Assembly (NCBI GenBank): GCA_017163975.1
Contig: JAFFSR010000087.1
Coordinates: forward strand, 930,001 to 994,000
Source of the DNA: Anastatus disparis
Lineage: Eukaryota; Arthropoda; Insecta; Hymenoptera; Eupelmidae
DNA: 64,000 nt
Direction of reading: 5' to 3'
Positions 1 to 64,000 of this stretch are shown piece after piece (the first letter of the stretch is position 1; each line of letters starts with the position of its first letter). A program made the translations under genes and the position numbers. Below the pieces are notes generated by a model. That model did not search any database, was not told the origin of the DNA, and saw nothing but the letters and a program-made list of their open reading frames with translations.

Positions 1-720
1 GAAAGAGATTTTTTTCTATAAAATTATCATAAGCAAAGTACATTAAGTAGAAGGACTAGATTTTATGACAAATAGTGTAACGGGGAAAGGGTTACCATAT
101 GATAAACTAAAGTTACTTATGCAGGTTGAAAGCCACCAAACGAGAGACAAACATCCAGCCACAGCTATGACGGCCAAGTCAGAGGTGATACAGAAAGTGT
201 AATGTTCTGAATGCCACGGTTATGGATACTATGCCAGCGACTGCCCACGATAGGAAACTAGCATAAAGAAGTGTTTCTTCTATCAGAGATTTACCTGTGA
301 CCATGTGATCTCAACATTTCCAAAATGTCAGGGAGACTTGAGACAGAACAACAGAAAAAGGTATGATTCAAAATATTATAATAATAAAAGTAAAGAAAAT
401 AATCGTACAAACGTAAGATAATTAATCTAATTAATTATGACAAAAAAACGAGCAAAATCTGACAATGAAAGGAGACAAGAAAATGATGTAAAATACAACA
501 GAGGATAATATCAAAAAGAGGGCAATTCTAACCAATTAAAATCTAGAAATGAGAAGACTAATGAACAGAGTGCTGACAGTGATGCGATAGAACATTTGAC
601 AAATTCAAAGTTGATTTTCAAGACATTTATTAAACAACCAGACGAAATCTAATGTGCAAATAAAGACAGCAGTGCAAACCTGAAATCTGAGAGAGAACGA
701 AACATGCATAAATACGGCTG
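1..720 (+). pseudogene. Ty1/copia Gag remnant with zinc knuckle
   Basis: Decayed coding DNA without an open frame. At 203-244 the + strand reads CSECHGYGYYASDC, a retroviral-type zinc knuckle of copia Gag proteins, with Tyr where the family has His (seen). A stop lies just before and after it. Downstream sequence to about 720 is lysine/asparagine-rich when translated and riddled with stops. It is the 5'-most recognisable part of a copia element whose integrase, RT tail and 3' LTR lie further right in the same orientation. The 5' LTR must lie left of the window. Confidence 0.6.
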
Positions 721-1195
721 ATAGAAAATTTATTACTTTAGACAGAGTAATTTGCGTGAAAAACTGAAATAAAAATTATCCTTACATAGGTTTGCAAATA
801 AGATTCTAAGGATTTAATTAAGCAATAAAATAATAGATATATATGACTCCATTTCGAATGAATCATTTTTGACAAAAATATATAGTCATATTGGTTGATT
901 GAATCTGAATCAGATGTGACAAAAAAATAACTTAAAGCAAAGATAGGTTTTAGCATATGTAACGACAAGAAAAATTAATAAGGAACGGAATATTGAAAAA
1001 AATAATTAATTTAATGAAAAGGAAGAAATCAGATAGTTAAGGAAGAAAAATATTTAGATTTTGAAAACACGATTGCAGACAGAAATCTCTATAAGCCACA
1101 TGAAATTGAAGTCTGTTACGATTGTAAAGTTTAACTAATTGCCATTTAAGACAGTTATACATGGAGCGACTGAACCTCTGCAAATAATACATTGA

Positions 1196-1450
1196 AAAGT
1201 GTGCTAATAAGGACAGATCAAGGAACTAAGTACACAGGTGGATAGACTCAAGAAGTTTTGGAAAGACTGGGTGCAGAAAATCAATTTGTTTATGCAGATA
1301 CTCAGCACAATGAAATTGCAGAAAGGTTTTATCAAACTGTACAAAAGAAGGTAAGAGCCCTCATATATGATTCTGGTTTACCAGAGAACATGTAAAACTT
1401 GGCATGAAATGCGTCAGTTTATGCCTACAACATAACACCGCATGGTACCA
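1196..1450 (+). pseudogene. Ty1/copia integrase core remnant
   Basis: Translation of the + strand gives DQGTKYTGG, then [33 protein letters not shown] and NASVYAYNITPHGT, separated by stops. This matches the rve integrase core of copia elements, including the second Asp region (DQGT) and the third catalytic Glu in the NEIAERF segment (seen; family knowledge). At least three in-frame stops make it non-functional. It is the same decayed element as the zinc knuckle at 203-244. Confidence 0.8.
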
Positions 1451-1455
1451 ACAAT

Positions 1456-1546
1456 TAGCTGTTACTTCAATTGAGTATGACATTTTTACCGACGACTCTC
1501 ATATCTGTGTGCTTTTATATTTCATATAAAAAAATGAAGTAACAGC
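1456..1546. repeat. Small inverted repeat
   Basis: AGCTGTTACTTCA at 1456 is repeated inverted as TGAAGTAACAGCT at 1534. The hairpin-like unit sits in the copia integrase remnant and may be a tiny foldback insertion. The rest of 1450-2980 is AT-rich with no recognisable gene. Confidence 0.4.
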
Positions 1547-2989
1547 TGATACTCAAGTAACGATACTCAAGTTTCAAGTTGTACTCAATTCTCATCGTAC
1601 CTACTTATTATGCATGATTCGATATAATAATATATACTCTCTAAAATTCTACAAACAGGGTAAAATTTTCATCTTTCAAATAGCACAAAAATGATAAAAT
1701 TACATTAATTCCAAAACCAAAAATAATTTAAATAATTAAAGCATATAAAATTGATAATATCAATTAATTTTTTTAAACTATAAAGTATCAACTTTATAAT
1801 ACTGTTGGGTGGAACGTTAGCACGATGGATGTAAACATTTTGCTGATCGCACCCTGGAAGGGCGCTCTAAATTACCATGTCATGCACTGTAAGATAACAA
1901 GTATGTTTAAACGATAGCAATAAAATAATATCTGATATAAGTACTATTTCAATTAAAAAAACTTATTACAAACTAGATTCGTGCAGCTACTGGCTGATTC
2001 ACCCTATATCTACTATCTGTTTCTGTAAATAGAAATGCAGTACACATGAGTTTGGGGGTACTGGGAAGAATTAGGGTGATTGCTTCCGTTAGGAGGTGCT
2101 TAATTGATAACCCAAAACAATACATTCAGTATATCTGTATATTCCTGTTTATAGTATTGAGTTATATATATTTAGATATCCTGTAGAAGAATATATGCAT
2201 AGTTTTATGGATTATGATACGAGTTTCAACTGGCGGGACATTTATATGGATTTTTATTAGTATAATGGGTTTTTAAGGTCTCTGGAAGCGCTTTAACGTG
2301 AAAATGGGAAAATTCCGAGTTATTCTCGATATGTTACAACCCAGAGTGTCTCCAAAAATAAAATTTCACTGAAAAATATTGCAAACGAAAGTGTAGGGTA
2401 CGAGGGTTAGGCCGTATATAAGCAAAAATATGCAAAAAACCGTCTTTTTCTTTTTTGACGCTATTCCACCATTTTTAAAAATCTGAAAAAATTTTTACGT
2501 ACTTTTGGTGCATAAATAAATATTATATATTTTTTCCAAGGTGTCGTCTATCTTAGTTTTCAAAATATCTCAAAAAAAATTTTTCAAACATCTCTAGAAA
2601 TTTGAATTTTGCATATAAAAGAAAATCATTAAAAACTATTTTATAGGGCTTTGAAAAACCTAAATTAAAAAAAAGAGTAATCTAGGTTAAAAATTGACGG
2701 AAATAGAGCCAAGAGACTCAAAAAACGAAATATTGCGTTTTTGAGGTTAGATTCAGGTTTAAAGGGCTGAAAATTTCTATAAGGGTATATTTTTTTATAT
2801 AGAATATGATGGCTGTATCAGTTTTTCTCTCTACTTCTGAGGCCAATTCACCTATCTTACCCGGCTAGACCATTTGAAGTAAGAATTTGAAATGAGAGAA
2901 ATTGGTGAGCCTAAAAGTTTTTTTAGGCTTAAAAATAAAGCGAGACAAAAAGAAAAGGATACTAAGCATTAAGCAAGAAGAATATATAA

Positions 2990-3204
2990 ACAAAATAATA
3001 AAGAAGTTTAGTTTTGATCAATCAACTCCTCAAAGAATACCTATGGTAACCAATCAGGTGGAAGAAAAAGCAGCGTGAAGAAAAGGATAAAGTAAGTGAA
3101 AAACTAATGACAGAAAGTAAATGTAATCAACCCTATCGCAAAGCAGTTGGCACATTATTATATCTAGTCAATGCAAGCAGGCTAAATATTGCCTATGATT
3201 TTAA
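2990..3204 (+). pseudogene. Ty1/copia reverse transcriptase C-terminal remnant
   Basis: The + strand encodes KKFSFDQSTPQRIPMVTNQV and, further on, PYRKAVGTLLYLVNASRLNI. Both are characteristic of the end of the copia reverse transcriptase, before RNase H (seen; family knowledge). Stops and a frame change separate the blocks. The coding similarity stops exactly where the foldback element at 3205 begins, so that element probably inserted here. Confidence 0.75.
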
Positions 3205-3747
3205 CCTTCAAGAGGAGGTAGGAACCATTTGCCGCTTGGCGGCGCTGCGGTTAGGTGAGAGAAAAATGTAAAATATTTTTTACTCAGCGATTTACATTTC
3301 ACCGAAACAGTAATATACTTCTAATATTGTCAAAGGCACTAGCCATATATATGTAGAATAATTATTGATGATAATCTTGTTTGAAAAGTCTAAGCTATTG
3401 TTATAAAACGAAAAATGCAGTGCGAAGTAGAGCCGGCGTGAGCATGTCTATACATCGTTCTTTAATATTACTTTCTCTGTCGCACTTAGGAAAAATACCC
3501 ATATGTTTACATCGGTTCTACCACGCGCCGCATTTTTCGTTTTATGATATTTTAGACTTTTCAAACAATATTAGCATCAATAATAATTCTACATATATAT
3601 GGCTAGTGCCTTTGACAACGTTAGAAGTATATTATTGTCTCGGTAAATTATAAATCACTGAATAAAAAATATTTTCTATATTTCTCTCACCTGACCGCAG
3701 CGCCACCCTATATAGAGCGGCGAATGGTTACGACCCCCTCTTAAAGG
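3205..3747. mobile_element. Foldback/MITE-like element, about 215-bp arms
   Basis: The left arm (3205-3425) and the reverse complement of the right arm (about 3530-3747) align along their whole length. Both start CCTT(C/T)AAGAGG and share blocks such as CAAAGGCACTAGCCATATAT. The centre, about 100 bp, is unrelated. No transposase and no clear target duplication are visible. It interrupts the copia reverse transcriptase remnant. Confidence 0.8.
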
Positions 3748-3904
3748 CCCAAAGAAAGTGCCCTAATTCATGTCTTGTATCATCCATCAACTATGTACAA
3801 TGTTCCTATTATGGACCGAGCCGATATATCGGCTCTCCGGCCCTGGAGGGTCATGAAAAATTTTTAGTTCGGTAAAATAGGAATAAAATCATATTCTTAG
3901 GTTT

Positions 3905-4240
3905 TGAGATGTGCTGCATCCAAATCTGGAGTTTAATCGGTCATAGCTGGTCATGATTATGGTCACTCGAGATCAAACAAGGTCAATTCAAGGTTAAATG
4001 TAGAAAATATTATAGATATTCAAAATAAAATGATATCCAAATGTTTTGTGGGGTGCTGAATCCAAATCTGGAGTCTGATCGGTCATAACTGCTCATAATC
4101 ATGGCCATTAGAGGTCAAACGAGGTCACTTCAAGGTCAAATGCAGAAAGTATCATATATATTCGAACAAAAATTATATCTAAGAGTATCCCGAGGTGCTA
4201 CATCTGAATCTGACACTTGTTTGATTGTGAATAGACATAA
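3905..4240. repeat. Tandem repeat, period 142 bp, about 2.4 copies
   Basis: GTGCTGCATCCAAATCTGGA recurs at 3911, 4053 and (diverged) 4195, exactly 142 bp apart. Each unit contains GGTCATAACTGGTCAT-like and CAAGGTCAA-like blocks, recalling the AGGTCA-rich sub-terminal repeats of the mariner elements at 15.3-18.1 and 33.6-34.2 kb. It may be the end of an unseen element. Confidence 0.8.
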
Positions 4241-4515
4241 TTATACTCATTCTTCTGGGTATATGGCCATCTCAGGGCTTATGTGTTTTGATTCGTGCTT
4301 TTTTTTTAGAAATGTGAAGTTTTTAGGTCTTCTACTCTCCTTCTGCTTTACCCAGAGCTAACGACGTGGACGTAAAGAGTGATAAAGCTCCTTTTTTCAT
4401 TTTTTTTTTTTATTTTTTATAGTTTCCTATTTTTTTATACATTTTTATACATTTTTTTTTATTTTTTTTTATACATTTTTTCATTTTTTATACATTTTTC
4501 CATTTTGTCAGAAGT

Positions 4516-6394
4516 CTATTTTGTATTTTTCTGCAGTAAGCCTCTCACCACTTCTAAACGAAAATGAGGATAAGAAATCTTTTTGTCAGTGGTACTTTTC
4601 ATTTTATATAACGCATGAGAATTTACCAGAACGAAATTGAGTGAGTGAAAATAAAGTTTTCGATACCATTTAGTAGATTTTCTAATCTTTTCTGCCAATG
4701 AAAGTTGTCTGTCTATGTTGTCAATCCCTCCCATATTTTTATTGTGGTCCACTATACATATTGGTTTTATAATATCTTTATTAGTACTCCAATGTTTCTT
4801 CCCTGTACTTGCGTAACCAACTTCATGGACTGTTGTTATCATGTAAACTTCTTTCTTGTCCATCCACTGTATTGCTAAATAAGAATGGGTGTGGGCTACT
4901 TCAATTTCACCTCAATCCAATTTACTGACAAGCTTGGGCATTCCTTTTCTGGTTTTCTTTACGGTCCCACACATACCAGTATCTTTGTCCTGGAGAAAAT
5001 TAGCAAGTTGAGGAGACGAGTACCAATTATCTACGAAGATAACGTGACCTTTGTTGAAATATGGTGTTAGGAAATCAACTACTATATCTCCAGAGATTCC
5101 CAAATCAAATTTTTCATAATCTGTATTAGATTCTGTATAGATAATGAATCGTAGTAGGAATCCAGTCTCACAACCAACCAATTCGAAAAATTTTATACCA
5201 AACCTGTGTCTTTTCAAGGGTAAATATTGCTTGAACTTCAATCTTCCTTTCCATAGCATTAAACTTTCATCAATGCAAAGATCCCAGGATGCAAAGTAGA
5301 GGAAAATTTCTGATTTAGAAAATCTATTACAGGTTTAATTTTTCTCAGAGGGTGGTTCTTGTAGGGTGATGCATTGTCCCTATTATTTTCAAAATGCAGA
5401 AAACGTAAAATTTGGAGATATCTATTACGGGTCATGTATTTACTGAATATTGGAGTGGATAATAGAGGATCCATACTCTAATAATCTTTGACATTACACT
5501 TAGGGTGAAATCAGATGGAGCGGAAAATATGCGACGGACCGTCACAAAACATTCATTCCGTCGCATTGTTTTCCGTCAAATTTTTTCCCTGTATTCACAT
5601 CGAACGGAGTAGAAGTTCTATGACATTGATTAGCAATGTTATAATTAAAAAACTATGTTGAATCAAAATATTTGCTTATAATAACAAAATATATTTTATT
5701 TTTACAAGGAAAGAATCTCATTAAAATAACATGGAATAATTATTCCCAACTTTTTTAACATTTTTGTTGTTAATTTAAAATTTGCGGACACATTTGTAGG
5801 CTATTTTAACAGTTTTTCAGCTAAATTCCGCTCCATGTGAATATAGGGAAAAAATTTGACGGAAAACAATGCGGCGGAATGAATGTTCTGTGACGTTTCG
5901 TCGCATATTTTCCGCTCCGTCTGATTTCACCCTTACGAACATGGCCCATGTTGATAGTTAGAGCAAGAAAGACTCGCAATTTTTCTACTGTTACATCTTT
6001 CCATGGAGCCATATTAGCATGGAATGGATTGGGATTTTGCTTCTGGAAGAGATTCATTTGTTCCAAAATTACTTCGAAAATATTCGAATTCATAAAGAAT
6101 TCAAAGTAAGCTAATGGAGTATGCTCTGGTATAGGAATATTTTCATAAAAATTAGCATGACCTACAAAGTCTTTTATGGAAGAGAAATCGACAAAATCGA
6201 AAAATACACCGCCATCTCTCTCAGGATCATCAAAGATTTCTGAAGAAGCATTTGGTTGTGATGCACCAGTCCGATCGTCAGCATACTCCTCTACTGGTTC
6301 TGATTCACCACCACTCCAAGCACTTATTATTTTGGCTCAAGGAAGGAAATTTCTGTTGTCGACTGGTGATGGACTCTATGAGTTGTCACGCTGA
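4516..6394 (-). pseudogene. piggyBac-type transposase, broken
   Basis: Read from right to left, the pieces follow the piggyBac (DDE_Tnp_1_7) order. First comes an acidic N-terminal region (about 6394-6100), then MNSNIFEVILEQMNLF and VTVEKLRVFLAL (6093-5936), DPLLSTPIFSKYMTRNRYLQ (5474-5259), the core with WKGRLKFKQYLPLKR, VIFVDNWYSSPQLANFL (5259-4912), and MGGIDNIDRQ with KWYRKLYFH (4863-4516). Stops and frame changes separate the pieces and a Harbinger-like MITE lies at 5503-5932. No C-terminal cysteine-rich domain is seen after LLQKNTK. The gene catalysed cut-and-paste transposition; this copy is dead. Confidence 0.9.
5503..5932. mobile_element. PIF/Harbinger-like MITE inside the piggyBac gene
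   Basis: A 430-bp element with about 110-bp terminal inverted repeats starting GGGTGAAATCAGA at both ends. It is flanked by identical TTA triplets (5500-5502 and 5933-5935), the TWA duplication of PIF/Harbinger elements. Removing the element and one triplet restores the reading frame of the surrounding transposase (arginine-lysine then CNVKDY). The insertion is therefore precise and later than the piggyBac copy. No coding capacity. Confidence 0.85.
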
Positions 6395-6988
6395 ATACCA
6401 CAATTTTGTATGTATGGAAAGACCAACTCAAGATCAAAAGGTATTCCGTAGGAAAGATAGTAAAAATAAGTATTAAAGTGAAAAACGAGAGAAGATACTC
6501 AACTCGAACGATGGAATGAAAAGTACGAAAGTACTGTATCGGTAGAGTGACCTTCAATTTGCAGATATACTGATTAATACTTGAGTAAATAACAAAAATC
6601 TCAATTAGACAAGGACAGCAAATCCGGCCTGCTCTTAAAGGTTAATCTTTTAAGCAGACACCAAATTAAACCCACTGAAGATAACTAACAAATGGTTGAA
6701 AGAGTATTTAATAATATTTGAATGATAGTATTTAATAATAGTAATTAATAAAAGTATTTAATACTGACAAAAATTTAAAATTATATATATATTTACATTC
6801 ATTTATTCAAATTTTATTTTAATATTCCTTACTTTGTACGTATTACAGGTCCTAAATGAAACAACAATCAACAAAGCAAACGACAGTCATCTTTATATCA
6901 AGATTAAAAACCTCAATTTCATTTCTTTATATACATTTTCATTTATGTATTCTAATAAAAAATTATTCATCTATAATAAATAACATTG

Positions 6989-7002
6989 AGATTGGGAGGG
7001 AG
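6989..7002 (+). other. Polypurine tract of the copia element
   Basis: GATTGGGAGGGAG lies directly before the TGTTAG start of the LTR, where plus-strand priming of a retrotransposon takes place. Confidence 0.6.
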
Positions 7003-7217
7003 TGTTAGAAATATAGACACGCCCAATCGTGTGGGTGTAGTGTGTGGCGCCGCCGTAAGGTGGGTTATGTTCGATGAACGCGAGATGCGTTTGTTCATTC
7101 CGTGGATGACTGTTGGACAGTCAAGTTGTATTATACTTTTGTGTATTTTATAATAAATTATTTATTACTAATAAATTTCGTTTATTTCATTCAGGTCACC
7201 TCCCGCTAATTTTAACA
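7003..7217 (+). repeat. 3' LTR of a Ty1/copia element
   Basis: A 215-bp unit begins TGTTAGAAAT and ends TTTTAACA, giving the short inverted TGTTA/TAACA ends of an LTR. It is preceded by a polypurine tract and contains AATAAA-type signals (ATAATAAATT, CTAATAAATT) before the end. Orientation matches the copia gag, integrase and RT fragments at 0.2-3.2 kb, so it probably closes that element. The 5' partner is not in the window. Confidence 0.75.
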
Positions 7218-7230
7218 ATTTTTCGCCATA

Positions 7231-7325
7231 ATAGTTATTATACATTGTTTTGAAACGATACTAAATTAGTAAGTGAAAATGTTCCTTTTATCACAGAATT
7301 TCACGCAAAATTTGTGACTACATAG
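7231..7325. repeat. Dispersed repeat, inverted copy at 23434-23535
   Basis: About 95 bp starting ATAGTTATTATACATTGTTT and containing GATACTAAATTAGTAAGTGA match the reverse complement of 23434-23535 with few changes. It is an unidentified repeat family. The DNA from 7330 to 8640 holds no recognisable gene, only AT-rich sequence and a (TA) run at 8622-8641. Confidence 0.7.
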
Positions 7326-8643
7326 AAAAAAAAATTTTTTTTCTACCCTCAGGGCGAAAAATCCGATTTTCTATGGTTGTCAAGCGGGCGCAAAATAGTA
7401 CATTCCCGCCCTAGGGCGCAAAATTGGCGCATGCGTGAAAATCGAATTTTTCACCTGTTGAATAAAAACACAGTATGTGTACCACGGGCACAATGTACTA
7501 TTTTAATTTTAAAGAAGGTGTTTTTGAGTGGTAGGCCAGTCAATAGACGAAAAAAAAGTCTTATTTTGCCAAAATTAGTAACTGGAAATGACCTGTGCAA
7601 TCATGTAATAGATAATCCGTAGATGTTTACTTATGTGTTTTGAACTAGCAACTATGATTTAATAATTAGTAATTAACAAATTAGTGAAAAAAACGTGTTT
7701 TTGTTTTTTTGCTAATAAAACGAAAACTATTTGACGAATTACTATGGTGTCGAAGGTAAAGTTGTAGAGAATTGAATTATCAAAAAAAACGAAAGGTCAA
7801 ACGATCCAATCAATTTTTTAGAACCAAAGAAAATTCGGAAAAACCAAAAAAATTTTTTTTTTTTTTTAATTTATAACTCTGTTGTTTATAAATATTAAGA
7901 GCTGAAATATGGCACAGAAGTAGATAATTATATCTGCTTTTAACATGCCAAAGACAGACCGGCGCGTGGCGTGAAACGTTCAATTTTTTAACGTGAAATC
8001 TGAATAGGAAATCAGATTTCTCGGTTAAAAATACCCTAATTAGAAAAAAAACTTAAATATAAGTGCATTAATCGTCAAGAACAAGCCAGTTAAATTGGTG
8101 GAATTTTCTGTTCATTCAGAATCAAAAGTAAAAAAAAATTATAATATTCAAATTGAGGTATTTGACCTCCGTTTGACCTTAACCGAAACATGCTGAGATC
8201 GTATGGATATGAGGATCGTAAGCGGCTATCTCAAAAATGTAAGAGCTTACTGATTTAAGATCCGTTTTCAGCCGAAACAATAGCCAAGTGATTCAAAATA
8301 AGGATTGCAAAAAATAACCTTCAAAATGTGGTTTGACCTTGACTATAAAACCATATTTCTATGTAAAATTTTATGCTCCAATCATTTTTAGTGAGAAAAA
8401 AACAAAAATTTAAAACTGAGCGAGTTATCATGATATTTCGAAAAAATTTTACGAACTTCCTAAGTTTTAGCGACCACATTGGAGCCACCATATTGAATTT
8501 TTGAAAACGCCACTCTGCATCTGAAACTAGATGATAAAAGGGAGATTTTGAGCCGTCATACAAATTTTTCAGTCCACTACAATTTTGGAGAAGGGAGGTA
8601 CCGATTCAGAAAGAATGCCCCATATATATATATATACATATAT

Positions 8644-8963
8644 TGTAACGGTATTCTACCGTGTTTGAATCTTGCGCGCTTAGGTATTAAAATAGGTTAG
8701 ACGTTCGGTCATATATCTCGTCTAAGACGAGTAAAGAAGATCGTATCTTGACGACCGGCACGCGAGAGAGAAGCTCGCCGGCCGTGAGGCACTTCAGAGA
8801 GTTTCCGGCTACCGTTGCGTTAGCACGACACCTAAGCCGCACTGTGCTCATTAGAGAATTTCGCCACGTGGTCGTATAATACGTTAGACTAAGTTCGTAA
8901 CTGATAGCGCGGAACGTTGTCTTAAATAAAAGTCGTTAATTTATATCGACTAGCGTATTACAT
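8644..8963 (+). repeat. Possible solo LTR
   Basis: A GC-richer block starts TGTAACGGTATTC and could end CGTATTACA, giving TGTAA/TTACA ends, with AATAAA at about 8925, some 40 bases before that end. This is the form of a gypsy-type LTR. No second copy and no convincing primer-binding site is present, so it may instead be part of the 5' leader of the LINE that follows. Confidence 0.3.
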
Positions 8964-9780
8964 CAGATTGGCTAGTTGCAAGTCTCAGAAATTCTTTTTG
9001 TAGAGTTTCGCTTGACCACTTTTCGCGCGTCTTAGCGGTCAGCCATTAAGTGCCAACAAATACGTTGATCGGCGTGCATAGGATTCCACCGATCTACGTC
9101 CAGGCAACCACGTTGGCAGAGCTCAGCGGAATTCAAGGATCGGGAAGAGACGTGTCCCACCGATCTACTCCAGAGCATTTACGTATTGGTTACGTACAGG
9201 GGAGAAGCTTCGATAACGGGTGAGCGGCGTCTACGTGCACGTAGGTAATTAGTGTAAGCTGGCCAGTGCGTTATTGTAAGTATAATTATACTGTGCGATA
9301 TCCAAGTGTCTCTTCCTCGAGAGATACTCTCTCTCTCTCTCTAAGTAAGTAGATACACATCGTTCTAAAGTGCTCCTACTAAATTGTCTCTGTGTTGCTG
9401 CATAATTTGCCCACGGGCGTCTTGTTTCAGGTAATCTGCAAGCGCAAACTGCAGAGCATCAATTGATATATTAAAGGACAAATTTATCAGCTCTGCAACC
9501 ATTAAAAAATTAGATCTTCTTCATCGCTGCCAGTTTTTGAGGTTAAGCTGAAACGTGTCTTTGAGGTTATGTTGGCTGAGTTTGGCGCTCAAACTTTCTC
9601 AATCAATCAATTAGTTGACTACTGCCGATAAAGCTGAGATCAACTTTAACAACTGGGGCTATTGGCTAATTACTTCGCATTTGTTTCAACAGCTGTCGTC
9701 TTTACAGTAGTGTAAAAGAGTGTACTTGTTGAGGTGAGTGATTCTATGTGTAATGCTTAACAGTGTGCTCATCTTCTATT
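8964..9780 (+). other. Presumed 5' leader of the LINE
   Basis: About 800 bp of mixed base composition between the LTR-like block and the LINE ORF1, with no open frame. A CT-dinucleotide run lies at 9328-9342. It is probably the 5' untranslated region and internal promoter of the LINE. The exact 5' end of the element is not visible. Confidence 0.4.
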
Positions 9781-11025
9781 ATGGTAATCTGTTCTCAGTG
9801 CAATCTGCCGGTTTTACGCACTGATACAACTATTTTATGCAAAAATTGTACGTCTATCTACCACATTTCATGCTGTAACAAATCGTGGTTCCTTAGCAAA
9901 AGCGTTATAGTGTGCTGTGTAAAGCAAAAACTACACAAACGTAAGCCGGCTGACGAGAACTCTCGTGCAACAGCTACTGAGGATATAGTCTTGGCCTCTT
10001 CGCAGCCATTAGACTTTCCACAAACGAACCAGCGCTCTCAAAAAAGAGGCCCCGTCTCTCCGCTCTACCCTCTTGAGCCATTGTCAAGGAGACGCTGCTG
10101 CTCCGAGTCAAGCTCCTCCTCCTCCTCTCCTAACAGCATTGTTTTGGGCGCAGACCGGCAACGGGTGCCTGCCTCCAGTCCTATTCGGCTGGTTTCTTCT
10201 ATTAAATCGCCCCAGCCTATTAATACTGTAAAAATGTCCGAGCCTGAATACTTTACTGCCTTTGCGGGCGATTGTGCTGCTAAATTTGACAAACAAATGG
10301 AAATTTCTAATCAGCTTTTAGCTGTCACTAACAAATTACTTGCAACTAGTAATAAAATAGGTGACGATGTCAGTGCCATAAAGACGGAGTTGGGAGAGAT
10401 GAAAAGTTCAATCACGGAGCTTCAGAGAAACTATGATGTTCTTTCAGAGCGCCTAGATGATCACATTGCATCATGTTCATCACCTGCAGTATCACTATTA
10501 CGTGATACTTGCGAGATCCTTTTTTCCGGTATACCATCCAGTGTTCAATTAGGCAACAATGATTTAGTTAAGCTCATTTTTGATGCTATGGGCCTTAACT
10601 TTGGCACGGATTTCTTGCTGGAGACACGTGAGTGGACGCCGCCTGTACCACTAGAGCCTGTTCAAATGGAAACTGAGTCCAGTGAGTCCTCCCAGACTCA
10701 ATCTTTTCGCTCATTTGTAGGTTGTTTTTCCTCTGAAGTAGTTCGAAATAAAATCATCGAAGCTTCACCTAAACTGCGTAATACTACTACGGGCAAAGTT
10801 TTTGGCGTTGGTGGGAAGGGAAAGATTTTTGTTCGACCGATTTGGCCCAAACCAGTTTATTTGCTGCTCAAAAAAGCTCTTGCTGTCTATAAACAGCTAA
10901 ACTATCAGCGCCCAATTGTGCGTAACCTTACGGTATGTATGCGTCCTTATTTGAAAGGCGACCTTATACCTATTACTGATGAAGCTCAGTTGGCTAAACT
11001 TAAGCCTGTCGAACTTAAAAAATGA
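9781..11025 (+). CDS. LINE ORF1 protein (nucleic-acid-binding)
   Basis: 414 codons from the ATG at 9781. An upstream in-frame GTG is possible but less likely. The N-terminus has a PHD-like Cys/His array (CSQC, CKNCTSIYHISCC). A Ser-rich basic linker follows. Residues of about 160-230 form a coiled coil (heptads around QLLAVTNKLLATSNKIGDDV). The C-terminal half (GIPSSVQLGNNDLVKLIFDA onward) looks like an RNA-recognition fold, as in ORF1 proteins that coat retrotransposon RNA. The stop is TGA, and the endonuclease ORF continues in the same frame directly after it. The frame is intact, which suggests a young copy. Confidence 0.85.
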   Translation: MVICSQCNLPVLRTDTTILCKNCTSIYHISCCNKSWFLSKSVIVCCVKQKLHKRKPADENSRATATEDIVLASSQPLDFPQTNQRSQKRGPVSPLYPLEPLSRRRCCSESSSSSSSPNSIVLGADRQRVPASSPIRLVSSIKSPQPINTVKMSEPEYFTAFAGDCAAKFDKQMEISNQLLAVTNKLLATSNKIGDDVSAIKTELGEMKSSITELQRNYDVLSERLDDHIASCSSPAVSLLRDTCEILFSGIPSSVQLGNNDLVKLIFDAMGLNFGTDFLLETREWTPPVPLEPVQMETESSESSQTQSFRSFVGCFSSEVVRNKIIEASPKLRNTTTGKVFGVGGKGKIFVRPIWPKPVYLLLKKALAVYKQLNYQRPIVRNLTVCMRPYLKGDLIPITDEAQLAKLKPVELKK

Positions 11026-14000
11026 GGACTGTATGGCTCTCTTGTGGCAAATTCGCCTTTTAATACATCTCTTTTAAGTAAATATTCTTATCACGATTCT
11101 TATAATGCTAGCTCTTGTTCTTTTAACACTATAAATTCATCAAATAATCTAAATTCTTTTCCAAAACAAAGTAACCAATCAAATTTAGTTTTTAACAATA
11201 ACATAGTGATTTCTCATGCTAACGTAAACAGAATCAAAACCCACTTCTCAGCTATTGAACATCATATCACGTCATCTAAAAATGACATTTTTGCAGTAAC
11301 TGAAACTTTTTTAACAGAACTAGATGATAGCTCTGTAATCTCTATTGATCACTATAATTTCTTTAGACTCGATAGAGTGGGAAAAACAGGTGGAGGAGTC
11401 GGGTTTTATGCTCGCGATCTCTATAAGGTCAATATTCTGTCACAATCTGACCCTGTTTTTGACAATACAGCAGAGTATATCATAGCTGAAATTACAATTG
11501 GTTCTGAAAAGCTTCTTTTTTCAGTAGTTTACTTGCGTCCGAAGGCTATTTTCCCTGTGGAATTTTTCAATAAAATCTCTAATTATTTATCTACATTTAA
11601 AAATTTAGTCATAACTGGGAACTTTAATATAAACTTACTTTCTAAAAATTATTCATCTGAAAATCTTCGTTCAGCTATTGATTCTCTGGCTCTCTATGTG
11701 GTTCCATCCGAACCGACCCATCATACAATTACAACTGATTATTCTACTCATACGTGGATTGATCTTTTTATCATTAATGATGATAGTTCATTGCTATCTT
11801 ATGATAAATCATCAGCTCCTTTCATTGCAGGCCATGATCTTATCACGATCACGTTGAGGATATACAAGCCACTGAATCAAGCTAAAAGGATATTTTTCAG
11901 AAATTTTTCAAACATAAATCGTGATAGTTTAAACCAGACTATATCACGTGATCTACATGTAAAATCTCAAGAGAGCCATCAAATCTTTCAATCAAATATT
12001 CAGCATTTAAATAGCTTAGTTTCTAACTTGTCCTCTGTCCTTGTCTCGTCAATTGATAAATTTTCACCGTTAAAAACTCGTAACATTACGTTGAAGAAAA
12101 AGCCCTGGGTTACTCCTGACATTCGTGCAAAAATGAAAGAGCGTGATAGAGCGTATCGCTCAGCTGCACGTTCTGGCTCCATGTTATCTATAGCTAATTA
12201 TCGGAGACTTCGGGGAGAAGTCTCAAATGCGCTAGATACTGCTAAAAACAAATTTATTTCAAATCGATTGGCTGAGTCATCGAATTCATCAAATCGTTGG
12301 TCGACATTACATAAAATTGGACTTTCCAATAAAATTTTACCTTCACCATTGCAGTACTTTTCATCCAGTCCAAGTCCTGTTGACTCATTACACCTCCGTC
12401 TCATCATCATCTTCTGCACTAACAGATAATGAGATCAATCAGGTACTTGCTATTCCATTAAACAGTGATCTTCCCATTTTCGAATTCTCACAGGTTGAAA
12501 GTTCTACTATTGAGTCATTCTTGAATGTGGCTTCCTCAAAAGCTGTTGGACCTGATGAACTGTCAACAAATATGCTTAAAATCACACGTGATTCTCTAGT
12601 ACCTTATTTAACCTCCATTGTTAATATTTCTTTAGCTTCTGGAATATTTCCAGACCCTTGGAAGAGAGCCTTTCTTCTTCCGTTGGCCAAATCAAATAAG
12701 CTTGACTCTCCTTCACAAACACGACCTATAGCCAAGCTCTGTGAGATCTCAAAGGTACTGGAACGGGTTGTTCACTCACAACTAAATTCACATATTGAAA
12801 CCAATGCATTACTTGATTGTTTGCAAACAGGCTTTCGTAGAGCAAATAGTACTCAGACAGCCTTGTTGAAGCTTCTTGAAGATTCTCGGTTAGCTATAGA
12901 CAAGCGAATGGTAACCCTATTACTCTTATTTGATTTCTCAAAGGCGTTTGATACAGTGCCACATTCTAGATTACTTCATAAACTTCGTTCTCTAAACTGT
13001 TCTGATACGATCATACGATGGTTTGCATCATACTTAAGAAATAGATTCTATGCCGTTCCTGATCAGGAAAATCAAGTAGGTGCATGGGTCTCTTGTACGG
13101 CAGGCGTGCCACAGGGTAGTGTCCTTGGTCCCTTGCTTTTCTCTGTTTTTATAAATGATATTCCTTCAACCTTGGTCAGAGCCCAACACATTCTTTTTGC
13201 AGATGATCTTCAACTGTATCATTCCTTTTTTCCTTCAAAAATTGAAGAAGGAATAAACTTAATGAACTTTGAGGTGGCTAATGTTGTGAAGTGGGCCAAG
13301 GATAATGAACTTGCACTTAATCCTAGTAAGATGCAGGCCATTTTCCTAGGGAGTGAACAATATATATCGAGAATCGATTTATCTACTTGCCCGCCTGTAT
13401 TGGTAAACAATGTTCCAATCACTTACACTGATCTTGTTAAGAATTTAGGAGTCTGGATTAGTAGCACTTTAAATTGGAGTAGGCAGGTTAATGCAGTGGT
13501 AGGTAGAGTATTTGGAACCCTACAGTCTCTTAAATTTCATAGACATGCATTGTCTAGAAGGGTTAAAAAGGAATTGGTCGAAACATTGATATTTCCAACA
13601 CTTGACTACTGTTGCGTAGTATATGATGATCTTCCTCAAACACTTAATCTTAAGCTTCACCGTGCTTTTAATGCCTGCGTCAGATTCGTTATAGGTAACA
13701 TTGGGTGGCAGGCAAGAGTTACGCCCTTTCGCCTTGATCTGGGATGGATTTCAGTCAAAAACAGGCGGCTTTATTTCAAATCGATACTTGCTCATTCTAT
13801 TATATCACACCAAAACCCATCATATCTGGCAACGAAATTCTGCCGAGCAAACTTGGATGCAACTGTGAGGTCATCTAATAGGTTGCCTCCAAGGCTTTTG
13901 GTTTGTCCTACTGTTCGCATATCAGCAATGCTCAACTCTTTTGTTTCTTCATCCTCCTCGTTTATAAACAGCAATGTTGATGTTTTTTATGGTTTCGAGA

Positions 14001-14080
14001 GGGGAATGACACAGGCATTGAAGCAGCGTCTATATGATAAGTTTCTGGTAGATGAGCGCACTGAGTGGCAAAGCACATGA
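11026..14080 (+). CDS. LINE ORF2: endonuclease and reverse transcriptase, one frameshift
   Basis: The APE-type endonuclease spans about 11200-11870: NVNRIKTHFSAIEHHI, AVTETFL, GGGVGFYARD, GNFNINLL (the usual GDFN Asp is Asn) and GHDLITITL. Reverse transcriptase follows: RPIAKLCEISKVLE, LLLLFDFSKAFDTV (motif A), AGVPQGSVLGPLLFSVFIND (motif B) and LFADDLQLY (motif C, FADD). A C-terminal region ends at 14080. The frame changes once at about 12385-12400, so this copy is probably inactive. There is no ATG near the start. The frame is continuous with ORF1 across its TGA. The protein resembles the CR1/Jockey group; the clade is not certain. Confidence 0.9.
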
Positions 14081-14412
14081 ATTACTTGTCGAGTTTACTT
14101 ATATTAAGAAACTTTACCATCCAGTCTGAATGATGGACCTCATTTGGTTCCTCTTTTGCACTGATGTAATAGTGTTTATTAGTACTATTACTAATAAATT
14201 CTTTTATATATATAAAACCGTATAAAAACAATTTTCTTGATAGTTTGTGCGTCTACAATTTAAATTAGTTTATAAATATTACTTAATTATAAATTGTTAA
14301 ATCTTCGGTTAAAAAAAAAAAATTTTTGTATTACTCTTGTATATTTCTATAGGATCATACGGGGTTGAACCCCATTATCTCAAATAAATGATTCAAATCA
14401 AATCAAAATCAA
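14081..14412 (+). other. LINE 3' untranslated region and tail
   Basis: Non-coding DNA ending in short TCAAA/TCAAATC repeats (about 14388-14412), the kind of simple-repeat tail many CR1/Jockey-type LINEs have instead of poly(A). The following 14413-15060 is AT-rich with a GA run at 14841-14858 and nothing I can name. Confidence 0.6.
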
Positions 14413-15070
14413 ATACTGGTTCGGGCATATTGTATCATCGGTGATATAACCGATCAGCGTCATAAGCGAGTGTCATTTAGTTTGCGACGCACCCTCCCCT
14501 TGCTCACTCTCTCAGTAGACGCGTAAACTACTTTTCTTATATTACTCAATTTCATTTTCGTTTAATTCATACTCTATCTTCATTACATTTATATTTTTGT
14601 CTTATAATAAATTAATTATATTTTCTGTTAAAACGTGCTCTCAATTAATTTATATTGCCTGACTATATTAAACATAAAATATATATTTCCCGTTGCTTAC
14701 TCCGACGCCTCCGCGGTCCTTGTGAGCAGTTATAAATTATTTAATTACGTAATATCATATATTTTAATATAACATATTTTGGAACCTGCTTCACGAAGGA
14801 AAACTGCGCTACCGGCCACGCGTCTCTCGATCAGGTAAGGGAGAGAGAGAGAGAGACGCAGTGCGTGCAGCAAGCGACGAGTATATCAGGTATGATTTTG
14901 TCGTTTATCAATAGGATTGATTAGCTAGCACAATCGGAGTTCGCTGTATAATATTTAGTGAAATTCTTACAAATTTCAGCAACTCTGCATATAGTAAAAT
15001 TTAAGGACTTAGCTAAAGTTTACATTAAATTAAAAGCTAATTCTTTTTTTCTGTAACGGGCAAAATAACT

Positions 15071-15076
<6 letters not shown>

Positions 15077-15126
<50 letters not shown>
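15077..15126. repeat. (TA)n microsatellite
   Basis: About 25 uninterrupted TA units. Confidence 0.95.
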
Positions 15127-15131
<5 letters not shown>

Positions 15132-15774
15132 ACAGGGCGGTTCTTCTGGACAAACTAAAGACATTATCACCTCAAAATGTAAGACTTCTTATGGAAACTA
15201 AGGACAAAATTGCTGCCCGGAAACTGCCATTACATTTAGGAAATCAGCTTAGAAACCACTACAGGGTGCCTCATCTTAAAGAAACCACCTAGATATTTTC
15301 CAAAGTTGGCGTTGCATAAAAAAATTCTTTGGACGAAAATTATTCAGGACAATGGGGGCCATCTTTCTATGAAATCAGTTTTGACCTTGAAATTTATTTT
15401 CAAGGTCATTTGAAGGTCAAAGTGATTTTTTTAATTGGAACCCTTATTTTTGATCCCGGATTCGGAAAGGGCAAGAAATTCTACGTTAAGATAAGGTATT
15501 ATGTGTGGGGTACGGTTGACCTCTCCAAGGTCATGTAGGGGTTAAATTTATTATTTTCTTCATATATGTACACGAATGATCGGGCAAGGGTGAGGTTAAT
15601 AATAATAATAATAACAATAACCCTAAAACCCAAATAACCAAAACCCAATAACCCATATAAATAAAAGTCCGTTTATCTGAACATTTGCTCATTACGTGTG
15701 TTCATACTACAATTAGGTACGCGAATCAATCTAACCAATCTAGGCAAAAAAGGAGGGAAGGTATTGATTATCCA

Positions 15775-15965
15775 ACCAATTAAGGCAAGGTGGGGACGCC
15801 CAGCCGATCAAGGCAAGACGATGGCTACCCAGCCAATGAAGGCAAGGAATTAATTACCCAGCCAATTAAGGCAAGGTGGGAACGCCCAGTCGATCAAGGC
15901 AAGATGATGGCTACCCAGCCAATGAAGGCAAGGAATTAATTACCCAGCCAATTAAGGCAAGGTGG
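15775..15965. repeat. 86-bp tandem repeat within the mariner element
   Basis: TAAGGCAAGG starts at 15781, 15867 and 15953, 86 bp apart. Inside each unit CCAATNAAGGCAAGG and CGATCAAGGCAAG alternate, so it is built from shorter AAGGCAAG-type repeats. Confidence 0.85.
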
Positions 15966-16015
15966 AAATGCAAACAGTTATCTCATAAGATGTTCAAAAA
16001 TAGCCCCGTTTAAAT

Positions 16016-16815
16016 TTATGCAATGTTGAATTTTACGATCAAAGTTTTCAACTGTGGACAACAAAACGTGACGTGGAATAACTCTACAAGCTTGTGTGAT
16101 GTTGCATCATATCTTGCCGTGTTGTTGGTTGCTGTGCATAAACAACATTTTTCAAGTAGCTCCATAAAAAGAAATCTGGACTTGTCAGATCTGGTGATCT
16201 TGGACACTACTCAGTAATGTTACTACCAATGTCTATCCATCGTCTTCGGTATCGTTGGTTCAAGAAGTGACGAAGCATTAGTGAGCGATGACACAGTGTA
16301 CCATCATGTTGTAGCCATAATCGATGTCTTGTTTCCAAGTCCATATCTTCCAATAATTCTGGCAACTCATTCTGCAGGAAATCAAGATATGCTGCACCCT
16401 TGACATTCCCATCGAAAAAATAAGGTCCTATAAGATAACCATTTATTATTGAGAGCGCGGTGGCGTTGAGAGCGCGGTGGCGTAATGGATAGAGCTCTTG
16501 CCTTCAACGCGGAGGGCATGGCTTCGAATCCTGGCCAGGTACCTCTAACTTTTTTTTTGAAAGAAAATAAGTGTATGTGCCATTTATATCGCGACTCTTT
16601 AAAAAATCCGACCTCATTGGGTATCGGTTGATTGTTGGTTACAAAAGTGGCTGACCATCCATCGGTAGTCAAAGTTTTCGGTATGGTGGGTCTGACAGTC
16701 CTAGCCTGATGTAATGTGTTAAACAGATGCCGGGCGGGGGACTTCCTCGACTTCACCATATATAAAAGGTTAATCATATAGAGGACAATATCCTTTATAT
16801 ATCAATCTTTTTTTT

Positions 16816-16852
<37 letters not shown>

Positions 16853-17519
16853 CGCACCAAACTACGAGGCTCCATCTATGCTGATTATCAACATGACGTA
16901 CCCAATGAGGGTTCTGGATAGACCAATAATGACTATTATGGCGATTGAGTTACCCATTACCATGAAATGTAGCTTCGTCCGAAAACATTACGTATCTAAA
17001 AAATTCAGGATCTTTACGGATACTTGCTTGTGCTCAATTGCATAATTCGAGTCTGCAGCGGAGATCATCTGGCATCAAAGCTTGAGTCAAAGTTATGTGA
17101 TACGGATGAAATCTGTGAAGCCGCAAAATTCGACCGGCTATTGATCTTGGGATTTCAGCACGTCTCTCAATGTCACGCAAAGAGATATGATGATCCAAAT
17201 CAACCATTGCCAAAACGACGAGAATTTGTGGATCATCGTTGTTCTGTATCAAAATGCGACGACGATTTCTGCGTACTCGTGGTCGACGTCTCTCTCTTCG
17301 CTCAATGATTCGGATTCTCACGTAGTCCGGGTAGTGAAGCCTCCATGGGTAATTTTGGCGGTAATACCTTGCCGCAGCACGATATCGGCTTTGACATGCC
17401 CCGAGAGACAACAGAATGTCAACAATTTCGTTTCTCGAATAATCCGGCATATTTGATCCTTTTGAGTCGCTAGACACTAAGAAATTTCCACGTGAACTAT
17501 CCTGAGAAGGGCTGTTCAC
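16016..17519 (-). pseudogene. Mariner-type transposase, interrupted by a SINE
   Basis: The N-terminal part (about 17451-17034) starts MPDYSRNEIVDILLSLGACQ. It has a helix-turn-helix-like region (HHISLRDIERRAEIPRSIAG) and FHPYHITLTQALMPDDLRCR. Beyond it, 17020-16855 and 16440-16016 encode the catalytic part in broken frames: YFFDGNVKGAAYLDFLQNEL, LWLQHDGTLCH (second Asp) and PRSPDLTSPDFFLW (third acidic position), separated by stops. The SINE at 16468-16849 splits the catalytic domain. The family is IS630/Tc1/mariner; the same group occurs at 32.8 kb. Confidence 0.85.
16468..16849 (+). mobile_element. tRNA-derived SINE, copy 1
   Basis: The head GCGGTGGCGTAATGGATAG works as a tRNA A box and GGCTTCGAATCCTGGCC as a B box, the promoter of RNA polymerase III. 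A tRNA-unrelated body of about 290 bp follows, then TCCTTTATATATCAATC and a long A tract to 16849. It is near-identical in layout and sequence to 22471-22836. A partial repeat of the head (16451-16467) precedes it. It lies inside the mariner transposase gene. Confidence 0.85.
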
Positions 17520-18321
17520 GAGTCACGTCTGTCATAAATAATACTAAAGAAGTGTCATTTAACGATTTAAATGAAACTTTGTAGGCTTGTCAGGAATTAC
17601 ACCAGAGAAAAGAATAAAAATAATTTGTTTTCCCACAAGATGGAAAATAATTATTCTCATGAAAGCTTCGAATATATAAATTTGGCTTTGAAAATCAAAA
17701 AGGAGTTCAAGCTCAATTTTACTGTCGTTTGACCCCTACTATTACCTACAACTCAAGACAATGTTGTTGAACTTTCTTTCCGAATTCGAAATAAAAAAAT
17801 TAGGTGTTTTGCAGAAAACAATGGATCTTTTTTATTTATTTTGGTTATAGGATTATTGGGTTTTAGTTATTTGGGTTATTGAGTTATTGGGTTATTGGGT
17901 TATTGTTATTATTATTATACGTAGAATTTCCTGCCCTTTCCAAATCCGGAATCAAAAATAGGAGTTCTAATTCAAAAAATCACTTTGACCTTCAAATGAC
18001 CGTAAAAATAAATCTCAAGGTCGAAACTGATTTCATGGAAAGATAGCCCCCATTGTCCCGAATAACTTTCGTCTTAACAATTTTTTTATACAACGCCAAC
18101 TGTCGAAAATATCTCGGTGGTTTCTTTAAAATGGGACACCCTGTATGTGTGTGTGTACATATATACGTAAATTCGTAATATAAAAATAAATACTTAAAAA
18201 TGGGAAAAAATAATTCTATTCGTACATATCTATATTATGTATGTTTCGATGTACGAACAATAGGAAGCCAACTCGCGGGCAAATATATCGTGTAGCCAAA
18301 ACAGCATATTGGAACTGTTAT

Positions 18322-18660
18322 ACAGCGTGTCCAAAAAGTAACGATACACCTAAGAATTTTCCAAAGTTGATAATTTTTTCAATCAGGTGAAGGTCGTACT
18401 TGGAGTAACTTTTTACGAGGTATCCGATCATGACCTTGGATCTGACCTTGAACCTGATTTTCAAGGTTATTTTGAGGTCAACCTCATTTTTCACCTAAAA
18501 ATTACACTTACATTAAAAATAGTCTAACAGCTTCCTAAAGAGAGGCACATGTACCAAGGTCGGGTTCTTTTTACCATATTCATTATGCTCAGAAAATTTG
18601 AGAATGATCGAAAGTACGTTACTTTTTTTATAGCTCAAGAAACACACGTAGAAAAATATG
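18322..18660. repeat. Mariner-type terminal inverted repeat without a partner
   Basis: After TA (18320-18321) the DNA reads CAGCGTGTCCAAAAAGTAAC, closely like the inverted right end of the 32.8-34.2 kb element (CAGGGTGTCAAAAAAGTAAC). GACCTTG/AGGTCA motifs follow, as in that family. No matching right end was found, so it is a truncated or solo end. Confidence 0.55.
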
Positions 18661-21600
18661 AAAAAAGTATCATTTTTGACGTATAAAATTATGTACCGTG
18701 AACAACGATTGTTTAATCTATACCAAAATTTAATTACATATTCTACTCACAGAAATGAGTAATTTAAGCCCTTATTGAAGTGTGTGCCACTCCAGAAACT
18801 TGTATTATAGACTTTTCAAGTGTTGTGAAGAAGATTTCTCAAAATTAAAAAGTTCCAGATTCATCCCTATATATACACACGTATGTATTACATCAAATGA
18901 ATGCGTGCACAGACTTTTCATTGTCTTGCTTACGAAATTACGTTCGCATACAAACGGCTGTGTTTCACACGCTTCTCGAAGTTGCGCACCAGTAATGCTC
19001 AGAACATTTCTGTATTCGAAAATCTACTGCACATACTGGGGGTTCATTTATAGATAAGCTGTTCTGATAAATTAAAAAGCTTCTCTAGAGCTATCTAACG
19101 CGTGATAAATTTTGTGAATACGTTGTGCGCAATTTCGACAAGCATCTGAAACAAAGCCGATAGACTAGAATAGTACGAATAAAAGATACTTTTGTGTCTT
19201 TCGTGCCCGAAGATTGTGAGGACTTTGATAATAACGGTTTTCACTTTGTTAAAAATCTCCACTGTCAACTTCACTGTAATCCTTCGAGTCACAAAGACGA
19301 ATTTTTGAGAGTCAACATTTTATTTCTTGCAGGTAAGATAAAAACATTTAATCCTTTACTATGAATTTCATAAATTGAAATTATTTTCATTATTTAAATA
19401 TGATTAAAAGTATTATTTCTAAATAATTCAAAAGTATTATTTTTATTGTTAAAATATGTTAAAATAAATTGCTCCGTTTTTAATAAAATTTATTATAATT
19501 AAAAATAGACTAAAAATGAATGAAAAAAATTTTTTTTCAATCAACTTATTATTTCTCAATGAAAAAAATAATATTTGTTATTTAATCTATTTTGAATATA
19601 TATTCCAACCATATAAATTTTTATTAGCATAGACGATCTTAGGCTCCTATTCATAGATCTAACTCAAATAGCGGTTGTTACTTGAACCTAATTCTGTCTT
19701 TGTCTCTCCATGATAAGAATAGAAGACGGATAATACAACCGTTACTTGATCTAATAGCTACACTGGAAAAAAAATTTCCTTGCAACGAAAAAAATTTTAT
19801 TGTATCCAATAGATCCTTTCTGGCTAACGGTGAAATATTTTTTATATCAATATCATTTATTCCGTTAGTAAAAATAAAACTTTTAAATATCGATAAAATA
19901 TTTCTCAACATGCATAAGATATTTCTTAAACTTAATATCTCATACTGAAAATTATTAATTTTATTTTAAATTTATATCTCGTAATATTAAAATAAAAATT
20001 TACTCCGAAATAGAAAGATTGAAGAGCGACTTGGCAACGCCGTGTAAATGTGTATAGATATACAGTTGTGTACGTAGAAGCGAATGAAAATTATGTATAC
20101 AAATTAATATACATATTACTTTTAATTTGTAATTATTACTATTTTGCATTTATAAATTGATATACAAGTATAGGTTTTTCAATTAATGGTATACATTAAA
20201 TGAATAAAGAAGTGATTAATTTATTTTTTATTTGGTTAAGAAAAGTTAAATGTCCATAATTTGTATAATACGTATATTATTCACAATTATGATTTTTTTT
20301 ATTGTATTGTTTAACTTTTATTATATTTCCATAATTTTTTTATTATAACTATCTTATGTTTAATTACAAAAATAAGTTTTGTTAAGAATTTTTAATTAAA
20401 AAAATGTTATATTCTATAAAAATATAAGTACGCAAATAAATGTAGAAAGTTATGAAATTAGTCACTTTTTTCATTATTTGTACCAATAACTAGCTTTTTA
20501 CTTTTCCCTAAAGCCACTCGCTTTTCTTTTTTAATAAGCTGTCTTTCGCTTATAAATTTTCCTTAACGTCGCTTTGATTTAGGTATTTTGTTTTTCACAG
20601 CGCGAGACTTGTTCATTTTCGAGGTTAAGGTAGAAAAGGTTAAGTTTCGTATGCGAGTCAAACGTCACCACCCAAGCTTCGGCTGCTTCGAGCAATGCTG
20701 TCAACTTACTTAACCATGTGCAATGTTGTCACGTTTTCCGATCATTTCTAAAGAGCATCAAAAGAGTTATTTATAATATATTTAATTGTTTTGCATTACC
20801 TACATAAATTAATATGAAATTCTGAATAAAAAGAATAGTATTTGAGTATCTATAACATCTTCTATATTATAATTAAAAGTTCAGATTTTCAATGTTTGAG
20901 TTGGTAATGATTTCTTGCAGAGCAGTGCCACTGTTGTGACTGTCTAATATCAGTATATTTTCCCCCTTTGCCTTTACCCCTCAGGGCGGTATACAACCAC
21001 CTTAAAATAAAATCTTTTTTCTTCAATAAAATATTTTTATGTATCTAAAAAATATTTTGTATTAATTAATTTCTTCGTAACAAATAGAAGTAACTATTCA
21101 TTAAATAAATATTATCTTTCTTTGATAATATACCTGAATTTTTAATGTTCAAGAAATATTTTTTTGTAGAAATTATATTATTTTAAAAACATGAATCATT
21201 ACTTTTAAGCATAGAAATAATTCCTTACAAGTAAATTTAAAATATTAGTTCAATTAAATGTTTCAACAAATTTAAGTTCTTTTTCTGCAATATAAATTTC
21301 AATTTTTTTTTTTTAATTACTTAAACACTTTTGATTCAAAGAATAATTTTTTTATTTAAAGAAATATTTCTTTAAAACAGTTAAATGTTAATTTTAATTA
21401 AAATCTACTTTTTGTGATTATGTTTACAAATAATTGTTGTAAAAAAATTTTTTCACTGAAATATACATTTTTAATCAAAATAATAATTACTTTATTAAAA
21501 TCAGAAAGTGTTTAAAGTTTTTCAGTTACATTTTCTTGATTCTGACTATTATTTTTTTCTCAATTCGAAATCATCTTTTTAATGTAAAGAAATGTAATCA

Positions 21601-21884
21601 ATTACACCGCTTTTTTGCACCAACAAACATTCTGTTGTTAAAAAGAGATAGGTTTATCGAAGTCAGAAACTAATTTGTTTAATTTCTAAATTATGTGTAA
21701 AAATTATTTTCAATAACTATTACATAATTTCAATAAAAAAATATTATAGCATTGTTTTTAAGAAAATTTAATGACTTTCAACACTATTTCCGAAGTAGTC
21801 CAGTAGAATTAGTCGAAAAGCATAATGTAATTAGTAACAGGTGCAGACCACCAAAAATGGCTTTGTTGGATGATTAGAAATGAA
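18661..21884. other. AT-rich DNA without recognisable genes
   Basis: No coherent protein domain in any frame. At 19751 a CACTGGAAAAAAAATTT-like sequence resembles the start of the insertion at 63068. Open frames here are short and AT-driven. Confidence 0.6.
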
Positions 21885-22803
21885 ACTCTGGAATTACCCT
21901 AAAAATTTGAGCCGTCAGGAATTTGTAAATAATGATTTAAGGTGCAAAATTCGTAAAAATCACTGTTTTTTCGAAGTAGCTCGAAATCGTTTGCGATTAA
22001 GTATATGAAAATTATACTATTTGTAGGTATTTCAAAGACGATTAATTTGAGACGTCATTGATGAAAATCGGTTAATAACTTTTATAAATAATGATAAACA
22101 AAAATCGAAAATAGCGAAATTTTAAAATATTTGTCATTTGATAAAAAAAGGATATACATGTTTGTAATTCAACAAAAATATGCCTCTTATTATCATTAAG
22201 TTACCATAAAAATTTCATTAAAAAATATTAATTATTATAGGAGATATTCTATTTGTTTATTAAAAAGAGGTCAAATGTACGTTAAAAAATTCACCCAAAA
22301 ACGTCATGGTAGAGACTTTATGATAATCATATAATATTTTTTTCGAAAAAAATTTACTTTTTTTTGCCATATTTAGGTTGAAAATAATAAAATGGACACG
22401 ATTTCACATCAAATTCATAAAATTTACGTTAATATATAAGTATTATATGATTATCATAAAGTCTCTATAGGAGCGCGGTGGCGTAACGGATAGAGCTCTT
22501 GCCTTCAACGCGGTGGGCACGGGTTCGAATCCTGGCGAGGCACCTCTGACTTTTTTTCGAAAGAAAATTAGTGTATGTGCTACCCATATCGCGACTCTTA
22601 AGAAATCTGACCTCATTGAGTATCGGTTGATTGTTGGTCACAAAAGTGGCTGACCATCCATCGGTAGTCAAAGTTTTCGGTATGGCGGTGTCTGACAGTC
22701 TAGCCTGATGTAATGTGTTAAACGGTTCCGGGCTGGGCTCCCTCGACATCTCCATAGAAAAAGGTTAATTATATAGAGGATAACAATATCCTTTATATAT
22801 TAA

Positions 22804-22841
<38 letters not shown>

Positions 22842-23263
22842 AAAAGTTTTTGGGTGAATTTTTTAACGTACACTTGACCTCTTTTTAATAAACAAATAGA
22901 ATATCTCCTATAATAATTAATATTTTTTGATGAAATTTTTATGATAACTTAAGGATAATAAGAGGTACATTTTTGTTGAATTACAAACATATATATCCTT
23001 TTTTTATCAAATGACAAATATTTTAAAATTTCGCGATTTTCGATTTTTGTTTATCATTATTTATAAAAGTTATTAACCGATTTTCATCAATGACGTCTCA
23101 AATTAATCGTCTTTGAAATACCTACAAATAGTATAATTTTCATATACTTAATCGCAAACGATTTCTAGCTACTTCGAAAAAAAAGTGATTTTTACGAATT
23201 TTGCACCTTAAATCATTGTTTACAAATTCCTGACGGCTCAAATTTTTAGGGTAATTCCAGAGT
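21885..23263. mobile_element. Long foldback element, interrupted by a SINE
   Basis: The left arm 21885-22345 begins ACTCTGGAATTACCCT. The right arm (22405-22470 plus 22840-23263) is its near-exact reverse complement and ends AGGGTAATTCCAGAGT. Shared blocks include CCTGACGGCTCAAATTTTTA and GACGTCTCAAATTAATCGTC. Arms are about 460 bp and the centre is short. The second SINE copy (22471-22836) sits in the inner part of the right arm. There are no genes. Confidence 0.9.
22471..22836 (+). mobile_element. tRNA-derived SINE, copy 2
   Basis: A box GGCGTAACGGATAGAGC, B box GGGTTCGAATCCTGGC (a perfect B-box match), then the same body as copy 1 (CATCCATCGGTAGTCAAAGT block) and an A tract ending at 22836. 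It interrupts the foldback element. The better-preserved B box suggests a younger copy than the one at 16468. Confidence 0.88.
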
Positions 23264-23433
23264 CATAAATATAATATTTTCTTAAAGAATATTTCAAGGT
23301 TTTTTTTTGAGTTTCCAAAATATATCATTAATTTAAAAATGATTATTCTTTGACTCAAAGAAATCCATTTCTTTGCACCATATTTCTTCTATTCAAAAAC
23401 ACTTTTTTTAAAGTTGAAAAAACTTTTTTTTCT

Positions 23434-23535
23434 GTGTAGTCACAAATTTTGCGTGGAATTCCGTGATAAAAGAAATATTTTCACTTACCAATTTAGTATC
23501 GTTTCAGAACAATGTATAATAACTATTTTTATGCT
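23434..23535. repeat. Dispersed repeat, inverted copy of 7231-7325
   Basis: Contains CACAAATTTTGCGTGGAATT and ACAATGTATAATAACTATTT, the reverse complement of the block next to the copia LTR at 7.2 kb. Confidence 0.7.
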
Positions 23536-23756
23536 GAAAATAAAGCTTTCTTTTTTTAAAACATTTTATAGTTAAAAATAAAATTTCATTTCTTTAATAT
23601 GAAAGAACGAAAATATGCGACCTGCACTAGGATAAACTTATAACAAACGTGCCTGTTTTCTTCTAACATCTTACAAACAATACATGACTTTGATTAACAA
23701 TCATTGATTATTTTATTACTTACTGATGTCAAATTATTTTTGTCTCTTTATTACTA

Positions 23757-25146
23757 TACGGAGAAAAAATTAATGCTAATAGAGTATGCGAACTGCCATC
23801 TACGCGAGTATATAAAATATTGATATAAATATAACAGGCATGAGAAGCTCTATCCTTGGATTAACTTATAGTAAAAAAAATGGTTTGGAGAGTAAATAAA
23901 GCATGAATGGCATTAACTGATGACTTGCATGGTATACTTCGATGACTCCCCACTCTCATATCCTTTGTTTACTCGCGCCATATTCTCTCTTTACTCGAGT
24001 CACCTCCCCTTTTGGGTGGCGACGTGAGCAAACACGGCTGGTCTATATCCAAAATCATGTCGCAAATTTTGTTAACGTATTTTTGTTGCGTGAATCTTTT
24101 TTTTCTTTTCTTTTCTTTTTTTATGAGGGAAGAGATATTATAAATATAATCTGTTAAACTTTGTAACTATTAATAATTAATTTTTAACTTAAAATTTAAT
24201 TATTTTAAACAGCTGAGCGTCAGATGAGCATGTAAATTACAATAAATTACAATAAATTACAATAAATAAATAAAACTGAGGTATTTATTTGTGTTATAAT
24301 TTATATTTTATATTGATATATGTTTATAAAGATAAAATTGGGCTATAGTATTGTAAACATCACGACTATTTATTTATTAATATTTTTAATTAATTTGTAT
24401 TCGAAATAATTTATTTAAAAATGTTAATTAAAAAAACGAGAATACTTAATATACTTGTGGAAAAATAGATTTTAAAATTAATAAAAAATTGGAAAATATA
24501 AAAAATATAAATAAAAAAAGTACTAAAAACTATTGAAATAATGAAAAAAAAGTTTAAAAAAAGTGGTTTTTAACTGAGAGTTAAACTCGCGCACTCAAAA
24601 GGAAAAGCGCGAACGTTACGCACTAGACCAACGCTACTTTGAGACATCTTTGGCGTAAAATTGTACATGCTCATCAGCCCCCTAGCTGTTTAAAATAATT
24701 AAATTTTAAGTTAAAAATGAATTATTAATAGTTACAAAGTTTAACAGATTATATTTATAATATCTCTTCCCTTATAAAAAAAGAAAAGAAAAGAAAGATT
24801 TACGCAACAAAAATATGTTAACAAAATTTGCGACATGATTTTGGATATAGACCAGCCATGTTTGCTCCTGTCGCCATCCAGGAAAGGAGGCGATTTGAGT
24901 GATGGAAGAATGTCATAGTTAGGAGTAAAGAAACCACGTTTACTCTTGTCACTTCCCATGAGAGGATTCAGCGCTAGCTATCGAAGGATATCAGAGTGGG
25001 GAGTTACCAAAGCATGTAAACAAACCGTTTTTGGATAACATAAACTTCGTAAGAGTATATGACGCTGTTATGAAAGCATAGGATATTACTTACTAACTTT
25101 GGATACGTAAACTATATGCGTTATTGGCATGAATTTTTTCTCCGTG
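23757..25146. mobile_element. Foldback element with CGGAGAAAAAATT ends
   Basis: The outer ends CGGAGAAAAAATTAATGC (23759) and, inverted, CGGAGAAAAAATTCATGC (ending 25144) pair. A long inner match runs from about 23945-24235 to 24665-25000 (blocks such as GGTCTATATCCAAAATCATG, inverted on the right). The loop contains AT-rich DNA and a tRNA-like sequence. No transposase. Confidence 0.8.
24575..24645 (-). other. Degenerate tRNA-like sequence (SINE head or tRNA relic)
   Basis: On the - strand TAGCGTTGGTCTAGTGCG resembles a tRNA A box and GAGTTTAACTCTC a decayed B box, about 45 bases apart. The arms do not fold into a good cloverleaf, so it is not called as a tRNA gene. Confidence 0.4.
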
Positions 25147-25928
25147 TATTTAGTTTTTGTTTTTTAAATTTAAATTATTTTTTCATTTAAAATGTTCAAA
25201 ACTGTTCAAAACTGTTTAAAACAATTCATAAGTGTAAAATTTTGGATATTTAAAACAGCTATAAACCGTTTTAAACATTTTTAAACAGATTCAAAGGTTT
25301 TGAAAAGTTCGAGATGATTTCAAGCAGTGTTTAATAGTTTTGAATTTTTTTATGTTTTCAAGTTATAAATAATTTTAAATATTCAAAATATTTCAAAACT
25401 ATTTTAAATCAATATAAACTATTTTTTATTAACTTAAACAGTTTTGAACAATTTAAACAGTTTTGAATAATTTTAAACTATTTCAAACAGTTATGCTTAT
25501 TTTATATTTCCACTAGGGATTGGAGATATCTTCTTCTTCTCTATTTTATTGCTAGTGGGTCTGTTTCTCGCTGTGGAGCGAGACCCGTGATTTCACCTTA
25601 CTTTATTGAAAATAAGTTAGTACTTATAGTACGTACTACAAGTACGTACTATTTTGGAACTTTTAGAAAAAACTTTTTTTAAAAGTACATACTTTTTTTT
25701 ATAAAGTACATACATTTTTTAAAAAAAGTATTTACTCCTTAAAAAAAGTATGTATTTAAAATAAAGAATAAATACTATTTAATAATGAATTTGGAAAAAT
25801 ATGACCAAAGTATAAATCTTCCTATATTATATTAAAGTGAAACCATTTTTTTCCGTTTCTCCAGTTCTCTGGTTCTCCGCATTTGTTAAATGTGTCTAAT
25901 CTTTTGGTAATAAGAGTAGCAATTTTTT
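25147..25928. repeat. AT-rich DNA with TTTAAAAC- and AGTACGTACT-type repeats
   Basis: 25190-25500 is made of variants of GTTTTGAA/TTCAAAAC. 25610-25760 holds GTACGTACT/AGTACATAC words and resembles, inverted, 52040-52260. No gene is seen. Confidence 0.6.
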
Positions 25929-27992
25929 ATTGGGCCATATTTTTTTGGGTCTTATATTTTTTTAGTCTCTATATTCTTTTGGGCTTTACATTTTTTTGAG
26001 CCTTATATTTTCTTGCGCCCTATATTTTTTTGCGCCAAATATTTTTTTGGTCTCTATATTTTTTGGGCCTCATATTTTCTTAGGCCCTATATTTTTTTCA
26101 GCCCAATATTTTTTTGGGCCTAATATTTTTTTGAGCCCAATATTTTTTCGATTCTTATATATTCTTGGGCACTATATTTTATTGGGCCCAATATTTTTTT
26201 TAAATTTATATTATCTTGGGTTCTATAATTTTTTTGGGCCTTATATTTTTTTAGGCCCAATATTTTTTTGGGCCCGATATTTTTCTGGACCCAATATTTT
26301 TTTGGTCCCAATAATTTTATCGTCTCTTTATTTTTTGGGTTTCATATTTTTTGAGCCTTATATTTTTTTGGGCCCAATATTTTTTGAGCCCAATATTTTT
26401 TTCGGCCCAATATTTTTTCGATTCTTGTATATTCTTGGTCTCTATGTTTTTTTGGGCCTAATATTGTTTTTAATCCTATATTTTTTTGGGCCCAATATTT
26501 TTTTAAATTCATATTTTCTGGGGTTCTATAATTTTTTTGGGTCCTATATTTTATTGAGCTCTATATTTTTCTGAGCCTTATATTTTTTTAAGTCCAATAT
26601 TTTTTGGGCCCAATATCTCACTGGACCCAATATTTTTTTGGTCTCTATATTTTTTGGGCCTTTTATTTTCCTTGGGGCCTTTTTTTCGGGCACAATATTT
26701 TTTTGGTCTCTATATATTTTGGGCTTTATTTTTTTTGGGTCTCATATTTTTTTGGGCCCTATATTTTTTCTGAACCTTATATTCTCTTGGGCTCTATATT
26801 TTTTTAGGCCCAATATTTTTCCGATTTTTATATATTATTGGGCTCTATCTTTTTTGGCCCAATATTTTTTTGGGACTAATATTTTTCTGAAAATAATATT
26901 TTCTGGGGTTTTATAATTTTTTTGGGTCTTATATTTTATTTAGCTCTATTTTTCTGGGCTTTATATTTTTCAGGTCCTACATTTTTTTGAGTCCTATTAT
27001 CTTTAGGCCTCATTTTTTTGGGGTCTTATATTTTCTTGGGCTTTATATTTTTTGGGCTCAATATTTTATCGATTCTTTTGTAATCTTGGGCTTTATAGTT
27101 TTTTGAGCCCAATATTCATTCGATTGCTATGTATTCCTGTGCTCTATATTTTTGGACCTAATATTTTTTTTTAATTCATATTTTTTTGGGTTCTATAATT
27201 TTTTTGGGTCCTATATTTTATTAAGCTCTATATTTTTCTGGTCCTTATATTTTTCGGGCTTTACTTTTTTTTGAGTTTTATTTTCTTTGGGCCTTATATT
27301 GTCTTGGGTTCTAATTTTTTTGGGCCCAATATTTTTTCGATTCTTATATATTCTTTGGCTCTATATTATTCTGGGCTACATATTTTTTAGAAATTCATAT
27401 TTTCATGGGTTCTATAATTATTTTGGGTCCTATATTTTATTTAGCTCTATATTTTTATCAGCCTCATATTTTTTAGGCCCTACATTTTTTTGAGTCCTAT
27501 TTTCTTTGGGCCTTATTTTTTTCGGCCTCTTATTTTTTATCTTCCATATTTTTTTTGGTCCTATATTTCTCTAGGCCTAATATTTTTTCAGATCTACTTT
27601 TTCTCGAGTCCTATTTTCTTTGGGCCTCTAATTTTTTTGGGCCATTTATTTTTTTTTAACTTTTTTTTTAGGTCATATATTTTTTTAGGCTCTATATTTT
27701 TTTTAATCTTATATTTTTTAGGCTCAATATTTTTTTTATTATTATATTTTCTTGGTCTTTATATTTTTTGGGCCCAATATTTGTCTAATTCTTTTAATTT
27801 TTTGGGCCCGATATCCTTTTGATTCCTATATTTACTTGGGCTCTATATTTTTTTGATTCCTATGTATTCTTGGCCCAATATTTTTTTGAATCATATTTTT
27901 TTGAGCCTAATATTTTTTTTATCATTATATTTTCTTGGTTTCTATATTTTTTTGAGCCTAATATTTTTTGATTCTCATATTTACTTTGGCTG
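25929..27992. repeat. 17-bp minisatellite, about 120 monomers
   Basis: The monomer is close to CCCAATATTTTTTTGGG, often with TATATTTTT variants, running for about 2.06 kb. A diverged monomer pair with TTTTTTCGATTCTTATATAT recurs about every 250-400 bp (26141, 26411, 26816, 27067, 27330), so there is higher-order structure. Long open frames in it are by-products: 17 bp times three keeps a frame open and gives a hydrophobic FFGPNIFLG-type repeat. Its right end abuts Helitron helicase coding DNA. Confidence 0.92.
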
Positions 27993-28009
27993 TATATATT
28001 GGGCTCTAA

Positions 28010-31000
28010 ATTCTGCCATAATAAACTAAATTTAACTGAATTTTCAATAATGTTCATATGGCTTCCATGTCGTACAATTGGTAATGTTTGCCTGAAACCT
28101 CCTGATACAATTACAGTTTTACCATCGAAGGGTTGGTTCATATCGCATAAATCTCGAAAAAGATGATCAACGGCTTCGAAAGAAAATTTTGAAGTCACGA
28201 ATATTTCATTCCAAATAGTTATTTGTGTTCCCTCTAATTGTTTGCCTTCTGCAGAATTAGGCTTAATATTTCAAGTTATGCAATCTGTTATATTTAACGG
28301 TAGTTTCAATGTTGTATGCACGGTTTTTTCATCGACTAATGAATTCGCTGCTATGCCTGTCCAAGCTACACATAAATAATGTATAGTGTGATATTTGAAA
28401 TAAGCTATTAAAACGTTAAGTAAATAACTTTTTCCACTTCCACCTGGTCCATTTATAAAAATATATTTTTCTTTACTTAGGTTGTTTAAACTTTTTATAG
28501 TATAGTTGAATATTTGTCTTTGTTGACCATTTAAAGAATTTATTTTTATTTCTAATTCATTAAGAATATTATTATTATGATTTAAAATTCTTTGATCATT
28601 ATTTTCTTCTATAAATGTGCTTATGTTAGGTAAATTAAAATCGTTTAAAGAAAATCCATTGACTTGTAAATTATTTTTAATAACATTCAATGTAAGATTT
28701 TTACCTATATTTTTTTCGTATTTAGGATGCTATAACTTATCTTTATATTTTTTATATAAATCTCGTGCATTTATAGGATTATGAAAAACGCAAATGAAAG
28801 CAAATAATTCATAAAGAATATAAAGGAATTCTGTTGAAGATGCTTCTCCCAAACATCTATCTCATTCTTCATCTTCATTAATTAATTGTTTTGCCTCAGC
28901 TGCCTCATAAAACGAATTGTACATCACATCATGAACAGTACGCAAAGCTTCAAAAGATGTAGCTATTTTAACACGTAATAGTAATGACCTAATGAAATAA
29001 AGTTCTCTATCTTTTGGACCTACTAAGTACACTCTACTAAGTATTGGTTTTCTTTTTTTTTCTTTTATTCCACTTTTTCAGTTTTTCATCAAATGTATAA
29101 AAATTTGGTATTTCTAAATACAAGTAATTTCGTGCTTCAAAATCTTCTCTATTTAATTCAAAATATCCATTTAATGTTGTTCTCACTTTTTTTTGCATGA
29201 TCATTTCTTCTTTTCCTTCTTTAAAAAATACGTTTTATTGATTTTCTTCATAAACGCTTAAACGTTTCGTAGAATGTGAAATAACATGTAAAGGATATTC
29301 TCATAATCTGTGCATTGCTTGAGGTGGACATAAATATCATGTATTAATGTATTGTTGAGTTTCGTCATATTCATATTCAAGATTTTCACGATTGTCATTT
29401 TGAAAAGTGTCTTTATTTTCTTATTGAAAATCCGAATGCATGTGATGTATTTTAATGTATGCTCAATCATGACCTTTATAACAGTATTTGAATAAATATT
29501 TAATGCATTGGAACAAACTTCTACGTTTATGTGTGCATTAAATTTCAATAATAAGTAAGGATTATAAGGAACAACAAATCCATCATCTGCAGTTCTTTCT
29601 GTAAATTTATTTTTGAGAATTATTTTGACGCCATCATTTTTAAGTTTGTACAGTGGATAGCCATTGGATTTAAATGTTGTTGTATTATTAATTTTTTTTG
29701 GAAAATTTTCAGAATATTGTTTCGTATTTTTATCTATACACGGACAATTTATATTTTGCATAGCACAGGGACCGTGTATCGTAAATTATTTAATAATACT
29801 ATATAATTTTGAATAAATATCTCTATTTGGGATTTCTGCATTTATTATTCTATCAACTTTTTCGGGAATGTCAAATTTATCATTTTTACCTAAGAGTAAT
29901 AACATATGCATATGCGGTAAACCTCGTTTTTGAATTATAATTACATATCTATATGCAATACATTTTCCTAATATTCCCTTTTTTATCACTAAATTTTTCA
30001 ATTCTTCCACTTTTTGATAAAATACTTTTGTTATAATATCTGGTCTATCTATTGCATTTTCATAAATTTCCAAGTTTTCAGTTATTTCTTTCCAATGTGG
30101 GTTACAGGTCACAGTTACAATAAGATCAGGTTTACCATGATAATTTACAAGTGTCATTGAGTCAATGTAATTTTGTTTTAAAAATCGTAGACTTCCTGTA
30201 AAGTTTGACGGTAATATTATCATTTTTTCAATTTTTGAAGGATCTAATTCTTTTTTGTTATGTAAATAGTCCATAACACCTTTGTAACAATCACTTCTTA
30301 ATACGTTTTGGTTTTTTCGTATGAAATATAATCTGGAGGTTTCAACTTTTTCAAATGCATCAACAATGAACTGTTGAGATAATTTTCCCACATTAAGGAA
30401 TAGATTAAATTCATTTCCAATACTAAATCTATAATTATAAAATTTCAAATTTGAAATATTAGATTTTTCAAATTTACTTTTCATATTCATCCATCTATCC
30501 AAAACCACCATTAGGACGAATAAGCGGATATGTCATAGAATCTGTATGTTTGCTAATTATCAGTATACTAATTGGTTTATCATACTTAAAGTAATTGAGA
30601 ATATCACGTTCAATAGGAACATCGTCTTCTTCAACATATACTATTGCAACTGCATTACAGGTATATCTATACGCAATAATAATTTCCATAAAAATAGATT
30701 ATATCTATTCTTATCCAAATTATTATTGCGGACATAGTAACAGTTCTAGGCGGACAATAGATTTTTGCACATTGTTGTAGTTCTTCTTCTTCTACTTTAT
30801 GCATCATTTAATAGGCTTTAGCATAAGGGTTAATGTCTCTTATCAAGATATCTAAATGTTTTAATAATGTTAAATTTATATTAAACTTATTAGGTTCAAT
30901 CGTTGCCATTTCATTATCTAAAATATATAATTGTCCATATTTACGCGCTTCATCTTTATTAGGATGTAACGCATATACATTATGGTAAATTTGTTCACAT

Positions 31001-31335
31001 ATTCTAGAAACTTGTGGTCCTTCACCCGGTAATGTATCAAAATTGGCACCAAAATTTTTGAATGCTAAAGCATCATTGTACAATCTAACATTTCATCAAA
31101 AACCAATTATTTTTTCCGGTAGTTCACTTGCTAAAAACTTTAATTGTTCCGGGTGAGGAGGATTTTCTAACAATTCTACTTTACCTTTATGACAACAATT
31201 GCAGAAATCGTTACTTTTAGTATATTCGAAAGCAAAATGTTTCGCATCACAATAAACATATGTATTTGTAATGGAACCAGTGTTATTTTCAGATATGAGA
31301 TTTTCATCGTAATATATATATTTGCTGTACAACCA
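28010..31335 (-). pseudogene. Helitron Rep/helicase, broken
   Basis: Read right to left: a Helitron N-terminal domain (ENPPHPEQLKFLASELPEKI, 31.1 kb; GPQVSRICEQIYHNVYALHP, 30.95 kb); the rolling-circle Rep with QKRGLPHMHMLLLL, the HUH-type His pair (about 29.9 kb); DDGFVVPYNPYLLLKFNAHI with INVEVC (29.55 kb); then a PIF1-type helicase with Walker A GPGGSGKSYL (about 28.45 kb) and SGGFRQTLPIVRHGS (28.1 kb), where the family has GGDFRQ, so a conserved Asp is lost. There are many stops and frame changes. The helicase C-terminal half is missing; coding similarity ends at the minisatellite near 28.0 kb. Confidence 0.92.
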
Positions 31336-31814
31336 ATCAGTTTAGTATTAATTTTTTCAGTTTATATTTTTCCATTTAATTTCTTTAATTTTTTTTCTAC
31401 TTTGCCCTTTATTGTTTTATCAATAACTTTGTTCAATACAATATTATGATTGTTATTATAATTATTATTATTGTAATTTTCATTATAATTATTGTCTTCA
31501 ATTTTTAATTGTTTACACTTAATAAATAACATCTTTAATTAATAAGAATTATATTTGTGTTTTCGCTTTTTTTAATCTATTGGTTTATTTATTGTAGTAT
31601 CATTATTAACATGTTTATTCTCATCAATTTTTATTTGTTTAAACCTTGTGCGTCATTCTTTTAATTGTTAACAATCATTTTTTACTTGTGTTTTCTTTAT
31701 AAAATCAGCATTTTCCAATTTTTGATTTTTAATTTGTACCATTCTCTCATATTCATTATATTGTTCACTAATAACTTTTCTATAAATCTCTTTTTTGCGT
31801 AATTTTTTTTTTTC

Positions 31815-32535
31815 ATGCAATTTTTCAATTTATTAGTATCTTTATTTTCAATTGATTTTATTTTTTATATCTTAGTATTTCCAATTTTGCTTATATTTAT
31901 TTGGTTGTTCTTCTTTCATTTTTATGTAAGCTTTTTTCTTACGTGTAGCTTCATTTGTACATTCGTTCCATTTTATCAGTACCCTTTTTTATCTTCGATT
32001 TCATTTTTGTTATTTTAGTATTTTTTAATTTTTCTTTAATTTATTGGGTTGTTTTTCTTTAATTTTTATATATTCTTCTTTTTTACGTAAAGCCTCATTC
32101 GTACCTATTTGTTCCAATTTATCAGTACTCATTGTCTCCTTGAATTTCAATTTTGTTATCTTAGTATTTTCTAATTTTTCTTCATATTTTTTTTGTTTTT
32201 TTTTCTTCAATTTTTATATAAGCTTCTTTCTTACGTAAAACCTCATTCGCACGTATTTGTTCAAATTTATCAGTATTCATTTTTTCTTTGAATTTCAATT
32301 TTGTTATTTTAGTACTTTCTAATTTTTCTTCATATTTTTTTGGTTGTTTTTCTTTAATTTTTATGTAAGCTTCTTCCTTGCGTAAAGCCTCACTCGCACG
32401 TATTTGTTCCAATTTATCAGTACTCATTGTTTTCTTGAATTGCCATTTTGTTATCTTAGTATTTTCTAATTTCTGTTTATATTTATTTGGTTGTCCTTTT
32501 TTCATTTTTATACAAGCTTTCTTCTTACGTAAAGT
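31815..32535 (-). repeat. Coding tandem repeat (about 147 bp, 49 codons) at the Helitron N-terminal side
   Basis: Units start near 31925, 32068, 32217, 32365 and 32512. On the - strand they encode a Lys/Glu-rich repeat around KLENTKITKLKFKETMSTDK followed by LEQIRANEALRKKEAYIKI. Two units are still open in one frame (32182-32505). Conservation of the encoded repeat suggests it was once a coding extension of the Helitron protein. A coiled-coil/basic role is a guess. Confidence 0.75.
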
Positions 32536-32817
32536 TTCTTGAACACGTCTTACAAGGAGAGTATTTGACCTCCGGGAAACGGATTTGGCTGAAACTGCAG
32601 GATATGATTCTTTGATGAAAAAAAATAAACCCCTGTTTTTTCTTTTGTGCTAATAGGTCCTATAGACGGAGATATAGACATTTCTTTGAAAATATAGAGG
32701 AAAGAAGCGTTTACAAGAATTTGAATAGCTAAACAACTAAACATTTTACAGAAAAATGTTGCAGGAAAGAAAAAAGGACAAGTTAAGAGCTTCAATTTAA
32801 GCCTTATTATTCATGAT

Positions 32818-33498
32818 CCGGACCGCTGAGTTGAATTTTGTGAAACAATGATGACTAGAATCGACGCAAATCCAAATTTTTTGTATAATACAGTTTTTTC
32901 TGATGAAGCTACTTCCCAGTTAAATGGTGAAGTAAACAGACATAATTGTAGATATTGGTCCGATGCAAATCCTTTTTGGATGCTGGGAAGTCATACACAA
33001 TACCCGAAAAATGTTAATGTTTGGGCTGGTATCTTGAATGATACATTGATAGGTCCTTTTTTTATCGGAGGCAGTCTCACTGCCGATAAATATGAAGAGC
33101 TTCTCAAAAATCAAATTATACCAGGAATAAGAGAAGTAGCAGGTGATAATTTTGACGAAATATGGTTTCAACAGGATGGAGCTGCGCCTCACTTTGGTAG
33201 GAATGTTCGAGCATACTTAAATGATCAATTCACTGGTAGATGGATTGGAAGAAGAGATGTAATTGAGTGGCCTGCTAGATCACCCGAACTATCGCCCCTT
33301 GATTACTTTCTTTGGGGTTATTTAAAAAGTAAAGTATACGCACCACAACCACAAACTTTAAGCGAACTGCGGAACAGGATTTTACAAGAAGCTGTTTTAA
33401 TAGATACAGAAATGATCCGCAGAGCTGTTACTGCTTTTTATGAACGCATAGCTGCTTGCCAAGAAGTTCAAGCCTCGCATTTTGAACAAATAAGATAA
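32818..33498 (+). pseudogene. Mariner-type transposase, C-terminal two-thirds
   Basis: An intact frame of about 220 codons covers the catalytic domain: NTVFSDEATSQLNGEVNRHN (first Asp), NVNVWAGI, IWFQQDGAAPHFG (second Asp) and WPARSPELSPLDYFLWGYLK (third Asp). 41 residues separate the second and third Asp, the spacing reported for the rosa-like DD41D mariner group. The N-terminal DNA-binding domain is absent. The frame extends a few codons 5' of the ATG at 32848, so this is a truncated gene, not a short one. The element's right end is at 34200. Confidence 0.85.
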
Positions 33499-33630
33499 AT
33501 ATTAGCAAAATGTGAGAGGCAAGGGGACTCATGCTAAACCAGCACCCTAAAGGGAGCAGAATTTACTACGTCCACGGCGTTGCTCCTGGGTAGTACCAAA
33601 AGTAAAACCATACCTTTGATCTTCCCTAAG

Positions 33631-34165
33631 GTCAGACGGCCATCAAGTTCAGATTATCTTCAAATGAGGTTCAAGGTCGATCAGTGTTCATGTGACCTGA
33701 GTACATATTTGAACGTAAAATTTTCCACTCTTTCGATTGCCGGTATCAAAATAGGGGGTTCACATTTAAAAAAAAAGTTGGCCTTGAAATGACCTTGAAG
33801 GTCATCCTCAAGGTTGAAATAAAGTTCACTATCGGATTCCCTGTTGAAAGTTACTGGAGGAATAGCCTTGTCCAGTACGATACAGACCTTTCCAGAGGTC
33901 AGACGGTCATGAGTTTCAGATGTCCTTCAAATCAGGTTCAAAGTCGTGCAGGTCGTGTGACCTGAGTACATATTTTAACGTAAAATTTTCCACTCTTTTG
34001 ATTGCTGGTATCAAAATAGGGGGTTTGCATTTGAAAAAAAAAGTTGACCTTGAAATGACCTTGAAGGTCATCCTCAAGGTCAAAATAAAGTTTACCATCG
34101 GATTCCTCGTTGAAAGTTACTAAAGCATAACCTTGATCTTTGCCAAAAATATCTTGCCTAAAAAA
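33631..34165. repeat. 267-bp tandem repeat, two copies
   Basis: GTCAGACGG starts at 33631 and again at 33898. Both units contain CTGAGTACATATTT, ATCAAAATAGGGGGTT and GACCTTGAAGGTCATCCTCA. The array lies between the transposase stop and the element's right end. Confidence 0.9.
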
Positions 34166-34200
34166 ATACAGGACCGTTCCGTTACTTTTTTGACACCCTG
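34166..34200 (-). repeat. Right terminal inverted repeat of the second mariner-type element
   Basis: Inverted it reads CAGGGTGTCAAAAAAGTAAC and is followed by TA at 34201-34202. The matching left end was not found, consistent with 5' truncation of the transposase. Confidence 0.7.
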
Positions 34201-34203
34201 TAT

Positions 34204-37200
34204 ATCTATAATAATGTTATTTTAGACAAAAATTTTATTGCTGACAAATCTTGTGTGATTAGTGGATGTTTAAATAAGGTTGACAATGTTGTTAAGATAG
34301 CTCCCAATGATGAATGTCCTGTTATTAAAAGTAAGTTAAATAATAATGAACTCTCTCCCCAATGATTAAGCCAGATCACCTCGTTAGTCGAAAAGGGAGA
34401 AGGGGTGCACTGCGAGCGGGCTTTTTGAATGTGACTTCTTTAAGAGCTCACATTGGACAGATGCGTAAGCTTCTATGTGACGGCCATTCTTATGATCTGT
34501 TTGGAGTGGTTGAGACCTGGCTGGGTCCGACTGTCTCGGACAACGTCATTCAGATTGAGGGCCATAAAATTTTTATACAGGATAGAAACCTACATGAAAG
34601 GGGTGTTGCCCTTTATGTTAAAGATAGTTTAAAATGTGAGATATTAGCTTTTTTGAATACCACAACTATAAGTGCCAGTGGTAAGTCTGAAGTGCCTGGA
34701 TATATTTTTTGTTCTGTTAGTGCAGGCAACTCTGAATCTGTGTTGGTTTCCGTCATTTACCGTCCTGCTGTCATTTCCTTTACAAAAGATTTTGATCTGA
34801 TTAATACGTTAGTATGTTTGACTCCCGATTTTTCATTTAAGATAACAATGGGAGATCTGAATGCCGATTTCTTGCGAGAAAGCAGTGATGCAAAGTTTCT
34901 TAGTAAACTGTCTGCTGCGCTTCCGCTTTAGTTGGTCCAGCACCGTGCCACGCATATAACTTCATCGTCTCGCACATGGATAGACCTGATTTTTGCGGAT
35001 GACAATAACACCATACTTGACGCACGTAACGTACCTGCGAACTTTTATAGTCGGCACAATTTAAATAAAGTTTCTGTAGGCTAAAATGTTAGCAGTTCAG
35101 TGCAAAAACCGATTAAGTATTGAAATTATAAAAATATTAGTGGAAAATTACTATTAGAGAAATTGGACGGCTATGATTGGTCCAAATTGACAACTAATAT
35201 AGTGGATCCTGAGTCTGCACTTGACTGCATTTGTGATAATATCACTGCTGTTATTGAAAATTTAGCACTAGTGAAAATATTTAATTGTACGAAAAAGAAG
35301 CCACCATGGATGGATGGAGAGTTATCACAGATTTAGCGCAGGAGGGATGCCACATATAGGCGATACAAACGGACAAATGACAATAAGTATTTTTCAGAAT
35401 TTTTAATTTTACGTAAGGCGTTGGACGAGCAGATTGAACGTGCAAGAAGTGAATACTATCATAACAGACTGTTCGAGGCTCTTGCAAGTGGTAATGTCTG
35501 GAAGGAGTTAACAGAGCTGGGACTCTTACCCGTACCCCAAGGGGATCTAAATGGATTTGCTCCAGATGAGCTTAATGCGCACTTTGCTGGGGAGTCGGTT
35601 TCTCCACATGATGATGGTGAGAAACGCAAGAAGTTTCTTTCTGAATGCAGCGAAAATAGTTTCGCTTTTAAATCAATTAATATTAACGATGTTATTCTTG
35701 CAGTTTCTCACTTCTCATCGCAGGCTTGTGGGGAAGACGGCATTCCACAAAGTGTGATACTTAAGGCATTACCATTTATTGGTGAACATCTTGTGACTCC
35801 GTTCAATTCCTCTTTTGCTCGGGGGATTTTCCCTGGCCTTTGGAAACAGGCACGTATTGTGCCATTAAAGAAGTGCTCTGCACTCAAATCGCCTAAAGAC
35901 TTCAGGCCTATTGCTATTTTATGTTCTCTCTCAAAGTTACTTGAGAAGATCGCCCATGACCAGTTGCAAGAGTACATTACTGCTAATGAAATACTTGACC
36001 CAATGCAGACTGCCTTCAAAAAGCACAACTTGACGCAAACAGCTATTCTCAAATCAACTGATGACATAAGATCGGGTCTAGACAAAAAACTCGTCACGTT
36101 ACTTTTATTTTTTGACTTTAGTAAGGCATTTGACACGATCTCTCCCTTCAAGTTACTTACTAGGCTTAGATCGATGGGGCTTTCCAGGGCTGCTCTCTTG
36201 TGGATTAACTCCTATATATCAGGAAGGAAACAAATGGTTTCCACGCATTTAAACGAGGAATCGAGTTGACTGACAACCAACCTAGGAGTTCCACAGGGTT
36301 CGATATTGGGGCCTCTGTTGTTTTGTCTTTACATTAATGACGTACGTGACGCTCTTGACTCTGGTTGCGTCGAGCACCTACTCTATGCAGACGACCTGCA
36401 AATTTACACGCAGGTGCCTCGCGAGAATATGGAAGAGGGTATTCTCACTCTATAGAGGGCGGCCAAAGTGGTGTCGGAGTGGGCTGCTGGTGTCTCTCTC
36501 ACTTTGATTTCTAATAAAACCAAGACAATCGTCTTTGGCAATAGTCGTTTTGTAAATTTTTTTATGCTTATAGGTCACGTACGATTGATCTTGAGGGAGG
36601 CATTAGTATACCTTTCTCTGACTCCGTGACGAGTCTTGGTGTTGTGCTTGACCCTAAACTTTCATGGGTACCGCACGTTGATATATTACAAAATAATTTA
36701 ATAGAGTTTTTTGCCCTGCGGTTTTTCCGTCGGTACACCACGGAGACTCTGCGTAAACAGCTCGCAACCACCCTGCTGTTTCCACATCTTGACTATTGTT
36801 CAGTAGTTCTGCTCGATGCTTCTCAGGAGTTGAGAAGACGAATACAGAGATTACGAAATTCATGTGTGAGATATGTAATGGGTTTGAGAATGGGTGATCA
36901 TGTCTCTCCTTATAGAACCGCGTTGGGTTGGCTGCGCACTGATTCGAGGAGATAGTATTTTTTAACTGTGCTTATGTACAAAATCGTCCGCATGAATACT
37001 CCGGAGCATCTAGTGAGTCTCTTCACTAGATGTGTACCTAGGGCGGCTACTAGGGGAAGCTAAAGATCTTGCGGTACCCTTTATGCGCACTAAGACTGGA
37101 AGAAATTGCTTCCAAGTTCAAGGTGTGCATTTTTGGAATTCCCTACCTGCTGAAATTAAGTATCTTCCATCTATCAGCAGGTTTAAGACGGCAGTGAGGG

Positions 37201-37223
37201 GGTACTTGCTTGACCTTGAATAA
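34204..37223 (+). pseudogene. Second LINE: endonuclease and reverse transcriptase, decayed
   Basis: Order on +: 34204-34365, the possible end of ORF1 (DKNFIADKSCVISGCLNKVD); 34362-34931, endonuclease (GFLNVTSLRAHIGQMRKLL, VVETWLG, TMGDLNADFL with the catalytic Asp kept); 35421-36269, reverse transcriptase start (PKDFRPIAILCSLSKLLEKI, LLLFFDFSKAFDTI); 36280-36470, GVPQGS-type motif B and [10 protein letters not shown] (YADD kept); 36626-37223, C-terminal domain ending HFWNSLPAEIKYLPSISRFK. Stops at about 34930, 36268 and 36455 and further frame changes disable it. It has the same broad CR1/Jockey-like group as the element at 9.8 kb but a different subfamily. Confidence 0.88.
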
Positions 37224-37711
37224 CGGATACTCTCTTTATGTTATATTTATAGTTCCTTTATGTTAATTTATTATCATGTGTAATCCCGTATATAGATTTA
37301 AGGTGTGCTTGTATTTATAGTATGGATGATGAGCGCATGGTTAAGAGTGAATGTATTACTTATTATTTATTTATTTTTTTTTTTGACTTTTTGGCTCGTT
37401 TGATTTTATTATATTTTATTTTTAGATTGCTTTTACTAGTTTGACTGATAGATATTAATTCGACAGATTTGTTTATTGTTATTTTATTGATGATTGTGTG
37501 TGTATTTTATAATTGTAATGATTTGTGATATCACTCTGAAAAGTGACTTACTTATGTAGTATTATTAGTTTTAGGAAATCGACTGTGATATAATGAGTGC
37601 AACAATTACGCACGAGTGCAACGTTACAGTATTATTTCATTTCTGTATTTTATTATATATCATATATTATATTTTTTTTGTTACACACTGTTTGTAAACT
37701 ATTACAAAATA
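37224..37711 (+). other. Presumed LINE 3' region
   Basis: AT-rich DNA after the reverse transcriptase stop. No exact 3' end or target duplication was found. A (TA) run follows. Confidence 0.35.
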
Positions 37712-37719
37712 AATATATA

Positions 37720-37765
<46 letters not shown>
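37712..37765. repeat. (TA)n microsatellite
   Basis: About 25 TA units. The MITE at 37766 is inserted in its right side. Confidence 0.9.
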
Positions 37766-37768
<3 letters not shown>

Positions 37769-38036
37769 GGTAATTGGATAACATCAGTACATATATATAT
37801 CGCTGGATTCAGCGCAATGAGCTGATCCCGAAATTAATAATATAAAATTTTTTTAAATTCTACCAATATATTGCCAATATATTCGCAACGTGTTGGTAAA
37901 ATTTTCTTTAATATCTCCAATATATTAGCAATATATTGGTCAAATTTTAAATACATTCTTATCATTTTTTTCGGAGTCAGCGTATTGCGCTGAATCCAAT
38001 GATATAAATATGTATCGATGTTATCCAATCACCATG
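37766..38036. mobile_element. MITE, TA target, about 70-bp inverted repeats
   Basis: The left end CAGGGTAATTGGATAACATC pairs with the inverted right end CATGGTGATTGGATAACATC. A further shared block is GGATTCAGCGCAAT. It is flanked by TA on both sides, 271 bp, without genes. The end sequence suggests a Tc1/mariner derivative. Confidence 0.8.
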
Positions 38037-40464
38037 TATATATATATTTAATCATTAAAAAAAGTTTGTTGTAAAAAAACTAAAATAAAAATTATTTTGA
38101 GTTATTTTTAATAATTGCATTCTTCAATTTATTTACAGGTATTTACGGATATTTGCAGTATCTACATTTAAAAAATGTATAAATGATAATAAACAATCAT
38201 TATTTATCTCTAGCCTAACGCTTTTTTATTGTTATACACAGTTTTCTGTATTTTCTTATAATCATTTGTTTATTCACAGTATTATTCAACTTTTACAAAA
38301 TAATTTGCCTACAAGGTGAAAATATATTTTACTATAAGATAATATATATATATATATGTTGCATATCACAAAAAAATTTCAACATCCAAACTAATTCTCT
38401 AATGTAAAGAATAAAAAATTAAATTATAAGAAATTTGGAATTTTGATATCGGAATACTTTTTATAAATAACTTTTTAATAACTTTGAATAGTGGTAAATT
38501 TTTTAAATAACTTGTGGAATTGAATGCTAATTAAATTTAATTTTAACATGAAATTAATTATTTAAGTTGGAAATATATTAATTATAATAATACAACTATT
38601 TATAAGTTATCACTTGATAATAATTTTTTAAACTTTTTATTTATTGTTTAGAATAATATTAAATATATGATTATCATTTTAATAGTTTTTATAAAATATT
38701 ATGTAAATTTTATAAGTATAAATTATTTAAAGAGATATAAAATGGACAGAACACTCGCACCCATAAATATTGACTATATTTCCATTGTATTTCAAAATTT
38801 TGAATAAAGAGATGCATTAACATATAGTATGTATCATGAAAATTATTCAGTTAAATTTTTAAATAAATCTATTTATTAGTTATTGAGGAGTTTGGGTTCC
38901 AATATTATTTACTAAATTTTTCTATTAGGAATCAGAAATCTAAATATCTTGAAAACTAATGATTGGAATAATTTGAAAATTTAAATAAATAATTATCATG
39001 GTACATACTATAAGTTAACCCTTTCAATCACGAATTATTTTCACAAAAACACGTATTTTCTATCATAGATTAATTTTTTAGATTTATTTACAATAATATA
39101 TTCAAAATATATCATATGATACTTATAAAATAAACACTCATTTATATGAAAATGCAAAAAGAATAAAGATTAAACTTAAAGTGCGAATTAAACAATAAAA
39201 AAAGAAAATGAGAAAGGGTGCCACTATAGTGATGAAATAATAGTGGTGAATTCAACATAATGAAATAATTGTACTTTCAATGATCATATTCAATACAAAT
39301 TTTAGAGTGATATTACAGAATATTATTTTTTTCCGCATTTATAATAAGTGTTTCGCAAATAATAAGTAAAGTTTCTTATAAAATGTTTACTTTTTTAGGG
39401 AAAATTTTACTTGTATCTAGACAGGTCATAAATATAAATTCATAATTATAGACATAATCAGAAAAATTTATTTATATTTCATATATTTTCCTATCATCAT
39501 AATTGACTATTAAAAAAAATTAAATATTAAATAAATAATTTTTTAAAATTGTATTTCATAAAATTTATGTTTTAACGATATTAGAAAAAATATTTTTATA
39601 TCATGTAATGATAATTTTTCAAATGAGGTAATTTGATATATTTTAAAAATTAATATGTTTCTCTTATTAAAAATATTATTGCTTTGATGAAATGAATTTT
39701 AATATATTCAATTGTTAACAATTTTTATATAAATGACAATTCATTTAAATACAAACACGTGTACAAATGAAAATGTAAAATTAACTGAATTAAGCTGAAT
39801 TTAAGCTTGTAGTGAACTTAGTAATAGCTAATTTTAAGTTTTGTATATAACGATATATCATAACATATAAGTTTAAGATTAATAATAAATGAAATATAGG
39901 TAATAATATCTTTTTTACAATTAGCTATAATAACGAAATGATTAAATTTAAATTTTGTTAAATCAAAATCAAACACTTGAATATAGTCTTTATAAATTTA
40001 ATTTAATTTTTATTTAATTTTGTAAAAGATTACCGACATCACAGTTTTTCAAATTTTTTATCCTGAATCTAAAAATGTTTTCAATATCTCTTTATTACTG
40101 CCTTACATTTTAAAACATCGATAAAATAAACGAGAAAAAATAATGTTTGATTGATAGATTTATAGACTATTTTTTAATTCATTATGTTACAGTCAACGTG
40201 GGTATTCTTTTTATTTAATAATCTATGTATAAAAATAATAGTTATTTTTTCTGCAAACACATTTTTAAAAATACATTTGTAGATAAATAGATTCATTAAA
40301 AGATCATTGAAGATTTACCTAAAGAAAACTTTTGAATAATTAAAATTATTTAGTAAATTTTGAATAAAAGTTATTAAAAAAATTGTGAATTCTTGGATAT
40401 TTTTTTAAAGTTATAAAAGCAAGATTGGGATTGACGCGCTTGCGCACAGGGGGCTTGCCCCTTA

Positions 40465-40520
<56 letters not shown>

Positions 40521-41659
40521 TAAAAAAATAATTATTACAACAGATTATAGTTAAATGAAAATGTTTACTTAAATAATTACAGCGTTGAAATTTATTTTGA
40601 TGAAAATGTTATTTGATTGACATTTACAGTATTATTTTAACTATATTTGAAAAGTTACTTGTCAGCAATGAAAGAATATTTAATTTTTTAAATTAATAAT
40701 CTATTAATATCAAGAATTTTCTAAAAATTATATTTATGATATGCAAATCTTGCTTGTGATTCATACACTTTGTAATATTTGCATCTCATTAAAATTTTAT
40801 ATTAGATGCAAAAAGGATTGTTAAGCAATTGCAAATAGTTATTTTATTATTCTGGAATATTCAAATTTAAAATTAACCAAAAATGTGTATTTTAATCTTA
40901 TGGTTTTTTTTATTTTAATTTCGTATTTCATATATATAAAATACATTTGTGAAGATATTTTTATTAGAAATAAACACAAAATTTTTTTTAAGCATGTTTC
41001 ACGTAAAAATTAATTTTATAATTCAAATTCATGGTCATATATTAAGGTCTGGAAATTATAGTTGTTACTCAGTTCCCAGTTCTTAGTTTATTTATATCAA
41101 ATATCGTACTATCTTTGTTTTTCTTATGGAAGTAGAGTGAGAAATAGGCACTTGATGGAATAAATAATACGCTTTTTTACTCTAAGCACATGTGCCCTGG
41201 TAGAAATTTTGTCTAGGCGCCCGTATAAGCTCTTTAGGCCTTCATAGTAAAACTAGATTATTCTAGATAAGAAAAACTAGATGGATGTAGACTAATATAA
41301 CCCTTGAATGCGCGCGCTACCAACCTCCAAACCATGCAGCAGTGACGAAGTAAAGCCAAATCAAACCTAATAAAGTTCTTTCATTGCACCTATTCTTTAA
41401 ATATCGTGTGCAAAAACATCGATGAATAAGAATTTAAAACATTTATCAACTGAACAACGGAAAGTACAACAAAATTATCACTAGAAAGTCATATTGAAAG
41501 TAAAAGTGCTAGTATCACGCATAGACTGGGATTTATAGTCGCGTCTCTATCTCTATCTCTCTTTCTTATCATGCGAGAGACAAGGACAGAATGTTCACAT
41601 ACACGCGACTATACATTTTAGCATATTACATATTCGTTCAAGTGACGCCATAAAAAAAA
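38037..41659. other. AT-rich DNA without recognisable genes
   Basis: 3.6 kb with no coherent protein similarity, very rich in A and T. It contains a (TA) run at 40467-40513. A slightly more GC-rich stretch at 41190-41640 shows no open frame I can support. Confidence 0.6.
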
Positions 41660-41834
41660 CTACGTGGAATCCCACGTGTGCCCCCACGTGGGTATTTACG
41701 TGGGTACTCATCTATGTTTCCACGTGGGTACCCACGTAGATTCCCACGTGTGCCCCCACGTATGCCCTCACGTGGGCCCCACGTAGGTTCCCACGTAGGT
41801 TCCCACGTGGGTACCCACGTGGGATTCCACGTAG
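41660..41834. repeat. ACGT-core array (CACGTG/CCCACGT)
   Basis: 14 ACGT cores in 175 bp, mostly as CCCACGTGGG, CCCACGTAGG or CCCACGTGTG, about 12 bp apart. The two ends (CTACGTGGAATCCCACGTG and its inverse CACGTGGGATTCCACGTAG) are exact reverse complements and are flanked by A and T runs, so the whole is an inverted-repeat unit. Confidence 0.9.
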
Positions 41835-42034
41835 TTTTTTTCGACAGGGATGAAATAAATGACGAACTAATATGAAATTATGTTGCACCTAACCCTTAAT
41901 ATACGTTAACGCCTCGATAGAACTGTACAGTTCTATAAGGGAAAACTATACAAGCATCTACCAGGGTGTTTTTTTCGAATTTAATTAAGTACTCAAAATT
42001 AAATTAAATTAATTAATTCTTATTCACTTGAAAT

Positions 42035-42914
42035 TAATCATTCATACATAATAATAAAAATAAAAGAAAATTCAACCGAGCGACGTTGGGAGCGAAAAAC
42101 TTCAATATAATTAATACTTATTAACGTAAAACCCATTAAATTGTGTAACAATTTTCAACAGTTAATAAATATAATGTAAATCATATAATATATATATCAA
42201 TTTTAAATTACTAATAATTAATTTAAAACTCAAAAGTAACTATTTTAAAACGGAATGTGGAAGATAAACATGTATCGTTTTATTCCTTAAATATCACGAA
42301 TTAAAATATTGATTATTAATAATTTTAAAGTGTTATATATTATGTAAATAATTCGATATTTAATAATTTTTAATTTTAGTGACAGGAAAAGCCGCACGAA
42401 AAGAGATTAATAATCACATTTTCTGCGAAATATTGCCCTTGAATCGAGAAGGTGAAATATTAATCTTAGTATCAAAAAAAAAGACACTAAACATCGCCAA
42501 TTTATGCTCTTACTTCATAATATAATAGTACCAACATTGATCCCTAAAATTCAAGCTATAGTACTAATTGAAATTATATCGTCACTCTTTTTTATTTTTT
42601 CAGATTATTTCATGATTCGTGATTGATACACGTGATTAAAAAGAATGAATTTCTATTATATTTTTTCATTGATTCAAATGCAATTTAATAGAAAAAATTC
42701 TTAGTTCATCATGATATAATTTTTATTTAAACAATTTTTATGCACATTGTAACTTCAATTAATCTTTTTTATAAAAATATAAAAATTTAATTTAGTACGA
42801 AACTACAATATCAAAATTGATAAGTTGCGCGGCAATTCTTTTTTATTCTACAATTGGCTAATTTATACATAATAATATAATATATGAAAATTCAACCAAG
42901 CGACGTTAGGAGCG
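42035..42914. repeat. Direct repeat pair flanking about 800 bp
   Basis: GAAAATTCAACCGAGCGACG (about 42069) recurs as GAAAATTCAACCAAGCGACG (about 42887), both preceded by ATACATAATAATA-type sequence. The AT-rich DNA between holds no gene. It could be an unknown dispersed repeat or a small solo pair of terminal repeats. Confidence 0.5.
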
Positions 42915-43074
42915 AGGTATTTTTTGCTTGTCCATATTAAGTACATATTTTTCGAAAAACAAGTAAATATTTAAAATAATAAATACGTACTTTTCGAAAA
43001 AAATTTGGGGAAAAAATGAATATAGCACATACTTCCCTTATAAAAAATGATGCATTCAATATGTAATGCAGGAT

Positions 43075-43645
43075 GTCATACATTTTTAATAATCAACCAA
43101 ATTTTACAGAATAATATTTTAAAGAATCAAAGTTCTTGTATTTTTAATAGTTTTACAAGTTAATAACTTCATACTTATTTTCTTCCTAAAGGAAGATCCA
43201 AAAATAAGACATTCGTAAATTCTCCGTAAATCCAAGAGCCTCTGCAAACGAACAAGTAATATCTTATATACCTGCGTCTTTTAAATTCGAATATGGGATC
43301 GCTAAATTGAGAAAAACGCCACCTAACAGTTAAAAACGCAAGTACTCAAAAAATAATTCGAACTAACTATTAATTCCGTCTTTGGCTGATAGGTGACGTT
43401 TTTTTCAATTTTACGATCCCATATCTAAATTTCGGAAGCGCAGGTGTATAAGATATTCCGTGTTTGTTTGCAACGGCTCTTCGATTTGTAAAGAGTTAAC
43501 GATCGTCTTATTTTTGGATCTTTTTTAAGGAAGAAAATAAGTATCAAGTAATTAACTTGTGAAATTAATAAAAATAAAATAATTTTGATTCTCTAAAATA
43601 TTTTCCTGTAAAATTTGATTAATTATTAAAAATCATTAAAAGACA
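43075..43645. mobile_element. Foldback element next to Polinton A
   Basis: Arms of about 250 bp: TTTTTAATAATCAACCAAAT on the left matches, inverted, the right flank near 43632. Inner blocks include CTTATTTTCTTCCTAAAGGA (left) against CTTTTTTAAGGAAGAAAATA (right) and ATGGGATCG in the centre. No gene. It ends about 18 bp before the start of Polinton A. Confidence 0.75.
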
Positions 43646-43662
43646 TTCCGCAATACATCTTG

Positions 43663-43785
43663 AGTAGATAAGCTAAGCTGGTTCTAATTCACCTGAATTA
43701 GGAACGTATGCCGTTTCTACTTCACTTGAAGTAGAACTGGCATGTATTTCTAATTCAGATGAATTTGAACCAGCTTAGGGTTTTT
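43663..43785 (+). repeat. Left terminal inverted repeat of Polinton A
   Basis: It aligns with the inverse of 51765-51884 over about 120 bp at roughly 85-90% by eye. It contains three palindromes of the form TTCANNTGAA (TTCACCTGAA, TTCACTTGAA, TTCAGATGAA). Confidence 0.85.
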
Positions 43786-44139
43786 GGGGTGGGGGGAGCA
43801 TTTCTGTATCACCTAGACCTGATATAGGGTTTCGTGGTGGGAGAATCAATTGTAGCTCAGTGAGCTAGGATCGACATGGTATTTTTTTTTGGGAAGCAGT
43901 CAGCTGTGATGAAGCTGCTGCGAAATTTCGAAAGTTTCATAATTTTTTGTAATATTTTTTTTATGAATTAGAATCGGTATGAATTCGAATCGGTATAGAG
44001 GTAGGGGGGGGGGCAGTTTGAATTCATCTGAAGTAGAATTGAGGTGAAGTAGAATTGCAGAAACGAGTTGGAGTGGGGAGATTGATTCTAATTCATGTGA
44101 AGTAGAATTATTTGTCCCATATCTACTTAGTTCAAAACT
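43786..44139. other. Sub-terminal region of Polinton A
   Basis: No open frame. It repeats terminal-repeat words (TTCATCTGAAGTAGAATT, TTCATGTGAAGTAGAATT near 44023 and 44093) and has G-rich runs (43783-43797, 44004-44013). Confidence 0.5.
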
Positions 44140-44301
44140 TTATAGCTTTTTATATTTTATATCTTGAGATGGCATTTGCGATTTATATTTTTCATAGTAC
44201 TCTTTCCATGTTGTTTTCTCATCCTTCACCTTTTTATCAGGTGAAAGAAGAGGAGTGTACTCTGAATAATTTTGAGTGGTATGACTTGGAGTCTGTCCCA
44301 T
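44140..44301 (-). CDS. Small MGQ protein, possible N-myristoylated protein (element A)
   Basis: 53 codons from the ATG at 44301. An upstream in-frame ATG at 44361 would mask the motif. The N-terminus MGQTPS fits the myristoyltransferase pattern (Gly2, Ser6). The rest is charged, with PLLSPDKK, EYYEKYKSQ and a C-terminal YKKL. There is no transmembrane segment. A protein of the same length and layout (MGQ, PLL, YxKY, YKK) lies at the same relative place in element B. Its role is unknown; membrane attachment of a virion or assembly protein is a guess. It is the last gene before the left terminal repeat. Confidence 0.55.
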   Translation of the reverse strand: MGQTPSHTTQNYSEYTPLLSPDKKVKDEKTTWKEYYEKYKSQMPSQDIKYKKL

Positions 44302-44439
44302 GATGAAATGAATGTGAATCACGATGTGTTTGCTTTTTATAGGAAGTGGTGCGAGCCCCAACCATCACCCTCCACCAGTGAGATACATCCATTAAACATT
44401 ATCTCTCCTTTTTTACTTCCTATGGCAGCATAAATCAAT

Positions 44440-44889
44440 TTAGTTGTTTTTAGTAAAGCATCTCTTCATAAGTCGAGCTTTGTATGTATCATTATGATTA
44501 GGGCAAACAGTCACAAGCTTTATTTTATCAGCTGGTGGAAAACCCATTTCTGTGACATCACATACTTTAATCTTGAAACGTTCTAGCAATTTTTTTCTTA
44601 TATTACCCACGACAAAAATTTTTGTCGCATCATGTAAGGCTTCTCTAAGAATATTGCCTACGTCAGTATAGGAAATGGTACCAGAGTTTCATGACAAACC
44701 ATGGTAGTAATACTTTAACCACGTATTTTATTCTTTGTACTCATCCGAAAGCCTATGCCAGGAATATGGCTTCTTGAAAAGGAGTAGTAGAGGCTTGGTA
44801 TCATCGTTGAGCGGCATTATAGCCAACTCTTTGAGAATGTAGTCATCACCAGACTTTTTGAAACCTTGCATATCCACCAAGTACTCCAT
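44440..44889 (-). pseudogene. DxQGF protein gene, copy 1 (element A)
   Basis: From ATG 44889: MEYLVDMQGFKKSGDDYILK, YSWHRL, YYHGLS, a middle part with NILREALHDATKIFVVGN and a C-terminal PNHNDTYKARLM. Two in-frame stops lie after residues of about 50 and 63, the second where the sister copies have Trp. It belongs to the same family as the next gene and as 59963-60634 in element B. The family recurs in Polinton-type elements of insects; I do not know its function. The Asp-rich start (VDxQGF) could suit a nuclease fold, but that is only a guess. Confidence 0.7.
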
Positions 44890-44979
44890 GCTAATTAATA
44901 ACTTTTTTTACAGTTCTGTTTCACTGTCGGTATTAGCATGAGTGTCTTCCCAGTCCATAACCCAATCACTGAAATCACT

Positions 44980-45406
44980 GAATTACAACTTTTTTTATTG
45001 ATTTAACGTTGTTAACAGCACACGTATTTTTATACATGCAATTATGATGTGAACAAGAGACTGTTTTAGTTAGCCGTTGATCAAAATGGGGAATACCCAG
45101 TTCACTAATATCCACAACTTTAAAATCAAACTTCTCTAACCACTTTTTTTTACTTTACCAATCACAAAAACTTGTGTAGCGTTCTGCAGAGTTTGTCGAA
45201 GAATTCCAAGCTAGTCCATGATAGCAAAGCTCGAGCCAGAGATTTTCACGCTTGTATTTTGTAGTTAGCTTTTTCCAAGGAAATGGTGGTTTGAAAATAT
45301 GCACCGTTGGTTCAGACGACTCAACAAGAGGAACAGCAGCCAACTCTTTTAAAACAAACTCTTTACCTGGCTTTTTAAAACCTTGTAAGTCCACTGCGTA
45401 TTCCAT
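44980..45406 (-). pseudogene. DxQGF protein gene, copy 2 (element A)
   Basis: From ATG 45406: MEYAVDLQGFKKPGKEFVLK, PFPWKKLTTKYKRENLWLEL, CYHGLAWNS. The frame then changes near 45180, and the remainder (ATQVFVIGKVKKKWLEKF, VSCSHHNCMYKNTCAVNNV) continues in another frame to about 44980. The C-terminal Cys/His cluster (CSHHNCMYKNTC) is shared in form with the element B copy (CVPHSTKDKYKRSVC) and could bind zinc. It is tandem with copy 1, with about 90 bp between them, so a local duplication is likely. Confidence 0.7.
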
Positions 45407-45468
45407 CTTGTTGAAGAATGAGATCTCAGCTCACTCTCACTTTCTCATATCCTACTATCCTTACTCCT

Positions 45469-46575
45469 TTAGACTAATTTTCTGACATCACCGCTTATGG
45501 CGTTGTATTCTATGATTCTATCATGTAAGATTAGACAGTAAGCTGAAGTTCCAACTGGAAAGCTTTGTTTGGTCTCGAATTCAAGACGAACATCAACTAG
45601 AGCACTCTTCAGAGAATCATTTTGTTTTGAACAATCGATGACTATCAGTGGCATGTGATTGATATAATCTGATTTTTTCAGCATTGGCTCGGACTCCTTC
45701 CCATAGTATGCATTTTGGAAATCAGCATACATATCGTATAATATTGCATACTGATTATTGACAATATCAAGGTTCATATTTCCGTAAGCATAGTATGTAG
45801 AATTGAGAAATAGTTTTACATTGCTCAAATTGCAGTGATCAAACTCACTAGCGTTAGCAGTTTTTTGTCCTTTTCGATTTGTCTGGAAACCAAGAATGAT
45901 AAAACGAGGTTTCTCCAGGTGATTAGATGTTTTGACTGTCCATACATGTCTCGTTGATGCCGGTAATAATGGATATTTGTATAATTCCTAGGAACGAAAA
46001 CTCATTGAGATAGGTTTATTTTTCTCGATTTGTCGAAGTATGCGAATTTTACATTCATTGGATAACTATATGTGAGGCATAAGCCACTCGATCCTTAAAA
46101 GATCAATTTTCAAATTTTCATAAGCATTAGTAGCATTCGGCGTTTGTATTACTACGTTAATATCGTTCCTGGATCTCGTGAGGATAAGTTCATGTTTAAC
46201 ATTGACTATGATTTTGCGATAATCTTCGGCAAAGCCTAAAATCAAACTGATAGATATGAAAATATCAAAATAGCCATCGTTATTAATGATCTTCCAAGTT
46301 TCCGTTATATCAATCCAACCAGCATTTTCTATAATCAAACTCTGACTAGGGTTGAGTGATACCCTACCCTTCATAACGGTGATCAATCCCACATTCTTAC
46401 AGCGATCGATCTCTATAGCATTGATTTCATAGCGAACTTCCTCGAATAGATGACAGATGCCGTTATTAATTAAGTTAGTTCTTGCTAAAGCAGTGCCATC
46501 TTGTTGAGTTAATTTTCCCACTATGTGTAGAGAACTCCGCGAAGGCAAAAGATTTAAATCTTGATGTTGATTTGA
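45469..46575 (-). pseudogene. Double-jelly-roll capsid-like protein, truncated and broken (element A)
   Basis: Two open pieces: 46548-46066 (PSRSSLHIVGKLTQQDGTAL, NNGICHLFEEVRYEINAIEI) and 45828-45469 (MSNVKLFLNSTYYAYGNMNL, GTSAYCLILHDRIIEYNAIS), with coding DNA containing stops between them. The pattern matches insect proteins carrying a double-jelly-roll-like domain, as found for major capsid proteins of Polinton-like viruses (family recognition, not computed). The usual N-terminus is absent: the frame runs upstream directly into polymerase coding DNA at about 46575. It would have formed virion capsomers; it is dead here. Confidence 0.65.
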
Positions 46576-47785
46576 TTTTTCATCAAAGATGACACAACTA
46601 CTGAAGTTAAGTCTGGCAATAAGCGCCTCTGCACCATAGCGTCCTTTCTATTTATTGACGAGCTTGATGTCCACATGTTTTCGCTCATTCTCCATGGTTT
46701 TTCCATAAACAGCGTTGTTGAAGAGTTTAAAGAGCATCTTCTCGAACTCATTCTTAGCATTTTTTCTCTTCTCGCTATTCAAGTCGATGTATTTCTTGAG
46801 CCATCGACTTTGATCAAATTGAAGAGCTCGATGGATTTTCTTTAGACGTAATCCATGTAGTAATGCCTGCTTCAATGCACGATTATGAAGCACGTAACGT
46901 TGCTTATCGTGCAAAGTTGTCATCAATTTAGTCTGTTTGGAATCTGGAGGTGCTCTGTGCTCAGCACAAAATGGCATATCCTTGTGTTTGTCGTGAAGAG
47001 ATTGAGGATATTCCAAGTCCACTTCCAGTATGTAACCAAACGGATAGTCATCAGGAATATCGAAGAAGTCATATCTGTCCAGGTTATCTACCCATCTGAA
47101 GCCACCAGATGGTAATAGCTCAGTCATGACCCAACCGTACAAGTTATTGACGTCGTAATACATCAAATATTTTTCATCTTCATTGGGATTATAGTCTTGA
47201 CCCATGTACGGATTATTCGCTTTGCCATAGCGATTACAACACTGACTGATCCCACCTCGTATACCTCGTTCGATGAACATAAGCATGTCGATATCAGTCA
47301 GAAGTTCTAATTTTACCTGAGTATACTTTAACATCGCATCCCACGTCAATCCAGGAGTAGTGTAATAGTGGGCAGGATCCAAGTCATATGCCTCCAAACA
47401 ATTTTTTCTAAAATTCTCAAAGACTTCGGCTAGAAGATAAACATCCGTCTTGAGATACAAATCAGAGTACTGTCCAAGTGTTTGAATATTGAATGTCTGC
47501 CAAACTTGTTTTGTATGTTCATAATCTTCATCACTGATGTGGGCCTTGTAAAAGCTGCTGTAAAAGCTCTTCTCTGATGGAAGGAAGCTCAATTTCTTCC
47601 AGCTTGTCAAACGAGCTAACGTAGTCATACGGAAAGAGACCTTTTCTCTTTAAAGGCATGATTTGATCAGTAGTAAATCCATCGGTTTGCTTAAAAACTC
47701 GATCTACGACGTCGTGTTTTTCCAAGTATGTCGATAACTTGTCCAACGATGAAGCCATGAACCAAAACGAGTCAATAAAGCGCAA
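46570..47785 (-). pseudogene. DNA polymerase B, C-terminal part, truncated (element A)
   Basis: Protein-primed-type family B polymerase (DNA_pol_B_2), which would replicate the element. From 47785: RFIDSFWFMASSLDKLSTYL, then YLKTDVYLLAEVFENFR (third exonuclease region), PGLTWDAMLKYT, GGISQCCNRYGKANNPYM, motif A YYDVNNLYG and motif B KLFNNAVYGK. A frame change near 47630 and another near 46650 break it. Coding similarity ends at about 46575, before motif C (YxDTD), which is missing, and the capsid-like gene begins at once. The deletion removes the catalytic carboxylates of motif C, so no active enzyme is possible. Confidence 0.9.
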
Positions 47786-47894
47786 ATAATATCAGTTCCT
47801 TCCACAAACTTTGTAAAAGATATATATCTTTCCTTCGTTTGTGGAAAAAGCAATACTCGTCCTGGAAAACAAGTAGCGATCTCTTTTATAAAAA

Positions 47895-48152
47895 AATATT
47901 AAAAATAAAAAAAAAACTTTTTAATGTACTACGTTTTTATAATGAACCAAAAAGTATAAAATAATGTGTAATAAAATGAATAATGATTTGAAATAAAAAA
48001 ACGTGGGGCGCATGTTTATTATTATGTATTGTATGCACCCCACGTTTTTTTATTTCAAATCATTATTCATTTTATTACACATTATTTTATACTTTTTGGT
48101 TCATTATAAAAACGTAGTACATTAAAAAGTTTTTTTTTTATTTTTAATATTA
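47895..48152. repeat. Near-perfect palindrome, about 118-bp arms
   Basis: The left arm ends ACGTGGGGCGCAT and the right arm begins ATGCACCCCACGT. Arms match almost without change through TTTGAAATAAAAAAACGTGG and outwards to TAATATT. The loop is about 20 bp. A diverged partial third copy of an arm follows at 48155-48235. Confidence 0.9.
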
Positions 48153-48524
48153 TTTCATATTTTTTAGTTCAATTAAAAAACGTGGTAGATTGAAAATTTT
48201 TTTTTTATTTAGATATTATCTTATACCTTTTGGTATTATTATTATTATTAATATTATTTATCGTGTTGTCCAACAGTGCATATTATATAGCATATATATT
48301 GTTATCAAGGGACTAAAACGTGTTTCATCTATTTTTTTTAGAGAACACGTAATCGCATGCTGAGTTTCCCGCCATTTTGACGATAATGACGCTATTAGAA
48401 ATTCAACCAAAATTTATTGTTTTATGCATTGATAGACCATAAAATGAATAAAATACAGTCTCAAATTTTATATGTACAATACAAAATGCTGTAATTTATG
48501 TCTAATTGCAATATGAGAAGTTAA

Positions 48525-48990
48525 AGAATTTTAAAAATTTTCGAAGATGGTTAGACACTAATGTTAAAAGTATATCTATATATAAAATCTTCAAAATTTC
48601 AATTTTTCCAATATCTCCGTATATAATTGTATTAATATATTTTTCGGTGGGAATATATATTTAATTATATTATCCAACAATGCATGCAAAAATATAATAT
48701 TGAATATATTGATATATTAATATATTTGATATATTAATATATTAATATATTTGATATATTAATATATTAATATATTACTATATTAATATATTACTATATT
48801 TGATATATTAATATATTAATATATTAATATATTAATATATCAAAAGAAGATTTTTAAAATTTTCGAAGATTTTTAGACACTAATGTTAAAAGTGTATCTA
48901 TATATAAAATCTTCAAATCTTCAATTTTGCCAACATCTCCGTATATGATTGAATATATTAATATATTGTTCGGTAGATATATATATTTTT
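48525..48990. repeat. Direct repeat around an ATATTAATAT array
   Basis: TTTTCGAAGAT... with TTAGACACTAATGTTAAAAG occurs at about 48537 and 48860. Both copies continue through ATCTATATATAAAATCTTCA and end near ATCTCCGTATAT. Between them lies a 48690-48845 array of ATATTAATATATTTG words. Confidence 0.85.
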
Positions 48991-49093
48991 TTTATAATAT
49001 TGCATTGTCATCCAGTTCCGAGCTATATTTAAAATTTCAAGTCTCTAGCTCATCAGGAAGTTAGTTTACAATCGGTTGCAAAATTCGTACCGA

Positions 49094-49094
<1 letters not shown>

Positions 49095-49140
<46 letters not shown>

Positions 49141-49141
49141 C
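49095..49141. repeat. (CAGA)n microsatellite
   Basis: About 11 units of GACA after CGTACCGAA. The preceding DNA (49010-49094, CGAGCTATATTTAAAATTTC) looks like the conserved end of a dispersed repeat that carries this tail. Confidence 0.85.
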
Positions 49142-49186
49142 CAAAGCGAGTTAATAAAAACGTAGTAACGTAGTAAAAACGTAGTA

Positions 49187-50521
49187 ATATGTGCATCATA
49201 ACCACTTAGGTTATGAAAGATCACTGGTATCGTGCGTGAATCTTGATATTTGCTGTTGCATTCGTTGTGCGCAGATCCTCGATACGCACCAGTTAGATGA
49301 CAATGATCTCTAATTTTCTTTTCTCCAGGAGTGAAAGGTTTCTGGCAAATATGACATAAGCGAGCACTATCGAATCTAATTTTTTCTATTATTGTCAAAT
49401 TTCTCATTGGCTGCGGGTTTTTATACATATCTTGTAACTTTACAGCTAATACTTGAAGATTTTTCACGAAATACTTGGCTGGTGTTTCATCTAATTGTTC
49501 ACTTTGCCTATAGCTTTTATATTCTGATAAAGTGTCATCATAGTTACATTTTACGAAATATCCAACACTGTAAGCCTCGTGTAACTGGTAGGCACGTTTC
49601 TCATTTTCCAAAGGTCGAAGCAGACACTCAAAATCCGCATAAACAACAAACGGCACGGGAATATTATTCGTAAAGTTTTTAAATTGCAATACACTATCCC
49701 TTTTGTCAGGTAGAGTTACCTTAAATTTGTTTAAATTCACATAATCAGTTACGTGTGCTGTTAATTTTTCAGCTGTTGAAAAATAATGCAAACATCGATC
49801 ACAAATGTGAGTTTTGTGATTTCTTGCACTCAATTGTCTTTCCACTAATCTAGAAAGATTTTTGATCCAAACGTAGTGATGCTTATAATCGATGGTGTCG
49901 AAAGAATCGTTAAGTTGTTGTTGTTCTTCTTCTTCGTCTTCATCGATGTAGAACTTCTCGACTAAAAGAAGATTCACGTGCTTATTCTTCTTGCATGTTG
50001 TGACATGATGCGGTAAAACAACAAACTTATTCCCTGCCTTTTTAAAAAAATAAATATTCACAGAGATATCATTCTGCTTCTCAAACTTACCAGCATCTTT
50101 TGGATCCACTGGAAACTCTATTTCTTTAAAATTTAATTCGTCTCTATATTGCTCATATGAAGAAACTCTATGAGCATTTTGCTGTACTGGATGTAAAACA
50201 GACAAAATAGCCCACTTAAAACACTGATCATCTCTATTCTCAACATTAATACAAGCTCTTTTGATCTTAATAAAATCAGGCGTTTCCACAAAAGTATTAC
50301 CTCCTCTCATGGGATTATATTTATTGATATTAACTACTAAATGAAGAATCGCTCGCAGAGACCAGCCTGATTCCTGTTCAGCAAATTCCTCCATGTCAGT
50401 CTTGATAGGTTGCTCAATGTTCAATACGTACCACTCATCAAGGTTAGTTGTAGAGTAAATATGAATAGTCTTCGTATTGAAATACTTGATGTCATAAGTT
50501 TCAACATCAGCTTTCCTCCAA
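49187..50521 (-). pseudogene. DNA polymerase B, N-terminal and exonuclease part (element A)
   Basis: Open from an in-frame stop at about 50535. The first in-frame Met is about 45 residues in, and no ATG suits the upstream part (GQAWRKADVETYD), so the start or an intron is unresolved. Seen in order: FKWAILSVLHPVQ, a Cys2His2-type finger (HICDRCLHYFSTAEKLTAH), exonuclease I PFVVYADFECLL (Asp-Glu pair), a second Cys/His cluster CHICQKPFTPGEKKIRDHCH, and HNLSGYDAH (exonuclease II). The open frame then runs into the insertion. It is the 5' half of the gene at 46570-47785, transcribed away from the divergent + gene. Confidence 0.88.
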
Positions 50522-50930
50522 GCTTGTCCATAGTGATTTCTTTCCTAAGTTACTCGCACAGCTGCTCCGAGCCAATCATGTGTCACCACTAGTTTTTTCC
50601 TTTAAGCTGGTCCAATGTGATTTCTCGTCTCGTCTCGGTGAAAAGTTATTTCCAATACTCAACTGCTTCGAAGGAATAAGGCATTGCTTTGTTCTGCAAC
50701 TGGTTGCGGTTTTCCAATCGACTGAATTTCTCTGCGTGAAAGACCATATACTTATAGACTTTCGCGCAGCTACTCCGAACCAACCAGACGTCGTGACCGA
50801 TGATCATCTCTTCGCAATTTCAGTTCGTCGCACGTATAAATAGAGCGCGCTTGATCACGGATAACACATTCGTTCTTTCGACTCATAGAGAGAAAGTTCT
50901 AAGGTAAATTACTTCACAAGAGCAATTAGA
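50522..50930. promoter_or_regulatory. Divergent promoter region between polymerase and acidic ORF
   Basis: 409 bp with internal repeats: AGCTTGTCCATAGTGATTTC (50534) against AGCTGGTCCAATGTGATTTC (50604), and CAGCTGCTCCGAGCCAA (50559) against CAGCTACTCCGAACCAA (50766). The right side carries the TATA box of the + gene. No TATA was assigned for the polymerase. Confidence 0.6.
50835..50868 (+). promoter_or_regulatory. TATA box and putative initiator of the acidic ORF
   Basis: TATAAATAG at 50835-50843, and a CATTCG with A at 50868, 33 bases downstream, the normal TATA-to-start distance. The ATG follows at 50931. Confidence 0.7.
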
Positions 50931-51539
50931 ATGGATTCGCAAGAGCTGTTGGAAATAGATTCACAGGAGCTACGGGAATTAGAAATTTTTTCGCTGAGCA
51001 CTTTCGATTTTCTACAAGAAGGATTGCATGATTTGCAACCTCTTATGTTCAACGAAGATATTCCAATGTTGATAATCGCCGAGACACCTGTAGATATGGA
51101 AGCTGCTAGCATTATACAGACATTAGAGGAAGAGGAAAATATCCAGCCCATACCTGCATTGCGTTGACCTAAGATGTCATCACCGGTGGAATCTACTGCA
51201 GCAAAGACACAAATAAAATCTCCCGATATGTCACCAATAGAGACATGGATTTTCAACCCATTTTCTCTAAAATATGAGAAAATGGAAAAAAAGGATACCG
51301 AGGATGTTTCAGAATTATTAGATCAAAAAATGGAGTACAACGAGGATGATTGTGAGTGGTACTCGCCAAATTTCTCTCCGGTTGAAAAAATTAATTCACC
51401 GGAAATAGAAATAGTTGATGTATCAAGCTCTCCAGAAATCGTTTATCAAAATTTTACACCAAAAAGAAAATTCGAGGAATCACATGATCATTCAGAATGT
51501 TTGCGAAATGTAAAACGCAAATTGAATTGTACAATTTAG
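50931..51539 (+). CDS. Acidic protein of unknown function with one in-frame TGA (element A)
   Basis: Two pieces in the same frame: 78 codons from ATG 50931 (MDSQELLEIDSQELRELEIF, ending IQPIPALR), then TGA CCT AAG, then 121 codons from ATG 51174 (SSPVESTAAKTQIKSPDMSP to RNVKRKLNCTI). Both are rich in Glu/Asp and in Ser-Pro sites. The end carries basic KRKF and VKRKL motifs that could act in nuclear import. No known domain was recognised. The TGA may be a single nonsense mutation, a readthrough site, or the genes may be separate. It has its own TATA box and a histone-type stem-loop shortly after the stop, and is the only + gene of the element. Confidence 0.65.
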
Positions 51540-51557
51540 GTTTATAAAAAAAAAATC

Positions 51558-51573
51558 GGCTCTTTTTAGGGTA
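51558..51573 (+). terminator. Degenerate histone-type 3' stem-loop
   Basis: GGCTCTTTTTAGGGTA begins 19 bases after the stop of the acidic ORF, preceded by AAAAATC. Half of the stem is mispaired compared with the intact copy at 51601. Confidence 0.5.
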
Positions 51574-51600
51574 AAAAAAAAACACAATGGTTCAACAATC

Positions 51601-51616
51601 GGCCCTTTTCAGGGCC
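51601..51616 (+). terminator. Histone-type 3' stem-loop (element A)
   Basis: GGCCCTTTTCAGGGCC: a 6-bp stem and TTTC loop, the exact form of the replication-dependent histone mRNA end (GGYYCT TTTC AGRRCC). It lies 62 bases after the stop at 51539, on the coding strand, with ACAATC before it and ATAAAA after. No histone coding DNA is nearby. Confidence 0.8.
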
Positions 51617-51764
51617 ATAAAATTTTAAACGTTGGAACAAATACTTATTTTTTTAGATAATGTATTTAATATAATTAATAATTTTTATTTCAGATTTTTT
51701 TTATATTTAATATAATTTTTATTTTCAGGATTTTCATCTAGAGTTAATTTAGCTCAGATGATAA

Positions 51765-51884
51765 AAAACCTTGCCGGTTTGAATTCAGGTGAATTAGAAA
51801 TGCACGTCAATTCTACTTCAAGTGAAGTAAAAACGGCATACGTTTCTAATTCAGGTAAATTCGAACCGGCTCAGCTTATCTACT
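51765..51884 (-). repeat. Right terminal inverted repeat of Polinton A
   Basis: Inverse of 43663-43785, ending TCTACT; the same three TTCANNTGAA palindromes are present. An open frame over it (51758-51973) is a by-product. Confidence 0.85.
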
Positions 51885-51892
51885 ATTTTGTA

Positions 51893-52270
51893 TGCATCCT
51901 GCAGGATAATTCTGCAAGACTTTTGCGCAAAATGCCTGTAGGATGTCCTACAGGATGTCATACAAGATCCTAGAGAATTCTACAGGATGTCCTACAGAAT
52001 TTTTTCATAAGGATTTACATATTACGTATATACTTTTTAAAAAAGGTATATACTTTTTAAAAAAGGTATATACTTTTTTTAAAAAATGTATGTACTTTAT
52101 AAAAGAAGTATATACTATTTAAAAAAAGTATGTATTTTAATAAAAAAAATATGTAATTTTTCAAAAAAATTTATCTCAAAAGTTCCAAAATAGTACGTAC
52201 TTAAAGTACGCACTTTAAGTACGTACTAAAAGTACTAACTTATTTTTGATAGAGTACTCACGTAATTTTT
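51893..52270. repeat. TCCTACAGGAT and AGTACGTACT repeats
   Basis: 51893-52005: overlapping palindromes of the type GGATGTCCTACAGGATGTC. 52040-52260: AAAAAGTATATACTT words then GTACGTACTTAAAGTACGCA. The second part resembles 25610-25760 inverted. Confidence 0.6.
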
Positions 52271-52345
52271 ATTGCCCAGGGGGACTTTTTGATTGATTTT
52301 TCCTGGTCTCCTAGTTCTATTTAACAAAGAAAAATTTAGGGAAAA

Positions 52346-52425
52346 ATTCGGGGATTAAACTCCGGTCCACTATAGCATGAGCCAAGAACCTTAGTCCCTG
52401 CACTACCACCGCTTCTACTTATGGG
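52346..52425 (-). other. tRNA-like sequence, probable SINE head
   Basis: On the - strand GGTGGTAGTGCAGGGACT serves as an A box and GGAGTTTAATCCC as a B box, about 45 bases apart. The spacing fits a tRNA-derived promoter, but the folded arms are imperfect and no 3' tail was found. Confidence 0.4.
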
Positions 52426-52504
52426 TATGAACTTATTTTAAATTAATAAGAAACGGAAGCGTGCAAATATGTATAAATTTAAAGAACAAGCTGAGAAAAA
52501 TCAT

Positions 52505-52760
52505 CCCTACTAAAAATATTATATGAGCTCTCAAGTGAGATCTCATATGAAATCGCATATAAAATCGAATATATATTCGTTGCATTTTGAAAATAAAATA
52601 AATATATGTGAGATCTCATGTCAGATCGCACATATATTTATTTTGTTTTAAAAATTCAACTAATATATATTCGATTTCATATGCGATCTCATAGGCGATT
52701 TCATATGACATCTCATATGCGATCTTGTGTGCGATCTCTTATATATTTTATTCAATTTAA
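52505..52760. repeat. GAGATCTCATATG-type repeat array
   Basis: Many variants of (T)GAGATCTCA(T/C)(A/G)TG and CGATTTCATATGCGATCTCA. A related stretch lies at 56697-56775, immediately before Polinton B. Confidence 0.7.
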
Positions 52761-53067
52761 AAAATTTTAAAAAGATATTTATTATTTTTTTATTTTTTTC
52801 GTCTTTTTCTTTAAATTTTGACAATATTTGACATTAGCTATATTAGTACAATCATTTTAGTTAAAATAAAAAATGCTTTGGAGCTGTTATTTTTTCATGA
52901 ACTTAGATCGCAAATTAGATATCAAAGTTGACAAACCCAACCTCAAAATACTATAAATTGAAAACTTGTATATAATTTTTTAAGTATAAGATTTTGGTAG
53001 ATTTCTTTGGTTGTCCGCACTCAAGTTGAATCCTACTAATTTTTTTATTTAAGGGAAATCCTCATAC

Positions 53068-53455
53068 CGACATAGAGTTCTACCTTATCTACATTTAAAT
53101 TCTGAACTTTAATAAAAATTTAAGTATTTATGACTGAAATTCATAGCCGAGGCACATTCTTAACATTATAAAGAATTTATTGCAACGTTAAAAGACAATA
53201 TAAGGTTGAAAATAAAGGCGAAAACTGGTTAATAAGATTAACTTTTCAATGTAGTTATGAATAATCGTATTATGCAGTTTTCTCCTTTATTTTAACCTTT
53301 ATATTGTCTTTTAACATTGTAATAAATTCTTTGGCAAGTTAAAAATGTGCCTCTGCTACGAGTTTCATTCATAAATAGTTGAATTTTTATTAATATGCAC
53401 AATTCAAATGTATAACGATTGTTTTGTAGATTTAAAGTAGAATCATTCAATCATA
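53068..53455. mobile_element. Small foldback element
   Basis: AGGCACATTCTTAACATTAT near 53152 and AATTTATTGCAACGTTAAAA match, inverted, 53300-53360. Arms of about 150 bp around a 60-bp centre. No gene. Confidence 0.7.
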
Positions 53456-53542
53456 ATGTTAGAATATATAAAAATGAATTGAATTATAGACCAAATTTTA
53501 GATTTGATGTCGTTGAAATTGATTACTTGCTATAAGTGTAGG

Positions 53543-56500
53543 CAGTGGCGGATCCAGTGGAGGGCGAAGGGGACAATCGCCCCCCCCCCCTCCCCAAGCG
53601 TATAAGTAGTACTCAAAAATTGAATCACCGAACCTAATTCATAATTATCGATGATATGTAATTTGCTAGATAAATAAAAATTATATAAAATATATTATTT
53701 CGATTGAAACGAACGTGCATGCCGTAATATAAATTTTCGCTCATGATTAAAAATATATTATTTTGAGTTAAATTTTAGCAGTAAGTAAAATAGAACTCTT
53801 CTTAAATATTTTCAATCGATTTCTCGCAATAATTTTGTTGATTTCCATAATGAGAAAAAAAATGATTGCTTGTAATTACGAAATCAATAATTTCAATGAT
53901 CCGCATAGGAACTGAAAAGGTTATTTATAAGTGAATTTTCTAATAGTAATGTATGTCATGAATGTATATCTTAATTTTATCGTTGAATTAGAAATAATAA
54001 AATTTAAATTCATATAATTAAAATTTAAATGATTTAAAAATGAAATAATATAGAATATTAAAATCATTTAAACAATTCTCTTATTTTATTAGGAATATTT
54101 AAATTTAATTCAACGTCATTGCTCAAAATTTTTGATTCTGAAGTGCAAATATAAAGGACATTTTCGCAGCTACCTGGTGTTTCATTCATTATAATGTTAA
54201 TTACTTTTTAGCATTAATTTTTTAAACCGTTACATAATTAATTTATTCTTTTAAAGACAAATGTAGATATATTGGTTTCTACCGCGAGTTCTGTGGAAAA
54301 ACTAACAATCAAACTAGTCAAAGTAGTATATGCTTGTCCTATATGATTTGACTCTGGTTGTTATTATAACAGTAAAAATATCAAAACAAATGCAAGCAAA
54401 CTGTATACTTTTTTTCATGCGCAGTCTTCTATTCTCCGAAATAAATGTTAATTACAAAAAAATTTTTATTTCTTTTAATTTCATGATTTCTGTTAATTTT
54501 ATTTGATATTTCTTATCATTTTAATGATTTCTACTCTAGTTGATTTTAAAATTGATTAATTTGATTTCGTAATAATACAGTGATTTCACTGGATTTCATG
54601 TGATTCAGAATCGATTACTGAGCAGGGTGGTCACTGATTTCAAAGAGTGAATGGCCCCTCGGCGTACACGCGTATTCTAAGCGTAGTGGGGCTTATATAT
54701 GCTATATACAGTTGTTGAAAACTGGAAAACTATAATGTCGATGAAAACTGGAAAACGACTGGACTTCGAGTCGTTGAAAACTGAAAAACTATAATGTCGA
54801 TGTACAGGTTCCGATGGTGATATGAAATATTAAAAAAATCCTATATTAGTTCTAAAATATTATTTTGTGAAAAACAGTTAAAACAAATGTTGCTGTTAAT
54901 ATTAGTCATAAACATATTATATATTCCTAATATTCTTACGATTGAATTTTAGTTGTTTTTTTTCTAAATCCAAGAATTTCACGAAAAAAAATGTGGTAGA
55001 TTCGCAAAGACTGATACTAAACATAGATTAGAATTTATAATATAAATCAATTTATACGTAAGGCTCATCTTTGAATTTTATTACAATTTAATTTATTGCA
55101 TGTTTGTTACTATACAGTCTAAAAGAAGTTATCTTAAGATTATTCAGAAAAATTAAAATAGTTAATTATACGAATCATGACTTAATTTCTTTACTTTTAC
55201 CCGTTCCTATACATTACAAGTATGCATCCTTTTTTTAAAAATATGCTTGAAGACGTTTTTTTAACTTCAAAGCGTAGAACCTCATCTAAGACCAAAAAAC
55301 AATGATTTTCTTCAATTTATTTTTTCACGGAAAGAATTAAATAAATTCAGATTTTTTAACGCTTATAATAAGTGTTAAAGTAAAGAAAATGATTTTTTAA
55401 ATATAAAATACTTTAAACTTGTTATAAAGCAACAATCTCGAAAAAAGGTGACCAATTTATCTGTACTATAGGAGCCGTGAGAATCATTTAAAATCAAAAC
55501 GCCAACAATTTTTACATGATATATAATTTTAGAAATTAATTTTTTCATTTTTTTCGCTCTTTTAAGTACTATAAAAAATCCAAATATCATTTACATGTAG
55601 GTATAACCACCAACAAAATTAGATTTACTTTTATATGAAAAATATAATCCATTCAGTAGTTTTTGAGATGTTGCAGATAAATTTTAAAAATACAGGTTTT
55701 TAGGAAACGCGATATAAAGATACGCTTACCGCGTAAATTCAATACAAGTAGGACTGCTTTTTATGTTACCTCTTTTTTATAAAATTATTTACAATTCAAA
55801 TTACAGTCGACGATCTGAGTCCCGCCGCCTTCTCCTCCATCGACTCACTCGTGCGTTACCCCCCCTCGTTGACTAAAATAATTTTTTTTTTAAACATTCT
55901 GAGTCCCGCCGCTGCTCTATGCGACTTTTTCACTTGTAAAAATGGGTTTATTAATTTCATTTTTTTGTTTAAAATACAACAAATGTTTATTGAAATAAAA
56001 AGTAACAAAGAAATAATACAATATTGCATAATTCTCATTTATATCTACTCAAAAAAATATAGAAATAAAACTAGATATATTTAATCAATCAATAAAATGT
56101 TTTTATTTGAAAATTTATGTGGTTGCTTTATAAATAAAAGATAAAATAAATCTTATTTCATTTCATTTTCATAATAACAATGAGTATTTAGTTCATCAAT
56201 AAATAATATATTCTTTAATTTTTAAATTTATGTTACCTATAAATAAAAAAATTTAATTTTTATATTTTTTATAGTAAATATAAACGAGAATTATGCAATA
56301 TTACAATATTTTTTTGTTACCTTTTATTTCAATAAACATTTATTGTATTCTAAACAAAAAAATTAACCTAATAAATCCATTTTTACAAGTTAAAAAGTCG
56401 CATAGAGCAGCGGCGGAACTCAGAATGTTTGGAAACAAATTCTTTTAGTCAGCGAGTGGGGGTAACGCACGAGCGAGTCGATAGAGGAGAAGGCGGCGGG

Positions 56501-56671
56501 ACTCAGATAGTCGACTGTATTTTAACACAATATATTTTACACATGATAAGCTATTGAGAATGCAATTTTCAGTATTGATCAGGTTTTATTGTTCTTCTTA
56601 ATCAAATACGACTATTACCTTTTTCCGGTATCGCCCCCCCCCCCCAAGGGAGGTCCCTGCATCTGCCACTG
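53543..56671. mobile_element. hAT-like non-autonomous element
   Basis: The left end CAGTGGCGGATCCAGTGGAG and the inverted right end CAGTGGCAGATGCAGGGACC are followed by GGGGGC-type runs on both sides. Flanks AGTGTAGG (53535-53542) and AGTGAAGG (56672-56679) match at 7 of 8 positions, the 8-bp duplication of hAT elements. The interior is AT-rich with no transposase; it holds the MITE at 55804-56517. TTGAAAACTGGAAAACT-type repeats occur near 54715-54795. Confidence 0.75.
55804..56517. mobile_element. MITE with TA target and about 250-bp arms, inside the hAT-like element
   Basis: Both ends read CAGTCGAC..., with CTGAGTCCCGCCGCC and TAACGCACGAG/CTCGTGCGTTA blocks paired across the element, and TA on each flank (55802-55803, 56518-56519). 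The GC-rich ends and AT-rich centre fit a mariner-derived MITE. Open frames in it are by-products. Confidence 0.85.
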
Positions 56672-56696
56672 AGTGAAGGAAAAAAAAAATTTTTGT

Positions 56697-56775
56697 ACAT
56701 GAGATCTCACGTGAGATCTTATGTGAAATCGGGTATCAGAAAAAATAAATTTTTTTGCATACGAGATCTCACGTG
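56697..56775. repeat. GAGATCTCACGTGAG repeat
   Basis: GAGATCTCACGTGAG occurs twice (about 56700 and 56763). The same family of words is at 52505-52760. The second copy directly abuts the proposed start of Polinton B. Confidence 0.6.
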
Positions 56776-56809
56776 AGTAGTACATAGTTAGGTATAGGGA
56801 GTCATAACA

Positions 56810-57090
56810 ATGACGTCACCATACCTACCATTCTTATCTTTTGTTTACATAAACAAACCATTAAGATAACGATTTATTTACATAAACAAACCATTAAGAT
56901 AACGATTTATTTACGTAAATAAACCATTAAGATAGAGATTTATTTACACAAACAAACAATTAAGATAACGACATCTTACATAAACAATTAAGATACAAAT
57001 TTATTTATATAAACAATCAATAAAATTAATCACCTGTTTTATATAAATAAGTCATTATTTTAATCGACAAAAGATGATGACGTCATACAC
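56810..57090. promoter_or_regulatory. 33-bp repeat array bounded by TGACGTCA sites
   Basis: Units of ACATAAACAAACCATTAAGA-type sequence at 56858, 56891, 56924, 56958 and 56986 (spacing 33, 33, 34, 28). Each holds TAAACAAA-like words that resemble forkhead sites. A perfect TGACGTCA lies on each side (56813 and 57079). It may be the terminal repeat with regulatory or replication-origin function. Confidence 0.65.
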
Positions 57091-57138
57091 TGTTTTATAC
57101 TACTACAAAGGTTATAAGTTTCTACGTTTATTATCAGT

Positions 57139-57154
57139 GGTCCTGAAAAGGACC
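57139..57154 (-). terminator. Histone-type 3' stem-loop (element B)
   Basis: On the - strand GGTCCTTTTCAGGACC: a 6-bp perfect stem and TTTC loop, the canonical metazoan histone mRNA end. Flanks AATC before and ACCACTGATAATAAA after. It starts 20 bases after the stop codon of the MGQ protein (57175). An AATAAA follows at once, so ordinary polyadenylation is also possible. Confidence 0.85.
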
Positions 57155-57174
57155 GATTACGGTAAGTATATTAT

Positions 57175-57348
57175 TTATATTTTCTTATATCCCTGCATTT
57201 CTGGGAATGTATGTATATTAGTTGAATATTTAGAATAAAACTGTATTTTCTCAGATTTTTCATCTTTAAGAAGAGGTTTCTTCTCTTCCTTGGTTCCATC
57301 GGTAACAAGGTAAGATGGTCGTTTCAGCGTTCCTTGAGATTGACCCAT
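57175..57348 (-). CDS. Small MGQ protein, possible N-myristoylated protein (element B)
   Basis: 57 codons from ATG 57348. It starts MGQSQGTLKRPSYLV (Gly2 with small residues at positions 4 and 6, compatible with N-myristoylation), then a charged EEKKPLLKDEK stretch, QFYSKYS, and ends GYKKI. It has the same length class and motif order as 44140-44301 in element A. TATAAATA at 57418-57425 (- strand) may serve as its promoter. The stop is followed within 21 bases by the histone-type stem-loop. Function is unknown. Splice-like GTAAG/CAG words on the + strand here are not needed to explain the gene. Confidence 0.6.
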   Translation of the reverse strand: MGQSQGTLKRPSYLVTDGTKEEKKPLLKDEKSEKIQFYSKYSTNIHTFPEMQGYKKI

Positions 57349-57556
57349 GTTTTTGCTGTCTTCAGTGTACTCTTTGGTTAATAAAGTTGAAATAAAAGAT
57401 TTAATATAATGCAGCAGTATTTATACTAAAGAAGAATAAGGAAATGGAATAAGAAGGGATGAAATAAAAAATTAATTTTGATAAACAATTGTCAAGTTTA
57501 TTCATGTATAAGTTTGAAATACAAATATGTTAAAATAATAATAAACGCTAATCTAT

Positions 57557-57760
57557 TTATTTATTGTTCATATATTCATTATATTTTTTTAACAATATAG
57601 GTTCGATAATAGATTTCATTCTTTTAATTCTCATTCCGAATCTTTCTCTGTCACGACCTATTTGTTTCCACTCACCGCGACGCGCACATTGACTTGCATA
57701 AGTCCACACATACATTACTTTAACATTAGGTTTTCCTTCTTTAAAGTGTACACGTTTCAT
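57557..57760 (-). CDS. Small basic protein of unknown function (element B)
   Basis: 67 codons, MKRVHFKEGKPNVKVMYVWT onward. Rich in Arg and Lys (GRDRERFGMRIKRMK) with a C-terminal helix-prone stretch (ILLKKYNEYMNNK). It starts 14 bases after the stop of the upstream reading frame (57774), as in a tight gene block. No domain recognised. Nucleic-acid binding is plausible from charge only. Confidence 0.45.
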   Translation of the reverse strand: MKRVHFKEGKPNVKVMYVWTYASQCARRGEWKQIGRDRERFGMRIKRMKSIIEPILLKKYNEYMNNK

Positions 57761-57773
57761 TTTTTATTACAAT

Positions 57774-58615
57774 TTAATCAAACATGGAAGCATACATATC
57801 GTTATATATATGTTGTAAAATATGTGCGTTGATTTCTAAAATTACAATTTCTAACGTATATTTATCCAAGTCTCTATCATCAAGCATTTTAGTTAAAATA
57901 AATGTCTTTACATCGTGAATTTTTATCGCGTAATACTGATTAAAGTCAGCAAATGATTTCATTATACTCAGCTTTGGATTGTCATCTTCTGTATCTTTCT
58001 TAATTTCTTCCAATAAATATTCTTGAATGTAGTCTACAATCCTATTAATTTTTCAGCACGTTGTTCCAGTTGTACGAGATGTTCGTCTATACACGACGCA
58101 ATATGTTTAAGACCATCAAATGTCATTTTTTGGAAATGTGTTGCAGCAATTTCGTATGTACGTTTCATTGTTTTAGTCGATGGTTCTTTAGATTCTCCAT
58201 TGTCGTCGTCTAGTTGAGATTTGGGTGGTGGTTGATATATGGCCCGCTCCTCGATTGTTATGCTTTTTGCATTATAGGAGTTTGTGAATAAAATGTCGTG
58301 AGTCCCCATGAATATCTTTAATGTGTTTCCGTATTCAGCTTTGAATCTATGTGCATCTTCAAAATATGCAGTAAACACATCAAAATCTTTCTTGAATTTT
58401 CTCCATTCATGGGCATCAAAATTGTCCCATTTTGCAAAAGAACTTGTTGATATTTTAACGTATGGTTTCAAATATCCACCCATGTATAATAATCCGACAG
58501 ATGCTCGTTTGCTTTGCGACTTGTTAAGAACGTATGTTGTCGAAAGAAGCATATTATCCAGAACAATAGTATGCTCTTTCAATTGACCACTCTCACAACA
58601 GTTGGATTCAGCCAT
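57774..58615 (-). pseudogene. Unknown Polinton B gene, one frame change
   Basis: The first piece, 193 codons from ATG 58615, starts MAESNCCESGQLKEHTIVLD and contains KWDNFDAHEWRKFKKDFDVF and RAIYQPPPKSQLDDDNGESK. The second piece (58013-57774: KKDTEDDNPKLSIMKSFADF, ending NDMYASMFD) continues in the neighbouring frame after a single-base shift near 58040. Together they make a gene of about 280 codons with an acidic middle. No known domain; a virion or scaffold role is a guess. It has its own TATA box and initiator. Confidence 0.55.
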
Positions 58616-58693
58616 ATTTGAATAGTATGTATCACTTGATAAAACTGTTAACTTACGAGCATTTGAGTCTTACTTTAACTGTGGCTGCAGTGG

Positions 58694-58729
58694 AACTGAT
58701 CTGGTACTAGTACTTGCTCTCGTTTTATA
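58694..58729 (-). promoter_or_regulatory. TATA box and TCAGTT initiator for the gene at 58615
   Basis: On the - strand TATAAAA starts at 58729, and TCAGTT has its A at 58697, 32 bases downstream. TCAGTT is the arthropod initiator, so the transcription start is well predicted. The ATG is about 80 bases further. Confidence 0.75.
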
Positions 58730-58848
58730 TCCATAACCCCCTCTACAGAATTCATAGGTATGTGGGTGTGCGCATGGGTTTCGTCACGTATTTTCTAAGA
58801 ATCGTGTATTTATCTTAAAAGATAACAACGACGGTTATGATTTCTTAG

Positions 58849-59215
58849 CATGTAATATTATATTTCAATACCAAGCGATATATTACTGTTATATTTCATC
58901 ATTTCCTGTCTCAGAACATTTTTTAGCTTTAATTGTTTATAGATTCCGATATCTTCACATGTAATATTATATTTCAATGATAAGCGTTATATAGACGCTA
59001 CATTTCTTAGTATAAAATATATTTAAGTTTGATTGTTTATTTCATCACATCCTGTTAAAATAAAATATCCCATTATACCCCTTTGATAAACTAGCATGTA
59101 ATATTAAATTTCTTTGATAAGCGTTACATGGCGTAGAAATTTCATCATCTCCTGTTAAAGCATCTATTTTATCATAATCTATGTAATATTATATTTCAAA
59201 TGATAAGTAGAATAT
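58849..59215. repeat. CATGTAATATTATATTTCAA repeat, four copies
   Basis: Copies start at 58849, 58958, 59095 and 59180, each followed by GATAAGCGTTATAT-like sequence. The array lies in the largest gap between genes of element B (58730-59420); no open frame is seen there. It may be regulatory or an origin. Confidence 0.7.
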
Positions 59216-59429
59216 AACGGTTGTTTCTTTAATACATTTGATTATAGATAGAAGAGAATCCAGTTATATGTATGAGAAAAATTATATATGAAACAAATAA
59301 GTAATATAAAATTTAGAATAAATAAGTTTTTGGTCATAGGAAGGAAAAGGTAAATAATTTGTTACAAAAAATGTACATTTTTTATTAATATTTATTGAAT
59401 ATAAATTTCATGTTACAATAATAGATTTA

Positions 59430-59966
59430 ATATGATATTCTCGAAGTACATGTCTGATTACAAAAACCAAATCCTAATGAACATTCGTTACTGAAAGTTT
59501 TTACATAATTTTTGCGCTTCAATTTATTTCTTACAAGTTCATTATAAAATCTTACAACTATCTTGTCATTGTTTTTGGTATTTCTTGAAAACTTACTGCA
59601 AAACGCACGTAAATTATGAAAATGACACATATAATATAGAAACATAATGCAATATTGACCACGAACTTGCGAATCGTAGCTCTGCATTGATTGTCTGTTC
59701 CACTTTTATCGCACACAGTTTCTTTTGAGTCTATTGAGATGATGTGGTGAGGACGGTGGCATTTCGTAGCTGTCAAAGTAGGTTCCGTATCCATTTTTAT
59801 TTATATATATGGCAATCCAATGAGAACCACCTTTCGTATGATCGTCGATATTTGCAACAATAGCTGTTGGATGTTCGAGAACGTTCGGGATTCGATCTTC
59901 TGCGTAAACACCCACTGTCCTAGCGTTGATTGAGGCTAGTGCTTTGATTATTTGGCGAGTATTCAT
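59430..59966 (-). pseudogene. Adenain-like cysteine protease, one frame change (element B)
   Basis: The N-terminal piece from ATG 59966 holds GGSHWIAIY (catalytic His, residue 49) and TYFDSYEMPP (Asp, residue 65). The C-terminal piece in another frame (59687-59430) has GQYCIMFLYYM with the nucleophile Cys. The His-Asp-Cys order is that of adenovirus-type maturation proteases, which Polintons use to process capsid precursors. The frame change is near 59700. The ATG overlaps the stop of the DxQGF gene as ATGA. Confidence 0.85.
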
Positions 59967-60634
59967 TGTTCGTCAGAATCATCATCTTCTGAATCGCTAT
60001 CTTTACAGACTTTATTAGAGGCTGTTGATGATGCAGGACGATCATCAACTTCATCCACACCTCCGTCGTCAACTGCACGAGCCAATCTTTCTGCTCTTAC
60101 TCGCTCAAGAAGTCGTTCGCTTAATCTCAATGTTCGCTTAATCTCAAGTTTCGTGTGCAACCACTTCCTCAGAATATATGCCTGATTGAGAGCACATACA
60201 CTTCTTTTATACTTATCTTTCGTACTGTGGGGGACGCATGAAAATTGATTCCTTTGATATCTTGTTAAGAGTTCATTGAATGATGGTGAGTATATTTCGA
60301 GGTTAATGATTTCTCGTGACATGGCTGCTTCTAGATACTTTGCTTTTTCGTATCCTCTAGTATAAATTTTTACAGCCACTTTTGCAATGTTGTATAGATT
60401 GAGTAGCAATTGTCCGATAGAAACATCGCCTTCTATCCATTGAATTCCGTGATAATGATTGATTACATATTCGTTTGGGCGTTTAACACTTGCAGGTAAC
60501 TCGGAAAAATTATGCGGTGATTTTACGATCCAGTGTGAAAAAACTCTTGTTTTCAAATTCATTACTGCCACTTCTTTTGGAAAAAAATTATTATTTCGGT
60601 CTTTGAAACCTTGAATGTCTATGACAAAATCCAT
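59963..60634 (-). CDS. DxQGF protein (element B, intact)
   Basis: 223 codons from ATG 60634: MDFVIDIQGFKDRNNNFFPK, HWIVKSPHNFSELP, VINHYHGIQWIEGD, KVAVKIYTRGYEKAKYLEAA, CVPHSTKDKYKRSVC. The tail is acidic with SDSEDDDSDEQ. This is the only unbroken family member of the three in the window and gives its full form: the Asp-rich start, the YHGxxW middle and the Cys/His cluster. The acidic tail is absent from the element A copies. Its function is not known to me. The stop overlaps the protease start by four bases, so the two genes are tightly packed. Confidence 0.75.
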   Translation of the reverse strand: MDFVIDIQGFKDRNNNFFPKEVAVMNLKTRVFSHWIVKSPHNFSELPASVKRPNEYVINHYHGIQWIEGDVSIGQLLLNLYNIAKVAVKIYTRGYEKAKYLEAAMSREIINLEIYSPSFNELLTRYQRNQFSCVPHSTKDKYKRSVCALNQAYILRKWLHTKLEIKRTLRLSERLLERVRAERLARAVDDGGVDEVDDRPASSTASNKVCKDSDSEDDDSDEQ

Positions 60635-60683
60635 CTCAATTATTTACAGACTCTACAACGCATAACATGGTATTCAAAAAGCC

Positions 60684-60721
60684 AACTGATGTTTGATGCG
60701 AGACAGCAAATAAGTTTTATA
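60684..60721 (-). promoter_or_regulatory. TATA box and TCAGTT initiator for the DxQGF gene
   Basis: On the - strand TATAAAA starts at 60721 and TCAGTT has its A at 60687, about 34 bases on. Same layout as the promoter at 58694-58729. Confidence 0.7.
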
Positions 60722-60759
60722 CCAAGCATCCCCACTTTTTTTTATCCCTACTCTTCAGT

Positions 60760-62090
60760 TTAAGCAGAGAAATCAGTTATAATATTACGACTTGAATCTA
60801 TTTCCAGAACGTTATCGTATTCGGCGTAAATGATGCAATTTATCGTTTGTTCCAAGGCCTGATCGAATTTCACTTCTATCCGTACACTTCCACGTTTAAT
60901 TAGATTCCAGTGTTGAGCAGAATTTGCAGAAAGATCTGGTGTCAGGTAAATACAAACAGACAGAAACCTCTAGAATAATCTACTTGGTTGAGACAAAGGG
61001 ACTCATTGAGAAAATGTATTCCAGTACCAGAAAATAGCGCATGATAAGCTTCAACGAACTGAGGATTATCACCAGTGAATTTTGGCTGTAGAGGTTTACC
61101 TGGTACTTGCACACCGTCAATGTAGAGCGAGAAATAATTTATAGAAAAATGTTGAAAGTTAAATGGATTGAATTGCCTATTGCCATTAAATGCTCTGTTA
61201 TCGACAAAACCAATAATAATTCTTTTAGGTAACTGGCCTAAAATAACGTTGTCCAGAGTGTCACCATGTATACCTCTATGCGTGGTAAACGATTTTACTT
61301 CAACACGAGTGATAGGATATTTTGCAGTTGCCTTTGTTAAAGCATTGGCATGGGCCAGTAATATTCCTGGACTAATTTTTACACGTCGTATCATCAAAGA
61401 AGCTTCTTTTATGCTAACGCTAAATGTACTATTTTCAGAAGCAACCATGAGACAAAATGCGTCTTTACTTCGTACAAGTCGTACTCTAACTTCAACACCG
61501 TTTAATAAAAATTTATTTTGATTGAAAACATCGCAATGTAAATGACCAATTAAATCTATTGTTTTTGAATCTCCTGTACAATATTGTCGATTCAAAAGGC
61601 CAAGGTTAGCTCCAGGTTCATTACGCCTCACGTTGGGGAGAGCTTCCATCTTTCCTACAGTATCGAGGTACCAAAGAGACGTGGATAGATGTGAATTCAT
61701 CGTGGAAGTTGAGTAATTCAACAATGTTTCTATATAAGCTCTGTACGGGTATGCATTGTTTGGCGGTGAAATGAGCTTTTGGTTAAAGAATATATCAATC
61801 TAATTGAAGAGTGAGTGAAGAAAATTGTTAACAGCTCCTACTTACTTCCTATTATACTTCCTATTGTCAGCCGGAACTTTTGGCACGATTTGTACACGAA
61901 CATTGAGCATCGTGTGAGCTAGATCTATGTAATCTTTACCACCTGGTACTACAAATTCAATGGGGCCATCGTCGGTAAGCGATGAAACTGGTATATTGAA
62001 TAAATTGTGAAGATTCCAAGGATGTCTGCGTTGGTGGAAGCGTAAATAAGTCCAATTCTGATTTCATGCATTCGCATGAATTGGCATGTA
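60760..62090 (-). pseudogene. Major capsid protein, Polinton type, frame changes (element B)
   Basis: Matches the Polinton major capsid family (often annotated as F54H12.2-like). N-terminal coding at 62080-61990 (KSELDLFTLPPTQTSLES), then a frame change; GGKDYIDLAHTMLNVRVQIV at about 61900; a disturbed stretch at 61740-61850; a long open stretch to 60942 (TSLWYLDTVGKMEALPNVRR, DNVILGQLPKRIIIGFVDNR, GTGIHFLNESLC). A single-base loss at about 60948 shifts the frame before the last 60 codons, which run to 60760. It would have built the double-jelly-roll capsid. Three or more frame changes make it non-functional. Confidence 0.9.
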
Positions 62091-62110
62091 AGAAAGCTAT
62101 CTTGTTTTTT

Positions 62111-62617
62111 CTAGTTAGGTCCAAAAATGTCCGTCACACTGCGTAAAGCTTGTATTTTCTTTTTACCAACTCTTTTGCGTTTTCGAATACCACCTTTTTT
62201 CTTTTTTATAACACTTTGTTTTCTTTTAACTTTAGTACGAGCTGTTGAACGTCTTTTGGGAGACTGACGCTTGCGCTTGCCATCACGACGTTTATATCCA
62301 GATCCCTTCATCATTTCAGAGATTTTACCAACTGCTTTTCTCTTGAGATTTTGACCTGATTCGCGCATTCTTGTATTCACAGCCTGTTCAAAATTTGCAC
62401 CATTACTGGTAACATCGTCTAGTACATGCACACCTGCGTGTACAGCTTCTTTACCGACTGCTTTTGCTCCACTGGTAAGATAAGGTAGAACTCTTTGGAA
62501 AAGACCTCCTAGAAAGCTGCCTATACCGTGTCCACGTTGATAATGTGAACCGCTAAATACGCGATGGACTCCACCGCCACCAATCTGTTCTGAATAATAA
62601 GCGGCGTAATGACTCAT
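62111..62617 (-). CDS. pX/pVI-like minor virion protein (element B)
   Basis: 168 codons from ATG 62617. The N-terminal third has a Gly-rich start (SEQIGGGGVHRVFSGSHYQR) and an amphipathic segment GIGSFLGGLFQRVLPYLTSG; AKAVGKEAVHAGVHVLDDV follows. The C-terminal half is extremely basic (KGSGYKRRDGKRKRQ, KKKKGGIRKRKRVGKKK), typical of DNA-packing core proteins. The combination resembles the pX/pVI-like proteins of adintoviruses and adenoviruses. The frame is intact. The start is 9 bases after the penton stop. Confidence 0.75.
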   Translation of the reverse strand: MSHYAAYYSEQIGGGGVHRVFSGSHYQRGHGIGSFLGGLFQRVLPYLTSGAKAVGKEAVHAGVHVLDDVTSNGANFEQAVNTRMRESGQNLKRKAVGKISEMMKGSGYKRRDGKRKRQSPKRRSTARTKVKRKQSVIKKKKGGIRKRKRVGKKKIQALRSVTDIFGPN

Positions 62618-62625
62618 TTTTAAAA

Positions 62626-63067
62626 TTAGTGATTACGCTTAAAGTGAAGCGTAACCGTCAACGTTCCGTACTCAAATGGTATCCGGTGGCTGTGTTGATC
62701 CCTTATATCTACAATGATATTCTGAAAAGTGTTATTAAGTAAAGGAATATAATTTATCGGAGAAAACTGTATTACGACGTTGGACCCAAAGGTGTACTTT
62801 GTATTATTAAATGTAACTATACGTAATAGCGAAGCCTGCGTATCACCCACTGTGTAAGGCACACATATATCTGTATATACATAGAATTGATCAGGTATTG
62901 CTATCGCTAAACATGCCAGTCTATCTCCGATAACCGCTGTACCCTTAGCGCTTTCCTTATTTTTCTTTGGTTTTAAAATAATGAACTCTCTGTTATCATA
63001 AATTTCGTTTGCGATTCCAAAAATACTTCTGAGCTTTTCATTTAATTGGATATAATGTGTTCCTTTA
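62626..63067 (-). pseudogene. Penton/minor capsid protein, 5'-truncated (element B)
   Basis: The open frame runs from the insertion at 63068 to 62626 without an ATG near its start. It reads IQLNEKLRSIFGIANEI, DRLACLAIAIPDQFYVYTDI, TFNNTKYTFGSNVVIQFSPI and ends EYGTLTVTLHFKRNH. This matches the C-terminal single-jelly-roll half of Polinton minor capsid (penton) proteins. The upstream part is lost or lies beyond the insertion; I could not find it before 64000. Confidence 0.75.
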
Positions 63068-63736
63068 CACTGAGAAAAAAATTTAGTTGGATTAAGTAAG
63101 GCTTAATTGAATCAATGAAATCCCTTAGGTGCGGGCGGCACATAAAATATTTTGTTATATTAATACAAATATTTTAATTGAGTCAAATAAATATTTCATT
63201 TTTTTAAATAAATATTTGATTCTACTAAACATCACAAATATTGGTTAAAAATAATATTTTGTATTTCCAAATAAATATTTGACTTAATAAATGTCGCGAA
63301 GATTGATTCAATAAAATTAATTCATTGTTTTTATAAAAAATTTTATGAATTAAAATGCCCATTTGTTTTTCTAATTGATTATTTCATTACATTAATATAC
63401 ATATTGAAATTAAATCAAATAATATTTTGTATTTTCAATTAAATATTTGACTTATTAAATATCGCGAAGATTGATTCAATAAAATTAATTCATTGTTTTA
63501 ATAAAAAAATTATCAATTAAAATGTCCATTTGTTTTTCTACTTAATTATTTCATCATATTTATGCTATATTGAAATTAAATTAGTTCAATATTTTATATT
63601 TTCAAATGAAAGTTTAATTTATTGAATATTTTAAATTTAATAAAATTTTAAGATTTAATAAAATTAATTCAATTCGATTTATAGATATTTTAATCGAACA
63701 AATACTGTCTTTAATCAACAGTATTTGCTTTCAGTG
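63068..63736. mobile_element. Insertion with CACTGA ends in the penton gene
   Basis: Starts CACTGAGAAAAAAATTT at 63068 and ends with the inverse CACTGAAAG at 63736, with TTTA close to both flanks (63064-63067; 63738-63741). Inside is a 168-bp tandem duplication (TCGCGAAGATTGATTCAAT at 63294 and 63462). AT-rich and non-coding. A similar CACTGGAAAAAAAATTT occurs at 19751. Confidence 0.55.
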
Positions 63737-64000
63737 ATTTACATTTATTTATTAACATCAATAAATTGATGACTCATTAAAGGACAGGTGAATATGATTC
63801 CATTTATTTATATGGTAAAGAATAACAATTATTAACATACTAACATTAGTATGCTTTATACAGTGATCGCACACGCAGTAAATCTAACATAAATTTTGCT
63901 TGCATTACAATTTACGTATTATCTTGGATTTTTAACTTCCTTATATATCAACTTAAAAGCCCTCTTACCGCTCGCGAGATCGAAAATTAACGACGCCACC
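63737..64000. other. Window end, no feature recognised
   Basis: 264 bp without an open frame or recognisable repeat. It should hold the rest of the penton region of element B if the insertion is simple, but no such similarity is seen. Confidence 0.5.

Follow-up and report, generated by a model that had tools for sequence, protein, structure and literature searches.

The closest described system to the structures analyzed here is the 3' end of metazoan replication-dependent histone mRNAs (Rfam RF00032), with its partners SLBP and the U7 snRNP. PMC2781718 and PMC8178370 describe histone-type 3' ends as what distinguishes the replication-dependent histone mRNAs of animals, and these sources and PMC7026596 provide the background on the animal histone-mRNA pathway for S-phase coupling. 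Polintons (Mavericks) and adintoviruses, the second system, carry PolB, a double-jelly-roll (DJR) capsid and inverted repeats. The third is that of mimivirus and virophage transcripts, in which any palindrome at a gene end marks the poly(A) site. Among the papers listed by searches of the openly available literature, including PMC11071296, we found none joining Polintons or adintoviruses with histone-type 3' ends.

We analyzed a 64-kb stretch of Anastatus disparis DNA, called the window throughout, which holds two Polinton elements, A and B, each with a gene followed by a histone-type stem-loop (Table 1). The stem-loops share with the metazoan histone 3' end a 6-bp stem, a TTTC loop, GG...CC closing, an AATC prefix, a CA suffix, a place just past the stop codon and an ACGT block (the latter as in host H4, H2A and H1-like genes). 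They differ from it in belonging to non-histone genes of virus-like elements, in often occurring as two to five hairpins and, for the window copies, in scoring below the Rfam gathering score. Shared with Polintons and adintoviruses are PolB, a DJR capsid and inverted repeats (all three in element A); the histone-type 3' ends are a difference from the 7 records from other sources that were compared, in which they were absent. As in mimiviruses and virophages there is a hairpin at the ends of viral genes; here, however, the sequence is specifically that of animal histone mRNAs, and a downstream element like the host's follows it.

Table 1. Positions of the elements, genes and 3' end signals in the window.
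Feature	Position	Strand	Details
Element A (Polinton)	43663-51884	.	PolB and DJR capsid pieces between inverted repeats 43663-43774 / 51773-51884
Element A small gene, 121 aa	51174-51539	+	Near right end of element; 69 matches in host genome
Decayed first stem-loop of element A, GGCTCTTTTTAGGGTA	51558-51573	+	3 Watson-Crick and 2 G-U pairs; relatives carry one to five hairpins there
Intact histone-type stem-loop of element A, GGCCCTTTTCAGGGCC, GGCCCT-TTTC-AGGGCC	51601-51616	+	Pattern, Rfam, folding, relatives
Candidate histone downstream element of element A, TAAACGTTGGAAC	51626-51638	+	9 nt past hairpin; ACGT core at 12 nt
Candidate histone downstream element of element B, TAAACGTAGAAAC	57118-57130	-	8 nt past hairpin; ACGT core at 11 nt
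Histone-type stem-loop of element B, GGTCCTTTTCAGGACC, GGTCCT-TTTC-AGGACC	57139-57154	-	Pattern, Rfam, folding, relatives
MGQ gene of element B, 57 aa, starts MGQSQGTL	57175-57348	-	At least 150 host-genome matches
Element B neighbour gene MKRV	57560-57760	-	No hairpin; negative control
Element B capsid frame, F54H12.2-like	60942-61724	-	3.8 kb upstream of hairpin

Element A has PolB and a DJR capsid between inverted repeats, the features that define a Polinton. For element B, in which the MGQ gene is followed along the window by MKRV, further frames and the capsid frame, membership was tested on the relatives of its capsid, which are F54H12.2-like proteins of wasps and ants; wasps and ants also supplied the closest named relatives of the element proteins. 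No relative of the MGQ protein was found in the protein database, and its N-terminus, MGQS, looks myristoylation-like by eye. A Pfam search found no histone coding sequence in either hairpin gene. By BLASTP there was no similarity between the MGQ gene and the 121-aa gene of element A, nor between the two capsid frames compared; an earlier note on this DNA had described an unrelated gene with the same kind of 3' end.

Several related or neighboring features were noted along the way. A further MGQ gene with an intact hairpin (L158) lies 14 kb left of the window at C87:916220-916390; together with a capsid match at C87:911592 it points to a second B-like element close by. A small frame beginning with MGQ precedes the hairpin at L017, where the DJR capsid is of the element-A type, and a diverged MGQ frame lies ahead of the hairpin at L081. 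Within the window we observed by eye long GPxIFF-type repeat frames at 25996-26574 and 27490-27822, probably tandem-repeat DNA, and two frames on the minus strand (4516-5259) that resemble a broken piggyBac-type transposase.

The stem-loop of element B starts 20 nt past the MGQ stop codon (57175-57177) with AATC immediately 5' of it. Its sequence, strand, prefix and distance are as the earlier note had claimed, and that observation was understated, the downstream block described below also being present. In element A the intact stem-loop lies 61 nt beyond the stop of the 121-aa gene, while the decayed copy at 51558 gave no Rfam match and is identified from the relatives of the element-A-type gene. 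The loose pattern GGYYYTTHTNARRRCC had just 2 matches in the window, compared with 0.02 expected from dinucleotide shuffles, and a third-order Markov estimate put the expected number per window at 0.007 for hairpins of this type and at 3e-6 for those with the AATC prefix. The distance between the two occurrences is 5.5 kb and not the 20 kb given in the earlier note. A chance match was ruled out by the shuffles, the Markov estimate and the genome counts against reversed patterns.

Both window hairpins matched RF00032 (Histone3) over all 46 positions, with 32.8 and 32.5 bits (E values of 3e-6 and 3.6e-6), and both have its 6-bp stem, 4-nt histone-type loop and conserved flanks. These scores are 1.2 and 1.5 bits below the gathering score of 34, and a default search at that score gave nothing; because of this we liken the two copies to RF00032 in their working and do not class them as Rfam members. 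RNA folding returned the 6-bp stem and 4-nt loop for both, at energies that are ordinary for the composition (z of -0.9 and -1.9).

Behind each intact hairpin lies an ACGT-centred block that is a candidate U7 site. In histone pre-mRNA, the element that pairs with U7 snRNA occupies this place behind the hairpin. The two blocks are identical at 11 of 13 positions, a score that 0.8% of random window pairs equal or better, and the ACGT-centred block is common to the window sites and the host H4, H2A and H1-like hairpins. We used host histone loci as a yardstick (L011-L014, L022-L024, L028 and L038; H1-like assigned by a rough rule) and found that the H2A, H2B, H3, H4 and H1-like genes all have the same kind of hairpin, 16-49 nt past the stop. 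ACGT occurred 13-15 nt past the hairpin in 5/5 H4 genes, the 1 H2A gene and after the last hairpins of five H1-like genes (n = 10 flanks in the spacing measurement), and the core was absent after H3 (5/5 complete frames) and H2B (1 gene). Because H3 and H2B are without ACGT, it is thus the H4, H2A and H1-like blocks that the Polinton blocks appear to resemble.

The host encodes an SLBP RNA-binding domain (PF15247): contig C4 has two matches separated by 136 bp, of which one is interrupted by a stop. The Rfam U7 model had 0 matches in the host genome, and control genomes also gave none. A pattern of ACGTTT plus an Sm site produced 17 matches versus 27 in the control, none of them U7-like to Rfam; one of these pattern matches, L237, has a strong 3' stem and was set aside as having no Rfam support.

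We propose, with a probability of roughly 0.87, that hairpin and ACGT block together make up a two-part 3' end signal of the histone pre-mRNA type, and that the mRNAs carrying it are processed by host SLBP and U7 and tied to S phase. The proposal builds on what is observed: signals in the sequence that match those of host histone genes, that lie at particular genes in a set position and orientation and that are conserved, and an SLBP domain in the host. From these we infer transcription, SLBP and U7 binding, cleavage, lack of a poly(A) tail, S-phase coupling and early-gene status. Host RNA polymerase II would transcribe the hairpin-bearing Polinton genes, host SLBP would bind the stem-loop, and the U7 snRNP would pair with the block; the RNA would then be cut between the two, and the resulting mRNA would have the stem-loop at its 3' end and no poly(A) tail. 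In animals the histone-mRNA 3' pathway is tied to DNA replication, and from this link it would follow that Polinton hairpin genes are expressed in S phase, when the element can replicate. If, as early genes, they drive the cell into S phase, they would reinforce their own expression. Given the histone-like hairpin, block, spacing and position, SLBP/U7 cleavage is the most economical reading; the probability given to the proposal rests on blind tests of gene flanks.

The first of these tests used the MGQ gene. We scored the best 150 of 549 host-genome candidates for the MGQ protein and took 80 of them by position and completeness, blind to the 3' flank, with up to 150 nt of flank each; of these, L145 and L150 had entered the hairpin sample earlier. 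All 80 had a hairpin, defined as a 16-mer at least 14/16 identical to that of the window, 19-24 nt past the stop. Six Watson-Crick pairs were present in 53 of these hairpins and five plus one G-U pair in 11 more, so that 27/80 had at least one non-Watson-Crick pair.

We then compared 21 window-type MGQ copies with 49 copies of 54-74% protein identity. Between the groups the hairpin had an identity of 0.937, the block 0.929 and AATC 0.922. The 16-nt spacer from stop to AATC had 0.862, coding sequence 0.78 and the spacer that separates hairpin from block 0.637; beyond the block the values were 0.46, 0.43 and 0.41. At the MGQ 3' end, both halves of the signal are preserved and the intervening and distal sequence is not.

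The second gene gave a similar picture. We fetched the 3' flanks of 20 of the host-genome matches of the 121-aa gene and found at least one hairpin in 19/20 of these element-A-type genes, with six Watson-Crick pairs in at least one hairpin in 16/20. The genes had 0-5 hairpins each. The usual spacing within arrays was 32-37 nt, some arrays having about 60-65 nt instead, and the block stood 11-12 nt past the last hairpin in 15/20. When a hairpin was sought within 100 nt of the stop, it was present in 12/12 MGQ segments and 4/6 segments of the element A gene, compared with 0/14 for MKRV, 0/3 for C-terminal DJR pieces, and 0/3 each for N-terminal DJR pieces and the element A upstream frame, which are not always true gene ends. 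Five other window genes tested had no hairpin past the stop. In this one genome, two unrelated Polinton gene families carry the hairpin as a fixed component.

These flanks also bear on the possibility that the hairpins target SLBP but have no role in 3' processing, serving either as a sponge or as a stability or translation element in polyadenylated mRNAs. Arrays of two to five hairpins could hold several SLBP molecules, and an AATAAA 42 nt past the MGQ stop makes poly(A) processing a possible alternative there. However, conservation is as strong for the block as for the hairpin, and in 15/20 element-A-type genes the block comes after the last hairpin, as a processing signal predicts, and in the MGQ flanks read there is a single hairpin (the best-scoring one was scored). 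We consider action on SLBP without processing very improbable.

We also scanned the 939-Mb host assembly (399 contigs). The 20-nt form ATCGGYYCTTTTCARRRCCA had 930 exact matches and its reversed pattern 0; the right part of the hairpin followed by AACGT at 9-15 nt had 806 matches and its reversed control 2. Of 71 genome places listed, 56 passed the Rfam gathering score, including hairpins after element-A-type genes in L031 and L037. We sampled the first 100 of the 930 sites (contigs C2-C65), all of which fall within 95 loci of 0.8-3 kb (L040-L134), and obtained 93 distinct contexts after merging identical ones and dropping those too near a locus end. One of 12 window Polinton frames was matched by 35/95 loci (33/93 contexts), and 60/95 had no such match at the 0.8-3 kb length. 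ACGT was found 11-14 nt past the hairpin in 60/93 contexts, any ACGT occurring in 9/93 control stretches. It was absent from the 43 nt past the hairpin in 26/93, which were upstream array members, the AAACAT cluster and the Tc1/mariner-like repeat described below, and a few others.

Histone genes are probably a minority among the 930 sites. Searches with host H3, H4 and H2B by tblastn found nothing in the 95 sampled loci. With the best 150 of 197 candidates scored, PF00125 had at least 144 histone matches in the genome, most of them on contigs C247, C306, C372 and C373, and among the matches listed none of the 144 was within 200 kb of the 100 listed hairpin sites, with the proviso that PF00125 misses H1 and perhaps H4. 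For the sampled sites, the tblastn result and the PF00125 distances rule out an inserted histone gene fragment.

By upstream sequence, the 93 contexts fell into 14 clusters of 27, 12, 11, 7, 7, 7, 7, 4, 3, 3, 2, 1, 1 and 1 members. The ACGT block was present in at least some members of 12/14; AAACAT replaced it in 5/7 members of one 7-member cluster, and another 7-member cluster was a Tc1/mariner-like repeat without the block. Stem pair 3 was C-G in 71 contexts, T-A in 19, C-A in 2 and T-G in 1, and pair 4 was C-G in 78, T-A in 8, C-A in 5 and T-G in 2, the search pattern having permitted mismatches at both positions. Three complementary stem types were present. Fisher values for covariation of 1e-16 and 5e-7 serve as a guide only, as the copies are related and the p-values overstate covariation.

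The Tc1/mariner-like repeat, which looks transposase-like by eye, has the blockless histone hairpin near both ends in opposite orientation. It was seen at L063/L064 (C12:1605429 and 1607037), L090/L091 (C27:4685557 and 4686590), L096/L097 (C31:490123 and 491731) and L102 (C33:582911), and the hairpins of the three pairs are 1.0-1.6 kb apart.

A signal so widespread could in principle be a functionless relic, an ancestor having captured a histone gene 3' end that was then carried along passively. Host histone genes do have the same kind of sequence, the element copies share descent, and the Tc1/mariner-like repeat indicates that the motif can be mobilised. Passive carriage is nevertheless at odds with 93-94% identity of hairpin and block between MGQ groups when the spacer between them is at 64% and the sequence beyond at 41-46%, with the three complementary stem types, and with a block kept in some members of 12/14 clusters and replaced by AAACAT in most of another. 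We therefore regard a passive relic as very improbable; as to its origin, the signal may go back to a histone 3' end that was captured long ago and then kept by selection.

The reading of hairpin and block as a processing signal was also examined from the capsid side. Of 2404 capsid candidates 147 were scored, and 32 of the matches, those on contigs C2-C65, were examined. Hairpin plus block occurred 3.4-4.6 kb downstream on the same strand in 23/32, as in element B, one of these 23 resting on a match to the 20-nt hairpin pattern, compared with 0/32 for a mirrored control; 9/32 had no hairpin plus block downstream among the matches listed. Genome matches to CTTTTCAGGACCACCATTTTAATAATAACGT (for example C7:809110, C57:931912 and C46:588288) represent a further hairpin family outside the first pattern, and several of its members have a capsid match about 4 kb upstream, which puts them in the place that the MGQ gene has in element B. 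That the hairpin is instead a DNA-level feature of the element, serving replication, packaging or recombination with no RNA signal, is hardly credible: the element A hairpin is 157 nt from the right inverted repeat and some hairpins are close to transposon ends, but the hairpin is on the sense strand 19-24 nt past the stop in 80/80 MGQ genes, the block is as in host histone genes, and three hairpin sites in both orientations occur within 2.6 kb at C2:134454-137079.

The two refuting conditions named in the earlier note, and the enrichment at gene ends that it proposed to examine, came out in its favor. Hairpin density compared with random DNA came out at 930 versus 0, and 806 versus 2 with the block; the search for an inserted histone fragment as the source found no H3, H4 or H2B in 95 loci and no listed PF00125 match within 200 kb; and enrichment at element gene ends was 80/80 for MGQ and 0/14 for MKRV, with 23/32 for capsid matches versus 0/32 mirrored. 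The further claim of a general trait of such elements is supported for one genome, with 80/80 MGQ and 19/20 element-A-type genes, and not for the records elsewhere (0/7).

In loci L010-L134, the 200 nt upstream of a hairpin contain the ends of 64 different non-histone frames that are 50 aa or longer. Their median length is 104 aa and their median charge -2, and none of the 64 has an LxCxE motif. Motifs like VIDLVS or IIDIT, which we take to resemble SUMO-interaction motifs, were seen in 16/64 (for example in L041, L050, L060 and L083).

We also searched for the signal in Polintons from other sources. No relatives turned up in IMG/VR when the queries were the MGQ protein, the capsid protein or either of two capsid alignments, and the pattern AATCGGYYCTTTTCARRRCC had no match there. 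Alignments of PolB matched 2 IMG/VR contigs and 5 contigs from MAG bins. These 7 Polinton records (L001-L009) comprise two long ones, of which 16.1 of 17.4 kb and 13.6 of 15.1 kb were scanned, and five fragments of 4.5-6.6 kb; the hairpin was present in 0/7, with no Rfam Histone3 match at E <=1 and no pattern match.

It seems fairly likely that Polintons of this insect lineage have, in more than one lineage, placed unrelated genes under the histone-mRNA pathway in place of polyadenylation, forming a virus-encoded class of S-phase-coupled genes, and that the arrays may also compete for SLBP with the histone mRNAs of the host. Polinton genes that end in the host histone hairpin and its downstream signal suggest that the elements borrow the histone-mRNA machinery, which is normally active during DNA copying. 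As a caution, genome scans for histone hairpins can pick up mobile elements. The loci offer a direct test of Polinton gene timing and many natural variants of SLBP and U7 targets. With about 800 copies of the signal and two unrelated Polinton gene families in which it is fixed, they would show mobile virus-like elements using the histone-mRNA pathway.
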